Part shown: positions 1-64,000 of the stretch, in pieces
Numbering within the stretch: position 1 is the stretch's first letter
How the letters are laid out: each line of letters starts with the position of its first letter
From: Halostella pelagica
GTDB taxonomy: Archaea; Halobacteriota; Halobacteria; Halobacteriales; Natronoarchaeaceae
Reading direction: 5' to 3'
Assembly: GCA_005954745.1 (NCBI GenBank)
Contig: CP040678.1
Span: 1-64,000 of the forward strand
DNA length: 64,000 nucleotides
The notes under the pieces: generated by a model
Told to the model about the DNA's origin: nothing
Seen by the model: the letters and a program-made list of their open reading frames with translations, nothing else
Databases searched by the model: none
Position numbers and translations under genes: made by a program

Positions 1-243
1 GACGCGGAGAACGATCTGCCAGGCTTTCCCCCACGCGGCGAGACACAGCAGCGTCGAGAGGCAGGCCGCGCCGAGCCACCGCAACTCCGCGTTCCGGAGT
101 CTGGCTATCGTCTGGTCCCACCCGACCGCCGCGCCGAGTAGGTAGACGAGAACGGCGGCGACGACGAACCCGCCGGCTATCTTCGCCGTCGTCTGGCGGT
201 CGAACAGGTCTCCGAGGTCCGCGGTGCCGTCTGCGCCAGTCAC
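1..243 (-). CDS. Flippase-like / LPG-synthase-TM family membrane protein (N-terminal part)
   Basis: The gene runs off the left edge; only the first 81 codons are visible. I choose the GTG at 243, one base after the stop codon of the upstream sulfatase-fold gene, so the two are probably co-transcribed. A short hydrophilic head (VTGADGTADLGDLFDRQT) is followed by two hydrophobic segments, around residues 20-40 and 57-70. The pattern of a helix, an Arg-rich loop (WDQTIARLRNAELRW) and a second helix ending in WGKAW resembles the start of the lysylphosphatidylglycerol-synthase transmembrane / AglD-type family, often found beside glycan or lipid-modifying enzymes. The family call is inference from a fragment. 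Confidence 0.55.
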   Translation of the reverse strand, partial: MTGADGTADLGDLFDRQTTAKIAGGFVVAAVLVYLLGAAVGWDQTIARLRNAELRWLGAACLSTLLCLAAWGKAWQIVLRV

Positions 244-244
244 G

Positions 245-1756
245 TCAGTCGATATACCCCAGGTCCTGCAGACGGTCCTTCGCGTCCTCGCTCATGTCGT
301 TCAACACGTCCTCGCCCGTGCCGGCGGCGTCACCCTCCCAGGGGCCGCCGACCCGGTCCTCGAACCGCGATAACGCCGCCTCCACCTCTGTGATGGAGTC
401 GTCGATCTGACCGCTCGTCCCCGCGCGGTTCTCCGTCTCGCCCGGGTCCTCGTCGAGGCGATACGCCTCGTCCGGGATCCGCTCGTTGCGAATGTACTTC
501 GCGTCCGGGCGGCGGCCGGCCCGCATCCGCGAGTAGAACCGCGAATCCTCATCGAGCGTGATCCCCGCGGCGCTGGCCTTCTGTTCGAGTTGTTTCAGCT
601 CGACGACCGGCCGCGAATACTCGACGAAGGCGAACTCCCCGTCGTCGAACTCGCGGTAGTCGTCGCCCAGCAACGACCGCCGCTCGTCCAGCGAGACGGC
701 GGTTTCGCCCGCGGGGTCGACGCCCGCGTGGTCTAACACGGTGTGATACAGGTCGATCAGTTCGACCTGCTGGTCGTAGCGGCCGGCGTCTAGGTCCGGG
801 TGTTTTACCAGCAGCGGGACGTTCACCAGCGGGTCGTAGATGCTGAACTCGTGGCCGTAGAGGTCGTGCTCGCCGTGGAGTTCGCCGTGGTCCGCACAGA
901 CGACGACCAGCGTGTCCTCCCACCGGCCCTCGGCCTGCAGCCAGTCGAACAGGCGACGGAGTTCGGCGTCGATGTGGCGGATCTCCGCGTCGTAGAGGCC
1001 GCGGATGTCGTCGAACTCCGCGTCGTCGATGTCGCGCGCCCCGGAGTTGTACTCCTTGGAGTTCTGGCAGACGGCGGTCGAATCGACGTCCGGCGCGAAC
1101 TCCTCCCTGTACTCCTCGGGCGGGTGGTAGGGGAGGTGAGCGTCCATCAGGTTGACGAACGCGAAGAAGTTCTCGTCGTCGTCGACGCCGTCGACGAACT
1201 CCCGCGTCCGGTCGATGACCTGTGGCGTCTTCGAGTCCGACCCCCCGCCGCTGGCGAAGTACTCGTGGAACGTGTTACCGACGCTGACCAGCCAGTCGGC
1301 GACTTTTCGCAACTGCTCGTTGTCGTTCATCGTCTTCCAGGCTTTCGCCAGCGGACCGCTCATGAACTCGCCCGGCATCACCTGGAAGAAGTTGTCCTGG
1401 TCGCCGAACCCGTCGGTCAGATGGGTGTACGGCGTGATCCACGCGTTCGAAGAGTAACAGGCGCTCTCGTGGGTCCCCGAGAGGCTCTCTGCGAGCGTCG
1501 TCGCACCTTCGAGATAGGGGTTTTCCTGGTTCGCGTTGTGTTCGCTGGGGTAGAGACCGGTAAACAGCGACGCGTGGACGGGAAGCGTCCACGGTGCCGG
1601 CGCGACGGCCTGCTCGAACACCGCGGCGTCCTCGGCGAACGCCTCTAATCCCGGCGTTGTCGGGCGGTCGTAATCGTATACGGACAGGTGGTCCTTGCGA
1701 ACGGTGTCCATCACGACGAAGAGAACGTCCCGTTCCGACGCGTCCGCGCTCGTCAT
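245..1756 (-). CDS. Sulfatase-fold hydrolase/transferase with Thr at the catalytic position
   Basis: 503 residues, alkaline-phosphatase/sulfatase superfamily. The N-terminal metal-ligand segment is VVMDTVRKDHL (Asp17, Asp22). The nucleophile region reads WTLPVHASLFTG: Thr57 sits where sulfatases carry the Cys or Ser converted to formylglycine, and the usual C-x-P-S-R is T-L-P-V-H. A later metal motif, CADHGELHGEHDLYGH, is intact. Thr nucleophiles are known in the phosphoglycerol and phosphoethanolamine transferase branch (LtaS, EptA), so a phospho-transfer or phosphodiester role on lipid or glycan is as likely as sulfate removal. No signal peptide or membrane segment is seen. It is coupled to the downstream flippase-like gene by a one-base gap. 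Confidence 0.8.
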   Translation of the reverse strand: MTSADASERDVLFVVMDTVRKDHLSVYDYDRPTTPGLEAFAEDAAVFEQAVAPAPWTLPVHASLFTGLYPSEHNANQENPYLEGATTLAESLSGTHESACYSSNAWITPYTHLTDGFGDQDNFFQVMPGEFMSGPLAKAWKTMNDNEQLRKVADWLVSVGNTFHEYFASGGGSDSKTPQVIDRTREFVDGVDDDENFFAFVNLMDAHLPYHPPEEYREEFAPDVDSTAVCQNSKEYNSGARDIDDAEFDDIRGLYDAEIRHIDAELRRLFDWLQAEGRWEDTLVVVCADHGELHGEHDLYGHEFSIYDPLVNVPLLVKHPDLDAGRYDQQVELIDLYHTVLDHAGVDPAGETAVSLDERRSLLGDDYREFDDGEFAFVEYSRPVVELKQLEQKASAAGITLDEDSRFYSRMRAGRRPDAKYIRNERIPDEAYRLDEDPGETENRAGTSGQIDDSITEVEAALSRFEDRVGGPWEGDAAGTGEDVLNDMSEDAKDRLQDLGYID

Positions 1757-1824
1757 ACCTACGGTGGACCGCCGGAGCGTTAAAAAGACTGCTTATCGCG
1801 GTTCCGCGGGAACGACCGTCGGAG

Positions 1825-2196
1825 TTAGAAGGGGGCCTGCGGGCCTTCGTCAGAAGCGCCGTCGTCCTCGTCGTCGACCGTCTCGCCGGGGAACGACGGT
1901 TCCATGCCGCCGTCGCCGCCCATGCCGCCACCGCCGGTGTCGGCGTGGACCTTCTCGATCTCGGGGATCTCCTTGACCATGCGGCTCTTGATGGCCTGGA
2001 TGGTCATCGGCGAGATACCGCATCCGCTACAGGCTCCGCCGAGCTGGATGGACACCTCACCGGTTTCGCGGTTGAGGTCCTGAATGGCTGCGTTACCGCC
2101 GTGCATCTGGATCTGCGGGAAGTTCCTGCGCAGGAAGTTCGAGACTCGATCTTCCAGATCGTCGCCGTCCTCTTGGGCGTCAGTGCTCATGTCCAC
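1825..2196 (-). CDS. NifU C-terminal-domain Fe-S scaffold protein
   Basis: 123 residues. The central part matches the NifU C-terminal domain: GGACSGCGISPMTIQAIKS, with the Fe-S-ligating pair Cys56 and Cys59, followed by the VKEIPEIEKVHAD segment. Such proteins carry a transient [4Fe-4S] cluster and pass it to apo-enzymes. The C-terminal 25 residues are Gly/Met-rich and acidic, typical haloarchaeal decoration. The Met at residue 3 is an equally good start. It stands alone between the sulfatase-fold gene and a DUF5783 gene, with no sufB/C/D or iscS nearby. Confidence 0.85.
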   Translation of the reverse strand: MDMSTDAQEDGDDLEDRVSNFLRRNFPQIQMHGGNAAIQDLNRETGEVSIQLGGACSGCGISPMTIQAIKSRMVKEIPEIEKVHADTGGGGMGGDGGMEPSFPGETVDDEDDGASDEGPQAPF

Positions 2197-2273
2197 TGGT
2201 TGGTGGTCAGCACCCTTGAACCTTTCCCGCTACGTGTGCGTTCCGCCCGCTCCTCGGCGAGTGACTCCATCGG

Positions 2274-2591
2274 CTACTCGAACCCGAACACGTCGCGGAT
2301 CTCGGTTTCCAGTTGGTCGACGTAGATGTCGAGCACCTGGTCCAGTTTCTCCTGGTCGACGACGACGCCGCGGGTCCGTTCTCCGGGGTTATCGGGCAGT
2401 TCGATGCGGAACTCGCCGTCTCCCTCGTAGAACGGTTCGCTCTCGTTCAGTATCTGCTGGTCGATGGCGTGGATCAGTTCCGAGTCGTACGTCTCGTTCA
2501 TCTGCTCGAAGGCGTTTTTGTACGCCCGCTGGAGTTCGGTGAAGTAGTGGACGTACTTGTCCTCGAACCGTTCCGGGTCGAAGTCGGTCAT
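2274..2591 (-). CDS. DUF5783-type haloarchaeal protein
   Basis: 105 residues from the ATG at 2591 (MTDFDPERFEDKY); a longer frame from 2618 adds nine residues unlike the family. It is a soluble, acidic, mostly helical protein rich in Tyr and Gln (YFTELQRAYKNAFEQMN) that ends in DVFGFE. I recognise it as a small Halobacteria-specific family of unknown function, matched from memory of the sequence pattern. No catalytic motif or cysteines are present. It is divergent from the vWA lipoprotein gene, so the 112 bp between them hold both promoters. Confidence 0.6.
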   Translation of the reverse strand: MTDFDPERFEDKYVHYFTELQRAYKNAFEQMNETYDSELIHAIDQQILNESEPFYEGDGEFRIELPDNPGERTRGVVVDQEKLDQVLDIYVDQLETEIRDVFGFE

Positions 2592-2703
2592 GTGAGTGCG
2601 AACGGGTGCGTTCGACAAAAGTCGGGCGATCCCCGCTGACGTGGCTCAAACGCCGATTTTACCCTACCGTAGCCTGATATGCTTCGTCCGCTTTGGTTTC
2701 TCT

Positions 2704-4491
2704 ATGGCAGAGCCTTGTTCGCGTAGACGGTATCTCAGGCTGGCCGCCGCGGCCGGAACGCTCGGAATCGCCGGGTGTTCGCAACAACTGTCCACCGGAA
2801 ACTCCGGTCCCGCCGGTTCCGGGGACACGACGACAACGACCGAGATGTACGAGCGGATCGACGACTGGCAGTACGACCCCGACGAACAACAGGATAATCT
2901 CTCCAGCGGATCGGCGGCTAACGTGACGTACACCGCCAGCGCACAGGGGGACGCCGTCGAGATGTCCGCCGAGTCCTCGAACAATGTCGGCCTCACGGCC
3001 GGCGGCGCGATGGACGTCAACAACTTCCGTGACAACATCGACGAGGGGTATCTGCCGATCCCGTCGGACCTGTCCTACGAGGGGTTGTTCAACGAGTACT
3101 ACTTCGACACCGGGAGCGACCGCCCCTGCACGTCGCTGTTCTGTCCCTCCTACAGCACAGCCGTCTCGTCCGACCCGCTGGCAGACGAACCGGAACGGTT
3201 CATGACGGTCGGGCTGAACTCCGGCATCGAGGACTTCGAGCGCAAGACGCTGAACCTCGTCGTCGTCCTCGACATCTCCGGGTCGATGAGTTCGCCGTTC
3301 GACCGCTACTACTACGACCGGTTCGGCAACCGCCACGAGGTCGAAAACTACACGGAGCGACCCAAGATAGACGTCGCGACCGATGTCGTCGCGTCGATGA
3401 CGGAACACCTCGATGACGAGGACCGCTTCGGAATGGTGCTTTTCAACAACGGGTCGTACGTGGCCAAGCCGATGCGGGAAGTCAAACGTACCGACATGAG
3501 TGCGATCCGCGACCACATCCGCGAACTGCAGGCGAACGGCGGAACCAACCTGTCCGCGGGCGCTGAAACCGGGACCGAACTCCTCTCGGAGTACGCCGAC
3601 GCCGACCAGACCGAGTACGAGACGCGGATGGTGTATCTCACGGACGCGATGCCCAATCTCGGGACGACCACCGAGGATGGGCTGGTCGGGATTGCCGAGG
3701 AAAACGCTGCACAGAACGTCTACACCACGTTCGTCGGTATGGGGGTCGACTTCAACACCGAACTGGTCGACGCGCTGACGGCGGTCCGCGGGGCGAACTA
3801 CTACTCCGTCCACTCAGCGGACCAGTTCGAGAAACGTCTCGACGAGGAGTTCGAGTTCATGGTCACACCGCTCGTGTTCGACCTCTCGCTGGAACTCGAC
3901 GCCGACGGATATGCCGTCGACGAGGTGTACGGCACCTCCGCGGCAGAGGACGCGACCGACTCGCTCGTACGGGCAAACACCCTGTTCCCCTCGCCGACGG
4001 AGGGCGGCCGGACTCGCGGCGGCGTCATCCTCGTAAAAGTCCGCCAGACCGGTAGTAACCCGAAAATCAACCTCTCGGCCGAGTACGAAACCCGGACCGG
4101 TGAGCGTCGCCGCCAGGAGCGGACGGTCCAGTTCTCCGCCGACGGGCCGGAGCATTTCGACAACTCCGGCATCCGCAAGGCCGTCTTGCTCGCGCGCTAC
4201 GCCGACCTCATGAAGTCGTGGATGGTCGACGAACGCACCGAGGAGTACGGCGAGGACGACGTTGAACCGCCCGAGGAGTACGAACTCGGACAGTGGGAAC
4301 GCCAGTCGGACCCACTGACCGTCTCGGACACCTATCGGCGGCGCTTCGATACCTTCGCCGATCACTTCGAGCACGAAATGAACGCGCTCGGTGACGAGGA
4401 ACTGGAACAGGACCTGAACCTGCTCCGGGAACTGTCCGCCGACGGTGCAGTCGACGGCTCCGCGTTCGGACTCATCGCACCGGACTTGTAG
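2704..4491 (+). CDS. Tat-exported lipoprotein with von Willebrand factor A domain
   Basis: 595 residues from the ATG at 2704; the in-frame codons upstream look non-coding. The N-terminus has a twin-arginine motif (SRRRYLRLA) and a lipobox LGIAGC with Cys25 as the predicted lipid anchor. A Ser/Thr/Gly-rich linker follows. The vWA domain begins near residue 183 and has a complete MIDAS motif DISGSMS (Asp190), plus GGTNLSAG and YLTDAMPN for the Thr and Asp ligands. The rest is a beta-rich tail and an acidic helical C-terminus. It should sit on the outer face of the membrane and bind a partner through a divalent metal. No partner gene is adjacent. Confidence 0.85.
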   Translation: MAEPCSRRRYLRLAAAAGTLGIAGCSQQLSTGNSGPAGSGDTTTTTEMYERIDDWQYDPDEQQDNLSSGSAANVTYTASAQGDAVEMSAESSNNVGLTAGGAMDVNNFRDNIDEGYLPIPSDLSYEGLFNEYYFDTGSDRPCTSLFCPSYSTAVSSDPLADEPERFMTVGLNSGIEDFERKTLNLVVVLDISGSMSSPFDRYYYDRFGNRHEVENYTERPKIDVATDVVASMTEHLDDEDRFGMVLFNNGSYVAKPMREVKRTDMSAIRDHIRELQANGGTNLSAGAETGTELLSEYADADQTEYETRMVYLTDAMPNLGTTTEDGLVGIAEENAAQNVYTTFVGMGVDFNTELVDALTAVRGANYYSVHSADQFEKRLDEEFEFMVTPLVFDLSLELDADGYAVDEVYGTSAAEDATDSLVRANTLFPSPTEGGRTRGGVILVKVRQTGSNPKINLSAEYETRTGERRRQERTVQFSADGPEHFDNSGIRKAVLLARYADLMKSWMVDERTEEYGEDDVEPPEEYELGQWERQSDPLTVSDTYRRRFDTFADHFEHEMNALGDEELEQDLNLLRELSADGAVDGSAFGLIAPDL

Positions 4492-4976
4492 CGCCGAATC
4501 CCTCCTCTGTGGCCACGCTTCCCTGTTCTGTCGTTAGTCGCTCATCGTCCAACCGGAATTAGTTCTGGCGTGTTTCATATCGCGACTATTAGTTTATCAC
4601 CCCCGGTGTACGGACCGATCATCCCGTTTCGGGGTCGTCGAGCAGCTGTCTCCTCGGTGTTTCATCTCCTGATTCAGGTTTCTATCAGCCGTCGACGGCG
4701 TGTACCAGTGATCACGAAGTAGTGCGGCACGAACTGTCTCTCGGACTCGTGTGATGTTGTTAGTAGCTCCGTTCGATACGCACGTTCGGAACGCGCTCGG
4801 TCGACCCGAACTTCTCTGCAATTTCGTCTCACCGCCACGGTGAACGCTGTGAAACGCCGACTCTCGATCCGGAATCGATCAATCGCTGAGCGGTGTATCA
4901 TCACCCCGCCGAACTCCCGATGCACGCCTTGCCGTTGCAGCCATCTCGGTTGTGCCGTTGTTGTGCGAGTTTCCTA

Positions 4977-5009
4977 GTATCGCAACCTGATACACTGATT
5001 ACGTTCGCA
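4977..5009 (+). repeat. Direct repeat copy 1 (pair with 5202-5231)
   Basis: The segment reads GTATCGCAACCTGATACACTG, continuing ATTACGTTCGCA. A second copy 226 bp downstream agrees at 22 of the first 23 positions. GTATC and GATAC within each copy also form a short inverted repeat. Confidence 0.7.
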
Positions 5010-5035
5010 AGTCCTCACAGACAAAATCGCCCGAC

Positions 5036-5076
5036 AGCGTGCGATCAGCGTGTACATCGTTTCAGTGACGACTATC
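5036..5076 (-). repeat. Half-copy related to the 60863-60944 palindromic element
   Basis: On the minus strand it begins ATAGTCGTCACTGAAACGAT and goes on to GTACACGCTGATCGCACG. The same order (ATAGT, CACTGAAA, (G/T)TACAC, GATCGCAC) occurs in each arm of the palindrome at 60863-60944. The second arm is missing here, so this is a decayed or one-armed copy. Confidence 0.5.
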
Positions 5077-5201
5077 GCTCGCTCGGGCACAGAGTTGGCG
5101 GTGGGCGTTCGACTGTGCCTGCGGTCTCTTCCGTAGACCCGGTAGGATTCTCATCGAACCCGTACAATGCAGTCGGTGAACGCACGTGTGCGCGACAGAG
5201 C

Positions 5202-5231
5202 GTATCGCAACCCGATACACTGATCTTCGCA
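5202..5231 (+). repeat. Direct repeat copy 2 (pair with 4977-5009)
   Basis: It carries GTATCGCAACCCGATACACTG, then ATCTTCGCA, differing from copy 1 by one base in the 23-bp core. Three bases of the tail are missing relative to copy 1. Confidence 0.7.
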
Positions 5232-5407
5232 TTATCGACCGGCGCGATCTCCCCGCTACTACCCTGAAGAGGATGACGCACCCTACTCATAAACCATATT
5301 CCACCATACGAAACTGGCAAACCGAACGAACGCCGCTTTGCCTTTTCCGAGTTTTTCTCGGACAAAGCGAGAATCGCATTCGGAAGTTCGAGGCAGTAAC
5401 GATGCCC

Positions 5408-5773
5408 TTAGCCGCGGAGCGCGCCGCCAATCGCCCCGGCTAGCGCGCTGTCCAACGCGAACAGCAACGAGAGAAAGACGACAACGAGCGAGAGGCCCGC
5501 ACCGCCGACGATGGCGTTTACAGGTTCCGTGACGGTCACGCCCAGCAGCGACGTTCCGACGAGAACGAACACGGCGATTATGAGGCCGCCGACCGCGCCG
5601 GCGAGTAGCCCGTGCCACGCGCCGCTTCCGAGGCCGCCGCCGCCGAGGTAGCCCGCGAGAAAGCCGCCGACCAGACCGCCGGCTATCTGCCCGATCACCG
5701 GTAGCGCGAGGCCGACAGTAGCGATGACGAGACCGACGATGAAGCCGATCCCCACCGCTCGCCAACTCGTCAT
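5408..5773 (-). CDS. DUF5518-type glycine-rich membrane protein
   Basis: 121 residues, almost wholly hydrophobic, with four predicted membrane helices. Gly-rich loops (GGLVGGFLAGYLGGGGLGSG and AGAIGGALRG) are characteristic of the haloarchaeal DUF5518 family. No catalytic motif is visible. The gene lies alone, 98 bp from the RecJ-like gene and facing the gene-free stretch. Confidence 0.7.
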   Translation of the reverse strand: MTSWRAVGIGFIVGLVIATVGLALPVIGQIAGGLVGGFLAGYLGGGGLGSGAWHGLLAGAVGGLIIAVFVLVGTSLLGVTVTEPVNAIVGGAGLSLVVVFLSLLFALDSALAGAIGGALRG

Positions 5774-5871
5774 CGGTCGATCACCTCACCGGAAAATCTA
5801 GTTGCTGTCACGTCGGTCTCCAAGGGACCGAGCTATTTTGTTATAGAGGGAATAGCGCCCCTAAGCGGCGG

Positions 5872-7284
5872 TTACGACAGTTGCGTTCCGACTAGCTCGT
5901 CCACGCGGTCGATGAAGTCAGCCTGCGTTCCCTCCGGAATCGTCGCCCCGGCGGCGACGTTGTGACCGCCGCCGTCGCCGCCGACAGCCTGCGAGGCCGT
6001 CGTCATCACCGACGAGAGGTCGAGTCCCTTGCTGGTCATTCGTGCCGTCCCGCGAGCCGAGACCTTTATCTCGTCCACTCCTTTCTCGGCGAACGCAACG
6101 ATTGGTCGGTCACGGTCGACGCCCGAGGTGCCGACGGCCATCCCGGCGACGATACCGACGATCGTCTCCCGGATGCGGTCGCCGGCGTCGAACCACTGGA
6201 CGTGTTCCTCACGGGTGACGCCTTCCTCCTTGACCCACTCCAGTCCCTCCGAGAGGTTCCGCCGGTGGTTCGACAACAGCGTCTGCGCGCGGTCCAGTGC
6301 GCCGTCGCGGTTCCCGAGACAGACCGCGAGACCGACATCCGCCCGCTCGTATCTTGCAGTCGCGTTCAGTAGCGTGGAGAACTCGCTCGCGTCGCGGAGT
6401 TCGGTGCCCGACTCCTCCGCGGGCAGGGTGTACGTCGTTCCGATGAGGTCGTCTATCTTCCCCGGCGGAACGCCGGATTCGACTGCGCGCTGGACCAGCG
6501 CGCTCGCGAGCGTCTGCCTCTCGTCGTCGGTGAGGTCGACCCACCGACGCCAGTCGCCCCCCGATTTCAACTCCAGATCGAGGCCGTCGAGGAAGCGAAG
6601 CGCGCCGTTCTGGTCGTTCGAGATTCCGGGGATCCGCACGTCGGTCGCGTACTCCAACAGTTTCGGAAGCGGCCGGGTCTGTTTCCCGTACAGCGCCAGA
6701 TCAGTTCCCGTGTCGAGGACGCCGGCGGCCTCGCCCTCGGCGACGATTTCGGCGTTCGCGCCCACGAGTTCGCCGTCCATCGCCTGCATATCCCCGACTG
6801 CGCCGACGACGGTGAGGCCGGCCAGGTCGCGGTTGTCCCGGGTCGCGGGTTCGAGCGCTCGTGCGAGGACGTAACTCGCGCCCGCGCCGGAGAGTTCCGA
6901 GGAGCCGTCGATACCGAACAGCAGAGGGTTGAGGTGGAACTCCGTCTCCGCGTCGGCCGGCCGATGGTGGTCGGCGATCACCGGCGTGAAATCGCCGGCG
7001 GCCTCGTGTTCCGCGATGATATCTAACTGCCCGCTGCCGAAGTCGGTAAAGAGGACAGTGTCGTACTCGGTGGCGGCGATGCTCGCGATCTCCTCCTCGT
7101 CGAGTTGCTTGCTGAACAGCGTCTCGAACGGAATCCCCGCCCGTTCCAGCGCCGTCGACGCGATGGCGGCACTCGTCAGGCCGTCTGCGTCGATATGCGA
7201 GGCGAGCAACACCTCGTCGGCCGCGCGCAGGCGGTCTGCGCAGGCGGCCGCGCGGTCGACCATCTCCGGAACGGGGGCGTCCAT
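5872..7284 (-). CDS. DHH-family phosphoesterase, RecJ-like nuclease
   Basis: 470 residues. The N-terminal DHH domain shows the metal motifs in order: ASHIDADGLTSAA (His30, Asp32, Asp34), LFTDFGSGQ and the signature DHHRP near residue 105. The C-terminal half carries a DHHA1-type domain with the Gly-rich GGGHNVAAGA near the end. This is the archaeal RecJ/GAN group of Mn-dependent single-strand exonucleases; related members associate with GINS at the replication fork. No replication gene is adjacent, so a general DNA- or RNA-degrading role cannot be excluded. Length and motif order are complete. Confidence 0.85.
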   Translation of the reverse strand: MDAPVPEMVDRAAACADRLRAADEVLLASHIDADGLTSAAIASTALERAGIPFETLFSKQLDEEEIASIAATEYDTVLFTDFGSGQLDIIAEHEAAGDFTPVIADHHRPADAETEFHLNPLLFGIDGSSELSGAGASYVLARALEPATRDNRDLAGLTVVGAVGDMQAMDGELVGANAEIVAEGEAAGVLDTGTDLALYGKQTRPLPKLLEYATDVRIPGISNDQNGALRFLDGLDLELKSGGDWRRWVDLTDDERQTLASALVQRAVESGVPPGKIDDLIGTTYTLPAEESGTELRDASEFSTLLNATARYERADVGLAVCLGNRDGALDRAQTLLSNHRRNLSEGLEWVKEEGVTREEHVQWFDAGDRIRETIVGIVAGMAVGTSGVDRDRPIVAFAEKGVDEIKVSARGTARMTSKGLDLSSVMTTASQAVGGDGGGHNVAAGATIPEGTQADFIDRVDELVGTQLS

Positions 7285-7324
7285 CGAAATCGGGTTGGCG
7301 CTCCCTCGGTCTTAAACCTCCGGA

Positions 7325-8068
7325 TCACTCGTGATAGGTCGGCGCGGCGGCCTCGACGACCGCCGTCGCCAGCGCCTCGAACGTCGCCGTCTCCGGGACC
7401 ACATCCACCGCTATCCCGCGTTCCTCGGCGGTTTCCCTGGTCGGCTCGCCGATCGTCCCGACCGCGGCGTCGTTCAGCCCCGCTATCGCCTCGTCTCGGA
7501 CGCCCCGCTCCGCGGCGGCGTCGAGGAAGTGATCGACGGTGAGCGAGGAGGTAAAGAGCGCGGCGTCGAGGTCGCCGCTTGCGGCGAGTTCTGCGGAGTC
7601 GCCGCTGCCTTCGGGCCTGACGAGGCGGTAGAGCACCGTTTCGTTGACTTTCGCGCCCGCGTCAGCGAGGCCGTCCGTGAGTACGTCGCTCCCGTGGTCG
7701 CTTCTGGCGACCTCGACGCGAGCGCCGCCGACGTCGTCCGTGAGCGCTTCGACCAGACCGGTCGAAGAATACTCCTCGGGAATGATATCGACGTCCCAGC
7801 CGACCTCACGCATCGCCCGGGCAGTTCGCTCGCCGATGGCGACCAGCGTCGCGGCTCCGGGGTCCCACCCGTCGGCGGCGACGAGTTCGACGCCGGTCTT
7901 GCTCGTCATGACGACGTAGTCGGCCGCGTCGGGCGTCGCGTCCGTCGGTTCGACCGCGAGCATCGGGTCCGGAACGGGGTCGGCACCGAGCGACTCCAGC
8001 AGTTCGACGGCCTCGTCGATGCGCTCGTCGTCGGGACGGAACACGGCGGCGCGCACGTCGCGGGTCAC
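7325..8068 (-). CDS. hemD: Uroporphyrinogen-III synthase
   Basis: 247 residues, two alternating alpha/beta domains as in HemD. Recognisable elements are the N-terminal AAVFRPDDERIDEAVELLE, DYVVMTSKTGVELV, and the C-terminal AALFTSSLTVDHFLDAA and VGTIGEPTRETAEERGI. It closes and inverts ring D of hydroxymethylbilane. The family is poorly conserved, so the call rests on these patterns plus context: it is the third gene of an overlapping unit, sharing four bases (8065-8068) with the SUMT gene upstream. Confidence 0.9.
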   Translation of the reverse strand: MTRDVRAAVFRPDDERIDEAVELLESLGADPVPDPMLAVEPTDATPDAADYVVMTSKTGVELVAADGWDPGAATLVAIGERTARAMREVGWDVDIIPEEYSSTGLVEALTDDVGGARVEVARSDHGSDVLTDGLADAGAKVNETVLYRLVRPEGSGDSAELAASGDLDAALFTSSLTVDHFLDAAAERGVRDEAIAGLNDAAVGTIGEPTRETAEERGIAVDVVPETATFEALATAVVEAAAPTYHE

Positions 8069-8862
8069 GCGTCGTCACCTCCGCTACGTCCGTCTCCGCC
8101 GTTCCGTCCGCTCCCCCGACCGCGAAGGAACTCGACGACGCGGTCGCGCACCGCCGCAACGTCGCCGATCACCGTGATCGCGGGCGGTTCGATCCCGCGC
8201 TCGTCGCGGGCGTCGACGACGGTGTCGAGCGTCCCGGTCGCGACGCGCATCTCCGGCCAGGTGCCTCTCTCGACGAGGGCGACCGGCGTCTCGGGGTCCA
8301 TCCCGGCCTCCCGGAGCGCCCGGGTGTAGTCGGGCAGTTTGCCGACGCCCATCAGCACGACGATGGTGCCGCCGGTGTCGGCCAGGGCCTGCCAGTCGAC
8401 GGCCGACTCCGCTTTGGTCGGGTCCTCGTGCCCCGTGACGAACGAGACGCTGGAGGCGTGGTCACGGTGGGTAACGGGGATCCCCCCGACGCCCGCCGCG
8501 CCGACCGCCGAGGTGATGCCGGGAACGACTTCGACGGGAACCCCGTGGTCGGCGAGGTACTCCATCTCCTCGCCGCCGCGGCCGAAGACGAAGGGGTCGC
8601 CGCCTTTCAGCCGGACCACGTCGTTTCCCTCCTCGGCCAGGTCGACGAGGCGCTGGTTGATCTCGGACTGGGGCGTTCGCTCGCCCCCCGCGCGCTTCCC
8701 GACGTCTTCGCGCTTTCCTTCGGGGATATCCTTGATGATCTCCGGGCCGGGAAGCTTGTCGTGGAGAACGACATCGGCCTCGTCTATCAGGCGGGCGGCC
8801 CTGACCGTCAGCAGTTCCGGGTCACCGGGTCCGCTGCCGACGAGGTAGACAGTGCCCGTCAT
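8065..8862 (-). CDS. cobA: Uroporphyrin-III C-methyltransferase (SUMT)
   Basis: 265 residues from the ATG at 8862 (MTGTVYLVGSGPGDPELLTV); the frame is open further upstream but only as a shadow of hemC. Signature motifs are VYLVGSGPGDPELLT, VRLKGGDPFVFGRGGEE and PVEVVPGITSAVGA, which bind SAM and the tetrapyrrole. It methylates uroporphyrinogen III at C2 and C7 to precorrin-2, feeding siroheme, cobalamin and the archaeal alternative heme route. It overlaps hemC by ATGA (8859-8862) and hemD by four bases, indicating translational coupling. Confidence 0.93.
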   Translation of the reverse strand: MTGTVYLVGSGPGDPELLTVRAARLIDEADVVLHDKLPGPEIIKDIPEGKREDVGKRAGGERTPQSEINQRLVDLAEEGNDVVRLKGGDPFVFGRGGEEMEYLADHGVPVEVVPGITSAVGAAGVGGIPVTHRDHASSVSFVTGHEDPTKAESAVDWQALADTGGTIVVLMGVGKLPDYTRALREAGMDPETPVALVERGTWPEMRVATGTLDTVVDARDERGIEPPAITVIGDVAAVRDRVVEFLRGRGSGRNGGDGRSGGDDA

Positions 8863-9989
8863 TCCTCCTGTATCTCCCGCTTGGCTTCCATCTCGTCGTC
8901 GTTCTCGCGGCGCGCCTCGGCGATCAGGTCGTCCGCACCCTTCTCGGCCAGGTCGCGGGCGAACTCTCGGGCGGCGCGGGCGTGGTCCTCGACGGGGAGG
9001 TCCCGCGTCGCGGTCACGCTCTCTTCGCCGTCGCGGTCGAACACCTGCACTGCGGTGTGGACGTACTCGCCCTGGATGACGGCGTGGACGCCGATAGGTG
9101 CGACGCAACCGCCGCCGAGTTCCGCGAGGACGGTGCGCTCAGCGGTCGTCTCGACGCGCGTTCTGGGGTGGTCGAGGATGCCGTGGAGCGTCTCGGCCGT
9201 CTCGCCCTCGACTGCGGCGACTGCGAGCGCGCCCTGTCCGGGCGCTGGGACGAACTCGTCGGTCGGTAACTGCTGGTACTCGATGTTGTGGTCGAGGCCG
9301 CTCCGTTCGAGGCCCGCCTCGGCGAGCACTATCGCGTCGTATTCGACGTCGACCTCGCGTTCGAGGGCGCGGCGCTCGACCTCGGCGAGGTCGTTGAACC
9401 ACTCCTCGACGTCGCGCTCGTAGGGGAACTGGTAGTCGTCGTCGTCCGTCCGGCCCTTGCGCTCTTTTTCCTCTTCCGTCCGCTCCTCGTGTTCGCGCTG
9501 GAGGCTCGGTGCGAGTAGCTTCTCGATGCGGGTGTCGACGTTGCCCCGCAGCGGTTCGACGGTCAGGTCGGGGCGGGCGTTCCGGATCTGGGCCTGCCGG
9601 CGGAGGCTAGAGGTGCCGACGGTCGCGCCCTCGGGCAGTTCCTCCAGTCGGCGGCCGTTCGGCGTGACGAGGGCGTCGCCCGGCGCGGCGCGGGCCGGGA
9701 TGCCGGCGATGATCAGTCCGTCCGGCTGCTCGGTCGGCATGTCCTTCATCGAGTGGACGGCGGCGTCCAACTCGCCGTCTATCACCTTCTCGTCCAGGCT
9801 CCGAACGAACGCGCCGGTTTTTCCGAGGCGGTGGATGAGTTCGTCGCTCACCCGGTCGCCCTCCGTCTCCACCTCCACGAGTTCCGCGTCGATGCGGCGG
9901 TCCGAGAGCGCCGCCTTCACCGTCGCCGCCTGGCGCATGGCGAGGTCGGAACCGCGCGTCGCCAGACGTATCGTCTCGTTCGTACTCAT
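8859..9989 (-). CDS. hemC: Porphobilinogen deaminase (hydroxymethylbilane synthase)
   Basis: 376 residues. The N-terminus TIRLATRGSDLAMRQAATVK, AVHSMKDMPTE, GTSSLRRQAQI and the dipyrromethane-carrying loop ELGGGCVAPIG (attachment Cys) are all present. Compared with bacterial HemC (about 310 residues) there is a charged insertion near residues 165-200, rich in Glu, Lys, Arg and Asp, as in other haloarchaeal HemC. It polymerises four porphobilinogens. It is the first gene of the hemC-SUMT-hemD unit, so the promoter should lie in 9990-10074. Confidence 0.93.
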   Translation of the reverse strand: MSTNETIRLATRGSDLAMRQAATVKAALSDRRIDAELVEVETEGDRVSDELIHRLGKTGAFVRSLDEKVIDGELDAAVHSMKDMPTEQPDGLIIAGIPARAAPGDALVTPNGRRLEELPEGATVGTSSLRRQAQIRNARPDLTVEPLRGNVDTRIEKLLAPSLQREHEERTEEEKERKGRTDDDDYQFPYERDVEEWFNDLAEVERRALEREVDVEYDAIVLAEAGLERSGLDHNIEYQQLPTDEFVPAPGQGALAVAAVEGETAETLHGILDHPRTRVETTAERTVLAELGGGCVAPIGVHAVIQGEYVHTAVQVFDRDGEESVTATRDLPVEDHARAAREFARDLAEKGADDLIAEARRENDDEMEAKREIQEE

Positions 9990-10074
9990 ATCCTCTTCTC
10001 GGCGTTCCCCATTGAAACCTCCATCGTCACGGTTGCACTCGTTTCCTGCGTGTGCCCTGCCGGTGTGTGCCCTC

Positions 10075-10515
10075 TCAGGGCGTCCCGACGTGCCGGTGGC
10101 GCTGGTAGAGGTAGTAAAGCGACAGGGGTATCCCGAGAGCGAACGCCGTCGACACGATGCCGACGACGGCCACCAGCGCGTACAGGACGGGGTCGGGGTC
10201 CCATCCGATGTCGGCCGCTCGCACCGCCTTCGCGTCGAGGTACAGCGAGATGGGAAACACGGCAGTGAGTACGGTTCCGACCGTTCCGAAGAGAAATACC
10301 GGGATCAGCAGTGTGAAGATCCCGGCCGGTATCCCGCCGTGTCCCATCATCGGCATCAATCCGCCCCCGAACCCGAGGAGGACGGCGGCGACCATCCAGC
10401 CGGTAACGAGGAATAGGAGCAGTGAAAAAAGCGGCGTCACGGCGACGACGTACCACCAGTTCGAGTCGACGCGCGGGCGGTCGGCGAGGCGGGTGGTGGA
10501 GTCAGGGGCGGCCAT
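10075..10515 (-). CDS. Uncharacterised membrane protein, about four helices
   Basis: 146 residues from the ATG at 10515 (MAAPDSTTRLADRPRVDSNW); the frame extends upstream to 10569 but that part looks non-coding. Four hydrophobic segments are visible, the first starting WWYVVAVTPLFSLLLFLVTG. Gly-rich turns (GFGGGLMPMMGHGG) lie between helices 2 and 3, and a basic tail (YQRHRHVGTP) ends the chain. I do not recognise the family beyond a general resemblance to haloarchaeal SHOCT-less membrane proteins. Confidence 0.6.
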   Translation of the reverse strand: MAAPDSTTRLADRPRVDSNWWYVVAVTPLFSLLLFLVTGWMVAAVLLGFGGGLMPMMGHGGIPAGIFTLLIPVFLFGTVGTVLTAVFPISLYLDAKAVRAADIGWDPDPVLYALVAVVGIVSTAFALGIPLSLYYLYQRHRHVGTP

Positions 10516-10835
10516 ACTCGAACTGATGGAGCGACGGAGGATAAAGGATCCCGACCATTCGGCCGGCACGAGAACGCGGCGCTCGAACGCGGCGCGCGCG
10601 AGCGTACACCGGAAGAGCTCCGCTCTTCCGAGCCCTCGCTCGCTCCGCTCGCGAGGACGGGGAAGGGCAGGCGGTCACCAGCAGTAGCTCCGCGAGCGAA
10701 CGAGCAAAGCGAGTGGGCGACCGGCGTTTTTGCCTCTCTACGAGTGGAGCGAGGTTCGGGAGAGTGGTGCCCTCCCGGTGGAGCTTTTTGTCGCGAGCGA
10801 TGCGCTTCGCGCACCCGAGCGGGAGAAAGGTCGTC
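10516..10835. other. Gene-free 320 bp: promoter side and a 3' module
   Basis: No gene is seen. The left part holds the start region of the membrane-protein gene. The right part (10656-10835) is the 3' module of the double-HTH gene. A hairpin GGAAGAG-CTCCG-CTCTTCC lies at 10611-10629 and several GCTCGCTCCGCTCGCG-type palindromes surround it. Confidence 0.6.
10656..10835 (-). terminator. Conserved 3' module after the double-HTH gene
   Basis: Read on the minus strand, the stop codon is followed by GACGACCTTTCTCCCGCTCG then GGTGCGC, a short GC hairpin, AAAAAGCTC at positions 47-55 after the stop, and finally GCCTGCCCTTCCCCGTC 164-180 bases after it. The module after radA (24137-24313) has the same blocks at the same distances. 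T-runs after a stop are typical archaeal termination signals; the rest of the module has no assigned role. Confidence 0.6.
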
Positions 10836-11435
10836 TCAGAAGGAAACGTCCGTCTCCATCCCTTCTGTGGCGTCGTCCAGTCCGTCCTCTTGGATGTCTT
10901 CGGTCATGTTGGTCGCCAGCCCGCCGTCGGCGAGTATCGTATCGAACTCGTCGCGGTAGCGGTCGTTTGCCTGCCGGGACCGGTTTTCCGTGCGCACGAC
11001 GCGGCGGTACCGGCGGACGGTCGACTCGCTGACGTCGAAGGCGTCAGCGAGGTCGGCGGTAGAGGCGTCCTCGGTCAGACGTTCGCGGAACTCGGCCAGG
11101 TCGAACGGCGCGTCCCTATCGCGGTCGCGGACGAGATGGAGGTTCATACGGGCCCGAAAGACGGCCTTGCGGGAGATATCTAACTGGCGCGCGATCTCGG
11201 CGTCGCTCTCCTCGTCGTAGAACAGTTCGACGAGGTCGACGAGCGCCTCGTCGGACAGGTCCACGTCGAACTCGTAGCGGTCACGCATGCTTGCGATGAC
11301 GCTCTCTAAACGGTCCCGTTTTCCCTCGTCCTGACCGGTGAGCGACCCGGGCGTCTCCTCCTGGGACTCTGTCACCGTGTCCTCGTCCGTGACGTCGATG
11401 AAGATATCACGGAGCTCCTCGGTTTTTTCGTCCAT
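10836..11435 (-). CDS. Double helix-turn-helix protein, Cmi4-like (conditioned-medium-induced protein 4 family)
   Basis: 199 residues from the ATG at 11435 (MDEKTEELRDIFIDVTDE). The frame is open to 11525 but the added residues are Arg-rich and unlike a start. Two HTH-type units are visible, about residues 75-120 (DAEIARQLDISRKAVFRARM) and 135-165 (TADLADAFDVSESTVRRYRR). The name comes from memory of a haloarchaeal family first noted as induced by conditioned medium; a DNA-binding regulator is the natural reading. The C-terminus is acidic and Met-rich. A conserved 3' module follows the stop codon. Confidence 0.65.
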   Translation of the reverse strand: MDEKTEELRDIFIDVTDEDTVTESQEETPGSLTGQDEGKRDRLESVIASMRDRYEFDVDLSDEALVDLVELFYDEESDAEIARQLDISRKAVFRARMNLHLVRDRDRDAPFDLAEFRERLTEDASTADLADAFDVSESTVRRYRRVVRTENRSRQANDRYRDEFDTILADGGLATNMTEDIQEDGLDDATEGMETDVSF

Positions 11436-11585
11436 GACTGGTATGGAACGACGTTCACCAGTGCCATACATAAAAGCTTGTTGACGGTCGGGGCTTCGCC
11501 GGAGACGGACGACTGCTCTCGTCAACCGCAGTTCGAACGACGGTAAACCAGTGCGTTCATTGCTGGGACGGCGAGAGTAGCGGGT

Positions 11586-12167
11586 ATGAGTACGGACACG
11601 GATTCAGTCGAACTGGTCGGCGACCGCACGGTCGAGGATATCGCGACGGCGGCGCTGCTGGCCGCGCTGACGGCGGCGCTCGCGCAACTCTCGTTTCCGT
11701 ATCCGCTCTCGCCCGCGCCGGTGACGATGCAGGTGTTCGGCGTGTTCCTTGCGGGCATCGTGCTGGGGCCGCTGTGGGGCCCCGCGTCGGTCGTGCTGTA
11801 TCTCACCGTCGGGGCGATCGGCCTCCCAGTGTTCGCGAACGGCGGCGCAGGACCGGGAACGCTGGTCGGACCGACGGGCGGATTTCTCCTCTCGTACCCG
11901 TTCGCCGCGGCGCTTATCGGCGCGGTCGTTCACCGGGGCTCCTCCCTTCGCGACCCGGCCACCGTCTCGAAACCGGTTCTGGCCGGAGCGATGGTCGCAG
12001 GAACGTTGCTCATCTACGCCGGCGGTGCCGCGGGGCTGATGATCGTCGCGGGATACAGCCTGTCCGACGCGGTCATCGCCGGCGCGGTCGTCTTCTTCCC
12101 GGCGGAGGCGGTGAAGATCGCCGCCACAGTGGCCGTCGCCCGAAGCGGTCGCCTGCCGTCACGATGA
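11586..12167 (+). CDS. bioY: Biotin ECF transporter substrate-binding component BioY
   Basis: 193 residues, six membrane helices. The BioY signature is clear: ATAALLAALTAALAQLSFPY, the segment PVTMQVFGVFLAGIVLGP and the loop GAIGLPVFANGGAGPGTLVG. It captures biotin with high affinity and docks with the energising module. The stop overlaps the start of the ATPase gene (ATGA at 12164-12167). All three ECF parts are encoded in order here, so this is a dedicated biotin uptake system rather than one relying on a shared module. No biotin synthesis or birA gene lies nearby. Confidence 0.92.
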   Translation: MSTDTDSVELVGDRTVEDIATAALLAALTAALAQLSFPYPLSPAPVTMQVFGVFLAGIVLGPLWGPASVVLYLTVGAIGLPVFANGGAGPGTLVGPTGGFLLSYPFAAALIGAVVHRGSSLRDPATVSKPVLAGAMVAGTLLIYAGGAAGLMIVAGYSLSDAVIAGAVVFFPAEAVKIAATVAVARSGRLPSR

Positions 12168-12865
12168 TCGAAACTCGCGATCTCGTCCATCGCTACGGCG
12201 ACGAACCCGTGGTCGACGGCGTCTCCCTCACGGTAGACGACGGGGAGTTCGTCGTTCTGGCAGGGGCGAACGGTAGCGGCAAGACGACGCTCGTTCGGCA
12301 TTTCAACGGACTGTTGACGCCCGACGAGGGCCAGATCGTCGTCGACGGGACACCGGTCGCCGAGGACTTGGTGGCCGCGCGGACCAGCGTCGGGATGGTG
12401 TTCCAGAACCCGCGGGACTGCTTCGTCGCGGCGACCGTGGGTGCTGACATCGCCTTCGGCCCGGAGAACCTCGGGCTGGACCGGGCGGAGATCGACCGCC
12501 GGGTGACTGCGGCGCTTTCGGCCGTCGACATGGCGGGCCGCGGAGACGAACGCATCGACGAACTCTCCGGCGGGGAACAAGAGCGCGTCGCAGTTGCGGG
12601 CGCGCTCTCGATGGACCCCGACCACCTCGTGCTCGACGAACCGTTTACGGGGCTCGACGAACCCGCTCGAACCGGACTGGTCGACCACCTCGACGCGCTT
12701 AGCGGGTCGGGAACGAGCGTCGTCGTGGTGACACATGACCTGCGCGACGTGCGCTCGCTCGCCGACCGCATCGTCGCGCTGGCGGATGGCCGCGTCGCCG
12801 TGAACGCCCCGCCGGGCGAGGCGGACGACGAACTGTCGTCGCTGGGCGTGCGCGTCCCATGGTGA
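12164..12865 (+). CDS. bioM: Biotin ECF transporter ATPase BioM
   Basis: 233 residues from the ATG overlapping the bioY stop. Motifs: Walker A GANGSGKTT, Q-loop VFQNPRDCF, signature LSGGEQERVAVAGAL, Walker B HLVLDEPFTGLDEP and the switch VVVTHDLRDV. The Q-loop variant with CFVAATVGADIAFGPENLGL is typical of ECF-type (CbiO/EcfA) ATPases. It hydrolyses ATP on the cytoplasmic face. Only one ATPase gene is present, as in BioMNY, so it should act as a homodimer. Confidence 0.92.
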   Translation: MIETRDLVHRYGDEPVVDGVSLTVDDGEFVVLAGANGSGKTTLVRHFNGLLTPDEGQIVVDGTPVAEDLVAARTSVGMVFQNPRDCFVAATVGADIAFGPENLGLDRAEIDRRVTAALSAVDMAGRGDERIDELSGGEQERVAVAGALSMDPDHLVLDEPFTGLDEPARTGLVDHLDALSGSGTSVVVVTHDLRDVRSLADRIVALADGRVAVNAPPGEADDELSSLGVRVPW

Positions 12866-13563
12866 CCTACGAGCCGGGGTCGTCGCTCGCGCACGGGTTC
12901 GACCCGCGGGCGAAACTCGCGTTTCAGGGGGGGTTCGCCGCGGCGGCGTTCACACACGTCTCCGTCCGGGGGCTCGCCGCGGCGACGCTGCTGGCGCTTG
13001 CGGTGCTCGCGACGGCGCGGCTCTCCCTGCGCCGTGTCCTCGCGGCGTTTCGGTTCCCGCTCGTATTGCTTGCGCTTGCGCCCGTCTTCGCGGCGATACA
13101 GGTCGGCCCGCCGTGGATCGACCTCGACGCGGCCGTCGAATCGGCGCGGCTGAGCTACCGGGTCGTTCCGGTGTTGCTCGTCAGCGCGGCGTACGTCCGG
13201 TCGACGCCGGTTCGGGAGTCCCGCGCCGCACTCCAGCGACTCGTCCCGGGGAAGCCGGGCCGAGTGCTCGGCGCGGGCGTTGCCATCGTGATCCGGTTTT
13301 TCCCGGTTCTGGTCGCCGACCTTCGCCGGATCCGTGCAGCTATGACCGCGCGCCTCGGCGGGGAACGCCCGCTTTCCGACCGAATGCGGATCGTCGCGCT
13401 CGGCGGCGTCGAACGGGCGTTCGACCGCGCCGACCGACTCGCACTGGCGCTTCGCGCCCGGTGTTTCGCCTGGAACCCGACCCTACCGGCGCTCGCGTTC
13501 CGTCGGCGGGACGGCGCACTCTGTCTGGCCTCGGCGGCACTGGCCCTATCCTCACTGATATAA
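12859..13563 (+). CDS. bioN: Biotin ECF transporter transmembrane component BioN/EcfT
   Basis: 234 residues starting at the ATG at 12859, seven bases before the end of bioM. The EcfT family head YEPGSSLAHGFDPRAKLAFQ is present (compare the usual S-x-LHxLdPRtKL), followed by four to five hydrophobic segments. The coupling helices are marked by the Ala-Arg-x motifs AAMTARLGGE and LALALRARCF, which contact the ATPase. It completes the bioY-bioM-bioN operon, which ends here with a short gap to the next promoter. Confidence 0.9.
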   Translation: MVTYEPGSSLAHGFDPRAKLAFQGGFAAAAFTHVSVRGLAAATLLALAVLATARLSLRRVLAAFRFPLVLLALAPVFAAIQVGPPWIDLDAAVESARLSYRVVPVLLVSAAYVRSTPVRESRAALQRLVPGKPGRVLGAGVAIVIRFFPVLVADLRRIRAAMTARLGGERPLSDRMRIVALGGVERAFDRADRLALALRARCFAWNPTLPALAFRRRDGALCLASAALALSSLI

Positions 13564-13659
13564 ACTAACTGCGTGTTCTATATTTGACGGGGACACAACC
13601 GGGGTGGACCGGGAAGTGCGGTAACAAGATTTAAGCGGCCAGTCTCCGCGTGATCGTAC

Positions 13660-15756
13660 ATGACATTCGTGGCCCAGGCGGAGGGCGCGGTCACGCGCGA
13701 GACGTTCTGGACGATCAGCGAGGTCGGAGAGGTCCTGTTTTACTACCTCGCGGCGGTCGCGATTCTGGTGTTCCTGTACGGGGTGTACGAGCGGTTCGCC
13801 CGCTACGCCCGCGGCACCGACGACTGGTTCGACCGCTTGAACGACCTGCCTGGACGCGTTGTCTCGGCGACAAAGATCGTCTTCTCCAATCAGAAGCAGT
13901 TCGACCGTGACCTCTACGCCGGGCTGATGCACGCGTTCATCTTCTGGGGGTTCCTGACGCTTTTGATCGGCACGACCATCCTCGGCATCGACATGGACCT
14001 CGCCCGAAAGCTCGGCGACTCGTTCTGGACCGGCGACTTCTATCTGGCGTACTCGCTGACGATGGACGCGATGGGCCTGCTGTTCGTCGTCGGTATCGGT
14101 ATGGCGTTGTACCGGCGCTACTGGGTCCGCAACGAGCGCCTCTGGGGGAAACACACCAGTGCGGAGGACGACCTTTTCATCTGGTCGCTGTTCCTGCTCG
14201 GCGTCGGTGGCTACGTCGCCGAGGGGATCCGGATCGTCGGCACCGGCTTCCCCGAGTTCGAAACCGTCAGCTTCGTCGGCTGGTTCCTCGCCGACGTGTT
14301 CGTTATCGCCGGCATGACCGAGTCGCTGGCCGTCGACCTCTACTGGTGGGCGTGGTGGTCTCACGCCGTCCTCGCGCTGGCGTTCGTCGCATCGGTCCCG
14401 TACGCGAAACCGTTCCACATGATCTCCTCGTACGCAAACGTCGTCACGCGCGACGAGAAGGCAGGCAAACGCCTGCCGGGTGTCCCCGAGGACGCCAGTC
14501 CCGACGAGATCGGCTACAGCGACGTCGAGGACTTCTCCTGGAAAGACGTCCTCGACCAGGACGCCTGCACGAAATGCGGCCGGTGTTCGTCGGCTTGCCC
14601 GGCGAAAGCATCGGGCCGGCCGCTCGACCCGCGCGACGTGATCCTTGACCTGAAGTCCTACCGCGAGTCGGTCGAGGCCGGCGAGACCGAGGAGAAGGCG
14701 ATCATCGCCGATGGCGGGGCGAGCGTCATCGACAGTTCGACGATGGAGTCATGTATGGCGTGTATGGCGTGTATGGACGCCTGTCCGGTCGAGATAGAGC
14801 ATTTGAAACAGTTCACGGGGATGAACCGGCGGTTGACCGAGTCGGGGCAGATGGACGAGAACGTCCAGGAGGCGATGATGAACGTGTTCCAGAACGGCAA
14901 CACGTTCGGGGACCCCGACCGCAAGCGCCCGGACTGGGCCGAGGAGTTGGACTTCGAGGTGCCGGACGCCCGCGATGAGGCAGTCGAATACGTCTGGTAT
15001 GTGGGCGACTACCCGAGTTACGACGAGCGCAACAAGCGGATCGCGCGGGCGCTGGCGACCGTGTTCGAGCACGCGGGCGTCGACTACGGGATCCTCTACG
15101 AGGACGAACAGACGGCGGGTAACGACGTACGCCGTGTGGGCGAGGAGGGACTGTACGAGATGCTCGTGGAGGACAACGCGGCGGCGATTCAGGACTGCGA
15201 GTTCGAGAAGATAGTGACGACGGACCCGCACGCGTTCAACACGTTCATGAACGAGTATCCGGAGTTCGACGCCTGCGAGTGGGAGGCTGAGGACGTGTTC
15301 CACTACACGCAGGTGGTCGACGACCTGGCGAGTCGGGGCGCGCTGTCCCTGGACGGGACGGACCTGAACTACACGGTTACGTATCACGACCCGTGTCACC
15401 TGGGGCGGTACAACGACGTGTTCGAAGCGCCGCGGGACCTCGTTCGAGCGACGGGTGCAGACCTCTACGAGATGCCGCGGAACCGCTCGGACTCGTTCTG
15501 TTGTGGCGGCGGCGGTGGCGGGTTGTGGATGGACTTCGACGAGGAGCCAAAGCCGAGCGAGGAACGGTTGCGGGAGGCCTTGGAAGACACGGAGGCGGGC
15601 GGTGCGGTCGAGAAGTTCGTCGTGGCCTGCCCGATGTGTGCGACGATGTACGAGGACGGGCGCAAGACCGGCGGGTTCGAGGACGAGATAGAGGTGGTCG
15701 GGCTCACCGAACTGGTCGCGGAGGCGCTTGACGAGAAGGTGCGGGTTGTGGACTGA
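13660..15756 (+). CDS. Membrane Fe-S oxidoreductase, HdrD/GlpC-like with NarI-type N-terminus
   Basis: 698 residues. The first 270 are a NarI/HdrE-like b-type membrane part with helices including FYYLAAVAILVFLYGVY and HAFIFWGFLTLLIGTTI. Then come two 4Fe-4S motifs, CTKCGRCSSACP and CMACMACMDACP, and a C-terminal CCG region with YHDPCHLGRYNDVF, SFCCGGGGGGLW and VACPMCATMYEDG. The first of the two CCG repeats is degenerate: DYPSYDERNKRIARALA has Asp where Cys is usual, and EDEQTAGNDVRR lacks the second Cys. Related haloarchaeal proteins move electrons between a flavoprotein dehydrogenase and the quinone pool. It stands alone. Confidence 0.85.
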   Translation: MTFVAQAEGAVTRETFWTISEVGEVLFYYLAAVAILVFLYGVYERFARYARGTDDWFDRLNDLPGRVVSATKIVFSNQKQFDRDLYAGLMHAFIFWGFLTLLIGTTILGIDMDLARKLGDSFWTGDFYLAYSLTMDAMGLLFVVGIGMALYRRYWVRNERLWGKHTSAEDDLFIWSLFLLGVGGYVAEGIRIVGTGFPEFETVSFVGWFLADVFVIAGMTESLAVDLYWWAWWSHAVLALAFVASVPYAKPFHMISSYANVVTRDEKAGKRLPGVPEDASPDEIGYSDVEDFSWKDVLDQDACTKCGRCSSACPAKASGRPLDPRDVILDLKSYRESVEAGETEEKAIIADGGASVIDSSTMESCMACMACMDACPVEIEHLKQFTGMNRRLTESGQMDENVQEAMMNVFQNGNTFGDPDRKRPDWAEELDFEVPDARDEAVEYVWYVGDYPSYDERNKRIARALATVFEHAGVDYGILYEDEQTAGNDVRRVGEEGLYEMLVEDNAAAIQDCEFEKIVTTDPHAFNTFMNEYPEFDACEWEAEDVFHYTQVVDDLASRGALSLDGTDLNYTVTYHDPCHLGRYNDVFEAPRDLVRATGADLYEMPRNRSDSFCCGGGGGGLWMDFDEEPKPSEERLREALEDTEAGGAVEKFVVACPMCATMYEDGRKTGGFEDEIEVVGLTELVAEALDEKVRVVD

Positions 15757-15840
15757 CTACGGATCCCCACCTATAGATACGACTGTCATCGGTTGCGAAT
15801 ACTTCTCGTATTACTATGGGAAAATGTCCCGAATCTGGTG

Positions 15841-16425
15841 CTACCCGGCAGTCTGTACGCTACCAGCGGTTCCATCGGATTCGGCAACGTCGAGCCTGCG
15901 CGACACTAAGTACAGCGCGATTCCGACCGGAATACCGACTACAAATGCGATAATCATGAGAAAGGTTCCACCAATAGCCGCACCCGCTTCCCCAGCCGCG
16001 CTCGAGGTTTCCTGGGATGCGAACATAGCGGTATAAATGAGCATTACGACTGGTGAGAGAAACGCCTCCACAGCCAGCCAAAAGCACATTCCGCCGAGCA
16101 TCGTCTTTGCTGTCGGACGTTGGTACAACAGATACGCAAATACAGGAAGCGCGAGAATGAATGCTATGCCGACCGTTCCGTTGGCCGCAAGACTGAGCAT
16201 CATGTATGCGCCGAACGCTGGCAAGAGTGCGATGCCTGTCGCCGCCCCGATGTGGCCCCAGTCGATACCTTCGTCCGGCGCCTCATCGATTCCGGATTCA
16301 CCGTTCTCACCCGTAACAGCGGGGGCCTCCGTATCGTCTGTGCCCGAGCCGATTTCGGTACCGCACCCTTCGCAAAACGTTGCGTCCGCACTTACCTCCT
16401 CACCGCAGTTGGAACAGTATGACAT
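15841..16425 (-). CDS. Zinc-ribbon membrane protein
   Basis: 194 residues. The N-terminal zinc ribbon is CSNCGEEVSADATFCEGCG (two CxxC pairs), followed by an acidic linker. Four membrane helices follow, the last AFVVGIPVGIALYLVSRRLD. The family zinc_ribbon_2 plus membrane domain is common in haloarchaea, with no known function. Base composition is clearly lower in GC than the flanking genes, as is the DNA on both sides (15757-16560), suggesting a later arrival. It sits between two unrelated genes with its own promoter. Confidence 0.75.
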   Translation of the reverse strand: MSYCSNCGEEVSADATFCEGCGTEIGSGTDDTEAPAVTGENGESGIDEAPDEGIDWGHIGAATGIALLPAFGAYMMLSLAANGTVGIAFILALPVFAYLLYQRPTAKTMLGGMCFWLAVEAFLSPVVMLIYTAMFASQETSSAAGEAGAAIGGTFLMIIAFVVGIPVGIALYLVSRRLDVAESDGTAGSVQTAG

Positions 16426-16562
16426 ACGCTCCCATGCCAGTCCAGGATAATAAGTCTAAGTGAAACAATAAGGATGGATAAATTGTATGTCCTCAACAAG
16501 TAGTTGTAATGTACGTGAGATAGTGGAGATCTGGTTGGATCATCTAAGCAAAGTCCCGGCGA

Positions 16563-17117
16563 CTACTGACGTTCCTCCCACTCCTCGCGCAGGACGCCGA
16601 AGTACACCATGTCGACGTACTCGCCGTTCACGTTCTCGGCCTCGCGCATGACGCCCTCCCGTTGCATTCCAGTCTTTTCGAGCACCCGCTGAGAGGCGGG
16701 GTTCGTCGCCAACGCCCGCCCGCGGACGCGGTGGAGGCGGAGTTCCTCGAAGGCGTAGCGAACCAGCAGGCGTGCGGCCTCGGTCATGATGCCGTCGCCG
16801 TGAACGTCGGGCGAGAGCCAGTAGGCGATCTCAGCGTGACCGTCGGAGTTGTCGACGTCGAACAGGGAGACGGTACCGAGGATGTCGCCGTCGCGGGGGC
16901 CATCGTCGACGCAAACCGCGAGTTCGACCCCCGCGTCGTCGTCGGAGATCCGTTCCTCGAAGTGCTCGCGAGTGGTTTCGAGGTTGGTCGGGTTCGCGCT
17001 CGTGAGCGGTCGGCGGACCCGCGGGTCGTCGATGTTGTCCCGGATGAACTCCAGGTCCTCTTCCTCGACGGTCCGGAGGGTGACGCGATCGCCCCGGAGG
17101 AAGGCAGCGCCGGGCAT
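16563..17117 (-). CDS. GNAT N-acetyltransferase (RimJ/RimL-like)
   Basis: 184 residues starting MPGAAFLRGDRVTLRTVEEE at 17117; the start shares one base with the stop of the next GNAT upstream (TGATG). The acyl-CoA-binding segment is MTEAARLLVRYAFEELRLHR and the C-terminal RVLEKTGMQREGVMREAENV is the RimJ/RimL hallmark. Length is standard. It is a tandem paralogue of the gene at 17117-17713, matching it along the whole length. N-terminal protein acetylation or small-molecule detoxification are both possible. Confidence 0.85.
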   Translation of the reverse strand: MPGAAFLRGDRVTLRTVEEEDLEFIRDNIDDPRVRRPLTSANPTNLETTREHFEERISDDDAGVELAVCVDDGPRDGDILGTVSLFDVDNSDGHAEIAYWLSPDVHGDGIMTEAARLLVRYAFEELRLHRVRGRALATNPASQRVLEKTGMQREGVMREAENVNGEYVDMVYFGVLREEWEERQ

Positions 17118-17713
17118 CAGACTGCCTCCCCGTCGGCGGACTCGCTTCGCTCTTCTCCCGACTCCGATCTCTCTCTGCTCGGCCGAACACCGTCCCACTC
17201 GCTCTCTAGCAGGCCGTAGAAGTGAGTGTCGACGTACTCGCCGCTGACGAACGTCTCGTCGCGCTGGACGCCCTCCTCCGTGAAGCCGAGTTTTTCAAGC
17301 AGGCCGCGCGAGGCGGCGTTACTCTCCAGTGCGCGGGCGCGGAGGCGGTGAAGGCGACGCTCGTCGAACGCGTAGTCGACGAGCAGGGCAACGGCCTCCG
17401 TCGTGTACCCGTCTCCCTGCGCGTCGGGCGTGGTCCAGTACGCGATCTCGGCGTGGCCCGCCGAATCGTCGACGTGGAAGAGCATCACGTAACCGACCGG
17501 GTCGCCGTCGACGCAGGCGAGGAAGCCAGCGTCGTCGTCGGCGTACATGTCGTCGAAGCGGTCGCGTTGCTGTTCGAGGTTGGTCGGCGTGTCGAACGTC
17601 ATCGGGCGTCGTATCGCGGGGTCGTTGCTGTGGTCTCGCAGGAACTCCAGGTCGTCCTCCTCGACGGTTCGGAGGTCGACGCGGTCGCCAGCGAGAAAGG
17701 TCGCACCGGGCAT
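17117..17713 (-). CDS. GNAT N-acetyltransferase (RimJ/RimL-like), paralogue
   Basis: 198 residues from the ATG at 17713 (MPGATFLAGDRVDLRTVEED), matching the paralogue's start; a longer frame to 17776 adds non-family residues. The GNAT core YTTEAVALLVDYAFDERRLHR and LLEKLGFTEEGVQRDETFV are intact. The C-terminal 25 residues are low-complexity Glu/Ser/Arg and extend past the paralogue's end. It is translationally coupled to the next gene, so the two arose by tandem duplication and probably share expression. Confidence 0.85.
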   Translation of the reverse strand: MPGATFLAGDRVDLRTVEEDDLEFLRDHSNDPAIRRPMTFDTPTNLEQQRDRFDDMYADDDAGFLACVDGDPVGYVMLFHVDDSAGHAEIAYWTTPDAQGDGYTTEAVALLVDYAFDERRLHRLRARALESNAASRGLLEKLGFTEEGVQRDETFVSGEYVDTHFYGLLESEWDGVRPSRERSESGEERSESADGEAV

Positions 17714-17789
17714 GACTTCACCACTCGACTCGCTCGAAATAGTTCTACCGTCGGTGTGGTAGCATGTACCATTCACGCGCCGTGGCGGG

Positions 17790-18428
17790 TCAAAACAGCG
17801 CGGTGACGTACTCGCCGAGATAGATCCAGGTGGCCGCTAACCAGGTCTGGAAAAGTAGGCTACCGAGAGCTGAGAGGGCGATGAACTCCACGTCGTCCAT
17901 CTCCGCGAACCCGGCCGGGACGGTGAGCATCCCGCGGGTGAAAAGCAGGGCGTTGCTCACGGGGATAACCACACGGCCCCACCGGTCGAACCAGCCCTCG
18001 AACCGCCTCACCGAGGATTCGCTCACCCGGAACCAGGGTTTGTCGAGCAGGAACTCGCGCCCGTAACGTTTCGCCAGCGCGAACAGCGCCCACTGGCCGA
18101 CGGTCGCCCCCGCGGCGGCGACGAGGACGATAGCGACGTGGTCGAGCGCCGAATCCGCAAGCAGAGTGATGCCGGCGGGCACCAGCGCCTCGCTCGGCGC
18201 AAAGTAGAGCAGCATCGCCCCTTCCAGGGTCAGGATGGCAAACAGCGCGAGCAGGCCGTAGCGACTCAACCACTGTCGGGCGAGTTCCTCGTCGCCGAGA
18301 AACACCAGTGCAATACCGATGAGGGCGGCGACGGCAACGAAGATGGCGAGGACGAGCGGACCGTAATCGGCCAGGAACCGTCGCGCTCGGTTCCCGTCGA
18401 CGGTCGTGGTTCCCGATTCCGATTGCAT
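17790..18428 (-). CDS. DedA / VTT-domain membrane protein
   Basis: 212 residues from the ATG at 18428 ([12 protein letters not shown]). About five membrane segments are visible. Family features are [13 protein letters not shown] in the first re-entrant region, then [21 protein letters not shown] and [23 protein letters not shown]. DedA proteins act in lipid scrambling and undecaprenyl- or polyprenyl-phosphate recycling. The archaeal role is not settled. It faces hemB divergently across 118 bp, which must hold both promoters. Confidence 0.85.
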
Positions 18429-18546
18429 TCGTCCGTTCACAACCACCACGCCGGTAAAATGCTTTGTGACACGACGGCGATACGGGTTCCCCTGCGCGGC
18501 CGAGCGCGACCGCGACGCCTTTTATCGCCGCGCCGTAAGGAGACGT

Positions 18547-19527
18547 ATGACCCTCACTCGACGCCCGCGCCGCCTCCGTCAGGACGGTATCCGCGACATG
18601 GTCAGCGAGACCGACCTCGACGCGAGCGACCTGATAGCGCCGGTGTTCGTCGACGCAACGACCGACGAACGCCTGCCGATCGAATCGATGCCCGGCCACG
18701 AGCGCGTCCCCGTCGACCAGGCTGTCGGCCGGGTCGAGGAACTGCTCGCGACCGGGATCGAGTCCATCATCCTCTTCGGCATCCCCGAGTCGAAAGACGA
18801 CCGCGGTAGCCGCGCCTGGGCCGAAAGCGGCGTCGTCCAGGAAGCGACTCGTCGGATCACAGCGGCGACGGACGCGTACGTCATCACCGACGTCTGCCTG
18901 TGCGAGTACACCGATCACGGACACTGCGGCGTACTCGAAGAGAGTGCAGCCGACGACCCGGACGTGACCGTCCGCAACGACGAGACGCTTGGCCTCCTCG
19001 CGAAAACCGCAGTCTCTCACGCCGACGCCGGCGCGGACATGGTCGCGCCGAGCAGCATGACCGACGGGATGGTCGGGGCTATCCGCGACGGCCTCGACGA
19101 GGCGGGTCACGACCACGTCCCGATCATGAGCTACGCGGCGAAGTACGAGAGCGCCTTCTACGGTCCGTTCCGCGATGCCGCCGACGGCGCGCCCGCGTTC
19201 GGCGACCGCCGCCACTACCAGATGGACCCCGGCAACCGCCGCGAGGCCAGGCGCGAGGTGGCGAGAGACGTCGAACAGGGGGCGGACGCGCTGATGGTCA
19301 AACCCGCGCTCCCGTACCTCGACATCGTTCGCGACGTCCGCGAGTCGTTCGACCACCCCGTCGCGGCGTACAACGTCAGCGGCGAGTACGCCATGATCCA
19401 CGCTGCGGCGGAGAAGGGATGGCTGGATCTGGAGGGTGCGGCTCTGGAGTCGCTGCTTTCGATCAAACGGGCGGGTGCGGATCTCATCGTGACGTACTTC
19501 GCTGAGGACGTGGCCGACGCGCTCTAA
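18547..19527 (+). CDS. hemB: Delta-aminolevulinic acid dehydratase (porphobilinogen synthase)
   Basis: 326 residues from the ATG at 18547. The metal site [14 protein letters not shown] carries three Cys, pointing to a zinc-dependent enzyme. The Schiff-base lysines lie in [15 protein letters not shown] and [13 protein letters not shown]. It condenses two ALA molecules to porphobilinogen, feeding hemC at 8859-9989. It is monocistronic here; hemL lies 3.2 kb further on, and hemC-SUMT-hemD 8.6 kb back on the other strand. Confidence 0.95.
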
Positions 19528-19716
19528 GCCGCGTCCGAACGCCGTCGGTAGTTCTGCCGTCTCGTCAACTGTTCGCCGTTATCACTACCGTCTCGCCCCC
19601 GTTTGCCGTGATCGCAGGCGGCGATGCTTACCCGGCGTAGCTCCGCCACCGCAAACGATCGTGGGATTTACTCGATCCGATCGTCCAGTTTCCCGACGCT
19701 CATCCACCTTATATTC

Positions 19717-19733
19717 GTAATAACCCGTATTAC
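19717..19733. promoter_or_regulatory. Inverted repeat GTAATA-N5-TATTAC upstream of the Amt-PII gene
   Basis: Perfect 6-bp arms around a 5-bp centre, about 60 bp before the TATA-like box. It is a candidate binding site for a nitrogen regulator; no regulator gene is adjacent. Confidence 0.45.
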
Positions 19734-19778
19734 TCCGGATGGTTGTCGAACCAAGCGACCAAAAATAGGACATTTGGG

Positions 19779-19797
19779 AACAATAATTGTTATAAAG
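19779..19797. promoter_or_regulatory. Palindrome AACAATAATTGTT overlapping the TATA-like TTATAAAG
   Basis: The 13-bp palindrome (19779-19791) abuts and partly overlaps the TATA-like box at 19790-19797. A repressor bound here would block TBP, which fits repression in nitrogen excess. This is inference from position. Confidence 0.5.
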
Positions 19798-19899
19798 ACA
19801 ACGGTAATGAAGTTATATCGTGATACAGAATCTGAATGTGGTGACAAAAGAAGATTCGGGGAACGTACGTCTAAAAATCGAATCTATTCCGTCTGATCC

Positions 19900-19907
19900 G
19901 GAGGTGA
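19900..19907 (+). promoter_or_regulatory. Ribosome binding site GGAGGTGA deciding a GTG start
   Basis: GGAGGTGA lies 7 bases before the GTG at 19915. Strong Shine-Dalgarno sequences are uncommon in leaderless-prone haloarchaea; this one supports the GTG start and a real 5' leader. Confidence 0.65.
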
Positions 19908-19914
19908 CGGGAGC

Positions 19915-21627
19915 GTGACGACGGCGCTACAGGTCGACCCGCAGGTGATCGCGGAGGGCGTGAACCTGATGTGGGTGCTCGTCGCGACGTTCCTGATATT
20001 TTTCATGCACGCCGGCTTCGCCATGCTGGAGGCGGGACAGGTACGCTCGAAGAACGTGGCGAATCAGCTGACGAAGAACCTGCTGACCTGGAGCGTCGGC
20101 GTCCTCGCCTTCTTCGTCGTGGGTGCCGGCGTCTCCGCCGTCGTCGGGACGCTAACCAGTAGCGGGAGCTTTGCCCCCGCGGACCTCTACAGCACGATGA
20201 CGACCAACGCGGTCAACGACTGGGTCGGCTGGCTGTTCGGCGCGGTGTTCGCGATGACCGCCGCGACAATCGTCTCCGGCGCAGTCGCGGGCCGCGCGAA
20301 ACTCCGCGCGTACGTCGGTTACACCGTCTTGCTCGCCGCGGTCATCTACCCCGTCGTCACCGGCTTCACCTGGGGCGGCGGCCTGCTGGCGATCAACCCC
20401 GAATCGGCGAACGGCTGGATCGCCGACGACATCGGCGCCGGCTTCGCCGATTTCGCGGGCGGCATGATCGTCCACGGGATGGGCGGCATCGCCGGCCTCA
20501 CCGCGGCGTACGTCATCGGTCCGCGGATGGATCGCTACAACGACGACGGCTCCGTCAACGTCATTCCCGGACACTCGATGACGTTCGCGGCGCTCGGCAC
20601 GCTGATCCTCGCGTTCGGCTGGTACGGCTTCAACGTCGGGACGGCCGCGTCGGTGTTCGCCGTCGAGGACGGCTCTCTGGTGCTCGGCGCGTTCGACACG
20701 GTCGGTCGCGTCGCTCTAAACACCACGCTCGGCATGGCCGCGGGGGCCGTTGGGGCCGGCTTGGCCACGCTGTACAAAACTGGGAAAGTCGACACGCTGT
20801 ACGTCGCTAACGGCCTGCTCGCGGGGCTGGTCGGCGTGACCGCGTCCGCGAACGTCGTTGTCTGGTACGGCGGCATCATCTCCGGTCTCGTCGCCGGCGC
20901 ACAGCTCCCGTTCGTCTTCGAGTTCGTCGAGAAGCGCCTGAAGATAGACGACGTCTGCGCCGTCTTCCCTGTCCACGGGTCGGCCGGGGTCGTCGGCGCG
21001 CTGCTGATCCCGTTTTTCCACGTCGATGGGTTCAGCGCGAGCCTGCTCGCCGCACAGGTCGCCGGCGTCGCCGTCATCTCCGCGTGGACTGTCCTCGCGA
21101 CCGGTGCGGTGTTCGGACTGTTCAACGCCGTCGGACAGGCCCGCGTCTCGCCGGAACACGAGCGCGACGGCCTCGACGTCTCCGAACACGGCGTCGACAC
21201 CTACCCCGAGTTCGGCACGCCCGACACCGTCACCGACGGCGGGTCCGACGTTGTCCGCATGGACGGCGGAACGGCGGCCGCGGGCGGCATCAAGATGGTT
21301 GCCGCCATCGTGCGCCCCGACCGACTCGGCGACATAAAACAGTCGCTCGCCGAGGCCGGCGCGCCGTCGCTGACGGTCACGAACGTCTCCGGCCGCGGCA
21401 GCCAACCCGCCAAGACGGGCCAGTGGCGCGGCGAGGAGTACACGGTCGACCTCCACCAGAAGGTAAAGATCGAGTGCGTCGTCGCCGACATCCCGGCCGA
21501 CGACGTGGTCGAGGCGATCCGCGACGGCGCGAAGACCGGCGAACCCGGCGACGGGAAGATATTCGTGCTGCCCGTCGAGGACGCCCTCCAGGTGCGCACC
21601 GGCAACCGCGGTCCCGAGGCGGTGTAG
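19915..21627 (+). CDS. amt: Ammonium transporter with fused C-terminal PII (GlnB) domain
   Basis: 570 residues, start GTG supported by GGAGGTGA. Residues 1-410 are a full Amt channel with 11 helices, including [35 protein letters not shown] and [16 protein letters not shown] (paired pore His). A linker (about 410-455) follows, then a complete PII domain from [20 protein letters not shown] to [19 protein letters not shown]. The T-loop Tyr is present in WRGEEYTVD (Tyr509). PII normally is a separate protein that plugs the channel; here sensor and channel are one chain. It should import ammonium and be gated by ATP/ADP/2-oxoglutarate. Confidence 0.93.
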
Positions 21628-21710
21628 ACGCGCCTGCCGTTGTAATCCGGTCCACGCGGGTCCCGGTATCGCCGAAACGAAAGCTTTCCACTGTTCGTCC
21701 CGCGGCCGCG

Positions 21711-22616
21711 TTACGACGCGGTCGTTCGCGCCCGCAACACGTCCCGGAGCGCCTTGCGCTTGACCAGTCCGAACCCCGCGAACACGACGCCGAATCCGAC
21801 GACGGTCGCGAGCGAGAGCGGTTCGCCCAGCGCAAGCCACCCGGCGAGCGCGGCGAACACGGGGACGAGGTAGTTCACGAGGTTTATCTCCAGCGAGCCG
21901 AGGCGGTCGAGCAACGAGAAGTACAGCAGGTAGCCCGCGCCGCCCGCGACGACCACGAGATACGCCATGGCGACGAGCGCCCGGGAGGACCACGCCACGG
22001 TCTGTGGTTCCCCGAGTGCGACGCTCGCCGCGTGCAGCAGCGGTGCGCCGACGACCATCGCCCATCCCTGGAGCGCCGGCGCGGAGAGGTCGGTCCGGAC
22101 CCGCTCGACGGCCACTGCGCCGACCGCCCATGCCAGCGCTGACCCGAACACGAGGGCGACTCCGAAAGCCGAGGCGTCGACGTCGTTCGGGGAGGGCCGA
22201 GCGACGACGGCGACGCCGGCTAAACCCAGAAACAGGCCCGTGACCGTCGCCGGGTCGAGTCGGTCCGTCGGAAACGCGACGCGGGACGCGCCCGCCGTGA
22301 GAACCGGAATCGAACTCACCACGACGGCGGCGACGGCGCTCGTCACGTACTGCTGCCCGGCGAACAACAGCGCGTGGTGGACGGCGACGATGCAGACGCC
22401 GGCGGCGACGATAGCCAGCCAGTCCCGCCCGCCCGGCCGCCAGCGCGCGTCCGAGAGGGCGGCGTACCCGAGAACGAGAACGGCGACCGCGTCGAACCGA
22501 AACGCGGCGAGCAAGGCCGGCGGTAACACTGCAAGTCCCGCTTTCGCCGCCGGAAAGGACGTTCCCCAGACGGTGCCGAGAAGGACGAACCCGGCCACAG
22601 TTCGGTATCTCGTCAC
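21711..22616 (-). CDS. EamA/DMT-family transporter
   Basis: 301 residues from the GTG at 22616 (VTRYRTVAGFVLLGTVWGTS); the frame is open to an ATG at 22676, but the GTG gives the usual EamA head (W-G-T-S-F near the end of helix 1). A TATA-like stretch lies about 30 bp before it. Ten membrane helices in two repeats of five are visible, with GALVFGSALAWAVGAVAVER opening the second. It probably exports amino acids or metabolites. Divergent from hemL. Confidence 0.82.
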   Translation of the reverse strand: MTRYRTVAGFVLLGTVWGTSFPAAKAGLAVLPPALLAAFRFDAVAVLVLGYAALSDARWRPGGRDWLAIVAAGVCIVAVHHALLFAGQQYVTSAVAAVVVSSIPVLTAGASRVAFPTDRLDPATVTGLFLGLAGVAVVARPSPNDVDASAFGVALVFGSALAWAVGAVAVERVRTDLSAPALQGWAMVVGAPLLHAASVALGEPQTVAWSSRALVAMAYLVVVAGGAGYLLYFSLLDRLGSLEINLVNYLVPVFAALAGWLALGEPLSLATVVGFGVVFAGFGLVKRKALRDVLRARTTAS

Positions 22617-22729
22617 GCGTATCCGAAAGCTGGCAGTCGGCAAAACTATTTTCATCGTGTTGATAATTGTTGACACGGCAGCTCGCCGCGTCCAGAAACG
22701 TCTTTTCCGGGGCGCCCAAAGTCGGACCT

Positions 22730-24070
22730 ATGCATCACGACGAATCCCGCGACCTCTACGACCGCGCGCTGTCGGTCATGCCGGGCGGCGTCAACTCCTC
22801 GGTTCGCGCCGCCATCGAACCGTACCCGCCGTTCGCACAGCGCGGCGACGGCGGCCACCTCATCGACGCGGACGGCAACCGGTACGTCGACTGGGTGTTG
22901 GGACTCGGACCGCTACTGTACGGTCACGACACGCCCGAACCCGTCCAGGCGGCGGTCCAGTCCCACGCCAGCGAGGGCCCGATGTACGGGATGCCGACCG
23001 AGATAGAGGTCGAACACGCCGAGTTCGTCGCGCGGCACGTGCCGAGCGTCGAGATGATCCGCTTCGTCAACAGCGGCACCGAGGCGACGGTGTCGGCGGT
23101 CCGCCTCGCTCGCGGCTACACGGGCCGCAACAAGATAGTCGTCATGCAGGGCGGGTACCACGGTGCCCAGGAGTCGACGCTTGTCGAGGGCAACGCCGAC
23201 AACCCGCGGCCCTCCACCGCTGGGATCCCGCAGTCGTTCTCCCAGCACACGCTCCCCGTGCCGTTCAACGACGAGGAAGCCGTCCACGAGGTGTTCGAGG
23301 AACACGGCGACGACATCGCCGCGGTGTTGGTCGAACCCCTCCTCGCGAACAAGGGGATCGTGATGCCGGAGGACGGCTACCACGAGACGCTCCGGGACCT
23401 CACGGCTGACCACGACTCGCTGCTCATCTTCGACGAGGTGATCACCGGCTTCCGTGTCGGCGGCCTCCAGTGCGCACAGGGCAAGTTCGGCGTTACGCCC
23501 GACGTTACCACGTTCGGCAAGATCATCGGCGGGGGCTACCCCGTCGGCGCTATCGGCGGGAAATCGGAGATAATCGAGCACTTCACGCCTTCGGGCGACG
23601 TGTTCCAAGCCGGCACTTTCTCCGGCCACCCCGTGACGATGGCCGCCGGGCTCGAAACGCTGCGCTACGCCGCCGAAAACGACGTGTACGACCACGTCAA
23701 CTCGCTCGGCGAACAGCTCCGCTCCGGCCTAACTGAGGTCGTCGCCGACCAGGCCCCCGAGTACACCGTCGCCGGTACGGACAGTCTGTTCAAGGTGCTG
23801 TTCACCCGCGACGGCCCGCGCGACCTGGACGGGCAGTGCGAGGCCGGATGCCGGCAGCGTCCGGACTGCCCGCGCTACGAGTACTGTCCGAAAAACGGCG
23901 CGGACGTCGGCAACTGCGAGACCGACCGCTGGCGGCGCGTGTTCTGGCCGAAGATGAAAGAGCAGGGCGTGTTCCTCAGCCAGAATCAGTTCGAGTCGCA
24001 GTTCATCAGCTACGCCCACTCCGAGGAGGACGTGGAGAAGACACTCGAAGCGTACAAGGAAGCGCTGTAA
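22730..24070 (+). CDS. hemL: Glutamate-1-semialdehyde 2,1-aminomutase
   Basis: 446 residues from the ATG at 22730. Class-III aminotransferase features: [51 protein letters not shown] and the PLP lysine in [14 protein letters not shown]. It makes 5-aminolevulinate, the first committed tetrapyrrole precursor. An insertion near the C-terminus carries five cysteines (Cys370, 374, 380, 386, 396) in a charged loop, absent from bacterial HemL; I recall similar loops in other haloarchaeal HemL. It may bind a metal or cluster. hemA is not in the window. Confidence 0.94.
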
Positions 24071-24136
24071 CGCGACGCTCGACCCGTTCCCGGCCAGTGC
24101 GAGCGCGCGGCGCTCGGACGCGCCGCGAGCGAGCAA

Positions 24137-24313
24137 GACGGGGAAGGGCAGGCCGTCGGCTGGCGGTCAGTTTGAAAGAGAAAGAATCCGCGGGAGCATA
24201 CGGCGGCTTTGCCGCCGTTTCACGCGGCCTCACTCCGTTCGGCCGCGGGTTTTTGGCCGAGCTTTTTTGGCTGAGAGGTCGCCGCAGGCGACCCGAAGGG
24301 AAAACAGGTCGTC
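24137..24313 (-). terminator. Conserved 3' module after radA
   Basis: On the minus strand the stop TAA is followed by GACGACCTGTTTTCCCTTCG then GGT, the hairpin GGTCGCC-TGC-GGCGACC (24277-24293), AAAAAGCTC at positions 47-55, further T/A runs, a CGGCGGC-AAA-GCCGCCG hairpin (24201-24217) and GCCTGCCCTTCCCCGTC at the far end. Order and early spacing equal those of the module at 10656-10835. Confidence 0.6.
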
Positions 24314-25348
24314 TTATTCGGGCTTCAGACCGCCGTCTTCGACGCGCATGACGGCCTCGCCGTCGGCGAGGTTCGGGGCGTCCACGAGACGGACGATCCG
24401 CTTCGTCCCCTTGGACTTGCGGAGGTAGATGCGGAACGTGGACTTGTGGCCGAGGATGTTCCCGCCGATGGGCTGGGTCGGGTCGCCGAAGAAGGAGTCG
24501 GGGTTCGACGCGACCTGATTCGTCACGACGACGGCGACGTTGTGGAGGTTACCGACTTTGTCGAGGTCGTGGAGGTGCTTGTTGAGTTTCTGCTGGCGCT
24601 CGGCGAGTTCGCCGCGGCCCACGTATTCGGCGCGGAAGTGCGCCGTCAGCGAGTCCACACAGAGCAGGCGGATGGGGTACTCGTCGTCCTGCGTCTCGTT
24701 GGCGAGTTCCTGGGCCTTCTCGGCCAGTAGCATCTGGTGATTGGAGTTGAACGCCTTGGCGACGTGGATCTTGTCGAGGACGCTCTCGATGAGGTCGTCC
24801 ATCGCCTCGTCGTCGTCGGGGCTCCCCTCTATCTCGCGGTCTTCCATGAACGCTTCGAGCGTCTCGTCCGGCAGGCCGCGAACCATGTCGTCGATGCGCT
24901 CGGGACGGAACGTGTCCTCGCTGTCGATGAACATCGCAGCACCGCGGAGGCCGCCGTACTCCTTCGGGAGCTGGACGTTGACTGCCAGCTGGTGCGTGAC
25001 CTGGGACTTACCGGAGCCGAATTCGCCGTACACCTCGGTGATCGACTGCGTTTCGACGCCGCCGCCGAGGAGGTCGTCGACCTCGTCGACATGCCAGGTC
25101 AACTTGCCGATCTGTTCGCGTCGCTCCAGTACGGCCGCGCCGGTTTCGAAGCCGCCGATGTCGGCGGATTCGCGCGCCGCCTGAACGATGTCGGCGGCGG
25201 TGCTCTCGCCCACGTCCGCGGTGTTCGACAGTTCGCTGGGACTCGCGACGGCGAGGCCCTGGAACGAGTCGAAGCCCGCTTCTGTGAGTTTCTCTGCGGT
25301 TGCCGGTCCGACGCCGGGGAGGCTTTCGAGGTCTGCGTCTGCTGCCAT
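24314..25348 (-). CDS. radA: DNA repair and recombination protein RadA
   Basis: 344 residues from the ATG at 25348 ([20 protein letters not shown]); longer upstream reading is not RadA. The N-terminal helix-hairpin-helix ([19 protein letters not shown]), Walker [10 protein letters not shown], Walker [13 protein letters not shown] and L2/C-terminal [20 protein letters not shown] are all in place. It forms filaments on single-stranded DNA and carries out strand exchange, the archaeal RecA/Rad51. No intein interrupts it. It is monocistronic. Confidence 0.97.
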
Positions 25349-25518
25349 ACCTTCCCCTAAGCTACCCCTGCTACATAAACCCCGGTTAACAGGGGAGTGA
25401 AAGTGAAACTGTGCGGAAGCGTCGAGGTGGATGTGCTCGAAGTGAAAGGGTTTAGTAAGGAAAAGCGGGTCCCAGCGGGCCGCCGGTCCGCGGCGGCCCC
25501 GTCGAGAGACGCTCGCGT

Positions 25519-26757
25519 CTATTCGTATCGTAGCGCCTCGATCGGGTCCGTCCGCGCGGCCCGCCACGCGGGATAGAGACCGGAGACGATGCCGACCAGC
25601 ACGCCCACGCCGACGGCGATGGCGAACCACTCGAACGGGTAGGAAAGCGGTAGATCCGCGTACTCGGTAGCGGCCCATCCGGCGACGGCTCCCAGGACCG
25701 TCCCGCCGACGGCGCCGATGACGCCGAGGATCGCCGCCTCGGTGAGAAACAGCGTCAACACGTCTCGGTTTTGCGCGCCGACGGCTTTCATGATCCCGAT
25801 CTCGCGGGTCCGCTCGGTGACGCTGACGAGCATGATGTTGGCGATGCCGATAGCGCCGACGACCAGTGAGATGACGGCGATGCCGGTGACGAACGCCGTC
25901 ACGCGGTCGAGGATGTCGCGTATCTGGTCCAGCAGTTCGCCGCCGGTCTGGAGCGTCAGTTCGAGGTCGTCGCCGAGATAGTCGCTGGCGTCGGAGGCGT
26001 TGCTCGTCAGGTAGTCGCGGGCGCTGTCGCGGGTCGTCTCGACCGTCCGAGGCGACTCGGCTTCGACGATCACCGAGAGGTAGCGCGGGTCGTCGGTCGC
26101 CTCGCCCGCGAGGTCGAGATACACCGGGTCGGCGGGGAGATACACCCGCGGGTCCTCGCCGAACCCCTCGAACGGTCCCTGTCCCTCGGACGTGTCGAGG
26201 ATGCCGACGACGGTGACGTTGACCTCGCTGTCACCCGGGACGGAGACGGTGATTCGGTCACCGACGGAGACGTTCCCCTCGAACTGGGCGGCCGCCGCGG
26301 GATTGAGAACCGCCTCGTGCTCCCCCTCGGTGAACTGTCTCCCGTCGTCTATCTGCTCCGAGTCGAGATACTCGGGACCGGTCGCGATCACTCCCTGGCG
26401 TATCGGGACGGTGTCGTTGCCGTGGGCCATCGACTCCGTCGGGAGCGGCGTCCAGGGGTAGGCCGCCGCGACGTCTTCGAGGTCTCTGAGCTCCGTGACG
26501 TCCCGCTGGGTGAAGACCAGTTCCGCGCCCTCCCCGGGTCCGCCGCCCTGATCCGGTGGACTGCCCCAGACGTAGATCCGGTTCGTGTCACCGGTTTCGA
26601 CGTCGCCGAGGATGCCCGCTTCGAGGCTGACGCCCAGCGTGACGAAGGTGATGACGGCGGCGATACCGATGACGACGCCCAGCGTCGTGAGCGTCGAGCG
26701 AAGGGTGTGGCCGCGGATCGACCGCCAGGAGAGGCGGAGGCTCTCTCGGAGTTTCAT
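25519..26757 (-). CDS. ABC transporter permease, MacB/FtsX family
   Basis: 412 residues. The N-terminus [20 protein letters not shown] and [20 protein letters not shown] is the MacB-PCD start with helix 1. A large extracellular domain (about 50-280) follows, then three C-terminal FtsX helices ending [18 protein letters not shown], a signature of the family. The four-base overlap with the ATPase gene upstream (26754-26757) shows one operon. Such pairs move lipoproteins or peptides or act as mechanotransmitters; no periplasmic-type adaptor is adjacent. Confidence 0.9.
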
Positions 26758-27461
26758 CCGGCGGCTCCCGCGTCACGGAGTGGTTCCACCCGCTCGACGC
26801 GTCCGTCTAGCAGGTGGACGATTCGGTCGGCCCGCTCGGCGATGTGGCGCTCGTGTGTGACGACGAGAACGGTGTTGCCCGCCGCGCGGACCTCGTCGAA
26901 CAGGTCCATGATGATCGCGCCTGTTTCCGTATCCAGGTTGCCGGTCGGTTCGTCCGCAAGGACGAGCGTCGGGTCCGTGACGAGGGCGCGAGCGATGGCG
27001 ACGCGCTGACGCTGGCCGCCGGAGAGTTCGTTTGGGCGGTGGTCGCCGCGGTCGCCGAGACCGACCCGTTCGAGGATCTCGTCCGCGCGCTCGGTCCGCC
27101 GCGAACCCGGAACGCCCTGGAATATCAGCGGGAGCGCGACGTTCTCTCGGGCGGTGAGCTTCGGCATGAGGTTGAACGTCTGGAAGACGAACCCGATCTC
27201 GTCGCCGCGCAGGGAGGTTCGGTCGCGGTCGCTCAGTTCCGTCACGTCCGTCCCGTCGACCGTCACCGTCCCCTCGGTCGGCGTATCGAGACAGCCGACG
27301 AGGTTCATTAGTGTGCTTTTTCCGGAGCCGCTCGGACCCATCACCGCGGTGTAGGACCCGCGGTCGAGAGTGAGGTCGACGCCGTCCAGAGCGTGGACGG
27401 GTTCGCCCACGCGATACGTCTTGCGAACGTCCCCGAGCGTCACTGCGGGGTCATCACCCAT
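26754..27461 (-). CDS. ABC transporter ATPase, LolD/MacB family
   Basis: 235 residues. Walker [13 protein letters not shown]-loop [14 protein letters not shown], signature [16 protein letters not shown], Walker [17 protein letters not shown] and switch [15 protein letters not shown] are all intact. The [14 protein letters not shown] segment is typical of the LolD/MacB group. It energises the permease encoded just downstream. rpiA starts 130 bp away on the other strand. Confidence 0.92.
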
Positions 27462-27591
27462 AGCGACCTTCTAGGGTCGGATCATCCAAAAGCGTGATCC
27501 GGCGCACGACGGGCGGCAGTTCGACTGCGTCTCCGAACGTCCTCCGTCGCACTCCCGAGCTTTTTTGCGTCCCCGAACGGCGTACTCGCGT

Positions 27592-28278
27592 ATGAAGACC
27601 AGCGGCGGCACGACGGAAGCAAAGCGCAGGGCCGGCGAACGCGCGGCCGAGGCGGTCGAGGACGGGATGGTCGTGGGACTCGGCACCGGAAGCACCGCGG
27701 CTCACGCCATCCGCGCCCTCGGCGACGCCGTCGACGCCGGTCTCGACGTTCGGGGCGTTCCAACCTCGTTCCAGTCGCGCCAGCTGGCGATCGAAGCGGG
27801 GATACCGCTGGTTTCGCTGGACGAAGTCGACACCGTCCACCTGGCGGTCGACGGGGCGGACCAGTTCGCAGGTGGCGACCTGATCAAAGGCGGCGGCGCG
27901 GCCCACGCCCGCGAGAAGATCGTGGACGTGACGGCCGAGCGTCTGGTCGTCGTCGCGGACCCGTCGAAGGCCGCCGAGCAACTCGACCACCCGGTCCCGG
28001 TTGAGGTGCTTCCGGCCGCGCGTCCGCTCGTCGTGCGGCGCGTCGGCGCGCGCGGCGGCGACCCCGAACTGCGCGCGGCGGAGCGCAAAGACGGGCCGGT
28101 CGTCACGGACAACGGGAACCTCGTGCTCGACTGCGATTTCGGCGCTATCGAAGACCCCGCGGAACTAGCGGCGTGGCTGTCGGCGCTCCCGGGCGTCGTC
28201 GAACACGGCCTCTTCGTGGGCGTCGCGGACGAGATACTCGTCGGTCACGAGGACGGCGTCGACGCGAAAAAAACCTGA
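27592..28278 (+). CDS. rpiA: Ribose-5-phosphate isomerase A
   Basis: 228 residues from the ATG at 27592 (MKTSGGTTEAKRRAGE). Motifs VVGLGTGSTAAHAI, VDGADQFAGGDLIKGGG and AHAREKIV mark the RpiA active site (Asp, Glu/Asp, Lys). It interconverts ribose-5-phosphate and ribulose-5-phosphate, supplying ribose for nucleotides. The C-terminal VADEILVGHEDGVDAKKT is slightly longer than usual. Single gene, convergent with the small histone-fold gene. Confidence 0.94.
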   Translation: MKTSGGTTEAKRRAGERAAEAVEDGMVVGLGTGSTAAHAIRALGDAVDAGLDVRGVPTSFQSRQLAIEAGIPLVSLDEVDTVHLAVDGADQFAGGDLIKGGGAAHAREKIVDVTAERLVVVADPSKAAEQLDHPVPVEVLPAARPLVVRRVGARGGDPELRAAERKDGPVVTDNGNLVLDCDFGAIEDPAELAAWLSALPGVVEHGLFVGVADEILVGHEDGVDAKKT

Positions 28279-28314
28279 GACGGCGCGAGGCCGTTCAGCT
28301 AACGGGGTCCCTAA

Positions 28315-28482
28315 TTACAGGTCGCGCGGCTGGACCGTCTTCCGGTCGTTCGCTTCGGCGCGCTCCGCGGCGTTCTCGAGGAGTTCGTCGACTTCCCCGT
28401 CGAGCGCCTCGTAGAAGTCGGAGGCAACGTTCTTGTCGTCGAGCGCTTCTTTGACGGCTGCTTTGACAATGAGGTCTGCCAT
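28315..28482 (-). CDS. 55-residue DUF1931 / single-histone-fold-like protein
   Basis: 55 residues, ATG at 28482 (MADLIVKAAVKEALDDKNVA). The chain has a helix, a longer central helix (SDFYEALDGEVDELLENAAE) and a final RAEANDRKTVQPRDL, which is the L2-alpha3 end of histone folds (compare R-A-x-x-N-x-R-K-T-V). It is much shorter than bacterial DUF1931 proteins and would have to dimerise to make a stable fold. A DNA-binding or partner-binding role is inferred. It is convergent with rpiA. Confidence 0.75.
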   Translation of the reverse strand: MADLIVKAAVKEALDDKNVASDFYEALDGEVDELLENAAERAEANDRKTVQPRDL

Positions 28483-28685
28483 ACGACCTGGGATTGCCCG
28501 GCACCCTTTATAAGATTTCTCAAATCGCGCGGCGAGCGGCCCTGAGTCGGGCGTACAGCGACGAATTCCTGTTAGAGTGCGGAAATATAAACCAAGCACT
28601 TTAATACGGGGAGGCGAATCGGGTGCGAGCCAGTACCGACGCGCGGAACGAAAAGGCGGTAGTAGTTCCAGCGCGGACCCGGAGT

Positions 28686-29459
28686 ATGCGCGAGATACTC
28701 GAAGCGGTCGCGACGGGCGACCTGTCGCCCGCTCAGGCCGAGGCCCAGTTGCGGGGCTACGCGACGGGCGATGCCGGGCGGTTCGACGCCGCCCGCGAAC
28801 AGCGACGCGGCGTCCCGGAAGCCGTGTACGCGGAGGGGAAGACAGCCGCGGAAGTGGCGGAACTGGTCGCCACGGCCGTCGAAACGACCGGTCGCGGGAT
28901 CGCAACTCGCATCGACGACGAGCAGGTCGCCGCTGTCCGGGAGCGGATAGACGAGGCGTTCCCGGACGCCGAGGTGGACCATCGGGAACGTTCCGCCGTG
29001 CTCGCGGTCCACAGCGCGACGTTCGACTTTCCGGACGTTGACGCGACAGTCTGCGTGGTGACGGGCGGGACGGTCGACGCCGGTCCGGCCGGCGAGGCGG
29101 TCGCTATCGCGACGGAAATGGGCGCGACCGTCGAGCGGATCGAGGACGTCGGCGTGGCGAGCATCGCCCGACTTCTCGACCAGGTAGAGACGCTCCGTGC
29201 GGCCGACGTCCTCGTCGTCGCCGCCGGCCGCGAAGGCGCACTTCCGACGGTCGTCGCGGGATTAGTCGACACGCCGGTGATCGGGCTTCCCGTGTCGAGC
29301 GGGTACGGACACGGGAGCGACGGTGAAGCGGCCCTCTCGGGAATGCTCCAGTCGTGTACCGTCCTCTCGACGGTCAACGTCGACGCCGGGTTCGTCGCCG
29401 GCGCTCAGGCGGGACTCATCGCCAGAGCGATCGAGGGAGATAGCGGTTCACAAAAGTAA
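28686..29459 (+). CDS. larB: LarB-type pyridinium-3,5-biscarboxylic acid synthase (PurE-like)
   Basis: 257 residues from the ATG at 28686 (MREILEAVATGDLSPAQAEA). The N-terminal helical part is followed by the PurE-like alpha/beta domain with VCVVTGGTVDAGPAGEAVAI, VAAGREGALPTVVAGLVDTP, IGLPVSSGYGHGSDGEAALS and a C-terminal Cys in LQSCTVLSTVNVDAGFVAGA. LarB carboxylates nicotinic acid adenine dinucleotide in nickel-pincer cofactor synthesis. larC and larE are not in the window. The Cys needed for covalent catalysis in LarB is present. Confidence 0.88.
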   Translation: MREILEAVATGDLSPAQAEAQLRGYATGDAGRFDAAREQRRGVPEAVYAEGKTAAEVAELVATAVETTGRGIATRIDDEQVAAVRERIDEAFPDAEVDHRERSAVLAVHSATFDFPDVDATVCVVTGGTVDAGPAGEAVAIATEMGATVERIEDVGVASIARLLDQVETLRAADVLVVAAGREGALPTVVAGLVDTPVIGLPVSSGYGHGSDGEAALSGMLQSCTVLSTVNVDAGFVAGAQAGLIARAIEGDSGSQK

Positions 29460-29545
29460 GGTCGCTGTAATTCGATATTTGTATCGATCTGCGTGCGATC
29501 GAGTGAAGGGAGCGAAAAGAAATATTCTCGGAACCGCAAATCTGG

Positions 29546-29557
29546 TCCAAATTTGGA
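29546..29557. promoter_or_regulatory. Palindrome TCCAAATTTGGA upstream of the DUF7563-type gene
   Basis: Perfect 12-bp palindrome, four bases before the TATA-like AATATATG at 29561-29568. It is a candidate operator. Confidence 0.45.
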
Positions 29558-29593
29558 AAGAATATATGTGGGTGCGCATCCAACCCTAAACCA

Positions 29594-29611
29594 CCGGCAC
29601 CGAAGTGCCGG
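29594..29611 (+). promoter_or_regulatory. Leader hairpin CCGGCAC-CGAA-GTGCCGG against a start codon
   Basis: 7-bp GC arms with a CGAA tetraloop end directly before the ATG at 29612. In the mRNA this would form a stem just before or around the start site and could control translation. Confidence 0.5.
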
Positions 29612-29620
29612 ATGAGAACA

Positions 29621-29770
29621 ATGCCCACCTGTGACCACTGCGAAGCGCACGTGTCCGAACGGTTCGTGCGCGTCTTCGCAGACGAACGCGGGCGTATCTA
29701 CGCGTGTCCGAGCTGTTCGGCGAACGCAGGAATCGCCGAGGCGGCACGACAGCGCGCCCGCGGTTCGTGA
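29621..29770 (+). CDS. DUF7563-type two-CxxC small zinc protein
   Basis: 49 residues, MPTCDHCEAHVSERFVRVFA followed by a basic tail; three more residues (MRT) are added if the ATG at 29612 is used. Cys pairs CDHC and CPSC make a zinc finger of rubredoxin-like spacing. It matches a widespread haloarchaeal family of tiny zinc-finger proteins as I recall it. Upstream lie a palindrome, a TATA-like box and a leader hairpin, a lot of control for so small a gene. Confidence 0.7.
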   Translation: MPTCDHCEAHVSERFVRVFADERGRIYACPSCSANAGIAEAARQRARGS

Positions 29771-29858
29771 CGACCGCTGAGACCGATAGCGGACGACTAC
29801 CACGCGAAGCCTTCCTCTTCCGCGCCGTTTTTGCCCCGTCCCGACACACCACTCGACA

Positions 29859-30098
29859 GTGAGTCACTACGTGTACGTTCTGGAGTGCGCAGACGGGACG
29901 TACTACACGGGGTACACGACGGACGTTTCCCGACGCGTCGCGGAACACGACGCCGGCGAGGGCGCGAAGTACACCCGCGGCCGGACGCCGGTGGAACTGG
30001 TGTACTCGGAGTCGTTCGACTCGCAGTCGGCGGCCATGTCGCGGGAGTACGAGATCAAACAGCTCACTCGGGAAGAGAAGGAGCGGTTGGTCCCCTAG
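29859..30098 (+). CDS. GIY-YIG domain protein (UPF0213 type)
   Basis: 79 residues, GTG start at 29859 (encoded [20 protein letters not shown]). The GIY-YIG core is [17 protein letters not shown] with the catalytic Arg in [10 protein letters not shown], and the later Glu in SREYEIKQL. These single-domain nucleases of the UPF0213 group have unknown natural substrates. It is complete and follows the DUF7563-type gene by 88 bp in the same direction. Confidence 0.88.
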
Positions 30099-30160
30099 TC
30101 GTCGGCCGCCGCCTCGGACCCGGAGACGACGGGGTCCGACCCGGCGTGTTCGGTGACCAG

Positions 30161-30685
30161 TCATCCCAGTTTCTCGACGCGGTCTTGCAGGTCGTCGTCG
30201 ACGAACGCGCGGCCGTCGGGCGCGTCCGCATCCGCCTCGAACTGGTCGTACACGTTCGGGATACCGACCTGATGCGGGAGGACCCACCCGTGGACGCCGC
30301 GGATCGTGATCCGCATGTGGTCTAACGTGCTGCCGTAGGAACTCCCTCCGGCGACGGTGAGCAGGCCGGTGACTGTATCTTCGAACTCGTCGTAGCTCCA
30401 GTAGTCGTGGACGTTTCGGAAGGCGGCGGAGTAGGAGTTGTGGTACGTCGGCGAGCCGAGGATGAGACCGTCCGCTTCGCGGGTCTTCCGCTTGACGAGT
30501 TCGCTGTCGCCGGGCTCGTCCAGGTCGGGATCGTACAGCGGCAGGTCGTACTCGCGAAGATCGAGCAACTCGGCGTCGGCACCGGCGTGCTCGGCGGCCC
30601 GAAGTGCGTAGACGAGCGCCGTCCGCGTGTAGCTCTCGTCGCGGAGGCTCCCGGGAACGGCGACGATACGAGGTGTGTCGGTCAT
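30161..30685 (-). CDS. NAD(P)H-dependent FMN reductase-like flavodoxin
   Basis: 174 residues. The FMN-phosphate loop is PGSLRDESYTRTAL, and the isoalloxazine loop LGSPTYHNSYSAAFRNVHDYW; GGSSYGSTLDHMRITIRGVHG is also typical of the FMN_red family. It reduces flavin or quinone-like substrates with NAD(P)H. It is convergent with the GIY-YIG gene and divergent from the hexomutase gene. Confidence 0.88.
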   Translation of the reverse strand: MTDTPRIVAVPGSLRDESYTRTALVYALRAAEHAGADAELLDLREYDLPLYDPDLDEPGDSELVKRKTREADGLILGSPTYHNSYSAAFRNVHDYWSYDEFEDTVTGLLTVAGGSSYGSTLDHMRITIRGVHGWVLPHQVGIPNVYDQFEADADAPDGRAFVDDDLQDRVEKLG

Positions 30686-30848
30686 TGTTTCGTCTAGTCG
30701 ACGAACGCGTAAAGCCGCTCTGCCAAACCAGCGTGTCGGGGTCAGCGGCGTCCGGTCGTCGCGCCGTAACCGCCGGGCGGTTACAGTCCGTGGTCACCGT
30801 TCGAGGTCCGGCGCGGGTTTTTTCGCAGTCGACGGTGTTGGAGGCGGT

Positions 30849-32228
30849 ATGGAGACGCCGATCACGTTCGGAACTGACGGGTGGCGCACCACCCTGGAAG
30901 AGTTCACCGCGCCCCGCGTGCGGATGGTCGGACAGGCCGTCGCGACGTATCTGGCGGACGAAGGCCGCGGCGACGACCCCGTCGCCGTGGGCTACGACGC
31001 CAGAGAGAGTTCTCGCGGGTTCGCCGAGGAACTCGCTCGGGTGCTCGCCGCGAACGGCCACGACGTCGTGATGCCCGAGCGCGACCGACCGACGCCGCTC
31101 GTCGCCTGGGCCATCGTCGACCGCGACCTCGCGGGGGCGTTCATGGTGACGGCGTCGCACAACCCCCCGGAGTACAACGGCGTGAAGTTCATCCCGGACG
31201 ACGGCGCGCCGGCGCTACCAGAGGTGACGGACGCCATCGAGGAGCGCCTCGCCGACCCGGACCCGCTTCCGCCCGAACAGCACGGGAGCATCCGCGAAAC
31301 CGACCTGACGGCGTCGCACTTCGATCACGCGCTGGATCTGGTCGACGCGGACCTCTCGGATCTCACCGTCGTCTACGACGCGATGCACGGCAGCGGCCGC
31401 GACACGACGGATGCTCTCCTCGAACGGGCGGGCGCGACCGTCGAACGCCGCCGGTGCGAACGCGACCCGGAGTTCGGCGGCGGTGCCCCGGAACCGAGCG
31501 AGGAGAACCTCACGGGCCTGGTCGACGCCGTCCGCGAACGCGACGCCGACCTCGGGATCGCGAACGACGGCGACGCCGACCGCATCGCTATCGTCACGCC
31601 CGAGCGCGGGTTCCTCGACGAGAACCTCTTTTTCGCCGCCGTCTACGACCACCTGCTCGCGTCAGAGTCGGGGCCCGCGGTCCGGAGCGTCTCGACGACG
31701 TTCCTGATAGACCAGATCGCCGAGGCCCACGGCGAGGACGTGGTCGAGACGCCGGTCGGATTCAAGTGGGTCGCGCAAGCGATGGCCGAACACGACGCCC
31801 TCGTCGGCGGCGAGGAGAGCGGCGGATTCACCGTCCGCGGTCACGTCCGCGAGAAAGACGGCGTGCTGATGGCACTGCTCGCCGCCGCCGCGGCGGACGA
31901 AGAGTCGCTCGACGCCCGCGTCGACCGCCTGCTCGACGAACACGGCGAGATCGATCAGGGCAGGATCTCCGTGGACTGCCCCGACAGCGAGAAAGACCGC
32001 GTGATCGACGAACTCGAAGGCGTGATTCCCGACGAGGTAGCCGGTGCCGCCGTCGAGGATATCGTCACCGTCGACGGGTTCAAACTGCTTCTCGACGACG
32101 GGTCGTGGACGCTCGTCCGGCCGAGCGGGACGGAGCCGAAACTCCGGGTGTACGCCGAGGCCGACAGCGAGGAACGGGTCGAGGCGTTGCTGGCGGACGG
32201 GCGTGAACTGGTGAAACCGCTGATTTAA
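30849..32228 (+). CDS. Phosphoglucomutase/phosphomannomutase family
   Basis: 459 residues from the ATG at 30849 (METPITFGTDGWRTTLEEFT). All four active-site loops are present: phosphoserine TASHNPPEYNG, metal DGDADRIAI, sugar-specificity GGEESGGF, and phosphate RPSGTEPKLRVY. It converts hexose-6-phosphates to 1-phosphates for sugar-nucleotide synthesis; mannose versus glucose specificity cannot be told from the sequence. It is followed 24 bp later by a small membrane-protein gene. Confidence 0.93.
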   Translation: METPITFGTDGWRTTLEEFTAPRVRMVGQAVATYLADEGRGDDPVAVGYDARESSRGFAEELARVLAANGHDVVMPERDRPTPLVAWAIVDRDLAGAFMVTASHNPPEYNGVKFIPDDGAPALPEVTDAIEERLADPDPLPPEQHGSIRETDLTASHFDHALDLVDADLSDLTVVYDAMHGSGRDTTDALLERAGATVERRRCERDPEFGGGAPEPSEENLTGLVDAVRERDADLGIANDGDADRIAIVTPERGFLDENLFFAAVYDHLLASESGPAVRSVSTTFLIDQIAEAHGEDVVETPVGFKWVAQAMAEHDALVGGEESGGFTVRGHVREKDGVLMALLAAAAADEESLDARVDRLLDEHGEIDQGRISVDCPDSEKDRVIDELEGVIPDEVAGAAVEDIVTVDGFKLLLDDGSWTLVRPSGTEPKLRVYAEADSEERVEALLADGRELVKPLI

Positions 32229-32252
32229 CTCGCCGGGCCGCGACGGGGAGGT

Positions 32253-32414
32253 ATGGTCTCGCAGGAGACGAAGATATCGCTCGCATTCGTCCTCGCCGGC
32301 GTCGTCCTCTGGTATCTCACGTCTATCACCGTCGAGAACGACCTGTGGGCGTGGATCGTCCTCGTCGGGGTCGGCGTGCTCGCGCCGACCGTCATCAACG
32401 AACGCCGCGGTTAG
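32253..32414 (+). CDS. 53-residue two-helix membrane protein
   Basis: Begins MVSQETKISLAFVLAGVVLW; two hydrophobic segments (about 8-24 and 33-47) with a short acidic loop (TVENDLWAW) and a basic end (NERRG). GC-rich codon use matches the hexomutase gene before it, and the 24-bp gap suggests co-transcription. Function unknown. The AT-rich island begins directly after its stop codon. Confidence 0.65.
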   Translation: MVSQETKISLAFVLAGVVLWYLTSITVENDLWAWIVLVGVGVLAPTVINERRG

Positions 32415-32469
32415 CCTATAGCAGAAATATACAGCCAAAATAAAATAAATATCATACTAACAGTAAACA

Positions 32470-32493
32470 TTATATTAAAAGAGAATTAATTCT
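32470..32493 (+). promoter_or_regulatory. Promoter and palindromic operator candidate of the halocin-like gene
   Basis: A TATA-like TATATTAAAA (32471-32480) lies about 28 bp before the GTG at 32503, fitting a leaderless transcript. Between it and the start is the perfect palindrome AGAATTAATTCT (32482-32493), where a repressor would cover the transcription start. Confidence 0.55.
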
Positions 32494-32502
32494 TAACTAT
32501 AT

Positions 32503-33537
32503 GTGGCAGAAGATAAACTGGGGTTGGATGAATATAGAGAAAAACTGAACGAAGAACTCGGGGACTGTGGCGGTTGTACGGAGGCTTGGAGCGCCACGAA
32601 TGAATTGCGAGAACAAGTAAAAACAGATGCTGACGAAGGATCCAAGCCCATAAAGAGACGCTCTTTGATGCAATCAGTTGGGATTTCTGCTGGCGCTCTC
32701 ACACTAGGTCCATCTCTGGCGAGTGCGAAAGAGGGAGATGTGGATGGGCCGGAAAAGGCTAGTCACGATCAAATTGAAAAAGCCCTCAACACTGAGGAAG
32801 TACAGACTCTGTTTAGTGAGTTGAATATCGATGGTAAAAAGCGTCTGCCTCTTCAACGAGGGAAAGCAAAATACATCAATATAGACATTCCCTTAGAGTC
32901 AGATGAGGACATAACTGCCGAACTGACAACCTTGCCGACGCCCGCAGGTGAAGCCTATTATAGCGAGGCAAGTAACGGATCCTCGGAAGCAAGTTTCCTG
33001 TTCGGTGCCACATTTGAAAACCAGCACGACATATCCTTACCTCCAGGACAAAAGAAAAAACTGCCTGATCGTTATCAAGACCTTCCGGATTCAGGTGCAA
33101 AGCTTACTTACGCAGATGGTGAATTTACAATGGCTCGGTTCCCGACTGAGTCGGAAAAGAAAGAAATCATCGATCTTATCGGGGTATCTGGGGATGAAAT
33201 AAGAACATCAGTCAATTCTCAGGATGGAGCATTCCGGGTTACTACTACAAAGGGTGTGCTCTATGAGGTCGACACTGGTTTTGAGAATCCGGCTTACAGT
33301 GAAGTACCAACTGAGAAATTCGAAGATGCCAATGCTGAACAATTATTGACTGCCCAAGGATGTCTCACTGACTGTGCTACTTGCGTGGCAGCACTGGGCG
33401 GAGGTTGCTTCTTCACTTGTGGTCTAGCCTGTCTGTCAGTTGTAACTCTGGCCGGTATGGTGCCGTGTGCAGCGTGTGCCATTACGTTTTGTGGCACCGC
33501 CCCGCTGATCTGTGGGAAATGTTCGAAGTGTAGTTAG
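32503..33537 (+). CDS. Halocin C8-like Cys-rich peptide precursor with internal Tat signal
   Basis: 344 residues, GTG start 28 bp after a TATA-like box. Residues 1-50 are a charged extension with a CGGC pair (Cys22, Cys25). A Tat signal follows: IKRRSLMQSVGISAGALTLG (Arg52, Arg53), hydrophobic to about 72, ending LASAK. Residues 76-282 are soluble and mixed. The last 58 residues are hydrophobic with 12 Cys (287-343), including CLTDCATC, CFFTCGLAC and CGKCSKC. Halocin C8 is likewise the Cys-rich, hydrophobic C-terminus of a Tat precursor whose N-terminal part gives immunity. By analogy the C-terminal peptide would be released and toxic, and residues 76-282 protective. Codon use is AT-rich, unlike neighbours, suggesting transfer. 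Confidence 0.7.
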   Translation: MAEDKLGLDEYREKLNEELGDCGGCTEAWSATNELREQVKTDADEGSKPIKRRSLMQSVGISAGALTLGPSLASAKEGDVDGPEKASHDQIEKALNTEEVQTLFSELNIDGKKRLPLQRGKAKYINIDIPLESDEDITAELTTLPTPAGEAYYSEASNGSSEASFLFGATFENQHDISLPPGQKKKLPDRYQDLPDSGAKLTYADGEFTMARFPTESEKKEIIDLIGVSGDEIRTSVNSQDGAFRVTTTKGVLYEVDTGFENPAYSEVPTEKFEDANAEQLLTAQGCLTDCATCVAALGGGCFFTCGLACLSVVTLAGMVPCAACAITFCGTAPLICGKCSKCS

Positions 33538-33550
33538 GACAGTACCAATA

Positions 33551-33571
33551 ACATATTAAATACGCCGTATT
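33551..33571 (+). promoter_or_regulatory. Promoter and inverted repeat of the 74-residue membrane-protein gene
   Basis: A TATA-like ATATTAAATA lies about 30 bp before the ATG at 33587, pointing to an own, leaderless promoter. It overlaps the inverted repeat AATACG-C-CGTATT (33559-33571). Confidence 0.5.
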
Positions 33572-33586
33572 GCTTAGTAGAATTGC

Positions 33587-33811
33587 ATGAACCGATTCCA
33601 GCCTGGGGAAATTGAAGCTAGAGACAACCCGATATTATCAAGTGCTATTTTTGGTGCGACCGCATCTATTTTTGCTGCCTTATCCTTCCTGACTATTCTA
33701 CCTATTTTTCAGATCTACATTGGAACATGGAGGATTTTAATTTTCTCAGTGGCCCTCGGGGTTATCACCTTTATACTCACATCCATAACACTCTACGGAA
33801 TGTCAGAGTGA
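33587..33811 (+). CDS. 74-residue two-helix membrane protein next to the halocin-like gene
   Basis: Starts MNRFQPGEIEARDNPILSSA; helix 1 about 17-40 (SAIFGATASIFAALSFLTIL), helix 2 about 46-70 (RILIFSVALGVITFILTSIT). No family recognised. It lies 49 bp after the precursor gene in the same direction, has the same AT-rich codon use, and its own promoter. Small membrane proteins next to bacteriocin genes are often immunity or export aids, so an immunity role is a reasonable guess, unproved. Confidence 0.6.
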   Translation: MNRFQPGEIEARDNPILSSAIFGATASIFAALSFLTILPIFQIYIGTWRILIFSVALGVITFILTSITLYGMSE

Positions 33812-33993
33812 ATTGGAGTCTTCAAATTGGTAGCGAAACAACATATAGACTTTCTTGATGTTGGGGATGCTTCCTGCTGAGTTTGCATAGATACTGAACG
33901 GTCGTTTCAGATCCATTACTGTAGAAAGAGAACTGTAGTAGAGACTACTGCAAAGGAAGGGACTTCGTTACTACGAGGCGGGGCAGAAATCCG

Positions 33994-34119
33994 TTAGTCG
34001 CCGCTCTCGCTTCCGTTTTTCTGGAGTGTCTCCATCTTGACCCGAACGTTCCCGTCATCACCGACTGTGAACGCATCGGATTCCTCGACATCAAAATCGA
34101 GGTCGTCTGGGTCAGTCAT
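33994..34119 (-). CDS. 41-residue acidic protein overlapping the next gene
   Basis: Starts MTDPDDLDFDVEESDAFTVG and ends QKNGSESGD; soluble and acidic. Its ATG (34117-34119) lies inside the end of the 87-residue gene, whose TGA is at 34112-34114 (ATGACTGA, eight shared bases). The overlap and shared AT-rich codon use suggest a translationally coupled pair. No family recognised. Confidence 0.5.
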   Translation of the reverse strand: MTDPDDLDFDVEESDAFTVGDDGNVRVKMETLQKNGSESGD

Positions 34120-34375
34120 TATCAGGGTGTTCTCGCTCAAGGGCTAAATTCTCTTCCCGAAGGATGTATTTCCCGATCAGGAGGGCCGCACCGGATATCC
34201 TGAGAGTTACAATTCCGCTAATGTAGATATGGTTTGGGAGGATTACTAATACTGCCCCGCCTAATAAGTAGAGGACACCGATTACGAGACTGGTGAGGCA
34301 TCGCTCGAACTGCTTTGAATTCGCGATTACGACTTTCCGATTGTCTCTGATCGCATCGCTGTACCCCTGTAGCAT
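34112..34375 (-). CDS. 87-residue membrane protein, first gene of a coupled pair
   Basis: Starts MLQGYSDAIRDNRKVVIANS; a basic, polar N-terminus followed by two helices (about 31-47 and 53-70) and a charged C-terminus (EENLALEREHPDND). It is convergent with the halocin-like unit and shares its base composition. The pair with the 41-residue protein could be a second immunity or regulatory element of the island; the sequence alone does not say. No family recognised. Confidence 0.55.
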   Translation of the reverse strand: MLQGYSDAIRDNRKVVIANSKQFERCLTSLVIGVLYLLGGAVLVILPNHIYISGIVTLRISGAALLIGKYILREENLALEREHPDND

Positions 34376-34439
34376 TGTATCTTGATAGAATTCGTCTGTG
34401 GAGTCATCTACTGGTGGATTTTGAATAAGCGGCCGTGGT

Positions 34440-35240
34440 GAATCGCCAGACGGAGCTTGATTTCACTGATTCACGGCCTGCTTGATGTTGTAAACTGCAC
34501 ACATCAAGACGAGTTCTCGAAATTCGCCGTACCAGGTTCGCGCACGCACGGCGTCGCCGAGCGTGCGCTTGATCGTCGAGAAGACCGTCTCACACATCGC
34601 TCGTTGACGGTAGCGAGGCCCATCGCCGCGCGTTATGCGCGTGACCGATGGGGTGAGACTCACGTTGTTTGATCAGTGGTCTTACGCCCTCTTCCCGCAG
34701 TTTCTCGCGTAATTCCATCCAGTCGTAGCCTTTGTCGGCGGCGAGGCTGGCGAGGTCGCCCGCGTTGCGGTGGGCGACCTGCCAGCCGAGTTGGGTGTCG
34801 TGGCGTTTCTTCGTCGTACAGTGAACGTCCAGGACCGCTTGCGTTTCTGTATCGACGAGAGCTGTCGCTTTGAGCGTCTGGACGCGATAATTCGTCCGAC
34901 GGCAGTAATGCTTGCTGGCGTTTTCACGGTCGAAGAACGTCGCGTCGATGGCAGCGTGACCGCTCGGGTCGTGCAACTGCGCCGACAGGCGCAGAAGCAA
35001 TCGCCAGAGTGCGGTCTTGATCCTGTCAAACCACTTTACTAGCGTCGAGTGATGCAGGAGATCGGCCGCGTCAAGGCCGATCTCTCCGAGTATTTGTGGC
35101 ATCTCGCTCAGCAGATCCAACGCTTCTCGGTAGGACTTCTCCAGGTAAACCCGCAGACAGTGCAGTGGTACGGCAGCGTACTCGGCGAAGCCGCCACCCC
35201 CTTCGGGACGGCACCTTCGCCTCGGCCACCGACAGCATTT
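34440..35240 (-). mobile_element. Decayed IS5-family (ISH) insertion sequence
   Basis: The DNA holds a broken IS5-type transposase read right to left and is GC-rich again, unlike the island to its left. Clear terminal inverted repeats and target duplication could not be made out, so limits are approximate. The right edge touches the stop codon of the GNAT gene at 35241. Confidence 0.65.
34463..35220 (-). pseudogene. IS5-family transposase, frameshifted and N-terminally truncated
   Basis: The reading begins without a start codon near 35200 as GGFAEYAAVPLHCLRVYLEK, then DLLSEMPQILGEIGLDAADL, and reaches the catalytic region AIDATFFDRENASKHYCRR (DDE first Asp) and LAADKGYDWMELREKLREEG (second Asp). 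Near 34630 the frame shifts by one base: HAHNAR continues in the next frame as GDGPRYRQRAMCETVFSTIK (third acidic residue in CETVFS) to the end YGEFRELVLMCAVYNIKQAV. Both a missing start and a frameshift make it inactive. Confidence 0.8.
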
Positions 35241-35657
35241 TCAGCTAATCGTCCCGCGAAGGCGCTCCTCGCCCTCACCGGTCGGCTCTATCTCGAATCC
35301 CAGCGACTCGTAGAACGGGCGCACGCCGGGATCGAAGTCGGCGGTGAGGCGGTCGGCGCGTTCGGCCGCGGCCTCGACGAGCGCGGTCCCTATCCCCTGT
35401 CCGCGCCGTGAGCGGCGGACGGCGACTGCCTCGACGTGCGCGCCCCTATCCCGCGGGTCGAGGACGAGCGCGCCGAGGACGGTGTCGTCAGCGACGGCTA
35501 CCAGCGCGTCTCCGCGGTCGATCGCGCCCGCAACGTCGCCCGGTTCGAGCATCGCGGCGTCGAGAACGCGGCGGACCGCGACGCGCTCGGCCGGCCGAGC
35601 CTCGCGGACGGCGACGGCGTCGGTCGCGCGTGAGCGCCCGGACTCGGACCCCGTCAT
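35241..35657 (-). CDS. GNAT N-acetyltransferase upstream of the IS remnant
   Basis: 138 residues. The acetyl-CoA loop is RRSRRGQGIGTALVEAAAER, and GVRPFYESLGFE is the GNAT C-terminal signature. It starts inside the end of the samp2 gene (ATGA overlap, 35654-35657), so the two are co-translated. The stop codon is followed at once by IS-derived DNA; the domain is complete, so the insertion spared it. The substrate is unknown. Confidence 0.82.
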   Translation of the reverse strand: MTGSESGRSRATDAVAVREARPAERVAVRRVLDAAMLEPGDVAGAIDRGDALVAVADDTVLGALVLDPRDRGAHVEAVAVRRSRRGQGIGTALVEAAAERADRLTADFDPGVRPFYESLGFEIEPTGEGEERLRGTIS

Positions 35658-35851
35658 CCGCCCTTGATCAACCGAACGACGGTGACGCGGTCGGTCTCGA
35701 CCGGCTGGTCCTCCGGGACGGGCCGGCCCTCGACCATCACCGACACCTCGTGCGGCGAGAGGTCGATCTCGGCGAGCAGGTCGGCGTAGGTCGGATCCGG
35801 CACGGATAACTCGTGCGTCTCCTCGCCAGCGACCTCGACGGTGACGTCCAT
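35654..35851 (-). CDS. samp2: Ubiquitin-like small archaeal modifier protein SAMP2
   Basis: 65 residues from the ATG at 35851, beta-grasp fold ending in the di-glycine RLIKGG. The middle segment SPHEVSVMVEGRPVPEDQP closely follows SAMP2 of Haloferax volcanii as I remember it. SAMP2 is activated by UbaA, joined to lysines of target proteins, and also serves as sulfur carrier for tRNA thiolation. Lys63 is the only lysine; the position corresponding to Lys58 of H. volcanii SAMP2, used for SAMP2 chains, is Thr57 here. It is coupled to the following GNAT gene. Confidence 0.88.
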   Translation of the reverse strand: MDVTVEVAGEETHELSVPDPTYADLLAEIDLSPHEVSVMVEGRPVPEDQPVETDRVTVVRLIKGG

Positions 35852-35931
35852 AGGCGAGCCTTGCCGACGGTCGGTCGTAAGCGTGTCGTCACGGGAGCGG
35901 AGCCGTTCTTGCGACCCGCTCTCCGACAGCC

Positions 35932-36990
35932 TCAGGAGAAGTCGACGGACGGGTCGTCGGTCGCCGCTCCACCGCGGCGGCGGCGACGGTAGCCGCCGAC
36001 GAGGACGCCGACGAACGCGCCGAGGCCGACCAGGAACACGAGCAGTCCGAACAGGCCGCCGGCGATCGGGACCTGCGTCACCAGCGCGACGACCACGAGA
36101 CCGACGACGAGCGCCAGCCAGCGGTTGGCGATCTCCGTGAGCGAGAGGAGTCCCTCGCCGACGACGTACGCGCCGTAGACAGTGCCGACCCACGCGAGGA
36201 AGAGAAAGAGAAAGAGCCACACGAACGCGAGCGGGATGCCGACGATCGTTACGAGGAGCAAGACGAAGAGAACCGGCGCTATCAGCAGTGTCGCGAGACC
36301 GAACCCGCCCGCCCGGAACGGGTTGTTCAGACCGTAGCCGGCGACGCGGGCCGAGAACGACGGGAGAAGCGCCAACAGGAGCGCGCCGAGTAGCAGGTTC
36401 GTGAGGAACCCGTAGACCGTCCCCGCCCACGCGAAGCGGGGTGGTTGCGGACCGGGTGCTATCGACGCGTCGCGGATCGTCTCTCCGCCTATCGTCGCAC
36501 CCCCGGCGACGGTTAGCTCCCCGTCGTACCGCAGGTCGGACTGCACGACCGCCGTCGACCCGAGCGTTATCGACCCGGAGGCGATCTCGGCCGCACCGAC
36601 CGTACCGTCGACGGTCACCGACCCCGCGGCCGCTTCGAGGGTCCCGCTGACGGTTCCGTTCTCGGCGATCACGACGTTGCCGCCGGCCGCTGTGACGTCG
36701 CCGCCGACGTCCCCGGCGATCCGGACGTTGCCGGAGAACGCCTCGACGTTGCCCTGCACCTCGCCCTCGATGATCACGTTACCGCCGGCGACGGTGAGGT
36801 CGCCGGTGACGGTTCCCCTGACGATCACCGTTCCGCCGGCGGCGGCGAGGTCGCCACTGACGGTTTCGTCCGCACTGACGACGACCGTGTCGCCGCTGCG
36901 TGTCTCCTGTGCTACCGCGACGCCGGGCAGGAGCGCCAGGACGACGAGCAGGGCGAGAACGACGGCGGGCGCGCTTCGACTGCGGTTCAT
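35932..36990 (-). CDS. Exported bactofilin-like (polymer-forming) membrane protein
   Basis: 352 residues from the ATG at 36990 ([20 protein letters not shown]). A cleavable Sec signal ends near AVAQ. Residues 35-170 are short beta-helix repeats of the pattern G-x-V-x-G-(D/N)-(V/L)-x-(A/V)-x-G (for example [20 protein letters not shown]). Four to five membrane helices follow and a basic tail (GYRRRRRGG). The repeats resemble bactofilins, but the signal places them outside the cell. A role in surface structure is inferred. It is divergent from rfcS. Confidence 0.78.
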
Positions 36991-37095
36991 ACGCGTGTAG
37001 ACGACGGATACGGCAAAAAGTGTGCGCCCCTCGACCGGACCGGCACGCTGTCGACTCTCGGGGGCTTTATCATCGTCAGGGCCCACCACCGAGAT

Positions 37096-38079
37096 ATGAG
37101 TACGGCGGACGCCGACGACGAACCGACGCCGGGTCGGAACGAGATCTGGATCGAGAAGTACCGCCCGACGTCGCTCTCCGACATCCTCGGACAGGAGGAG
37201 ATCACGGACCGTCTGAAGAGCTACATCGAGCGCGACGAACTGCCCAACCTCATGTTCTCGGGCGAGGCCGGCATCGGCAAGACGACCGCGGCCACGAACA
37301 TCGCCCGCGAGGTGTACGGCGACGACTGGGAGGAGAACTTCCTCGAACTCAACGCCTCCGACGAACGCGGGATCGACGTGGTCCGGGGTCGCATCAAGGA
37401 CTTCGCGCGGGCGAGTTTCGGCAACTACGATTACCGCATCATCTTCCTAGACGAGGCGGACTCGCTGACTAGCGACGCCCAGTCCGCGCTGCGCCGGACG
37501 ATGGAGCAGTTCTCCGGCAACACCCGCTTCATCCTCTCCTGTAACTACTCCAGCCAGATCATCGACCCGATCCAATCTCGCTGTGCGGTCTTCCGGTTCT
37601 CGCCGCTGTCGGACGAGGCCGTCGAGGAACAGATCCGCCAGATCGCCGACAACGAGGGGATCGAACTCACCCAGGACGGCGTCGACGCCATCGCTTACGC
37701 CGCCGACGGCGACATGCGCAAGGCGATAAACGCCCTCCAGGCCGCCGCCGTGATGGGCGAGACGGTCGACGAGGACGCAGTGTTTACCATCACCAGCACC
37801 GCCCGCCCCGAGGAGGTGCGTGAGATGGTGACGACGGCCCTGAACGGCGATTTCGTCGCCGCGCGGTCGACGCTCGACGAACTGCTCACCGAGAAAGGGA
37901 TCGCCGGCGGCGACGTGATAGACCAGTTACATCGTTCGGTCTGGGAGTTCGACCTCGGCGACGAGGCGGCCGTCCGGCTGATGGACCGCGTCGGCGAGGC
38001 CGACTACCGCATCACCGAGGGAGCGAACGAACGCGTGCAGTTGGAGGCGCTGCTGGCGTCGCTGGCGCTCGAAGACTGA
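37096..38079 (+). CDS. rfcS: Replication factor C small subunit
   Basis: 327 residues. Box [22 protein letters not shown], Walker [13 protein letters not shown], Walker [12 protein letters not shown], the SRC motif [11 protein letters not shown] and sensor 2 [13 protein letters not shown] are complete. It loads the PCNA clamp. No intein is present, although haloarchaeal rfcS genes often carry them at these motifs. It stands within the samp2-GNAT neighbourhood. Confidence 0.96.
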
Positions 38080-38094
38080 CTCCGTCCGACTGTC

Positions 38095-39957
38095 TCACTC
38101 TCCGACCGAGAACTCGAATCGCGCGCCGCCGCTTTCGCTCTCGACCACATCGACCGTCCAGCCGTGGGCCTCGGATATCTGTTCGACGATGGAGAGGCCG
38201 TAGCCCGTTCCGTTCTCGTGAGTCGTGTACCCCGACTCGAAGACGAGCGACCGTTCGTCTTCGGGGATGCCGGGACCGTTATCAGCGACGAAAAAACCGC
38301 CCTCGAAGTCGCCGACGCGGACGCGAGCCGCGTCGGACCCGCGGTCGCGCGTCTCGTCGGTATCGGACTGGTCGCTCGTCGACCCGTGCTCGATGGCGTT
38401 CCTGAAGAGGTTGCGGAGAAGGTCGCCGAGGCGGTCCTCGTCGGCGTCGACGACTCGTTCCGTCTCCACGAGTAGCGTGCACTCATCGGTGTCGACCGAC
38501 GCCCAGGCCTCGGTCGCCGCGACGCGGAGTTCGACTGGGCCCATCTCGCCCACGATGTCGCCCTGTCGGGCGAGCGAGAGGAGTTCGTCTATCATCCGTC
38601 CCATCCGGTCGTGAGCGGCCGCCACCTGGTCGAAATGCTCCTCGTCGCCGGACTCTCGCGCCAGGTCGAGGAAGCCGCTCGCGACGTTTAGCGGGTTGCG
38701 CAGGTCGTGGCTGACGATGCTCGCGAACTCGTCTAATCGTTCGTTCTGCCGTTCGAGTTCCCGCTCTCGGCGCTTCTGGTCGGTGATGTCGGTGTAGACG
38801 GAGTAGCCCTGTTGGCTCCGTTCTCCCACCTCCAGGGGAGCGACGTGCAGGAGGAAATCGCGGACGCCGTCGGCCGTCTTTCGGCGGACCGTGGTCTGGA
38901 ACCGCTCGCCCGCGACCACCGACTGGTTGATCTCCTCCGCCGCCTCGACCCGTCCGTCGGGAACGACGTAGTCGTCGAGGTTCTCGCCGACTATCTCCGC
39001 GGCGTCGTAGCCGAACGTCTCCTCGAACTGGCCGTTGATATCCGCGACGACCGGGGCCCCGTCCTCGATCTCGTAGCTGACGACCGAGTCGGGGACGTTC
39101 TCGAACAGGGCGGCGAACCGGTCCCGTTCGGTGACGAGTTCCGCTTCGCGCCCCAGCAGCGCCTCCTCGGCGAGGATCCGCTTTCGCGTCTCCGCGACGT
39201 GCGAGAGGAGCAGTTCCGCGAGTTCGCGGTCGCGTTCGTCGAACGCACCGATCTCCGTCGCCGCCGCCTGGAAGAGCGCGGCGTCACCGACGGGGACCGA
39301 GAGGATAGAGCGGTATCGGTCGCTCGCCAGTTCGGCGTCGTCGTCGTTTCGAACGTCGTCGACGAGCACCGATTCCCCCGTCCGGTGCGTCCGGCCAGCG
39401 ATACCCTCTTCGACTGAGAGCCGATTGAACCCCTCGTCGGCCATACCGTCTGAAACGGACCGCGGGATGAGGTATCCGTCCTCGACTTTATCGATGCCGC
39501 AGATGTCGAAATCGAGGATCCGCTCTGCGGCCTCGATCGTCCGGTCGAACAGTTCCTGTTCCGTCCGACAGGCGACGAGGTCCGCGGCGCTCGCGTGGAG
39601 GGCCTCGATCCGCTCCATGTTCGACTCGGACCGGGTGGCCCACGTCGCCTGGTCGACTACTCGGTCGAAGTCCGGGTCGTCGGGGTCGTAGCGGACGTAG
39701 CCAGCGGTCCCGTCAACCGGGACCTCCGAGGGTGGGTCGGCGCTCCACACGACGACCGGAACCGAAAGGTCCGCGTGGCGACAGTCGCGGACGAACGCCG
39801 CGTCCGCAACCAGGCAGTCGACAGTCGGTGAGGAGGAGACCGCATCGGGCGACGACACGTCGGCTGACAGGTCTGGCCGCCCGTCGATAGCGTCGGCTGT
39901 TTCGGCTCGACGCACCGCGTCCGAAACGACGAAGAGAACGCTCAGCGACCGCACCAT
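38095..39957 (-). CDS. Sensor histidine kinase with receiver-like, GAF and PAS domains
   Basis: 620 residues, soluble. Residues 1-110 resemble a receiver domain (LSVLFVVSDAVRRAETADAI) without a clear full phospho-acceptor pattern. A GAF domain (about 125-270) contains GIAGRTHRTGESVLVDDVRN. A PAS domain (about 285-400) has FETFGYDAAEIVGENLDD-like features. HisKA has FASIVSHDLRNPLNVA (phospho-His) and the ATPase domain LFRNAIEHG, VADNGPGIPEDE and GTGYGLSIVEQISEAHGW. It senses an internal signal; the haloarchaeal layout usually works without a linked response regulator, and none is nearby. Confidence 0.9.
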   Translation of the reverse strand: MVRSLSVLFVVSDAVRRAETADAIDGRPDLSADVSSPDAVSSSPTVDCLVADAAFVRDCRHADLSVPVVVWSADPPSEVPVDGTAGYVRYDPDDPDFDRVVDQATWATRSESNMERIEALHASAADLVACRTEQELFDRTIEAAERILDFDICGIDKVEDGYLIPRSVSDGMADEGFNRLSVEEGIAGRTHRTGESVLVDDVRNDDDAELASDRYRSILSVPVGDAALFQAAATEIGAFDERDRELAELLLSHVAETRKRILAEEALLGREAELVTERDRFAALFENVPDSVVSYEIEDGAPVVADINGQFEETFGYDAAEIVGENLDDYVVPDGRVEAAEEINQSVVAGERFQTTVRRKTADGVRDFLLHVAPLEVGERSQQGYSVYTDITDQKRRERELERQNERLDEFASIVSHDLRNPLNVASGFLDLARESGDEEHFDQVAAAHDRMGRMIDELLSLARQGDIVGEMGPVELRVAATEAWASVDTDECTLLVETERVVDADEDRLGDLLRNLFRNAIEHGSTSDQSDTDETRDRGSDAARVRVGDFEGGFFVADNGPGIPEDERSLVFESGYTTHENGTGYGLSIVEQISEAHGWTVDVVESESGGARFEFSVGE

Positions 39958-40145
39958 CGTGCATCAGTCATTCAAGTTAGGTTACATTAGTTAGAACTAG
40001 TGACAGTATAACGGTTGTGGTTGATCGTTCACATACAACCGAGAACGGGAACAGTCGCCGATACGGCTGCACGCGACGGGCCGCAGGCGGGCGATCCAGC
40101 GTTTACGGAACTGTTATACGGGCTGCGGAGCCACATTCCTGTATC

Positions 40146-42920
40146 ATGAGCGAGCTCGAAGCGGAGTACCGTCTCGAATATTTCGAGACGAACGACTTCG
40201 TCCGAAAGGAGTGTACGGAGTGTGGCGCTCACTTCTGGACGCGGGACGAGAGCCGCACGACCTGTGGCGAACCGCCCTGCGAGGAGTACGGGTTTATCGA
40301 CAATCCCGGTTTCGACGACGAACACAGCTTAGAGGAGATGCGCGAGGAGTTTCTCTCCTTTTTCGAGGCACACGACCACGAGCGCATCGACCCCTATCCG
40401 GTCGCGGCGAACCGCTGGCGCGACGACGTGTTGCTGACTCAGGCGTCTATCTACGACTTCCAGCCGCTGGTCACGAGCGGCCAGACGCCGCCGCCGGCGA
40501 ACCCGCTCACCATCAGCCAGCCCTGCATCCGGATGCAGGACATCGACAACGTCGGGAAGACTGGCCGGCACACCATGGCGTTCGAGATGATGGCCCACCA
40601 CGCGTTCAACACGCGAGAGGACGTCGACCCCGACAAGTACGCCTACCACGGCGAGGTGTACTGGAAGGACCAGACCGTCGAGTACTGCGACGAGTTCTTC
40701 GAGTCGATGGGCGCGAACGTCGAGGAGATCACCTACATCGAAGACCCGTGGGTCGGCGGCGGCAACGCCGGGCCGGCAATCGAGGTCATCTACCGCGGGG
40801 CCGAACTCGCCACGCTCGTCTTCATGTCGATGGAGCAAGACCCCGACGGCGAGTACGAAATGAAAGACGGCAACCGCTACTCGAAGATGGACACCTACGT
40901 CGTCGACACCGGCTACGGGCTGGAGCGGTGGACGTGGGTGAGCCAGGGGACGCCGACCGTCTACGAGGCGGTCTACCCCGACATGATCGACTTCCTCAAG
41001 GACAACGCCGGGGTCGACCTCACCGACCACGAGGAGGCTGTCGTCCATCACGCCGCGAAACTCGCCGGCCACATGGACATCGACGAGGCCGAGGACATGG
41101 AGGCCGCCCGCGACACCATCGCCGACGAGATAGGTATCGACGCGGCGGACTTAGAGGAACTGATGGTGCCGCTGGAGGACATCTACGCCATCGCCGACCA
41201 CTGCCGGACGCTCGCGTACATGCTCGGCGACGAGATAGTCCCCTCGAACGTGGGGACGGGCTATCTCGCCCGGATGGTGCTCCGACGGACGAAGCGACTC
41301 TGTGACAACGTCGGTGTCGACGCGCCGCTGGACGAACTCGTCGACATGCAGGCCGAGCGCCTGGAGTACGAGAACCGCGACACCGTCCGCGACATCGTCC
41401 GAACGGAGGTCGAGAAGTACCGCGAGACGCTAGACCGTGGCTCCCGCCGCGTCGAACAGCTCGCCGAGGAGTACAGCCAGTCGGACGACCCCATCCCGAC
41501 CGAGGAACTCATCGAACTGTACGACTCGCACGGTATCCAGCCGGACATGGTCGAAGAGATAGCCGACGAGAAGGGCGCGTCGGTGGAGACGGTCGACGAC
41601 TTCTACGGTCTCGTCGCCGAGCGCCACGACACCGGCGGAGCCCTCGAAGCGGAGACCGAGGGGGACGAGCGCCTGCAGGACCTGCCCGAGACCGACCGCC
41701 TCTACTATGAGGACCAGGAAGGCACCGAGTTCGAGGCCGTCGTCCTCGACGTGTTCGAACGCGAGGACGGGTACGACGTCGTCCTCGACCAGACCATGTT
41801 CTACCCGGAGGGTGGCGGTCAACCCGCCGACACCGGGTCGCTCTCGACTGACGAGGCGACCGTCGAGGTGACCGACGTTCAGCGCGTCGACGGCGTGATC
41901 CTCCACCGCACGGACGGAGAACCGGGGAAAGGCGAGTTCGTCCGCGGCAAGATAGACGCCGGCCGCCGCCGGCAGTTGATGCGTCACCACACGGCGACGC
42001 ACGTCATCATCCACTCGGCGCGCGAGGTGCTCGGCGACCACATCCGCCAGGCGGGCGCACAGAAAGGCGTCGACTCCTCGCGGATCGACTTCAACCACTA
42101 CGACCGCATCTCCCGCGAGGAGATAAAGGAGATAGAGCGGGTCGCAAACGAGATCGTGATGGAGAACACGTCGGTCAGCGAGGAGTGGCCCCACCGCAAC
42201 GAGGCCGAGGCGGAGCACGGCTTCGACCTCTATCAGGGCGGCATCCCGCCGGGAACGAACATCCGTCTCATCCACGTCGCCGAGGACGTACAGGCCTGCG
42301 GCGGGACGCACGTCAACAGGACGGGCGACATCGGCGCGATCAAGGTGCGCTCGACCGAACGCGTCCAGGACGGCGTCGAGCGGATCACCTTCGCCGCGGG
42401 CGAGGCCGCGATCGAGGGCACTCAGCGGTCCGAAGACGCGCTCTACGAGGCTGCCGAGATACTCGACGTGACCCCCCAGCAAGTGCCCGAAACCGCCGAG
42501 CGGTTCTTCGGCGAGTGGAAAGAACGGGGCAAGCGCATCGAGGAACTGAAGGAGGAACTCGCCGCGGCGCGCGCAGGGGGCGCGGGCGGCGGCGAAGAGG
42601 TCGATGTCGGCGACGCGACGGCGGTCGTCCAGCGACTCGACGCCGACATGGACGAACTCCGCGCCACCGCGAACGCGCTGGTCGAGGAGGGGAAGATAGC
42701 CGTCCTCGGAAGCGAGTCCGACGGTGCGCAGTTCGTCGTCGCGGTGCCCGAGGGCGTGAACGTCAACGCCGGCGACGTGGTCGGCGAACTCGCCGGAAAG
42801 GTCGGCGGCGGCGGCGGCGGACCGCCGGACTTCGCGCAGGGCGGCGGCCCCGACACCGACGCGCTCGACGACGCGCTCGACGACGCGCCGGACGTACTCA
42901 GACAGGTACGGAACGCCTGA
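40146..42920 (+). CDS. alaS: Alanine-tRNA ligase
   Basis: 924 residues from the ATG at 40146 ([20 protein letters not shown]), archaeal type. N-terminal zinc-like [20 protein letters not shown], catalytic [20 protein letters not shown], editing-domain zinc motifs [13 protein letters not shown] and [17 protein letters not shown], and the C-terminal Gly-rich [15 protein letters not shown] are present. It charges tRNA-Ala and removes Ser or Gly mischarges. The stop is followed one base later by the start of a 108-residue gene. Confidence 0.96.
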
Positions 42921-42921
42921 C

Positions 42922-43248
42922 ATGGACGGGTCCGAGTACGACGCGCTCGTCGACCGCCTCGCCGACAGGGTGATCGGTTCGCTCCGCGACGAGGACGGAC
43001 GCCGGATCGACGACGCGGACGACGACGACGCGCTCTGGTCGGCCGTGGGTGCGTTCGTCCCCGAGATGGAGGCGGACGTCTGCGAAGCGGTGCTCGACAA
43101 CGCCGCCGCAGAACCCCTCGACGACCTCGTCGAGGAGGTCGCGGCCATGCGGGAGTCGGACGAGAACGAGCAGTTGCGAGCGGAGGCGTTCACCGTTCTC
43201 CTGCAGGACGTCAACGCTCGCGTCGCGGCGCGGGACGGCTACCAGTAG
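42922..43248 (+). CDS. Acidic helical protein co-transcribed with alaS
   Basis: 108 residues (MDGSEYDALVDRLADRVIGS...), very acidic and helical, no Cys or recognised motif. The ATG comes one base after the alaS stop, so it is translationally linked and may act with AlaS or protein synthesis. I do not recognise the family. Confidence 0.65.
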   Translation: MDGSEYDALVDRLADRVIGSLRDEDGRRIDDADDDDALWSAVGAFVPEMEADVCEAVLDNAAAEPLDDLVEEVAAMRESDENEQLRAEAFTVLLQDVNARVAARDGYQ

Positions 43249-43265
43249 AGCGTCTCGTCTCCGGG

Positions 43266-44471
43266 TTATCGCACCGGGTCGCCGGCCGCCGTTTCCACCG
43301 TCGCGTCCCCCGCGTCGAGGTCGAGTACCGCAACGGCGGCCCGTCCGACTGTTTCTGCGAGTTCCTCGGGCGCGTACACGCCGAGTCGCCACTGCGTCCG
43401 CTGGGCGGCCTGTAACCCCTGGACGAGCGCGGACTGCTCGTGGAGGCGGCGGACGTCGCCGTTGACGACGACCCGCGTCGAGGACTCCGGCATACTGGGG
43501 CGACCCGGACTGTCCAGGATCACCGCCCGCTCGGGGACGCCAGCGTCCTCGGCTATCTCGGTTTCGAGCGCACGCACTCGCTCGTGGTCCGCCCCGACAA
43601 CCGTTTCGGGGACGGCGTCGAGTTCCGCCCACACCGCGCGCTTGTACAGGTCGCGCGTCGCAAGGCGGGCCGCGCCCTCGGCCGTCTCGTCGTGCCGGCG
43701 CAGCGCCGCCATCAGTTCGTCGTCGGTCATCCGGGCGAACTCCTCGGGTGCGAGGTCCGTCGCGTCGAGCAACCGCTCGCAGACCCGTTCGAGCATCGCA
43801 CCGGCGATCCGCGAGACGTGGTGGCGGTACACCGTCGCGTTCATCAGCGCCCGAGCGACGAGTACGCTCTCCGCGGTTGCGACGTTGCCCTCGGCCAGCG
43901 CCAGGTCGCCGTCGACCAGCGTGAGCGACCGGAGCAGGCGGCCGTGGTCGATAGTGCCGTACGGCACGCCGGTGTGGTGAGCGTCCCGCACCAGGTAGTC
44001 CATGCGGTCGACGTCCAGTTCTCCCGAGACGAGTTGGCCGAGTTCCCCCTCGCCCGCGACCAGGTCCGCCACGACGTCGGCGTCGAGTCCGTGCGATTCG
44101 AGGACGGCCGCGAGTTCCCCTTCGCCGAGGAGGCCGTGGATGTCGTCGTGGTGACGGCCGAGTCGCCGCCTGATGATCCCCTCCGTCTGGTGGCCGTACG
44201 GCCCGTGACCGACGTCGTGCAGGAGCGCAGCGGCCTGAACCGCCTCGGCCCGGGAGCCGTCGACGCCGAGTTGGTCGAGCGCACGTCCGGCGAGGTGGTA
44301 GACGCCGAGGCTGTGTTCGAACCGCGTGTGGTTAGCAGAGGGGTAGACGAGACGAACGGTCGAGAGTTGCTTGACGTAGCGCAGACGCTGGACCGCTTCG
44401 GCGTCCAGCAGGTCCCGCGCCACGCCGTCGACGTCGACGTAGTCGTGGACGGAGTCCTTGATCGCGTTCAT
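43266..44471 (-). CDS. HD-domain metal-dependent phosphohydrolase (dNTPase-like)
   Basis: 401 residues from the ATG at 44471 (MNAIKDSVHDYVDVDGVARD). HD motifs: H in TRFEHSLGVYHLAGRAL, HD in AALLHDVGHGPYGHQTEG and the later D in DVDRMDYLVRDAHHTGVPYG, an arrangement shared with SAMHD1-like dNTP triphosphohydrolases. The second half is mixed alpha/beta. It may adjust nucleotide pools. It is convergent with the alaS unit. Confidence 0.87.
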   Translation of the reverse strand: MNAIKDSVHDYVDVDGVARDLLDAEAVQRLRYVKQLSTVRLVYPSANHTRFEHSLGVYHLAGRALDQLGVDGSRAEAVQAAALLHDVGHGPYGHQTEGIIRRRLGRHHDDIHGLLGEGELAAVLESHGLDADVVADLVAGEGELGQLVSGELDVDRMDYLVRDAHHTGVPYGTIDHGRLLRSLTLVDGDLALAEGNVATAESVLVARALMNATVYRHHVSRIAGAMLERVCERLLDATDLAPEEFARMTDDELMAALRRHDETAEGAARLATRDLYKRAVWAELDAVPETVVGADHERVRALETEIAEDAGVPERAVILDSPGRPSMPESSTRVVVNGDVRRLHEQSALVQGLQAAQRTQWRLGVYAPEELAETVGRAAVAVLDLDAGDATVETAAGDPVR

Positions 44472-44551
44472 GCACACCCTGTGACAGCGCGGGGGCAAAA
44501 ACCGGTCGGGATGGCGAACGGTTTATTGTACGCCCGCCGTTCGGCGAACGT

Positions 44552-44818
44552 ATGCATCCGAAACGGCTGGCAGACATCCTGTTTTTCTACGCGGGCGTAC
44601 TGAACGTCGCGCAGTACGTGACTGCTCACGGCGTGCAGGTAGTGCCGGGGTCGGCGTGGCAACTGTTCACTGGCCTCCTGTTCTGTCTGTACGCGGCCTA
44701 CCGGTGGACCCGTCTGGACGACGAGGCGGGTCCGACCGAGTACGGCCCGTTTATATACTTCCTCGTTGCTCTATGCGTAGTGCTGACGGTGATCACGGTC
44801 GGTTTCGCTGCTTCCTGA
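44552..44818 (+). CDS. 88-residue membrane protein
   Basis: Starts MHPKRLADILFFYAGVLNVA. Three hydrophobic stretches (about 8-28, 33-50 and 66-86) separated by a short charged turn (RWTRLDDEAGPTEYG). No family recognised beyond small haloarchaeal membrane proteins. Divergent from the HD gene. Confidence 0.6.
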   Translation: MHPKRLADILFFYAGVLNVAQYVTAHGVQVVPGSAWQLFTGLLFCLYAAYRWTRLDDEAGPTEYGPFIYFLVALCVVLTVITVGFAAS

Positions 44819-44957
44819 CCGCCGCGGGTGGCGGACGGAGCGACGCTGCACCGAATGGGTCAATAGACGAACTGGTACGGCCGACGCGATTGATGCGTGC
44901 GTCGAACCGGCGTGACAGCGAGGCGGTTAAGATGCCGGCGGACCGTAGCCACGACAG

Positions 44958-45752
44958 ATGCCGACCGCGAGCAACGAGGACACGTCGCTGTACTACGACA
45001 TATCGGGAGAGGGAATCGCCGGCGAAACCGTCGCGTTCGTCGGGGACGTGGGGTACGGCGCGTGGCTCTGGGGGTGGCAACAGCCGGCCGTATCGGGGCC
45101 GTTCGAGGCGCTGGTCTGGGACTTGCGCGGGACGGGTCGCTCGGACGCGCCGCCGGGGCCGTACGACGTCGCAACGCTTGCCGACGACCTGGAGGCCGTG
45201 CTGTCGGACGCCGGCGCGCGGAACGCCCACCTCGTCGGCGTTGGACTGGGCGGGCTGGTCGCGCTGGAGTACGCCCACCGACACTCGCGGGCCGAAACGC
45301 TAACTCTCATGAGCACCGCCGCGAGCGGCGACGAGTTCGAAGCGCCGGAACGGAACCTGTTTGCAGACCCCGGCGACGAGGCGGCGCTCCGCGGGTCGCT
45401 CGACGCGGCGTTCTCTCCCGGGTTCCGCGAGCGCCAACCGGACGTGGTCGATGGGATCGTCGAGTGGCGACGCGACGGCGACGCAGAACCGGACGCCTGG
45501 CGAGCGCAGGCCGCGGCGCTGGAGAGCTACGACGGCGGACCGCTGTACGAGATCACGTGCCCCGCGTTCGTGATGTGCGGCGAGGACGACCCCGTAGTGT
45601 CCGTTTCGGCGGCCGAGAGCCTCGCCGCGGAACTGCCGAAGGGCGAACTGGCAGCGTTCGAGGGTCGCCACCTCTTTTTCGTCGAGCGGTCGCGGCCGGT
45701 GAACGACCGACTGCAGGGCTTCCTGGAGGAACACGCGGACCTCGAACTGTGA
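44958..45752 (+). CDS. Alpha/beta-hydrolase-fold protein lacking the Ser nucleophile
   Basis: 264 residues. The fold is clear: VAFVGDVGYGAWLWGWQQPA, LVWDLRGTGRSDAPPGPYDV, and the C-terminal acid VMCGEDDPVVSVSAA with His in FEGRHLFFVERSRPVNDR. The nucleophile elbow reads HLVGVGLGGLVALEY: where family members have G-x-S-x-G, this has G-V-G-L-G, so the Ser is Gly. The acid and His are kept. The protein may bind rather than hydrolyse, or use another mechanism. Confidence 0.85.
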   Translation: MPTASNEDTSLYYDISGEGIAGETVAFVGDVGYGAWLWGWQQPAVSGPFEALVWDLRGTGRSDAPPGPYDVATLADDLEAVLSDAGARNAHLVGVGLGGLVALEYAHRHSRAETLTLMSTAASGDEFEAPERNLFADPGDEAALRGSLDAAFSPGFRERQPDVVDGIVEWRRDGDAEPDAWRAQAAALESYDGGPLYEITCPAFVMCGEDDPVVSVSAAESLAAELPKGELAAFEGRHLFFVERSRPVNDRLQGFLEEHADLEL

Positions 45753-45785
45753 GCGGTGCCGTGGCGCGCCGCCGGACGCCGAACG

Positions 45786-46571
45786 TTACGCCGCCGACCA
45801 GAGGAGGTACGCGCCGCCGAAGCCGACCGCTGCTATCAGCGCAGCGGTCAGGAACCGAAGCGCGAGATACCCGAACAGCCGCGGAACCGAGTTCGCGTTC
45901 AGGTCGACGAGGGTGTCGTCGTCGACCGATATCCTGACGACGGGCTCTCGGCCCGAATCGTCGCCGTAGCCGAGCGCGTAGTACCGGTCGCCCGGTTCGA
46001 TCCGCCACTCCGTGTACCGGTGGGGACCCGAGTCGACGCTGACATCAGAGACGCTCCGCTCGACGTCGGAGACGGGGCCGAGCGTCTCGCGGACCGCCGG
46101 CGGCGCTGGCTCGTGTCCGTCGTACTCGACCTCGCTGACGGAGCCGATCTGGAGGTTGCTGCCGGCGGAGTTGGGGGCCGTAGACGAACTGCCCGGGGCC
46201 GTAAACTTCACCCGCGCTTGCCCGTCGCCGTCCGCGAGGTACAGCGGACAGAGTTCGAAGTACGTGTCTTTCGAGCGCCAGTCGGCGGAGAGCAAGTTGA
46301 ACAGGTTGTTCGCGTTGCGGTGTTTCACCTCCCGCTGAACTACGTAGCCGACGCACTCCGCCTTCGAAAGCGGCGCGCGGACAGTCTCGCTTGCCACCTC
46401 CACGTTTCCGGTCGTCGCGACTGCCCCCGAGCAGACCGTGTCCGGGTCGGTGACTCCCGTCGAGAGCACGCGGTAGAGGAAGCGAAACGGCAGCAACGCC
46501 CCGATTGCGCCGAACAGACCGACGGCCGCGAGGACGGTTGCGAACAGGAGCGCCGACAGTTCCCCGGTCAT
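45786..46571 (-). CDS. GIDE-domain-like membrane protein
   Basis: 261 residues from the ATG at 46571 (MTGELSALLFATVLAAVGLF). It has a first membrane helix (8-28), then a beta-rich region with SGAVATTGNVEVASETVRAP and LSKAECVGYVVQREVKHRN that follows the GIDE pattern (a folded domain between two helices, named from E3-type human MUL1). A last helix (FLTAALIAAVGFGGAYLLW) ends the chain. No RING finger is present. The haloarchaeal function is unknown. Confidence 0.65.
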   Translation of the reverse strand: MTGELSALLFATVLAAVGLFGAIGALLPFRFLYRVLSTGVTDPDTVCSGAVATTGNVEVASETVRAPLSKAECVGYVVQREVKHRNANNLFNLLSADWRSKDTYFELCPLYLADGDGQARVKFTAPGSSSTAPNSAGSNLQIGSVSEVEYDGHEPAPPAVRETLGPVSDVERSVSDVSVDSGPHRYTEWRIEPGDRYYALGYGDDSGREPVVRISVDDDTLVDLNANSVPRLFGYLALRFLTAALIAAVGFGGAYLLWSAA

Positions 46572-46725
46572 TCGACAGTCTCTCACGTACCTCCGAGATG
46601 TGAAATAAGTTACCCGACCGGTGCGGAGAGCGCTTCCGCAACGCGGGTTGGCGGCGCGACCGCCTGTCACGAACTTCGGCAGAAGTACCGGACAGGCGAA
46701 ACGCACTTCTCCCCGGGTGTACTGA

Positions 46726-47436
46726 ATGCAACTGATGAGTCGACCGCGTATCGCCGTGCTGAACGCCGCACACGATCCCGAGCACAACCGTCGAAACTTC
46801 CGGCGGGAGCTCGACGCCGATGTCGTGGAGTTCGACGTCGTCAGTCAGGAGCTCCCGGAGACGTTCGATTTCGACGGCTGTCTCGTCACGGGCTCTCGGG
46901 CGTCAGTATACTGGGACGAGGAGTGGATCGACCCCACCAAAGAGTGGGTCGAGACGGCTATCGACCGCGGCCTTCCGTTCCTCGGCGTCTGTTGGGGACA
47001 CCAGCTCCTCGCAGACGTGCTCGGCGGGCGCGTCGAACCCATGGGCGAGTACGAGATCGGCTACCGGACGGTCAAGCGAACTGGCGAGTCGCCGCTGCTC
47101 GCTGGCGTCGACGAGGCGTTCACTGCGTTTACCACCCACTCCGACGCCGTCGTCGACCTGCCGCCGGGCGCGGAGCACCTCGCGGAGAACGACTACTCGA
47201 TCCACGCTTTCCGAAAGGACCGCGTCTTCGGCGTCCAGTTCCACCCCGAGTACGACATGGAAACCGCCGAGTCGGTGACGAAAGGGAAGGACCTGCCGGA
47301 CCAGCGGATCCAGGCCGTGCTTGACGGCATCAACGAGGAGAACTACGCGGCCGCCTGCGAGGCCAAGACGCTGTTCGACAACTATCTCGAGTTCGTGCGG
47401 GAACTCCGAACCGGCGAGCCGTCGGCCGCAGACTGA
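46726..47436 (+). CDS. Class I glutamine amidotransferase (GMP-synthase-like domain)
   Basis: 236 residues; the ATG at 46735 (MSRPRIAVLNAAHDPEHNRR) is an equally likely start. The triad is Cys in FLGVCWGHQLLADVLGG, His and Glu in RVFGVQFHPEYDME. It is a stand-alone type-1 glutaminase of the group near GuaA subunit A, acting on gamma-glutamyl compounds or feeding ammonia to a partner. No partner synthetase lies beside it. A palindromic repeat begins right after the stop codon. Confidence 0.88.
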   Translation: MQLMSRPRIAVLNAAHDPEHNRRNFRRELDADVVEFDVVSQELPETFDFDGCLVTGSRASVYWDEEWIDPTKEWVETAIDRGLPFLGVCWGHQLLADVLGGRVEPMGEYEIGYRTVKRTGESPLLAGVDEAFTAFTTHSDAVVDLPPGAEHLAENDYSIHAFRKDRVFGVQFHPEYDMETAESVTKGKDLPDQRIQAVLDGINEENYAAACEAKTLFDNYLEFVRELRTGEPSAAD

Positions 47437-47437
47437 G

Positions 47438-47514
47438 ACTGTCGGCTGTACTCCCTTGAAGAATATCGGACCCCCCGGAGGCCCGAGTATCGTTACGAAG
47501 GTACAGCCGACAGT
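47438..47514 (+). repeat. Palindromic repeat, copy 1 (ACTGTCGGCTGTA family)
   Basis: 77 bp with perfect 13-bp ends ACTGTCGGCTGTA / TACAGCCGACAGT. It starts two bases after the TGA of the amidotransferase gene. The reverse complement of copy 2 (63154-63228) agrees with it over most of the length, including GAATATCGGACC and TTACGAAG. No open frame; a MITE-like or structural repeat. Confidence 0.8.
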
Positions 47515-47581
47515 ATGAGTCCGCCGGACCGACCGCGTTGCGACTGAACTTATTTACTTCGCGAGACTGAAACCGGGACCG

Positions 47582-48415
47582 ATGAGTGCCCCGTCCGCCC
47601 TCGATTCCCTTCGCCAACCGGAGTACACCGGCGATAACCGCTGTACGCCGTGTACTCTCGTAAACGTCGCGCTCGCGCTCGCTGGTAGCGCCGCCGCGGC
47701 GTGGCTGACCGCGACCACGGTGGGGCCGACCGTGGGCACCGCCGCGGGTATCACGGCGTTTGTCCTGGCGACGGTGACCATCTACCTTCGCGGCTATCTC
47801 GTCCCCGGGACCCCCCGACTCACGAAGCGCTACCTTCCCGACCGCGTGTTGGGATGGTTCGACAAAGCGCCGGAACCGGCGACCGGGGCGACCGCCGCGG
47901 AGACCGCGCCGGAGGAGAACGTGAATCCCGAGCGGGCCCTTCTGGACGCGAACGCGGTCGAACCCTGCGAGGACATCGACGATCTCTGTCTGACCGACGC
48001 GTTCCGCGACGCGTGGCGCGACGCGAGAACCGAGGATATCACCGCCGAAGACGCCCTCGATGCCCTGGGCCTCGACCAGTCGGACTGCACGCTCGAATCG
48101 CACGACGACGCCTACCGCCTCACGCAGGACGGACGGCATCTCGCCCAGTGGCCGTCGAAGGCCGCGCTGATGGCCGACGCGGCAGGGGCACGGGCGCTCG
48201 CGGACAGCTATGCGGGGTGGTCCGGTCTCGCTCCCGCGAGTCGCGGACGACTGCTGAGCGGGCTCCGCCTGTTCGTAGAGACCTGTCCCGTCTGCGACGG
48301 ACAGGTGTCGCTCGGCGAGGAGACCGTCGAATCCTGCTGTCGGTCGTACGAGGTAGTGGCGGTCACGTGCGAGGACTGCGAGGCCCGTCTGCTGGAGGAG
48401 CGCTGGCAGGGATAG
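47582..48415 (+). CDS. Uncharacterised membrane-anchored protein with Cys motifs
   Basis: 277 residues. An N-terminal CTPC, then two hydrophobic segments (about 25-68), a soluble acidic domain, and a C-terminal zinc-like region with CPVCDGQVSLGEETVESCC and TCEDCEARLLEERW. Haloarchaea-specific in appearance; I do not recognise the family. The C-terminal Cys cluster suggests a metal-binding domain in the cytoplasm. Confidence 0.65.
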   Translation: MSAPSALDSLRQPEYTGDNRCTPCTLVNVALALAGSAAAAWLTATTVGPTVGTAAGITAFVLATVTIYLRGYLVPGTPRLTKRYLPDRVLGWFDKAPEPATGATAAETAPEENVNPERALLDANAVEPCEDIDDLCLTDAFRDAWRDARTEDITAEDALDALGLDQSDCTLESHDDAYRLTQDGRHLAQWPSKAALMADAAGARALADSYAGWSGLAPASRGRLLSGLRLFVETCPVCDGQVSLGEETVESCCRSYEVVAVTCEDCEARLLEERWQG

Positions 48416-48464
48416 TGGCAAGACTTGCGGTGCGCTTTTTACGAACCGGCCGAGAGGGTAACGC

Positions 48465-49652
48465 ATGCTTGACTACGTAGGACTGGAGGCGGACCTCGGC
48501 GAGGAAGAGCGCATGATCCGGGACACGGCCCGGGAGTTCGTGGAGGACCGCATCGATCCCACCATCGGCGACCACTTCGAGGACGGGACCTTCCCCGAAG
48601 AGCTGATCCCGGAGATGGGCGAACTGGGCTTTTACGCTCCGAACCTGGAAGGGTACGGCTCACCGAACGTCAGCGAGACGGCGTACGGGCTCCTCATGCA
48701 GGAACTGGAAGCGGGCGACTCCGGCATCCGTTCGATGGCGAGCGTCCAGGGCGCGCTCGTGATGTACCCCATCCACGCCTTCGGGAGCGAGGAGCAGAAA
48801 GAGCGCTGGCTCCCCGACCTGGGCCGCGGCGAGGCAGTCGGCTGTTTCGGGCTGACGGAACCGGAACACGGGTCGAACCCGTCCGGGATGGAGACCCGCG
48901 CCGAGCGCGTCGACGACAGCGCCGGCGGCGGCACCGCGGGCGAGTACGTCCTGAACGGCTCGAAGACGTGGATCACCAACTCTCCCATCGCCGACGTGGC
49001 CGTCGTCTGGGCGCGGGACAAATCGGCCGAGGACGACCCCGTCCGCGGGTTTCTCGTAGAGACCGACCGCGACGGCGTCACGACGAACAAGATCGACGAC
49101 AAACTGTCGATGCGAGCCTCCGTCACCGGCGAGATCGGTCTGAACGACGTGGTCGTTCCGGAGGAGAACGTCCTCCCCGGCGTCTCCGGAATGAAGGGGC
49201 CGCTGTCGTGTCTCACCCAGGCCCGATACGGGATCGCCTGGGGCGTCGTCGGCGCGGCGCGGGACTGCTTCGAGACCGCTCGCCAGTACGCCACCGACCG
49301 CGAGCAGTTCGGGGGTCCCATCGGACGGTTCCAGCTCCAACAGCAGAAACTCGCGGAGATGGCCACTCAGATCACCACCGCGCAACTGCTGGCTCACCGC
49401 CTCGCGGACCTCAAGGAGCGCGGTGACCTCCGCCCGCAACACGTCTCGATGGCCAAGCGCAACAACGTCAACATGGCGCGCGAGCAGTCGAAGGTCGCCC
49501 GCGAGATGCTCGGCGGCAACGGCATCACGACGGACTACTCTCCCATGCGCCACATGGCGAACATGGAGACGGTGTACACCTACGAGGGCACTCACGACAT
49601 TCACACGCTGATCCTCGGCGAGGATCTCACCGGGATTCCAGCCTACGAGTAG
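48465..49652 (+). CDS. Acyl-CoA dehydrogenase, glutaryl-CoA-dehydrogenase-like
   Basis: 395 residues. The pattern SMASVQGALVMYPIHAFGSE and CFGLTEPEHGSNPSGMETRA is that of glutaryl-CoA dehydrogenases; the catalytic base is Glu in METVYTYEGTHDIHTLILG. FAD/ETF-binding and substrate residues are in place (ITNSPIADVAVVWAR, GGNGITTDYSPMRH). It oxidises an acyl- or glutaryl-CoA and passes electrons to ETF. No beta-oxidation partner is adjacent. Confidence 0.9.
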   Translation: MLDYVGLEADLGEEERMIRDTAREFVEDRIDPTIGDHFEDGTFPEELIPEMGELGFYAPNLEGYGSPNVSETAYGLLMQELEAGDSGIRSMASVQGALVMYPIHAFGSEEQKERWLPDLGRGEAVGCFGLTEPEHGSNPSGMETRAERVDDSAGGGTAGEYVLNGSKTWITNSPIADVAVVWARDKSAEDDPVRGFLVETDRDGVTTNKIDDKLSMRASVTGEIGLNDVVVPEENVLPGVSGMKGPLSCLTQARYGIAWGVVGAARDCFETARQYATDREQFGGPIGRFQLQQQKLAEMATQITTAQLLAHRLADLKERGDLRPQHVSMAKRNNVNMAREQSKVAREMLGGNGITTDYSPMRHMANMETVYTYEGTHDIHTLILGEDLTGIPAYE

Positions 49653-49803
49653 CGAGCGGCGACGCCGTCTTGAACGAACAGCGGAGCCGTGAGTAGCGCG
49701 CCAGCGCTTCGGAACCTCGTTCCCGGACTGCCGGAATCGACGCTCTCTTTGGGCGACCGATATGATTTCCACGCGTAACCGATGACGACCGGTTAGTGAC
49801 TCG

Positions 49804-50976
49804 ATGGAGTGGCGATACAAGGAAACGGTCCTCGTACTGAGCACGTTGGCGTTTTTCGCGACGATGGCCGCGCGACTGGTTATCAGTCCGGTCATCCCTG
49901 CGATCACCGACGAGTTCGGCGTCTCGAACGCCGTCGTCGGCGTCGCGATGACGGGGCTCTGGATGGCGTACTTCGCGTCGCAGTTCCCGAGCGGCGTGCT
50001 CGCCGACCGGTTCGGCGAGCGGTCAGTTATTCTCGTAGCGGTGAGCGGGACAGCGGTGACGAGTCTGCTCATCGCGGTTGCGCCGCTGTTCGCCGTGTTC
50101 GTCGTCGCGACGGTACTGCTCGGCGCGGTCGCGGGCCTGCACTACAGCGTCGCGGCGACGCTTTTGGCTCGGACGTACGACGACATCGGAATCGCGATCG
50201 GGTTTCACAACTCCGGCGGGCCGGCCGCGGGACTGGTGGCACCGGTGCTCGCCGCGTGGGTTGGCGTCCGATACGGCTGGCGGCCCGCGGTAGCGATCGG
50301 AGCGGTCGTCGCCGTTCCAATCTTCGTGCTGTTCGCCTGGCGCGTCCGGCCGACCGAACCGCGCCGGCCGGACGAACCGATGCGAAACCGGTTCGAACTC
50401 GAACCGGTCGTCGAACTGATCTCGCGGCCCAAGATCGCCTTTACCGTCTGTCTCGCGATCGCCGGGGCGTTCGTCTGGCAAGCGACGTCCTCGTTCCTGC
50501 CGACGTTTCTCGTCGAGTACCGCGGGCAGTCGACGACGACGGCGGGTGCCGTCTTCTCGGCGTACTTCGTCGTGCAGGCGGTCACGCAGGTCGGCGTCGG
50601 GGCCGCGTCGGACCGCTACGGCCGCGAGATAGCGACCGCCGGCTGCATGGCGCTCGCCGCGGCCGGCTTCGCGGTACTCATCGCTGTCCCCGGGTTCGTC
50701 GCCGTGGCGGCGGCGGTGATCCTCGTCGGGACCGGACTCGGCTGGGGCGGCGCGCTCCTCCCGCGGTTCATGGACGAACTCTCCGAGAGCGAGCAGGGTG
50801 CCGGGTTCGGCCTCGTTCGGACCGTCTACGGCGTCGTCGGATCGCTCGGATCAGTTGCGACCGGGTTCTTCGCCGACGCCTTCGGATGGGCAGTCTCGTT
50901 CAGCGTGCTAACCGCACTGCTGGCGCTCGTGGTCGTCGCACTCGCCGTCAACTGGGCGCTCGGACTGGGGTACTGA
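49804..50976 (+). CDS. Major facilitator superfamily transporter
   Basis: 390 residues, 12 predicted helices, start ATG at 49804. The MFS signature loop 2-3 is SGVLADRFGERSVILVAV; the second-half counterpart is SDRYGREIATAG. Amphipathic central loop between helices 6 and 7 is basic and acidic (RVRPTEPRRPDEPMRNRFEL). Substrate unknown. Confidence 0.88.
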   Translation: MEWRYKETVLVLSTLAFFATMAARLVISPVIPAITDEFGVSNAVVGVAMTGLWMAYFASQFPSGVLADRFGERSVILVAVSGTAVTSLLIAVAPLFAVFVVATVLLGAVAGLHYSVAATLLARTYDDIGIAIGFHNSGGPAAGLVAPVLAAWVGVRYGWRPAVAIGAVVAVPIFVLFAWRVRPTEPRRPDEPMRNRFELEPVVELISRPKIAFTVCLAIAGAFVWQATSSFLPTFLVEYRGQSTTTAGAVFSAYFVVQAVTQVGVGAASDRYGREIATAGCMALAAAGFAVLIAVPGFVAVAAAVILVGTGLGWGGALLPRFMDELSESEQGAGFGLVRTVYGVVGSLGSVATGFFADAFGWAVSFSVLTALLALVVVALAVNWALGLGY

Positions 50977-51120
50977 CGCTCGAACGAGCGCGACGAACAA
51001 CCCGCCAGTTCCGGGGCGGGTACGAGTCGGCGGAGTGGATGCGTGAATTCGTCTTCGCAACGCTCGACGAGTTAGAACACGGGGGATGAGAAGGGACGCG
51101 CGGCCGACGATAGCCCGCCC

Positions 51121-52326
51121 TCACAGCGCTAACCCGTCGTCGACCCGCACGACCTCGCCGTTGACGTACGACGCGGCGTCGCTGGCCAGGAAAGAGATCA
51201 CGCCGGCGACTTCTTCAGGCGTGGCGACGCGGCCGCTCGCAGTGTCCGCCTCGACGGCCGACTCGTGGCCCTGCGACCCCTCCAACAGCTCTGTGTCGGT
51301 GTAGCCGGGCGCGACGGCATTGACGCGGATACCCTTTCCGCCGAGTTCGCGGGCCGCCGTCCGAGTGAGGCCGAGAACGCCCGCCTTGCTCGCGGCGTAG
51401 TTGGCCTGCCCGGCCTCGGAAAGCGGGACCGTTCGGTCGACGACGACCCCGACCCGGCCGGACGCGAGGTGGTCGGTCAGCGCCGGGAGCGCTCCCAGCA
51501 CGCGCTCGGGAACGTGGTCGAGCGCGTGTACGAGATGGTAGCCAAGGACCGACTGGTTCGCAAAGAACAGTCGCGGCGTCGCCACGGTCGGGACCGACCC
51601 GCTCGCCATCCCGAACGAGACGATCCGACCGACCGGCGCGAGCGCCTCGACGCTGGCGGCGAAGGCGTCGCCACCGACTCCGTCGACGACGAGGTCGACG
51701 CCGGCACCGTCAGTCCGGGCCAGCACGGCGTCCGCAACGTCCGTCTCCGTGTAGTCGATAGCGTGGTCGGCACCTAGCTCCCTGCTGCGGTCGCGTTTTG
51801 CCGCGGTACTCGCTGTTGCGAACACGGTGGCTCCGGCCGCGTCGGCCAACTGGACGGCGAGTGAGCCGACGCCGCCCGCTCCGGCGTGAACTAGCACCCG
51901 CTCCCCGGCCGACAGGTCGCCCCACTCGTGGAGGACGTTGTGGGCGGTCAGTCCCTGAACCGGCAGCGCCGTCGCCTCGGCCCAGGGAAGCGACTCGGGT
52001 ATCCGGAACGTCCGCTCGACCGGTGCCGTCGCCCTCGCCGCGTACCCACCGCTGGACGTGAGGGCGGCGACCCGGTCGCCGGCTTCGAGGTCGCTCCGCG
52101 CCGGGGCGGCCGTGACGGTGCCGGCGACCGCAAGACCGGGGACGAACGGCGGCGACGGCCCGTCGTGATAGTTCCCCCGGCGTTGCTCGATGTCCGCGAA
52201 GTTGACGCCCGCGGCCGCGACGTCGATGCTGACCTCGTCCGCGTTCGGGGTCGGCGCTGGCCGATCGGTGACAGTCAGAACCGAACTGTCACCGTATCCG
52301 GGGACTTCGACGGCTCGCATCATCAT
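51121..52326 (-). CDS. Chimera: zinc-free quinone oxidoreductase fused to the C-terminal part of a FabG-type SDR
   Basis: 401 residues from the first of three ATGs (52326, ATGA overlap with the upstream gene). Residues 1-295 are a QOR: RAVEVPGYGDSSVLTVTDRP, VHAGAGGVGSLAVQLADAAG and SFGMASGSVPTVATPRLFFA. At about 51410 (VDRTVPLSEA) the reading passes in frame into SDR sequence GQANYAASKAGVLGLTRTA, RVNAVAPGYTDTELLEG and the C-terminal FLASDAASYVNGEVVRVDDG. The QOR lacks about its last 30 residues, the SDR its first 140, including the Rossmann fold; the SDR YxxxK is kept. It looks like a deletion that joined neighbouring qor and fabG genes. A sequencing or assembly error cannot be excluded. Confidence 0.85.
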   Translation of the reverse strand: MMMRAVEVPGYGDSSVLTVTDRPAPTPNADEVSIDVAAAGVNFADIEQRRGNYHDGPSPPFVPGLAVAGTVTAAPARSDLEAGDRVAALTSSGGYAARATAPVERTFRIPESLPWAEATALPVQGLTAHNVLHEWGDLSAGERVLVHAGAGGVGSLAVQLADAAGATVFATASTAAKRDRSRELGADHAIDYTETDVADAVLARTDGAGVDLVVDGVGGDAFAASVEALAPVGRIVSFGMASGSVPTVATPRLFFANQSVLGYHLVHALDHVPERVLGALPALTDHLASGRVGVVVDRTVPLSEAGQANYAASKAGVLGLTRTAARELGGKGIRVNAVAPGYTDTELLEGSQGHESAVEADTASGRVATPEEVAGVISFLASDAASYVNGEVVRVDDGLAL

Positions 52327-53177
52327 TCTGCGGCCCTCCGTCCGGCGCCGTCTCCGTCGGGCAGTTGCGTCAGTCGGTCGCGGCGCTGCTGGACGGCAAA
52401 TGCCGCGAGACCATCGCTGTCGGGGCCCGGAAGGCGTTCCCAGCCCATCTTCTCGACGACGGCGTCGACTGGTTCGGCGAGTCCCGCGACGGTCTCCTCG
52501 ACGAACGACCGCTCGACCCTCTTGCTCCGCAGAAGGCCCGCGAGTCGGTCCATCCCGTACCCGACGTGCCGGCCCTCGTCCTGTCGGATGGCCTCGAACC
52601 CTTCGACGAGGGCCGGCAGCGACGGTCCGTCCGTCTCCGGGCCGAAGGTCGCTTCGACGGCGTGGAAGCCGGTCTGGCCGAAGACGCTCTCGACCGTGAG
52701 GTGATAGTGACAGAACGCGCTGGCGCGGTTCGCGGGCGTGTCCGCGTCCAGCAGTCGGTTCATCGCCGTCGCCGTCCGGTCGAACACCGTCTCGTAGGGG
52801 TCGGTGAACCACCGTCCGTCGGTCGGTTCGGTCGGTTCCAGCCCCCGGGCGTCTTCGGCCGGTCTGATGGCTTCGGTCCAGTAGCGGTCGAAGAACGCGG
52901 CGTGCTTGGCCTCTTCGTAGAGGTGGCTGGCGACGAACCGCTGGTCGCTTTCCCTGTTTACGGTCGCGGCCAGCGGGACCAGGTCCTCGGTCACGCTCTC
53001 CTCGCCCGCGCCGAACATGGCGACCGTCGCGCGCAACTGCGTAAACGCGGACCGGCTAAGCTCCGTGAGGGTCTCCCTGTCGGCCGTCAGGTCGACCTCG
53101 TACGGACTCCAGTGGCGCTCGACCGCGTTCCTGAAATATCGCTTTGCCGTTGCCCCGTCCTCGGTTGGCATGTCCAC
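52323..53177 (-). CDS. R2-like diiron oxidase (R2lox-type ferritin-like protein)
   Basis: 284 residues; the Met at residue 3 (53171) is an alternative start. The two Glu-x-x-His helices are SHLYEEAKHAAFFDRYWTEA and FEAIRQDEGRHVGYG, with Glu ligands in ATVNRESDQR-like and HLTVESVFGQTG segments. This matches the ribonucleotide-reductase R2-like ligand-binding oxidase family, which binds a Mn/Fe or Fe/Fe centre and a fatty acid. No RNR large subunit is nearby, arguing against an R2 role. The stop overlaps the fused QOR gene. Confidence 0.85.
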   Translation of the reverse strand: MDMPTEDGATAKRYFRNAVERHWSPYEVDLTADRETLTELSRSAFTQLRATVAMFGAGEESVTEDLVPLAATVNRESDQRFVASHLYEEAKHAAFFDRYWTEAIRPAEDARGLEPTEPTDGRWFTDPYETVFDRTATAMNRLLDADTPANRASAFCHYHLTVESVFGQTGFHAVEATFGPETDGPSLPALVEGFEAIRQDEGRHVGYGMDRLAGLLRSKRVERSFVEETVAGLAEPVDAVVEKMGWERLPGPDSDGLAAFAVQQRRDRLTQLPDGDGAGRRAAE

Positions 53178-53321
53178 CCCGTTGGACCAACCGAGAGATA
53201 AGACTGGTCGTTCCAGCCCGCGAGTCGACTCTCTCAGGGTCGGCAGGACCCCGGCGTGGACGACCGCTGTTGCGACCGCTGCGAACGGCCGCTGGCGCGA
53301 CCGCTGCGTAGCCCAGTCCGG

Positions 53322-53687
53322 TCACCGACGGAGCAGTTTTCCCCACAGCGACCGACGGTCGGCCACCCACCTGTACAGCGGTTCTCTGACTTGTCCACTT
53401 CCCGGTGCGGCCCGGAAGAGCGCGACGGCGAAGCGGTGCGAGAGTCCGAGTTTCGCGGTCGCTATCTCGATGGCCTCGCCGCAGGAGTAGACGGCGTCTT
53501 GCGTCAGCAGGTGCGCGCAGTCCTCGTACTCGTCGGGCAGGCGGGCGCGCTGGTCAGGCGTCAGTTCGGCGAATCCGACGAGTTCGAACGTCCCACGGGC
53601 GGCGGCGTACTCTGCACACCAGGTGCAGAAGCCGCAGTCGTCGTCGTAGACGAGGCGGGGCGGCGGCGACGCGTCGGAGTCGGCCAT
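53322..53687 (-). CDS. DUF393 / DCC-family thiol-disulfide protein
   Basis: 121 residues from the ATG at 53687 (MADSDASPPPRLVYDDDCGF), coupled to the cupin gene by one shared base (TGATG). The hallmark YDDDCGFCTWCAEY has a thioredoxin-like CxxC. These proteins resemble the redox domain of DCC1-type proteins. The last residues are basic (DRRSLWGKLLRR). Confidence 0.83.
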   Translation of the reverse strand: MADSDASPPPRLVYDDDCGFCTWCAEYAAARGTFELVGFAELTPDQRARLPDEYEDCAHLLTQDAVYSCGEAIEIATAKLGLSHRFAVALFRAAPGSGQVREPLYRWVADRRSLWGKLLRR

Positions 53688-54154
53688 CAGTCGAAGCGAC
53701 CGGTCTCCGCGTCGCACTCCTCGCACAGCGCGACGACGGCGTCGCGGTCGTCAGTCATCTCGATGCGCTGGGGCGTCGGTTCGCCGCAGTCGGCGCAGTC
53801 GCGGAGTATCTCCGTCTCGCCGGCGTCCTGGGGCGCACCGAGTGCCAGGGCTACGACGCGGTCTTCCCCGCGGTTGACCCCGCGCTGGTACTCGCCCGGT
53901 CCGAACCGGACCAGTTCACCGGCCTCGACTTCGATGTCGCCCTCGCTCGTCGTGAACGTCACCGTTCCCTCCTGGACGTAGAACACCTCCTCCTGCTTCT
54001 CGTGGGCGTGGAACCCGTATCCGAAGCTATCGTCCGGCGCGAGTTCGTAGTAGTTCAGCGCCAGGTCTGTCGCTCCGAGCGCGTCGGTCAGCGGCCGAAC
54101 CACGTCCGCCGGTCCCATCCGTGACTCCATGTCGTCGAGAGTCTGTCGCTTCAT
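53687..54154 (-). CDS. Cupin domain protein with C-terminal zinc motif
   Basis: 155 residues. The cupin metal motif is GFHAHEKQEEVFYVQEGTVT with a second motif AGELVRFGPGEYQRGVN. A C-terminal rubredoxin-like zinc knuckle follows: CADCGEPTPQRIEM and CEECDAETGRFD. The cupin probably binds a small acid or metal. It starts the cupin-DUF393 pair and lies near the QOR/SDR and R2lox genes, suggesting a shared redox role. Confidence 0.82.
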   Translation of the reverse strand: MKRQTLDDMESRMGPADVVRPLTDALGATDLALNYYELAPDDSFGYGFHAHEKQEEVFYVQEGTVTFTTSEGDIEVEAGELVRFGPGEYQRGVNRGEDRVVALALGAPQDAGETEILRDCADCGEPTPQRIEMTDDRDAVVALCEECDAETGRFD

Positions 54155-54458
54155 GTGCGAACGGTCGTGACGAACGAGGAAAAACCCACCACAGTCCGAC
54201 TGTGACGAGGTATCGGTGTGAGGGGGGTTATCTACTCCCGGCTCACGTCCGTCCGAACACGTTCGGTCGAATGCAGGCGATTTCCCGCGTCAACCGTCCG
54301 GATCCCGCCGCTCAGTTTCATACCAGTAGTTGGTAATACGGTTTCTTTATTCTCAAGTTCGTAACTGAGCCGGTGGGTTCGTTCAATTTGTGGTGCATAC
54401 CTACCGACGATAGCACAGAAGCAGGAGACTAATGGTCACTGGACGGTAACTTTGGTTC
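54155..54458. other. Gene-free 304 bp
   Basis: AT-richer than its surroundings, with a TATA-like stretch near 54340 (TTTCTTTATTCTC) before the 83-residue membrane gene. No gene, repeat or RNA motif was seen. Confidence 0.5.
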
Positions 54459-54710
54459 ATGCCCTCCGATACAAGCCCGCTCTTCCGCTCGATCCGCCGT
54501 TGGCTGATGGTCATCGCGTTTCTGCTCGGCATCGGAGTTATCACGCTGGCCCACACCGCCTACGTCTTAACGATAACTCGGACGACATACGTTCAAAGCC
54601 TCGTATTCAGTATCGCTGGTGTGATTGCCGGTGCTGTTGCAGTCATTGCTGGTCTAAAGCTCCTCGGGGACTTCTCGACGACCGAGATAGATGACCAGTC
54701 AACTACATAA
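54459..54710 (+). CDS. 83-residue two-helix membrane protein
   Basis: MPSDTSPLFRSIRRWLMVIA and a second segment VFSIAGVIAGAVAVIAGLKL. Short, charged loops. No family recognised. AT-rich base use and a convergent partner-free position suggest a small accessory gene. Confidence 0.6.
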   Translation: MPSDTSPLFRSIRRWLMVIAFLLGIGVITLAHTAYVLTITRTTYVQSLVFSIAGVIAGAVAVIAGLKLLGDFSTTEIDDQSTT

Positions 54711-54765
54711 CTAGATCGCTCAATAGACGCTCTGCAGTGAGCGACAGTTACACAGATGAGTCTGA

Positions 54766-55164
<399 letters not shown>

Positions 55165-55198
55165 CGACAGTAGTACTAACCGATCCTGAAAAGGTCAC

Positions 55199-55220
55199 TC
55201 ACTCCGCCCGGTCCACATCC
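55199..55220. repeat. Partial copy of a gene 3' end (pair with 55259-55280)
   Basis: ACTCCGCCCGGTCCACATCC here matches CTCTGCCCGGTCCACGTCGA at the start of the DUF6757-type gene (minus strand), 60 bp away, with two mismatches. It is a small duplication of the gene end. Confidence 0.45.
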
Positions 55221-55257
55221 AATCGACGTGAACCGGTATAACGTTCGGATAAAACCC

Positions 55258-55422
55258 TCACTCTGCCCGGTCCACGTCGACTTTCTCCTGTATCTGCTCT
55301 AACGCGTCAGATTCCGACAGCTCTTCGAGGCGGTCACGGAAGTGATCCTCGCAGAGCCCCACCCGGATGCCGTCCGATTCAGCGGCGAAGGCGGCTTCCC
55401 GGTCGCAGTAGTGGCACTTCAT
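55258..55422 (-). CDS. DUF6757-type small zinc protein
   Basis: 54 residues, MKCHYCDREAAFAAESDGIR; CHYC and the later His/Cys in GLCEDHFRDRLEELSESDAL suggest a zinc-binding fold. I recognise it as a small haloarchaeal family, from memory of its pattern and its DVDRAE end. Its 3' end is partly repeated downstream (55199-55220). Confidence 0.65.
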   Translation of the reverse strand: MKCHYCDREAAFAAESDGIRVGLCEDHFRDRLEELSESDALEQIQEKVDVDRAE

Positions 55423-55459
55423 ACGCGAAGTAAGGGCGCGAGTGCGTTTGAACCCTACG

Positions 55460-56239
55460 CTACGAGAACCGACCCCGAATCGCGTGGAACTCGGACTCGG
55501 AAAGACCGGCGACGCCGAGCGTGTCGTCGTGAGCGTCGCTTCCCCCGGTTCCGACGAGGTCGTGTTCCGCGATAGCGCGTTCGACGGGTCGCACGTCGAC
55601 CGCGTCGCCGTACGGATAGAACCGCTCGACGCCGTCGAGATACTCGGTGAGTGCCAGCGCCTCGTTCGGGTTCGGATACCGTAGCGGATGCGCCAGCGAA
55701 ACGAGGTCGCAGGCGGCAGAGAGCAGGTCACGTCCGCGGTCGAACGGCGTAACGTCTCGCGCGACGAAGCAGTCGCAGTCGCTGCCGATCAGTTCGCTGA
55801 ACGCGTCCTCGTAGTCGTAGTCCGCGTCCGGGTGTTCGTCGACCGCCCGAGCGATGTGCGGGCGGCCGATCCCTTCGCTGATGTCCACGTCCAGTTCCAC
55901 GCCGATGCGGTCCTCTATGTTCTCGACGATGGAACGACCTCGCTCGATCCGGTCCCGTTGGAGTCGGTCCAGTTCGTCTTCGAGGGCCGGCGTCGGGGAG
56001 ACGCCGTAGCCGAGCAGATCGACGCGCTGGTCGCCGGTTTCGACGCGGAGTTCGATTCCCCGGATGAGTGTCACGCCCTCGTGCTGTGTGACGGGCGCGT
56101 CCAGGTCCGGGTGGATGCGGTCGTGGTCCGTGATGGCCGCGACGCTGACGCCCGCCTCGCGGGCGGCGGCCGGCACGTCCGACAGCGACATCTCGCCGTC
56201 GGAGCGCGTCGTGTGAACGTGAAGATCCGCGTACACCAT
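55460..56239 (-). CDS. PHP-domain phosphoesterase
   Basis: 259 residues from the ATG at 56239 (MVYADLHVHTTRSDGEMSLS). PHP motifs are DLHVHTTRSDG, AITDHDRIHPDLDA, LIRGIELRVE and SLAHPLRYPNPNEALALTEY, with the late DAH in GTGGSDAHDDTLGVA. It binds three metal ions and cleaves phosphoester bonds, in nucleotides or RNA. Divergent from the DUF5789 gene. Confidence 0.88.
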   Translation of the reverse strand: MVYADLHVHTTRSDGEMSLSDVPAAAREAGVSVAAITDHDRIHPDLDAPVTQHEGVTLIRGIELRVETGDQRVDLLGYGVSPTPALEDELDRLQRDRIERGRSIVENIEDRIGVELDVDISEGIGRPHIARAVDEHPDADYDYEDAFSELIGSDCDCFVARDVTPFDRGRDLLSAACDLVSLAHPLRYPNPNEALALTEYLDGVERFYPYGDAVDVRPVERAIAEHDLVGTGGSDAHDDTLGVAGLSESEFHAIRGRFS

Positions 56240-56345
56240 ACGGTCGATATCGTTCCCAGCGACAAATCCCTGCCTATCGCGTGGTGTATAAGGACAAATT
56301 ATGAAGGAAAGGTGTACCGTCAACTGGAAGGTCGTATATGGACAA

Positions 56346-56356
56346 TGTTTATAATT
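56346..56356 (+). promoter_or_regulatory. TATA-like promoter of the DUF5789-type gene
   Basis: GTTTATAATTA lies about 27 bp before the ATG at 56381, spaced for a leaderless or near-leaderless transcript. Confidence 0.5.
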
Positions 56357-56380
56357 ATCTTTCACTCAGTATGGGTTACG

Positions 56381-56668
56381 ATGCTACGCGGCACCACCGA
56401 TCGACTGCTAGATGAGACGGAGTTTCCGACAACGTCCGAACAGTTCGTCGAGCGCCACGGCGACAAAGAACTCGAACTGCCAAACGGAACGGAGACTATC
56501 GCCGAGGTACTCGCCCACGCCGACGCCGAGACGTTCGATACGGCCGAGGACGCCCGTCTTACGGTCTACTCCTCCCTCAGCAGTAAGGCCATCGGGCGCA
56601 AGGGCTACAGCGACCGCGACCCCATCACGCCGGGGAGTGAGTACGGTCCAGACCAGATCTCGTTCTGA
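56381..56668 (+). CDS. DUF5789-type protein
   Basis: 95 residues, start ATG at 56381 placed by the TATA-like box. Soluble, alternating acidic and basic, with a helix-turn feel (SEQFVERHGDKELELPNGTE) and the conserved DAETFDTAEDARLTVYSSLS. Widespread in haloarchaea as I recall it, no function. The gene end has the same stop-proximal motif as three others in the window. Confidence 0.7.
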   Translation: MLRGTTDRLLDETEFPTTSEQFVERHGDKELELPNGTETIAEVLAHADAETFDTAEDARLTVYSSLSSKAIGRKGYSDRDPITPGSEYGPDQISF

Positions 56669-56700
56669 AACGACCTTTTTCTCGTCGGGTGTCCTCGCGA
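56669..56700 (+). terminator. 3' core motif after the DUF5789-type gene
   Basis: The TGA is followed by AACGACCTTTTTCTCGTCGG then GTGTCC and a hairpin GCGAG-CCTTT-CGCTCGC-like. It matches the core after radA and the double-HTH gene, on the opposite strand to that of its convergent neighbour. Confidence 0.55.
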
Positions 56701-56744
56701 GCCTTTCGCTCGCTGTGGGCATCCTCTTCGAACGTTTCACCGCG

Positions 56745-56780
56745 CGAGCGGAGAGCGCACCCGAAGCGAAAAAATGTCGT
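56745..56780 (-). terminator. 3' core motif after the DUF5784-type gene
   Basis: On the minus strand TAA is followed by ACGACATTTTTTCGCTTCGG and GTGCGCTCTCCGC. Same order as the cores at 10835, 24313 and 56669: CGAC, T-run, CGGGT, GC. Confidence 0.55.
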
Positions 56781-57785
56781 TTATACCCACTCGATAGCGC
56801 CGCCTAAATCAAGCGGAACCGCTCCCTTGGAGTAGCCTTGGACTCGGCCGTCCGGACGGACGCGATAGACGACCGCGGGACGGTGGCGGACTTCCGGCTG
56901 CTCGCCACTGACCGCCTGCCACTCGTCGTCGCGGAAGCTAGAGCAGTCCACGAAGAGGACGGCACCGCCGCCGTGTTGGCTGAGTTGCCCGTTGGTTTTC
57001 GTCTCGGCTGTCTCGCGGACGGCGGCGACAGCGGTACTTGCTGCACGCTGGGTCGGCGGCCGGGGTCGCGTCACCTCGACGAGTGGCTGGTGGTCGCCGC
57101 GGGCCGCCCGGAAGTCGAGCGAGTGGCCGGTCGTCACCTCTATTTCGGGCGTTATCCGGTAGCCCGCGTCGGTGAGTATCTTGGCGGCGGCGAACTCGGC
57201 CATCGCGGAGCTCATACGGACCACGTCGAACTGCTCGCTGGTGCCGAGTTTGCCGGCCATCTCGTCGCGGTAGGGGTCGAGAACGCCGGTCGAGAGGAAC
57301 GACTCGTAGAACCCGAGCGCCTCGTCGCGGGTCGCGTCGGGAAAGCCGGCGGCGTGGTCGTGGAAGAATCTGCGGGTCGTCTCTCGGCCGTCCTTCGACA
57401 TGAAGACTGGGAGGAAAAACCACGAGATGTGGGGATACGGTTCCAGCCACGGGGACCCCTCGTAAAGGTCAGCGAGCAGTTCCCGCTGTGCCCAGCGGGC
57501 GACCTGATAGGGGATGTCGTCCCAGTCGTACTTGTCCGTCCGCCAGAGGGCGCTCGGTGTCTCCGTGTTGCCCATCCAGTACGCCGCGTCCTCGTCCCAG
57601 ATAAACAGGGCGACGTCGCCGTTGTCCATCTCGAACCGGCGGGTCTCCCACTCGCCGGCGGGCTTGAAGCGGGGGTCGACTGACGTCGCTCCGAGGTTCT
57701 GGTCGAGGTCGGTAAACAGTTGGTCGTGAACTCGGGACGCGGTCCAGCGTTCTGGAGAGCGCCGAAATCGGAGCGGACGTGCCAC
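56781..57785 (-). CDS. DUF5784-type protein with PD-(D/E)XK-like motif
   Basis: 334 residues. The C-terminal part has AAKILTDAGYRITPEIEVTT, GHSLDFRAARGDHQPLVEVT: Asp224 and Glu237-x-Thr fit a restriction-endonuclease-like core (Asp, then E-x-(K/T)). Upstream are aromatic- and Pro-rich stretches (WFFLPVFMSKDGRETTRRFF) with no nuclease likeness. The number DUF5784 is recalled from sequence pattern. A nuclease role is inference and would be a new activity for the family. Confidence 0.6.
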   Translation of the reverse strand: MARPLRFRRSPERWTASRVHDQLFTDLDQNLGATSVDPRFKPAGEWETRRFEMDNGDVALFIWDEDAAYWMGNTETPSALWRTDKYDWDDIPYQVARWAQRELLADLYEGSPWLEPYPHISWFFLPVFMSKDGRETTRRFFHDHAAGFPDATRDEALGFYESFLSTGVLDPYRDEMAGKLGTSEQFDVVRMSSAMAEFAAAKILTDAGYRITPEIEVTTGHSLDFRAARGDHQPLVEVTRPRPPTQRAASTAVAAVRETAETKTNGQLSQHGGGAVLFVDCSSFRDDEWQAVSGEQPEVRHRPAVVYRVRPDGRVQGYSKGAVPLDLGGAIEWV

Positions 57786-57910
57786 GAGAGGCGGTACGTG
57801 ATGCGGCGGTATACCTCTTGTCGTCGGCCGGACGTGTACGCCGCGCAGCGTCTTTCCTGAACGACCGTTACATTGAAATACGACAGTTTCCTATCCTGTA
57901 ATTGAGTGCC

Positions 57911-58084
57911 ATGTCAATGGGTGCCTATGACGATGACGAACACGAGCGGCGCGAGCAGAAAAACAGCGAGGTAGACGCCGACTTCGACGACGAACGAACT
58001 GTCTACCGCGGATCCGTCGAGTACGAGTCCGGCGAATCGACAGAAGACCTCCTGAACCAGTTCGAGCAGATCAAAGAGCAGTAG
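57911..58084 (+). CDS. DUF5786-type small acidic protein
   Basis: 57 residues from the ATG at 57911 (MSMGAYDDDEHERREQKNSE); an ATG three codons earlier (57902) is possible. Very acidic, with a helical end (STEDLLNQFEQIKEQ). Conserved small haloarchaeal protein of unknown function as I recall it. Confidence 0.7.
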   Translation: MSMGAYDDDEHERREQKNSEVDADFDDERTVYRGSVEYESGESTEDLLNQFEQIKEQ

Positions 58085-58104
58085 CGCCGCTCTCTTCTTC
58101 GGCC

Positions 58105-58355
58105 TTACCCGTTCGTCGGCCATCTGGCCGGCGAAGCACCGTCCGGAGTGACTACCATCCAGGCGCACCGCGGTCCCATGGCGTCGCCCGTATCGGCGTC
58201 GAGAAAGGCCTGCACCTCGTCTCGGGTGAGCGCGACTAGATCGTACGCGTCGTCCAGCGGGTCGTACGGACCGCGGCGCTCGCGGTCGAGGTCACATCGG
58301 CGAGCGAGCGCCAGTCCAGACAGCATCCCGCACAGCCTTCGCAGTTGACCTCCAT
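58105..58355 (-). pseudogene. YkgJ-family Cys-cluster protein, frameshifted and truncated
   Basis: The N-terminal end MEVNCEGCAGCCLDWRSLAD reads well from the ATG at 58355, with the CxxCxxCC that binds metal. Near 58300 the frame shifts by one base, and the sequel RERRGPYDPLDDAYDLVALT, RDEVQAFLDAD follows in another frame. The chain then ends after some 30 further residues; family members run on for about 100-150 more. Two defects (frameshift and lost 3' end) mark it as a pseudogene. Confidence 0.75.
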
Positions 58356-58507
58356 GCTCCCGGGTTTGAATCCTCGGCGCAAAAGCGCACCGGGGGACCC
58401 GCTTCGACCCGGAGTGTGGCGTACTGCTGGCAGTGCCCCTTTGCAGAAGCCCGCCACCCCGGCGAAGGGTATCCCTTTAGGTGAGTACGGCCGACAATGT
58501 ACGTGTC

Positions 58508-58723
58508 ATGACCACGGACCCATGCGACGGGTGCGACCGTCCCGTGAAGATCGCCGGCGGCATCGCTAACCTCTGGTCGTTCGAGGGGGACCAGACCGGC
58601 GGCGTCACCCTGGAGTTCGACGCCGACGGGACGGAACATTTCCTCTGTTTCGACTGCATCGAGGACCTCCCGGACGATCCGGCGGCCGCGGACGTCGCGG
58701 CATTGCCCGGACGCGATAGGTAG
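58508..58723 (+). CDS. DUF7561-type small zinc protein
   Basis: 71 residues from the ATG at 58508 (MTTDPCDGCDRPVKIAGGIA). Two CxxC pairs, CDGC and CFDC, around a beta-rich middle (GGVTLEFDADGTEHFLCFDC). A small haloarchaeal zinc-ribbon-like family as I recall it. It is followed 31 bp later by the helicase gene, so co-transcription is possible. Confidence 0.7.
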   Translation: MTTDPCDGCDRPVKIAGGIANLWSFEGDQTGGVTLEFDADGTEHFLCFDCIEDLPDDPAAADVAALPGRDR

Positions 58724-58754
58724 GTTTAGGACGCCGGACGACCGTCCACCGACA

Positions 58755-60584
58755 GTGAACCCCGAGCGGATCCACGACGGATTTCCCGCGCCCTCCTACC
58801 GTGGCAACCAGCGGCAGGCGCTCGACGACATCCGGACGGCGTTCGCCGACGGGAACGACGTCGTCCTCGTGCGCGCGCCGACCGGGAGCGGCAAGTCCCT
58901 CCTGGCACGGGCTATCGCCGGTTGCGCCCGTCGCGGGGAGGACGCCTCGCCAAGCGACGCCACCAACGCCTACTACACGACGCCGCAGGTGTCGCAACTC
59001 GACGACGTGGCGGCCGACCCCCTGCTCAAAGACCTCAACGTGATCCGCGGGAAGGGAAACTACACCTGCATCCTGCCGAACGAGGAGAACACGCCAGTCA
59101 ACCAGGCCCCCTGCGTCCGGGAGTCGGGGTACGACTGTTCGGTGAAACACCGCTGTCCGTACTTCTCCGACCGCGCCATCGCTTCGAACCGCCGTATCGC
59201 CGCGATGACGCTCGCGTACTTCATGCAGACCGCTGGCTCCGACGTGTTCCGCAAGCGCGACGTCTGCGTCATCGACGAGGCCCACGGCCTTGCGGAGTGG
59301 GCCGAGATGTACGCGACTATCGAACTCGACCCCCGCTCTGTCCCGATCTGGGAGGAGCTTCGAGTCCCCGAAATAGACTCCGTGGAGCGCGCCGTCACGT
59401 ACGCCGACGGCCTCGTCGACATCTGTGAGCGCCACAAGGACGACCTGCTCGCGCAGGGCGAACTGACGGCGGAGGAGGTGCGAACCCGCGACCGCTTACA
59501 GGAACTGCTCTCGGAACTCAACTGGTTCGTCGACGACTACCGCGACCCTCAGAGCGCGACCGAGTGGCTCGTCGACCAGAGCGACCCCCCGGACGGTGAT
59601 GCGAGCGACGGCGAGGGCGGCCCGCTCACGATCAAGCCGATGAACCCCGAGAAGTACCTCAAACACACCGTCTGGGACCGCGGCAACCGCTTCGCGCTCC
59701 TCTCGGCGACCATCCTGAACAAGGCCGCGTTCTGCCGTCAGGTCGGTCTCGACCCCGCGAACGTCGCGCTGGTCGACGTCGGCCACACCTTCCCCGTCGA
59801 GAACCGACCGCTGTACGACGTGACACAGGGGAAGATGACCTACGCCGAACGCGACGAGACGCTCCCCGACCTCGCCAGGACGCTGGTCCGGATCATGCAG
59901 AAACACGATGACGAGAAGGGTATCGTCCACTGCCATTCCTACGCCATCCAGGAGCGACTGCGCGACCATCTCGTCGAGTTCGGCGTCGCCGACCGCGTCC
60001 GCTCGCACGACCGCGACGGCCGCGACGACGCCCTCGAAACGTGGAAGGCGACGGACGACCCCGATGTGTTCCTCTCCGTGAAGATGGAGGAGGCGCTGGA
60101 TCTGGAGGGCGACCTGGCCCGCTGGCAGGTGCTTTGCAAAGCCCCGTTTCCCAACACGAACGACTCGCGGGTCGCCCATCGCCTCGAAGACGACCAGTGG
60201 GCGTGGTACTACCGAACGGCGCTTCGGACTGTCATCCAGGGCTGCGGCCGCGTCGTCCGTGCGCCCGACGACCACGGCGCGACCTACCTCGCGGACTCGT
60301 CGCTGCTCGACCTGTTCGACCGCGCCAAGACGGATATGCCCGACTGGTTCCGCGAACAGGTCGACCGGATCTCGCGGCCGGACCTCCCGGCGTTCGACCC
60401 CGACGCGGCGGGCGGCGGACGGGCGCGGCGGTCGTCCCGGTCGAGCGCGGGCAACGGCGGAACGGGGAGAAGTTCGGGGTCCGGCGGTCGGGCGAACGGC
60501 ACGAACACGTCGAGCGGTTCCGGCGGATCCAGCAGGCGCTCGGAGAAGAAAAGCCCCATCTCCGACGTGTGGGACGTGGACTGA
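58755..60584 (+). CDS. XPD/DinG-like ATP-dependent DNA helicase with Fe-S motif
   Basis: 609 residues, GTG start at 58755. Motif I LVRAPTGSGKSLLARAIAG, motif II VIDEAHGLAEW, motif VI QGCGRVVRAPDDHG. Between I and II are four Cys (in YTCILPNEENTPVNQAPC and YDCSVKHRCPYFSDR), the XPD-type [4Fe-4S] site. The C-terminus is low-complexity Gly/Ser/Arg. A 5'-3' helicase for repair is the natural reading. Neighbouring DUF7561-type gene may share its transcript. Confidence 0.9.
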   Translation: MNPERIHDGFPAPSYRGNQRQALDDIRTAFADGNDVVLVRAPTGSGKSLLARAIAGCARRGEDASPSDATNAYYTTPQVSQLDDVAADPLLKDLNVIRGKGNYTCILPNEENTPVNQAPCVRESGYDCSVKHRCPYFSDRAIASNRRIAAMTLAYFMQTAGSDVFRKRDVCVIDEAHGLAEWAEMYATIELDPRSVPIWEELRVPEIDSVERAVTYADGLVDICERHKDDLLAQGELTAEEVRTRDRLQELLSELNWFVDDYRDPQSATEWLVDQSDPPDGDASDGEGGPLTIKPMNPEKYLKHTVWDRGNRFALLSATILNKAAFCRQVGLDPANVALVDVGHTFPVENRPLYDVTQGKMTYAERDETLPDLARTLVRIMQKHDDEKGIVHCHSYAIQERLRDHLVEFGVADRVRSHDRDGRDDALETWKATDDPDVFLSVKMEEALDLEGDLARWQVLCKAPFPNTNDSRVAHRLEDDQWAWYYRTALRTVIQGCGRVVRAPDDHGATYLADSSLLDLFDRAKTDMPDWFREQVDRISRPDLPAFDPDAAGGGRARRSSRSSAGNGGTGRSSGSGGRANGTNTSSGSGGSSRRSEKKSPISDVWDVD

Positions 60585-60675
60585 CCCCGTCGCGTCATAG
60601 GGGCTGCTGTGAGTTGATTCGGCAGGTCGCCGACCCGGGTCGGCGACTACCGGCATCCAGTTACGACAGTCCCTC

Positions 60676-60759
60676 TCAGATGATAGTCGCCGCGTAGGCG
60701 ATAGACGACCCGAGCATCAGGAACACGAGTACGAGCGAGATGATCTGTTGGCGGTCCAT
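60676..60759 (-). CDS. 27-residue single-helix membrane peptide
   Basis: MDRQQIISLVLVFLMLGSSI and AYAATII: a charged head and one hydrophobic helix, ATG at 60759. The frame upstream is not coding. Similar tiny peptides are annotated in other haloarchaea, as far as I remember. The long palindrome starts 104 bp upstream. Confidence 0.5.
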   Translation of the reverse strand: MDRQQIISLVLVFLMLGSSIAYAATII

Positions 60760-60862
60760 ATCCCCAACTCGCGGCCGGACGAACATGAAACTGTACTTTC
60801 GGCCGCACCCGTTCGCACGCGCTCGTCGGAGGTGAGACTGCCGTGCTGGCGGCCGACAGTAT

Positions 60863-60944
60863 ATAGTAGCCACTGAAAGTCATTGTACACCCGATCGCAC
60901 GACGGCTGTGCGATCGGTGTGTAAACCGTTTCAGTTGTTACTAT
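60863..60944. repeat. 82-bp palindromic element
   Basis: Left arm starts ATAGTAGCCACTGAAAGTCA, then TTGTACACCCGATCGCAC; the right arm, read on the minus strand, starts ATAGTAACAACTGAAACGGT, then TTACACACCGATCGCAC. The arms match at most positions and would form a long stem. It ends four bases from the stop codon of the Trm5/Taw2 gene. A one-armed relative lies at 5036-5076. Confidence 0.8.
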
Positions 60945-60948
60945 AGGT

Positions 60949-61947
60949 CTACTCCACCCGCGCGTCGACCACGACGTGTGCGACGCCCTCGCTGTGGCTC
61001 TTGACGCGCCGGCGGTTCAGCACGCGGACGGTCCGGCCGCGCTCTGCGGCCGCGCTCTGTACGTGTCCGACGGGTCGCTCCCACAGCAACTCGTCGGGAC
61101 AGGCCTCGTGCATGTGGACGACGCCGCCGGGTTCCAGCGCGTCGAGGGCGGCGTCGAGATACTCGTACGCGTCGTAATACCCCATCACGACGCGCTCCGC
61201 CGACACGTCGACGTCGCGGCAGTCAGAGCGGTAGAGGCTGACGCGTTCCTGTACGTCGTTGAGAACGGCGTTCTCTGTCAGATACCGGAACGCCGTCGGG
61301 TTGATCTCGGTCGCGGTGACCTGTGCCCCCGCCCGGGCCATCGGGAGCGTGAAGTAACCGACGCCGGCGAACATGTCGAAGACGCGTTCGCTCTCACCGA
61401 CGGTTGCGCCCATCCGCGCGCGCTCGGCCTTGTTTCCGGGACTGAACATCACTTCCGCCAGATCCAGCGCGTAGCGCGTGCCGTGTTCGGTGTGGACGGT
61501 CTCGGTGTCGCCCGTTCCGGCGACGACGCGGGTTTCGGGTTCGCGCAACTCGCCGGAGACGCCTTCGCTCGCGAGAACGGTGTCGGCCTGTCCGTGCAGT
61601 TCGAGCAGCGCCTCGCCGACCTCTCCCTCGCGGGGACAGTCCTCGAACGTCACGAGGACGACGGTGCCGACGACGGCCCACGACCCCGGCGCATGCGCTA
61701 TCTCCTCGTCCGTCCACCCGCGTTCGCGGAGCAACGTCTCCAGGTCCGGACTCCGCGGTTCGGGGTCGACCTGCCGAACGACCTCCCGCACGGCCGTCTC
61801 AGACGGCGGTTCCGTCACGGGCAGGGCAACGGCCGCGTCGCCGTACCCGCGGACTTTCCGCGCGTCGTCGTACACACCTTCGGTGCGAAGCTCCTCGATA
61901 GCGATCTCGGCGCGGGATTTCTCGACGACGGCGGCGAGATCACTCAT
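60949..61947 (-). CDS. Class I SAM methyltransferase/aminocarboxypropyltransferase (Trm5/Taw2 family)
   Basis: 332 residues from the ATG at 61947. The Trm5-type domain carries FSPGNKAERARMGATVGESE, SAM motif I RVFDMFAGVGYFTLPMARAG and motif II ATEINPTAFRYLTENAVLND, with GYYDAYEYLDAALDALEPGG near motif IV. Trm5 makes m1G37 in tRNA; Taw2 adds the acp group in wyosine synthesis. GYYDAYEYL instead of N-(L/P)-P leans toward Taw2, but is not decisive. It overlaps the NMD3 gene upstream by eight bases. Confidence 0.85.
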   Translation of the reverse strand: MSDLAAVVEKSRAEIAIEELRTEGVYDDARKVRGYGDAAVALPVTEPPSETAVREVVRQVDPEPRSPDLETLLRERGWTDEEIAHAPGSWAVVGTVVLVTFEDCPREGEVGEALLELHGQADTVLASEGVSGELREPETRVVAGTGDTETVHTEHGTRYALDLAEVMFSPGNKAERARMGATVGESERVFDMFAGVGYFTLPMARAGAQVTATEINPTAFRYLTENAVLNDVQERVSLYRSDCRDVDVSAERVVMGYYDAYEYLDAALDALEPGGVVHMHEACPDELLWERPVGHVQSAAAERGRTVRVLNRRRVKSHSEGVAHVVVDARVE

Positions 61948-63061
61948 CGTCGGGCGTCGCGGACTCGGGGAGGACGTGCAGGCCGGCACGACTCTTCAAC
62001 ACGGGAACGGTGTCGGCGTCCGGGTCGATGTAGTCGGGGCGGGCGATGGTCTCGGCCCGGTAGGTCTCCGGGTCGAGCACCTGTACGGCGTTCTCGTCCT
62101 CGACGGTGACGAGCGTCGTCTCCTCGGCGTCCTCGACGGTGCCGAGCTTCCGGGCCTCGGGCGCGTCGCCGTCCTCGAACGACGCCTCGTACGCCTCGCC
62201 CGTCGTGACGCGCGTCCCCTTCAGGTTCCCCTGGACGCTCCGGACGAGGACCGGCCCGTCGTCGTCGGCGGTGTCGATGACGTCGCCGGGCCGGAACGGC
62301 GGCAGGCGGACGGCGTAAGTGACGCGGTACACCTCGTTCCCGTCCTCGTCTTCGGTGACGAGCGTCTCGTAATCGCCGACGGTGCCGCCGAACTCCTCGA
62401 CGGTTTTGCGGGCGATCTTCTGGCCGATCTTGTTGGTCGAGACCTTGAGATTCAGCCCGTCGTCCGTCTCGTTGGCCTCCGTGACGAAGGCGTTGCGGTC
62501 GCCGGTGTCTTCCATCTCGGCGACGACCTCGTTCGCGATCGCCTCCGCCCGTTCGACCTCTTCCGTCGTCGGCGTCCGGTCGGCGGCCCGTATCTGGACG
62601 ATGCTCGCGTAGTAGTCGCCGGCGATACGGCCGCACCGGTCGCAGGTCCCCCGAGAGATCTTCACCGGGACGACGATGTCTTCCTCCAGCGGCGTATCGC
62701 GGACGATACCGGTGAAATAGCAGTGCATCCGGATCGTGTTCTGGTCGACCTGCTCGGGGTCGACCTGCCAGGACACCTCGGTCGCGTCGACGTGGACGCC
62801 CAGCGACTTGCTGACCTCCTCGATGGCGATGTCGGTGTAGTCGCGTGCGTCGACGTCGACCCAGCGGTTGCCGCGGTGAACGGCACCGCACCGCGAACAG
62901 ACCTGAACCTCGATCCGCTCGGGCGCGTCCACGAGGTCGAAATCCTCGAAGTAACACGCGTCACAGAGGTTGGGGTCGCTGCGCGCCTCGCCCGGGCGCA
63001 ACCCCTCTCGCTCCGCGACGGGGTCGCCACAGCGAGGACAGAACGCGCGTGATTCGCTCAT
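61940..63061 (-). CDS. NMD3-family ribosome-associated zinc protein
   Basis: 373 residues. Four CxxC pairs at the N-terminus (FCPRCGDPVAE, CDACYFEDF, CSRCGAVHRG, CDRCGRIAGDYYA) bind zinc. The middle FVTEANETDDGLNLKVSTNK and KIARKTVEEFGGTVGDYETL match archaeal NMD3, which in eukaryotes exports the large subunit. In archaea it probably helps late ribosome assembly. It is coupled to the Trm5/Taw2-type gene (translation theme). Confidence 0.9.
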   Translation of the reverse strand: MSESRAFCPRCGDPVAEREGLRPGEARSDPNLCDACYFEDFDLVDAPERIEVQVCSRCGAVHRGNRWVDVDARDYTDIAIEEVSKSLGVHVDATEVSWQVDPEQVDQNTIRMHCYFTGIVRDTPLEEDIVVPVKISRGTCDRCGRIAGDYYASIVQIRAADRTPTTEEVERAEAIANEVVAEMEDTGDRNAFVTEANETDDGLNLKVSTNKIGQKIARKTVEEFGGTVGDYETLVTEDEDGNEVYRVTYAVRLPPFRPGDVIDTADDDGPVLVRSVQGNLKGTRVTTGEAYEASFEDGDAPEARKLGTVEDAEETTLVTVEDENAVQVLDPETYRAETIARPDYIDPDADTVPVLKSRAGLHVLPESATPDDE

Positions 63062-63153
63062 TACCCGTGGTACGGCGCTCTCGCTTTTAAACGGCGCGTT
63101 CGGTGGTCGTCCGGCATTTCGGTTCCTCGCATTGCTGTAACGCGACGCTTTAT

Positions 63154-63228
63154 ACTGTCGGCTGTAACTTCGTAAAGATAATCGGACCGAGAGGGTCCGA
63201 TATTCTCCAAGGGATTACAGCCGACAGT
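63154..63228 (-). repeat. Palindromic repeat, copy 2 (ACTGTCGGCTGTA family)
   Basis: 75 bp with the same 13-bp ends as copy 1 at 47438-47514, in the opposite orientation. It ends 29 bp before the ATG of htpX and its end runs into GTATTA, a TATA-like site at about the right distance for the htpX promoter. Confidence 0.8.
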
Positions 63229-63257
63229 ATTAGGCGTCAGGTCCCGTACGAAGACCT

Positions 63258-64000
63258 ATGCAGTGGAAAACGGACTGGGGGCTTCGCCTGCGGATGTTCG
63301 TGACGATGTTCCTGCTGTTCGCACTGTACATCGTCTTCGCCGCGGTGATCGTCCAGTACATCGGCGGCGGCATCCTGATGATGGGACTGATATTTGGCGG
63401 GTTCTCGCTCGTACAGTACTTCTTCAGCGACACGCTGACGCTGTGGAGCATGGGCGCAAAGGAGGTGTCGGAGGAGGAGTATCCCGAACTTCACGCCGCG
63501 ATGTCCCGGCTCTCGCAGCAGGCCGACCTCCCCAAGCCGAAGGTCGCGGTGGCGGACGACAAGGTTCCGAACGCCTTCGCCACGGGTCGGTCTCAACGCA
63601 ATGCGGCCGTCTGCGTGACGACCGGCCTCATGCGGACGCTAAACCAAGACGAACTAGAAGGCGTTCTCGCCCACGAACTCGCCCACGTCAAGAACCGCGA
63701 CATGATGGTGATGACGCTCGCCTCCTTCCTCTCGACGGTCGCGTTCGTCGTCGTCCGCTGGGGCGCGTTCTTCGGCGGCGGCCGTCGCCGCGACGGGGGC
63801 GGTGGCGGCATCATCGTCGCCATCGGCGTCTCGTTGCTGGTGTGGATAATCAGCTACGTTCTCATCCGTGCGCTGTCGCGCTACCGCGAGTACGCCGCGG
63901 ACCGCGGCGGTGCGAGCATCACGGGCCGGCCGTCGGCGCTCGCGAACGCCCTGCTGAAGATATCGGGCGAGATGGACAACATCCCGAAACAGGACATGCG
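63258..64000 (+). CDS. htpX: HtpX-family membrane zinc metalloprotease (partial)
   Basis: Starts MQWKTDWGLRLRMFVTMFLL at 63258; 247 codons visible, cut by the window end. Two N-terminal helices, the zinc motif VLAHELAHVKNRDMM (HEXXH), two more helices and the third-ligand region YREYAADRGGASITG (Glu/Asp) are visible. HtpX degrades damaged membrane proteins. A palindromic repeat lies right in front of it. Confidence 0.93.
   Translation, partial: MQWKTDWGLRLRMFVTMFLLFALYIVFAAVIVQYIGGGILMMGLIFGGFSLVQYFFSDTLTLWSMGAKEVSEEEYPELHAAMSRLSQQADLPKPKVAVADDKVPNAFATGRSQRNAAVCVTTGLMRTLNQDELEGVLAHELAHVKNRDMMVMTLASFLSTVAFVVVRWGAFFGGGRRRDGGGGGIIVAIGVSLLVWIISYVLIRALSRYREYAADRGGASITGRPSALANALLKISGEMDNIPKQDM

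Follow-up and report, generated by a model that had tools for sequence, protein, structure and literature searches.

A 64,000-nucleotide stretch of Halostella pelagica DNA (the window) contains a short AT-rich island, and the question raised by this locus is whether its few small genes form a transferred bacteriocin locus with immunity, as the original prediction proposed. Most haloarchaea are thought to produce halocin-type agents; sequences are known for few halocins besides halocin C8. We favor, at a probability of about 0.72, a transferred locus that encodes a halocin-like precursor and a candidate immunity protein.

The compositional claim is readily confirmed. The GC content is 0.457 over positions 32418-34440 and 0.592 in the IS part, compared with 0.683 and 0.698 in the flanks. 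The island had been placed at 32415-34440; the real insertion is larger (about 2.8 kb) and takes in the IS remnant (Table 1). The whole segment is missing at the syntenic site in all four congeneric genomes. In all four (L265-L268) the phosphoglucomutase (PGM) and 53-aa genes directly adjoin the acetyltransferase gene, and in L268 flank alignment shows window position 32417 abutting 35251. Within the segment, the precursor and the 74-aa gene on the plus strand are followed by the 41-aa and 87-aa ORFs on the minus strand and then by the IS remnant. Searches for a viral or phage origin in viral-contig and phage collections gave zero matches. The best explanation for the part at 32503-33811 is a minimal halocin cassette recently acquired by horizontal transfer.

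Table 1. Coordinates of the features of the inserted segment (window numbering).
Feature	Position	Strand	Basis
Inserted segment	32418..35249	.	Flank alignment vs congeners
Probable promoter of precursor: TATA-like TTATATTAAAA and palindrome AGAATTAATTCT (32482-32493)	32467..32502	+	Sequence, palindrome scan, shuffles; function putative
Halocin-like precursor, 344 aa, GTG start	32503..33537	+	ORF, homologue and profile searches
Pre-Tat leader, residues 1-50, GGCTEAW motif at 23-29	32503..32652	+	Leader alignment A2, order-wide search, E 3.4e-24
Tat signal, RR at residues 52-53, predicted cut after ASA 73-75	32653..32727	+	Sequence; RR invariant in A1
Middle domain, residues 76-285 (~210 aa), conserved in family; candidate HalI-like propeptide	32728..33357	+	Alignment A1; role putative
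Candidate processing site TAQGC, residues 283-287, just ahead of first core Cys	33346..33363	+	[AST]Q enrichment
12-Cys hydrophobic core, residues 286-344, ~5.7 kDa, GRAVY 1.37, predicted six nested disulfides	33358..33534	+	Cys spacing, co-loss
74-aa two-TM protein, candidate immunity protein	33587..33811	+	Position statistics
41-aa acidic ORF, downstream partner of truncated 4-TM gene	33994..34119	-	Same overlapping partner in L249, L250, L253
87-aa ORF, C-terminal remnant of ~210-aa 4-TM protein	34112..34375	-	Homologue search
IS remnant, broken DDE_Tnp_1 transposase (34590-35120, 34463-34663)	34441..35249	-	Pfam PF01609

The first gene encodes the Tat-type protein of 344 residues that had been described, with its twin arginines, a hydrophobic stretch, the ASA motif and 12 cysteines within the last 58 residues, and it has the layout of a Tat signal, a long propeptide and a C-terminal core. 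Its Tat signal scores below the threshold of NCBIfam TIGR01409, a model that the signals of its relatives do match. A TATA-like element lies about 30 nt upstream of the GTG (32503), and judging from this sequence the transcript is probably leaderless from that codon. Palindromes are indeed present at both plus-strand promoters, AGAATTAATTCT in that of the precursor and AATACGCCGTATT (33559-33571) in that of the 74-aa gene, with a modest excess of such palindromes across the island (3 observed vs 0.97 expected from shuffles). Since the two differ in sequence, they do not represent a common operator, and a shared operator for both promoters was ruled out.

The precursor family has no model in Pfam or NCBIfam, and matches in the PDB were at noise level only. 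Relatives of the precursor first turned up in 33 of 392 genomes of haloarchaea; with a profile built from 13 full-length members (alignment A1), a family member was then placed at E < 1e-15 in 41 of the 392, weaker matches often covering the Tat region only. The family is present in about a tenth of haloarchaeal genomes and has been overlooked by current models. The homologue search suggested along with the original prediction returned nothing for the 74-aa protein in 60 genomes and, for the 87-aa ORF, matches in 25 of 195 genomes that belong to a separate operon. Both the middle domain and the core are conserved in A1, and the window precursor fits this family in its combination of a Tat signal, a middle domain and a core of mirror-paired cysteines. 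With respect to the closest homologue, constraint is stronger on the core (dN 0.23, identity 71%) than on the part of the middle domain next to it (dN 0.50, identity 46%). Our search for a demonstrated activity of any member of this core family found none. One relative of the precursor matches phrog_23815 (function unknown) at 5e-7.

The arrangement of the core cysteines is of particular interest. In the window protein these are residues 287, 291, 294, 302, 306, 310, 322, 325, 330, 337, 340 and 343, a spacing of 3-2-7-3-3-11-2-4-6-2-2; that of the family is about 3-2-7-2-3-11-2-4-7-2-2. We aligned 50 cores, 45 of which remained after redundancy reduction, and found that cysteines are lost together in mirror pairs: C1/C12 in 3 sequences, C2/C11 in 15, C4/C9 in 4, C5/C8 in 2 and C6/C7 in 9, while C3 and C10 are kept in all 45. 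Among all 10,395 possible matchings, the fully nested one comes out best, with 8 discordant cells against a median of 66. The co-loss counts are inflated by the relatedness of the sequences; counting one event per class, we ourselves estimate a chance of approximately 1 in 10,000 that five independent pair losses would fit one nested matching. The mirror-image co-loss and the top rank of the nested pairing therefore imply a predicted hairpin with six nested disulfides, and the near-palindromic spacing together with this pairing suggests two antiparallel helices with a Gly-rich turn between C6 and C7. In AlphaFold models the helices are broken between C6 and C7, at low confidence (AlphaFold2 pLDDT 51 for the core and 33 for the full-length protein, values that do not justify a fold search), for which reason the hairpin is retained as a predicted structure. 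The disulfide map for the family is a testable prediction. The core also contains several CxxC motifs; if the product were a secreted metal-binding or redox protein, these could hold an extracellular metal ion or Fe-S cluster, and the antimicrobial role to which this is opposed is one that we infer. However, loss of cysteines in mirror pairs is the expectation for disulfides rather than for a metal site, the core is strongly hydrophobic (GRAVY 1.37), and leader, regulator and ABC permease are shared with halocin C8 loci; we regard a metal or redox role as very unlikely.

The comparison with halocin C8 made in the original prediction holds for the layout but not for the core. The halocin C8 precursor (ProC8; TIGR04449) likewise has a Tat signal, a middle domain and a C-terminal, Cys-rich hydrophobic core of similar size; the halocin C8 core of genome G007 has 76 residues, the length of mature halocin C8 (PMC11509114). 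The window precursor has no match to TIGR04449 at E <= 5. In the hhalign comparison with the halocin C8 precursor, which also bears on a HalI-like immunity domain, the alignment is confined to the Tat region and the first mature helix, and the cores do not align. The cysteine patterns also differ, halocin C8 having 10 cysteines spaced 2-7-3-7-13-7-8-8-5 instead of the 12 above. Membership of the window core in halocin C8 was rejected on these grounds, and by its sequence the core is a different scaffold. A related protein is WP_258303480.1, encoded on a plasmid of Haloferax larsenii NCIM 5678, a member of the same family (27% identity over 307 aa) whose core is of the same ladder class, with 10 cysteines and 5.3 kDa, and whose gene is adjoined by a regulator; unlike the window precursor, it is without the leader motif. 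The listed producer of halocin HA3 (13 kDa) is this strain (PMC11509114). That mass does not match a 5.3-kDa core and the link to HA3 is only a lead, but WP_258303480.1 provides a gene candidate in a known halocin-making strain. Another secreted haloarchaeal precursor, HmHapP/HFX_0892, is activated by proteolysis; its active part is an N-terminal helical fragment and not a Cys-rich C-terminus (PMC12893001).

What ties the family to the proven halocin C8 is a leader, a regulator and a transporter in common. All five true halocin C8 genes have a FilR1-type regulator (HVO_A0261_N + FilR1_middle) immediately upstream, as do about half of the precursors that carry the leader, and a single ABC permease family occurs at the five halocin C8 loci, at the locus of a second precursor in the window's own genome and in a plasmid cassette of the halophilic archaeon DL31; loci related to the window thus share both genes with halocin C8. 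The leader itself, a pre-Tat module of the form DGGGC-x-E-[AT]-W-x-x-L-x-E-x-R (GGGCxExW), was found in about 25 Tat precursors (leader alignment A2). Some of these are TIGR04449 precursors that pass the halocin_C8_dom cut-off of 24 bits, namely L023 (30.5 bits), L201 (36.0) and the second precursor of the own genome (45.6), a halocin C8-type locus at contig positions ~2,412,460-2,413,350 (L099) and the sole match to TIGR04449 in that genome. The motif is missing from the halocin C8 precursors of G007, G331, G153 and G248, and from most core-family members. The most complete cassette is that of DL31 on phalar01 (Halar_0083-0088, annotated as hypothetical except for an ATPase), which consists of a divergent regulator, a leader-bearing precursor, small proteins of 2 and 4 TM, an ABC ATPase and an ABC permease. 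It resembles the window in its leader, Tat signal, middle domain, ladder-type core and adjoining small TM protein(s), and differs in that its core is without C6 and C7 and in having regulator and ABC genes, none of which is found in the inserted segment. The regulators adjoining many precursors and the very hydrophobic cores could also be imagined for a secreted signal or pheromone-like peptide, or for a surface protein that anchors in the membrane, either of them borrowing the layout by which halocins are exported and processed. Antagonism nevertheless fits better with the great diversity of cores that follow a single leader, the rapid evolution of the partner membrane proteins and the patchy distribution (41/392), and the context is shared with proven halocin C8; a signal or surface function is thus improbable in our view.

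The GGGCxExW module is also seen in tiny peptides that stand alone, and at the N-terminal end of zinc-ribbon proteins with relatives encoded beside these loci. The idea of a common modifying enzyme near the tiny peptides was dropped, as their neighborhoods vary and have no enzyme in common. It is a tentative and rather doubtful speculation that helical hairpins with six nested disulfides make up a large, overlooked class of haloarchaeal antimicrobials, some of which would have GGGCxExW as a docking tag in common, controlling export or keeping the precursor inactive in the cytoplasm.

The gene following the precursor was correctly described as encoding a 74-residue, two-helix protein with its own promoter: it begins 50 bp downstream and has its own TATA-like element about 30 nt upstream. 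What matched at E 0.03-1 in the 60 genomes was background from membrane proteins, and a neighbor protein in G069 has marginal similarity (E 0.06). Because no homologue was found, the case for its role is one of position. We oriented 80 precursor loci, counted 73 non-redundant halocin-like precursors, and scored genes of 40-200 aa with at least 2 predicted TM on the same strand within 170 bp downstream. Such a gene follows 20 of the 73 precursors but only 7 of 240 controls (p = 5.6e-9), the controls being the other large ORFs of, in nearly all cases, these same loci, together with tiny-peptide regions; among leader-bearing precursors the fraction is 9/14 (p = 1.9e-9). The remaining 53 of 73 are without an adjacent same-strand multi-TM gene. 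True halocin C8 precursors and others rich in Cys are among the weak Tat matches, which were hence unfit as controls. The 74-aa protein is thus a candidate immunity protein in the slot expected for one. Since leader, regulator, ABC permease and a downstream multi-TM gene are shared across many haloarchaea, the original proposal of a transferred bacteriocin locus survives as far as the transfer, the secreted Cys-rich precursor and the small membrane protein in the immunity slot are concerned, and is lost for the 87/41 pair.

The cassette might also be a decaying or orphan copy that arrived with the IS and the truncated operon and whose product is no longer active. The neighboring 4-TM gene and the IS are broken, the regulator and ABC genes are missing at the locus, and the segment is missing from the four other species of the genus. 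Against such decay, the precursor ORF is intact and has all 12 core cysteines, leader, RR and a TATA-like promoter; the 74-aa gene is likewise unbroken and has a promoter of its own; and, relative to the closest homologue, conservation is higher in the core than in the segment next to it. We therefore think an inactive orphan improbable and prefer a working halocin-like cassette, for which we infer the antimicrobial activity of the core, the cleavage site, the disulfides and immunity. The precursor would be exported by Tat, and six nested disulfides (C1-C12, C2-C11, C3-C10, C4-C9, C5-C8, C6-C7) would form a hairpin by stapling together two antiparallel helices. A protease cut near TAQ|GC (residues 285/286) would release a peptide of ~5.7 kDa; 34 of the 73 precursors have an [AST]Q motif in the 20 residues ahead of their first core Cys, compared with 8.0 expected from middle domains. 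The protease acting on halocin C8 has not been identified (PMC12893001). The released peptide may attack the membrane of related haloarchaea, with the 74-aa protein, and possibly the middle domain, like HalI in halocin C8, protecting the producer. The missing ABC permease and regulator could be supplied by the halocin C8-type locus of the own genome, or be unneeded.

The two minus-strand ORFs had been described as a convergent, eight-base-overlapping pair and counted as part of the antimicrobial system. The 8-base overlap (ATGACTGA) is real, but the ORFs are in tandem, so that they run toward the plus-strand genes and do not face one another. The 87-aa ORF (best E 8e-18; matches counted at E <= 0.01) corresponds to the C-terminal third of ~210-aa 4-TM proteins, and the similarity continues upstream of its apparent Met. 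In L249, L250 and L253 a full-length 4-TM gene is followed by an overlapping acidic ORF of ~43 aa. Since the 87-aa ORF is truncated and its overlapping partner recurs in this way, the pair is independent and lies outside the halocin unit; it is a truncated copy of an unrelated two-gene operon, and a role as immunity genes was ruled out. The full-length relatives of the 87-aa ORF have weak PADLOC similarity to PycTM and to a 2TM effector.

A second precursor encoded elsewhere in the Halostella pelagica genome joins the leader found in the window's 344-residue halocin-like precursor to a halocin C8-type core, and its gene lies downstream of a FilR1-type regulator gene and is followed by genes for a 120-residue multi-TM protein and an ABC permease.

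The leader's module is also found apart from precursors. Haloarchaeal peptides of 35-50 residues carry it at their C-terminal end as HLxD(V/I)EDGxGC(T/A)E(I/V)WExLSExR, and hhalign aligned it with the precursor leader at a probability of 97.7 (E 1.8e-12). On inspection, the surroundings of these small genes differ between loci, several neighbors resembling genes for sulfite/nitrite reductase, PAPS reductase or TrmB-type regulators. The same module sits at the N-terminus of some members of a zinc-ribbon-like family (220-266 residues) located elsewhere; a gene of this family also lies within a few kb at about 10 Tat-protein loci, mostly those of Cys-rich precursors.

Features related to the precursor family
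Feature	Location	Strand
Second precursor (leader, halocin C8-type core)	L099:3462-4350	-
120-residue multi-TM protein	L099:3053-3415	-
ABC permease	L099:1459-3063	-
FilR1-type regulator	L099:4542-5327	-
Tiny leader-module peptides	G000:C1:1814427-1814525 (own genome)	-
	L100-L102, L107-L118	
Zinc-ribbon-like family	L103-L105; L139, L143, L144, L172, L199, L216, L233, L234, L237, L272	
Haloferax larsenii NCIM 5678 member	NZ_CP078064.1:233004-233885 (= L272:4001-4882)	
Haladaptatus halobius member	L065:5962-6942	

The Haladaptatus halobius family member matches phrog_23815 (unknown function) across most of its length (E 5e-7), a sequence match hinting that virus-borne relatives may exist, although a search of the phage collection yielded none.

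The Cys-rich repertoire is broader than the family described here, since other Tat-exported haloarchaeal proteins have very Cys-rich, apparently unrelated C-terminal cores: the final 70 residues hold 20 Cys in the L223 protein and 18 in that of L221. Finally, a precursor-family gene is carried on plasmid pHl5678-1 of Haloferax larsenii NCIM 5678, the strain listed as producing halocin HA3.

Follow-up and report, generated by a model that had tools for sequence, protein, structure and literature searches.

Fatty-acid synthesis in archaea is usually taken to proceed without ACP, whose machinery has been reported in just a few unrelated archaea, by way of horizontal transfer (PMC3533463). Ten haloarchaeal genomes from several families carry, on chromosomes and on plasmids, an intact cluster in the order R2-like ligand-binding oxidase (R2lox), quinone oxidoreductase (QOR), ACP, KAS, AcpS, FabD and FabG, all in one orientation (loci L026–L033, L140, L143 and L166, where L026 is Natrinema limicola and L031 and L032 both belong to Natronorubrum bangense). 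R2lox lies directly upstream of QOR in these ten genomes and a complete FabG follows about 3.5 kb downstream, the two enzymes being separated in every intact relative by an ACP of 81 aa, a FabF-like KAS of 406 aa, an AcpS-type phosphopantetheinyl transferase and FabD. The RefSeq annotation of the Haloferax mediterranei and N. bangense clusters gives these genes, and Pfam and NCBIfam concur. The gathering of ACP, KAS, holo-ACP synthase, malonyl transferase and ketoreductase that marks a type-II-FAS-like operon is thus present in the relatives, and it is absent from the locus described here. N. bangense has two copies of the cluster, one chromosomal and one on plasmid unnamed1, with equal match identities. 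Led by an R2-like oxidase gene, the intact cluster is a mobile FAS-like system that depends on ACP; no publication on an R2lox-ACP cluster in haloarchaea was found in the literature searched, which is no proof of absence.

The intact cluster contains no enoyl reductase besides QOR, and among the nearest solved relatives of QOR are enoyl-reductase domains from polyketide and fatty-acid synthases, for which reasons QOR may, judging from homology, be the enoyl reductase of the FAS-like system. In R2lox a Val-Tyr crosslink is known; the R2lox proteins of these clusters have a histidine (TGFHAVE) at the tyrosine of the GFY/GYY stretch of solved R2lox proteins, and because of this replacement the crosslink may be absent from them. 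One bacterial R2lox carries out alkane oxidation (PMC10867098).

The locus studied here lies in the window, by which we mean the whole stretch of DNA analysed, positions 1 to 64,000 of contig CP040678.1 of Halostella pelagica (64,000 nucleotides; source assembly of 3.94 Mb in four contigs, 99.8% complete). The window retains R2lox, QOR as far as codon 308 and the final 93 codons of FabG, and the interior of the cluster is missing. R2lox is intact (52323..53171, minus strand) and was the first gene of the ancestral cluster; NCBIfam R2lox models match it at scores below their cut-offs, and its E/EAKH and E/DEGRH metal-ligand motifs align with those of solved R2lox proteins (PDB), in which a GFY tyrosine stands where it has a histidine. 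Most intact clusters have an R2lox 70–78% identical to it. Its stop codon and the start of the next open reading frame overlap, just as the ends of R2lox and QOR overlap in H. mediterranei pHME505 (E6P09_RS15840–RS15870, encoding R2lox, QOR, ACP, KAS, holo-ACP synthase, FabD and FabG), and the two products are probably co-translated. All seven genes are whole in pHME505, whereas the window has lost the interior and carries the first and last enzymes as one fusion.

Reading of the open frames and their translation gives a single frame without a stop at 51121..52326 on the minus strand, encoding 401 aa, of which residues 1–304 derive from QOR, 305–308 (AGQA) are common to both parents and 309–401 derive from the C-terminal part of FabG. 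The QOR-derived part, a PIG3-type MDR protein, occupies 51415..52326 (minus strand), the junction 12-mer GCCGGGCAGGCC 51403..51414 (minus strand), and the FabG-derived part, 93 codons and a stop, 51121..51402 (minus strand). Profile searches divide the protein cleanly: Pfam and NCBIfam models ADH_N, ADH_zinc_N and quinone_pig3 match the N side to residue ~311, and adh_short_C2 and FabG models match residues ~303 to 399 from profile position ~138 onward. Against TIGR02824 the fusion scores 249 bits, below the cut-off of 296.8 and thus short of a full-length PIG3-type match, with model positions 1–311 of 325 aligned and the C-terminal end absent. An earlier note, made from the DNA alone, had described an in-frame chimera of QOR and a FabG-type SDR with a change of family near 51405–51420 and no stop or frame change, and these profiles bear it out. 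It was also right that the SDR lacks its nucleotide-binding half, since FabG residues 1–152 of 249 (N. limicola numbering) are missing, and with them the N-terminal Rossmann half (TGxxxGIG, NNAG) and the catalytic Asn and Ser, while YxxxK (YAASK) and the C-terminal substrate region are retained from NYAASK onward. Its statement that the Rossmann part of QOR survives likewise holds, the glycine-rich NADPH-binding motif HAGAGGVGSLAVQ (AGAGGVGS) being intact in a region modelled at pLDDT ~90. The loss from QOR, which it had put at 30 residues, is in fact 17, as intact homologues have 323 aa and the fusion keeps the equivalent of 1–306.

Both halves have close counterparts in the intact clusters. 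The QOR part is 84% identical to the QOR of H. mediterranei pHME505, 80% to that of N. limicola and 79–81% to those of Natrinema and Haloterrigena, and the haloarchaeal QORs of L026–L033 show 73–81% identity to the first half of the fusion. The C-terminal parts of FabG from intact clusters are about 75–90% identical to the second half (86% in pHME505). The N. limicola cluster has the same gene order, is undeleted, and carries the junction 12-mer in both qor and fabG: its qor reads GACGCCGGGCAGGCCCACGACGC and its fabG GGGGCCGGGCAGGCCAACTACGC, and the window reads GAGGCCGGGCAGGCCAACTACGC. This 12-mer is the longest exact repeat common to the two N. limicola genes and the sole one of at least 12 bp, and the best 20-mer match between them, 18 of 20 positions, is found there. 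It stands in one codon phase (AGQA) in both genes, so a join at this point is in frame whatever the length of the deletion, which in N. limicola would amount to 3,461 bp. The full repeat occurs in N. limicola only, and as the longest in-register identity at the site in other relatives is just 3–7 bp, the exact repeat in the ancestor of the window species is something that we infer.

We consider it likely that the open reading frame is the scar of a deletion of the operon interior at a short repeat and that the fusion protein is a young relic. The ancestor would have acquired the type-II-FAS-like operon R2lox-QOR-ACP-KAS-AcpS-FabD-FabG, and a single event between the short direct repeats in qor and fabG would then have removed about 3.5 kb, taking the final 17 codons of qor, the complete genes for ACP, KAS, AcpS and FabD, and fabG up to codon ~152, and leaving the second gene of the operon joined to the last. 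Repair could have been by microhomology-mediated end joining or by replication slippage. The former is a known route, since Haloferax volcanii produces deletions at microhomologies (PMC2700283, PMC7521656), and slippage is the alternative. Those deletions resemble the one proposed here in that their ends share a short identical sequence, again in a haloarchaeon; the deletions of PMC2700283, however, were of 6–977 bp with 3–5 bp of microhomology in a cut plasmid, whereas the loss in the window would be chromosomal, of ~3.5 kb between repeats of up to 12 bp, by a mechanism that we infer.

The gene order of the relatives, the repeat at the junction and the absence of FabD and AcpS argue for a deletion within the operon and not for a fusion of neighbours. 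The earlier note had proposed a deletion that fused adjacent genes of one operon and had suggested looking in relatives for separate qor and fabG genes by the R2-like oxidase gene. A deletion inside one operon beside that oxidase gene is strongly supported, and the ten genomes do have qor followed by fabG, but adjacency fails: four genes stand between them in all intact clusters, so that ~3.5 kb with four whole genes and parts of two others were removed, and we reject a fusion of neighbouring genes. The family models of FabD and AcpS had no match in any of the four contigs of the genome, with controls working, and no true KAS was found there, the KAS model matching only short thiolase-like stretches; relocation of the missing genes within the genome is rejected on these grounds. 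The same result bears on an assembly error, in which the real genome would hold the full operon and the assembler would have joined the two repeats. A short common repeat exactly at the join is what such an error would leave, but 12 bp is far below the usual assembly word sizes and the missing 3.5 kb, judged by FabD and AcpS, is in none of the contigs of this nearly complete assembly, and we regard the error as very unlikely.

An established two-domain QOR-SDR family with a dedicated function would also be in frame with both halves conserved. No second QOR-FabG fusion was found in 392 genomes of the order, in the genome contig collection (by a pattern-seeded scan) or in 72,556 plasmid records; a fusion widespread among relatives, which the earlier note had named as the result that would tell against its view, is therefore not seen. 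The break points, moreover, fall inside both the QOR and the FabG fold, away from domain borders. We reject this family as extremely improbable.

Whether the protein still works is a separate matter. We looked for decay by comparing columns invariant in the intact relatives and found none: changes occur at 2 of 148 such columns in QOR, 0 of 57 in FabG and 4 of 119 in R2lox, similar to the intact genomes, which means either that the event is recent or that the protein is still constrained, the two not being separated. Pairwise dN/dS of both halves is roughly 0.05 to 0.3 and mostly reflects the time before the deletion. AlphaFold predicts the intact N. limicola QOR with a mean pLDDT of 92 and a C-terminal strand-helix-strand (E294–299, H300–311, E317–322), and the fusion with a mean of 70, in which segments of the catalytic domain fall to 38–61 and the FabG tail to 25–51 around a nucleotide-binding core near 90. 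The closing helix and strand of the QOR catalytic domain are absent from the fusion model, and the nearly invariant QOR residue H307 is N. The Foldseek hits of the fusion model were QOR and further MDR proteins, CurK and other polyketide enoyl reductases among them. Because the alignments were shallow these predictions are only suggestive, but they favour a relic with an unclosed catalytic domain and an unfolded FabG tail, in which the NADPH-binding domain probably remains able to fold.

Both parental activities have most likely been lost, because QOR is without the helix and strand that close its catalytic domain and the SDR half would be unable to bind NAD(P), and the fusion protein is probably a non-working, recent relic. 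Of the two fates offered in the earlier note, nothing supports a new kind of activity, as the SDR part has neither its dinucleotide-binding half nor the catalytic Asn and Ser and is disordered in the predicted structure; a protein dead but still translated would be the better fit. It is also conceivable, though rather unlikely, that the same deletion left the QOR part active as an NADPH-dependent reductase of enoyl-thioesters or quinones that works alongside R2lox, the FabG piece either capping the C-terminus in place of the lost segment or being a tolerated tail. The intact AGAGGVGS motif, the well-predicted core and the lack of stops and of excess changes at conserved sites in both halves agree with this, but the helix and strand (N. 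limicola residues 300–322) have been replaced and H307 changed, the catalytic domain is predicted with far lower confidence than in the intact protein, and the ACP partners are gone. We give still less credence to a chimera kept by selection, whose QOR part would go on reducing an acyl or a quinone for the R2-like oxidase encoded next to it once the ACP-dependent part of the pathway had been discarded; were this true, R2lox with a truncated, re-capped reductase would be the surviving minimal system.

Returning to the deletion, we can ask how the ancestral cluster reached this genome. The congeners lack the cluster, and FabD was also not found in four of them. A genome of the window's own family (G007) has QOR to FabG without R2lox, and in the QOR tree it groups with Natronorubrum and Natronolimnohabitans with a support of 100, apart from the window, whose own position has a low support of 43–64. 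Given the placement of this QOR and the congeners without the cluster, it is likelier that the cluster was acquired horizontally and its interior lost afterwards, and vertical inheritance within the family is rejected as less likely. Where the window has R2lox and the fusion, the congeners have a kinase-like gene between an MFS gene and DCC1-like and cupin genes. Just after the MFS gene, window positions 51022–51090 (plus strand) hold a possible C-terminal remnant of that kinase-like gene, with weak similarity, and because of this possible remnant the sequence suggests that the R2lox cluster took the place of the kinase-like gene.

Two further observations concern the surroundings and the relatives. 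A dispersed hairpin repeat of ~80 bp lies at window positions 47436–47520 (ACTGTCGGCTGTAC ... GTACAGCCGACAGT); this genome holds ~30 or more copies of 75–95% identity, and congeners have some too. The repeat folds strongly (z −6.2) and is MITE- or REP-like, and an Rfam search of 44–58 kb gave no match, the repeat included. In genome G300 (L144, 7505–9510) FabD directly follows R2lox, and QOR, ACP, KAS, AcpS and FabG are not beside them; this looks like another reduction of the cluster, independent of that in the window, in a genome with a further FabD-family gene on contig C7.

The fusion is a clean but ordinary case of gene-cluster loss, for which comparison with relatives reveals the precursor, the break points and a repeat that probably lay behind the in-frame join. 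More interesting than the fusion, and worth following up, is the intact cluster with R2lox at its head. Haloarchaea are seen here both to gain and to lose an ACP-dependent FAS-like cluster, and its intact form gives a concrete starting point for finding which acyl product these archaea make.
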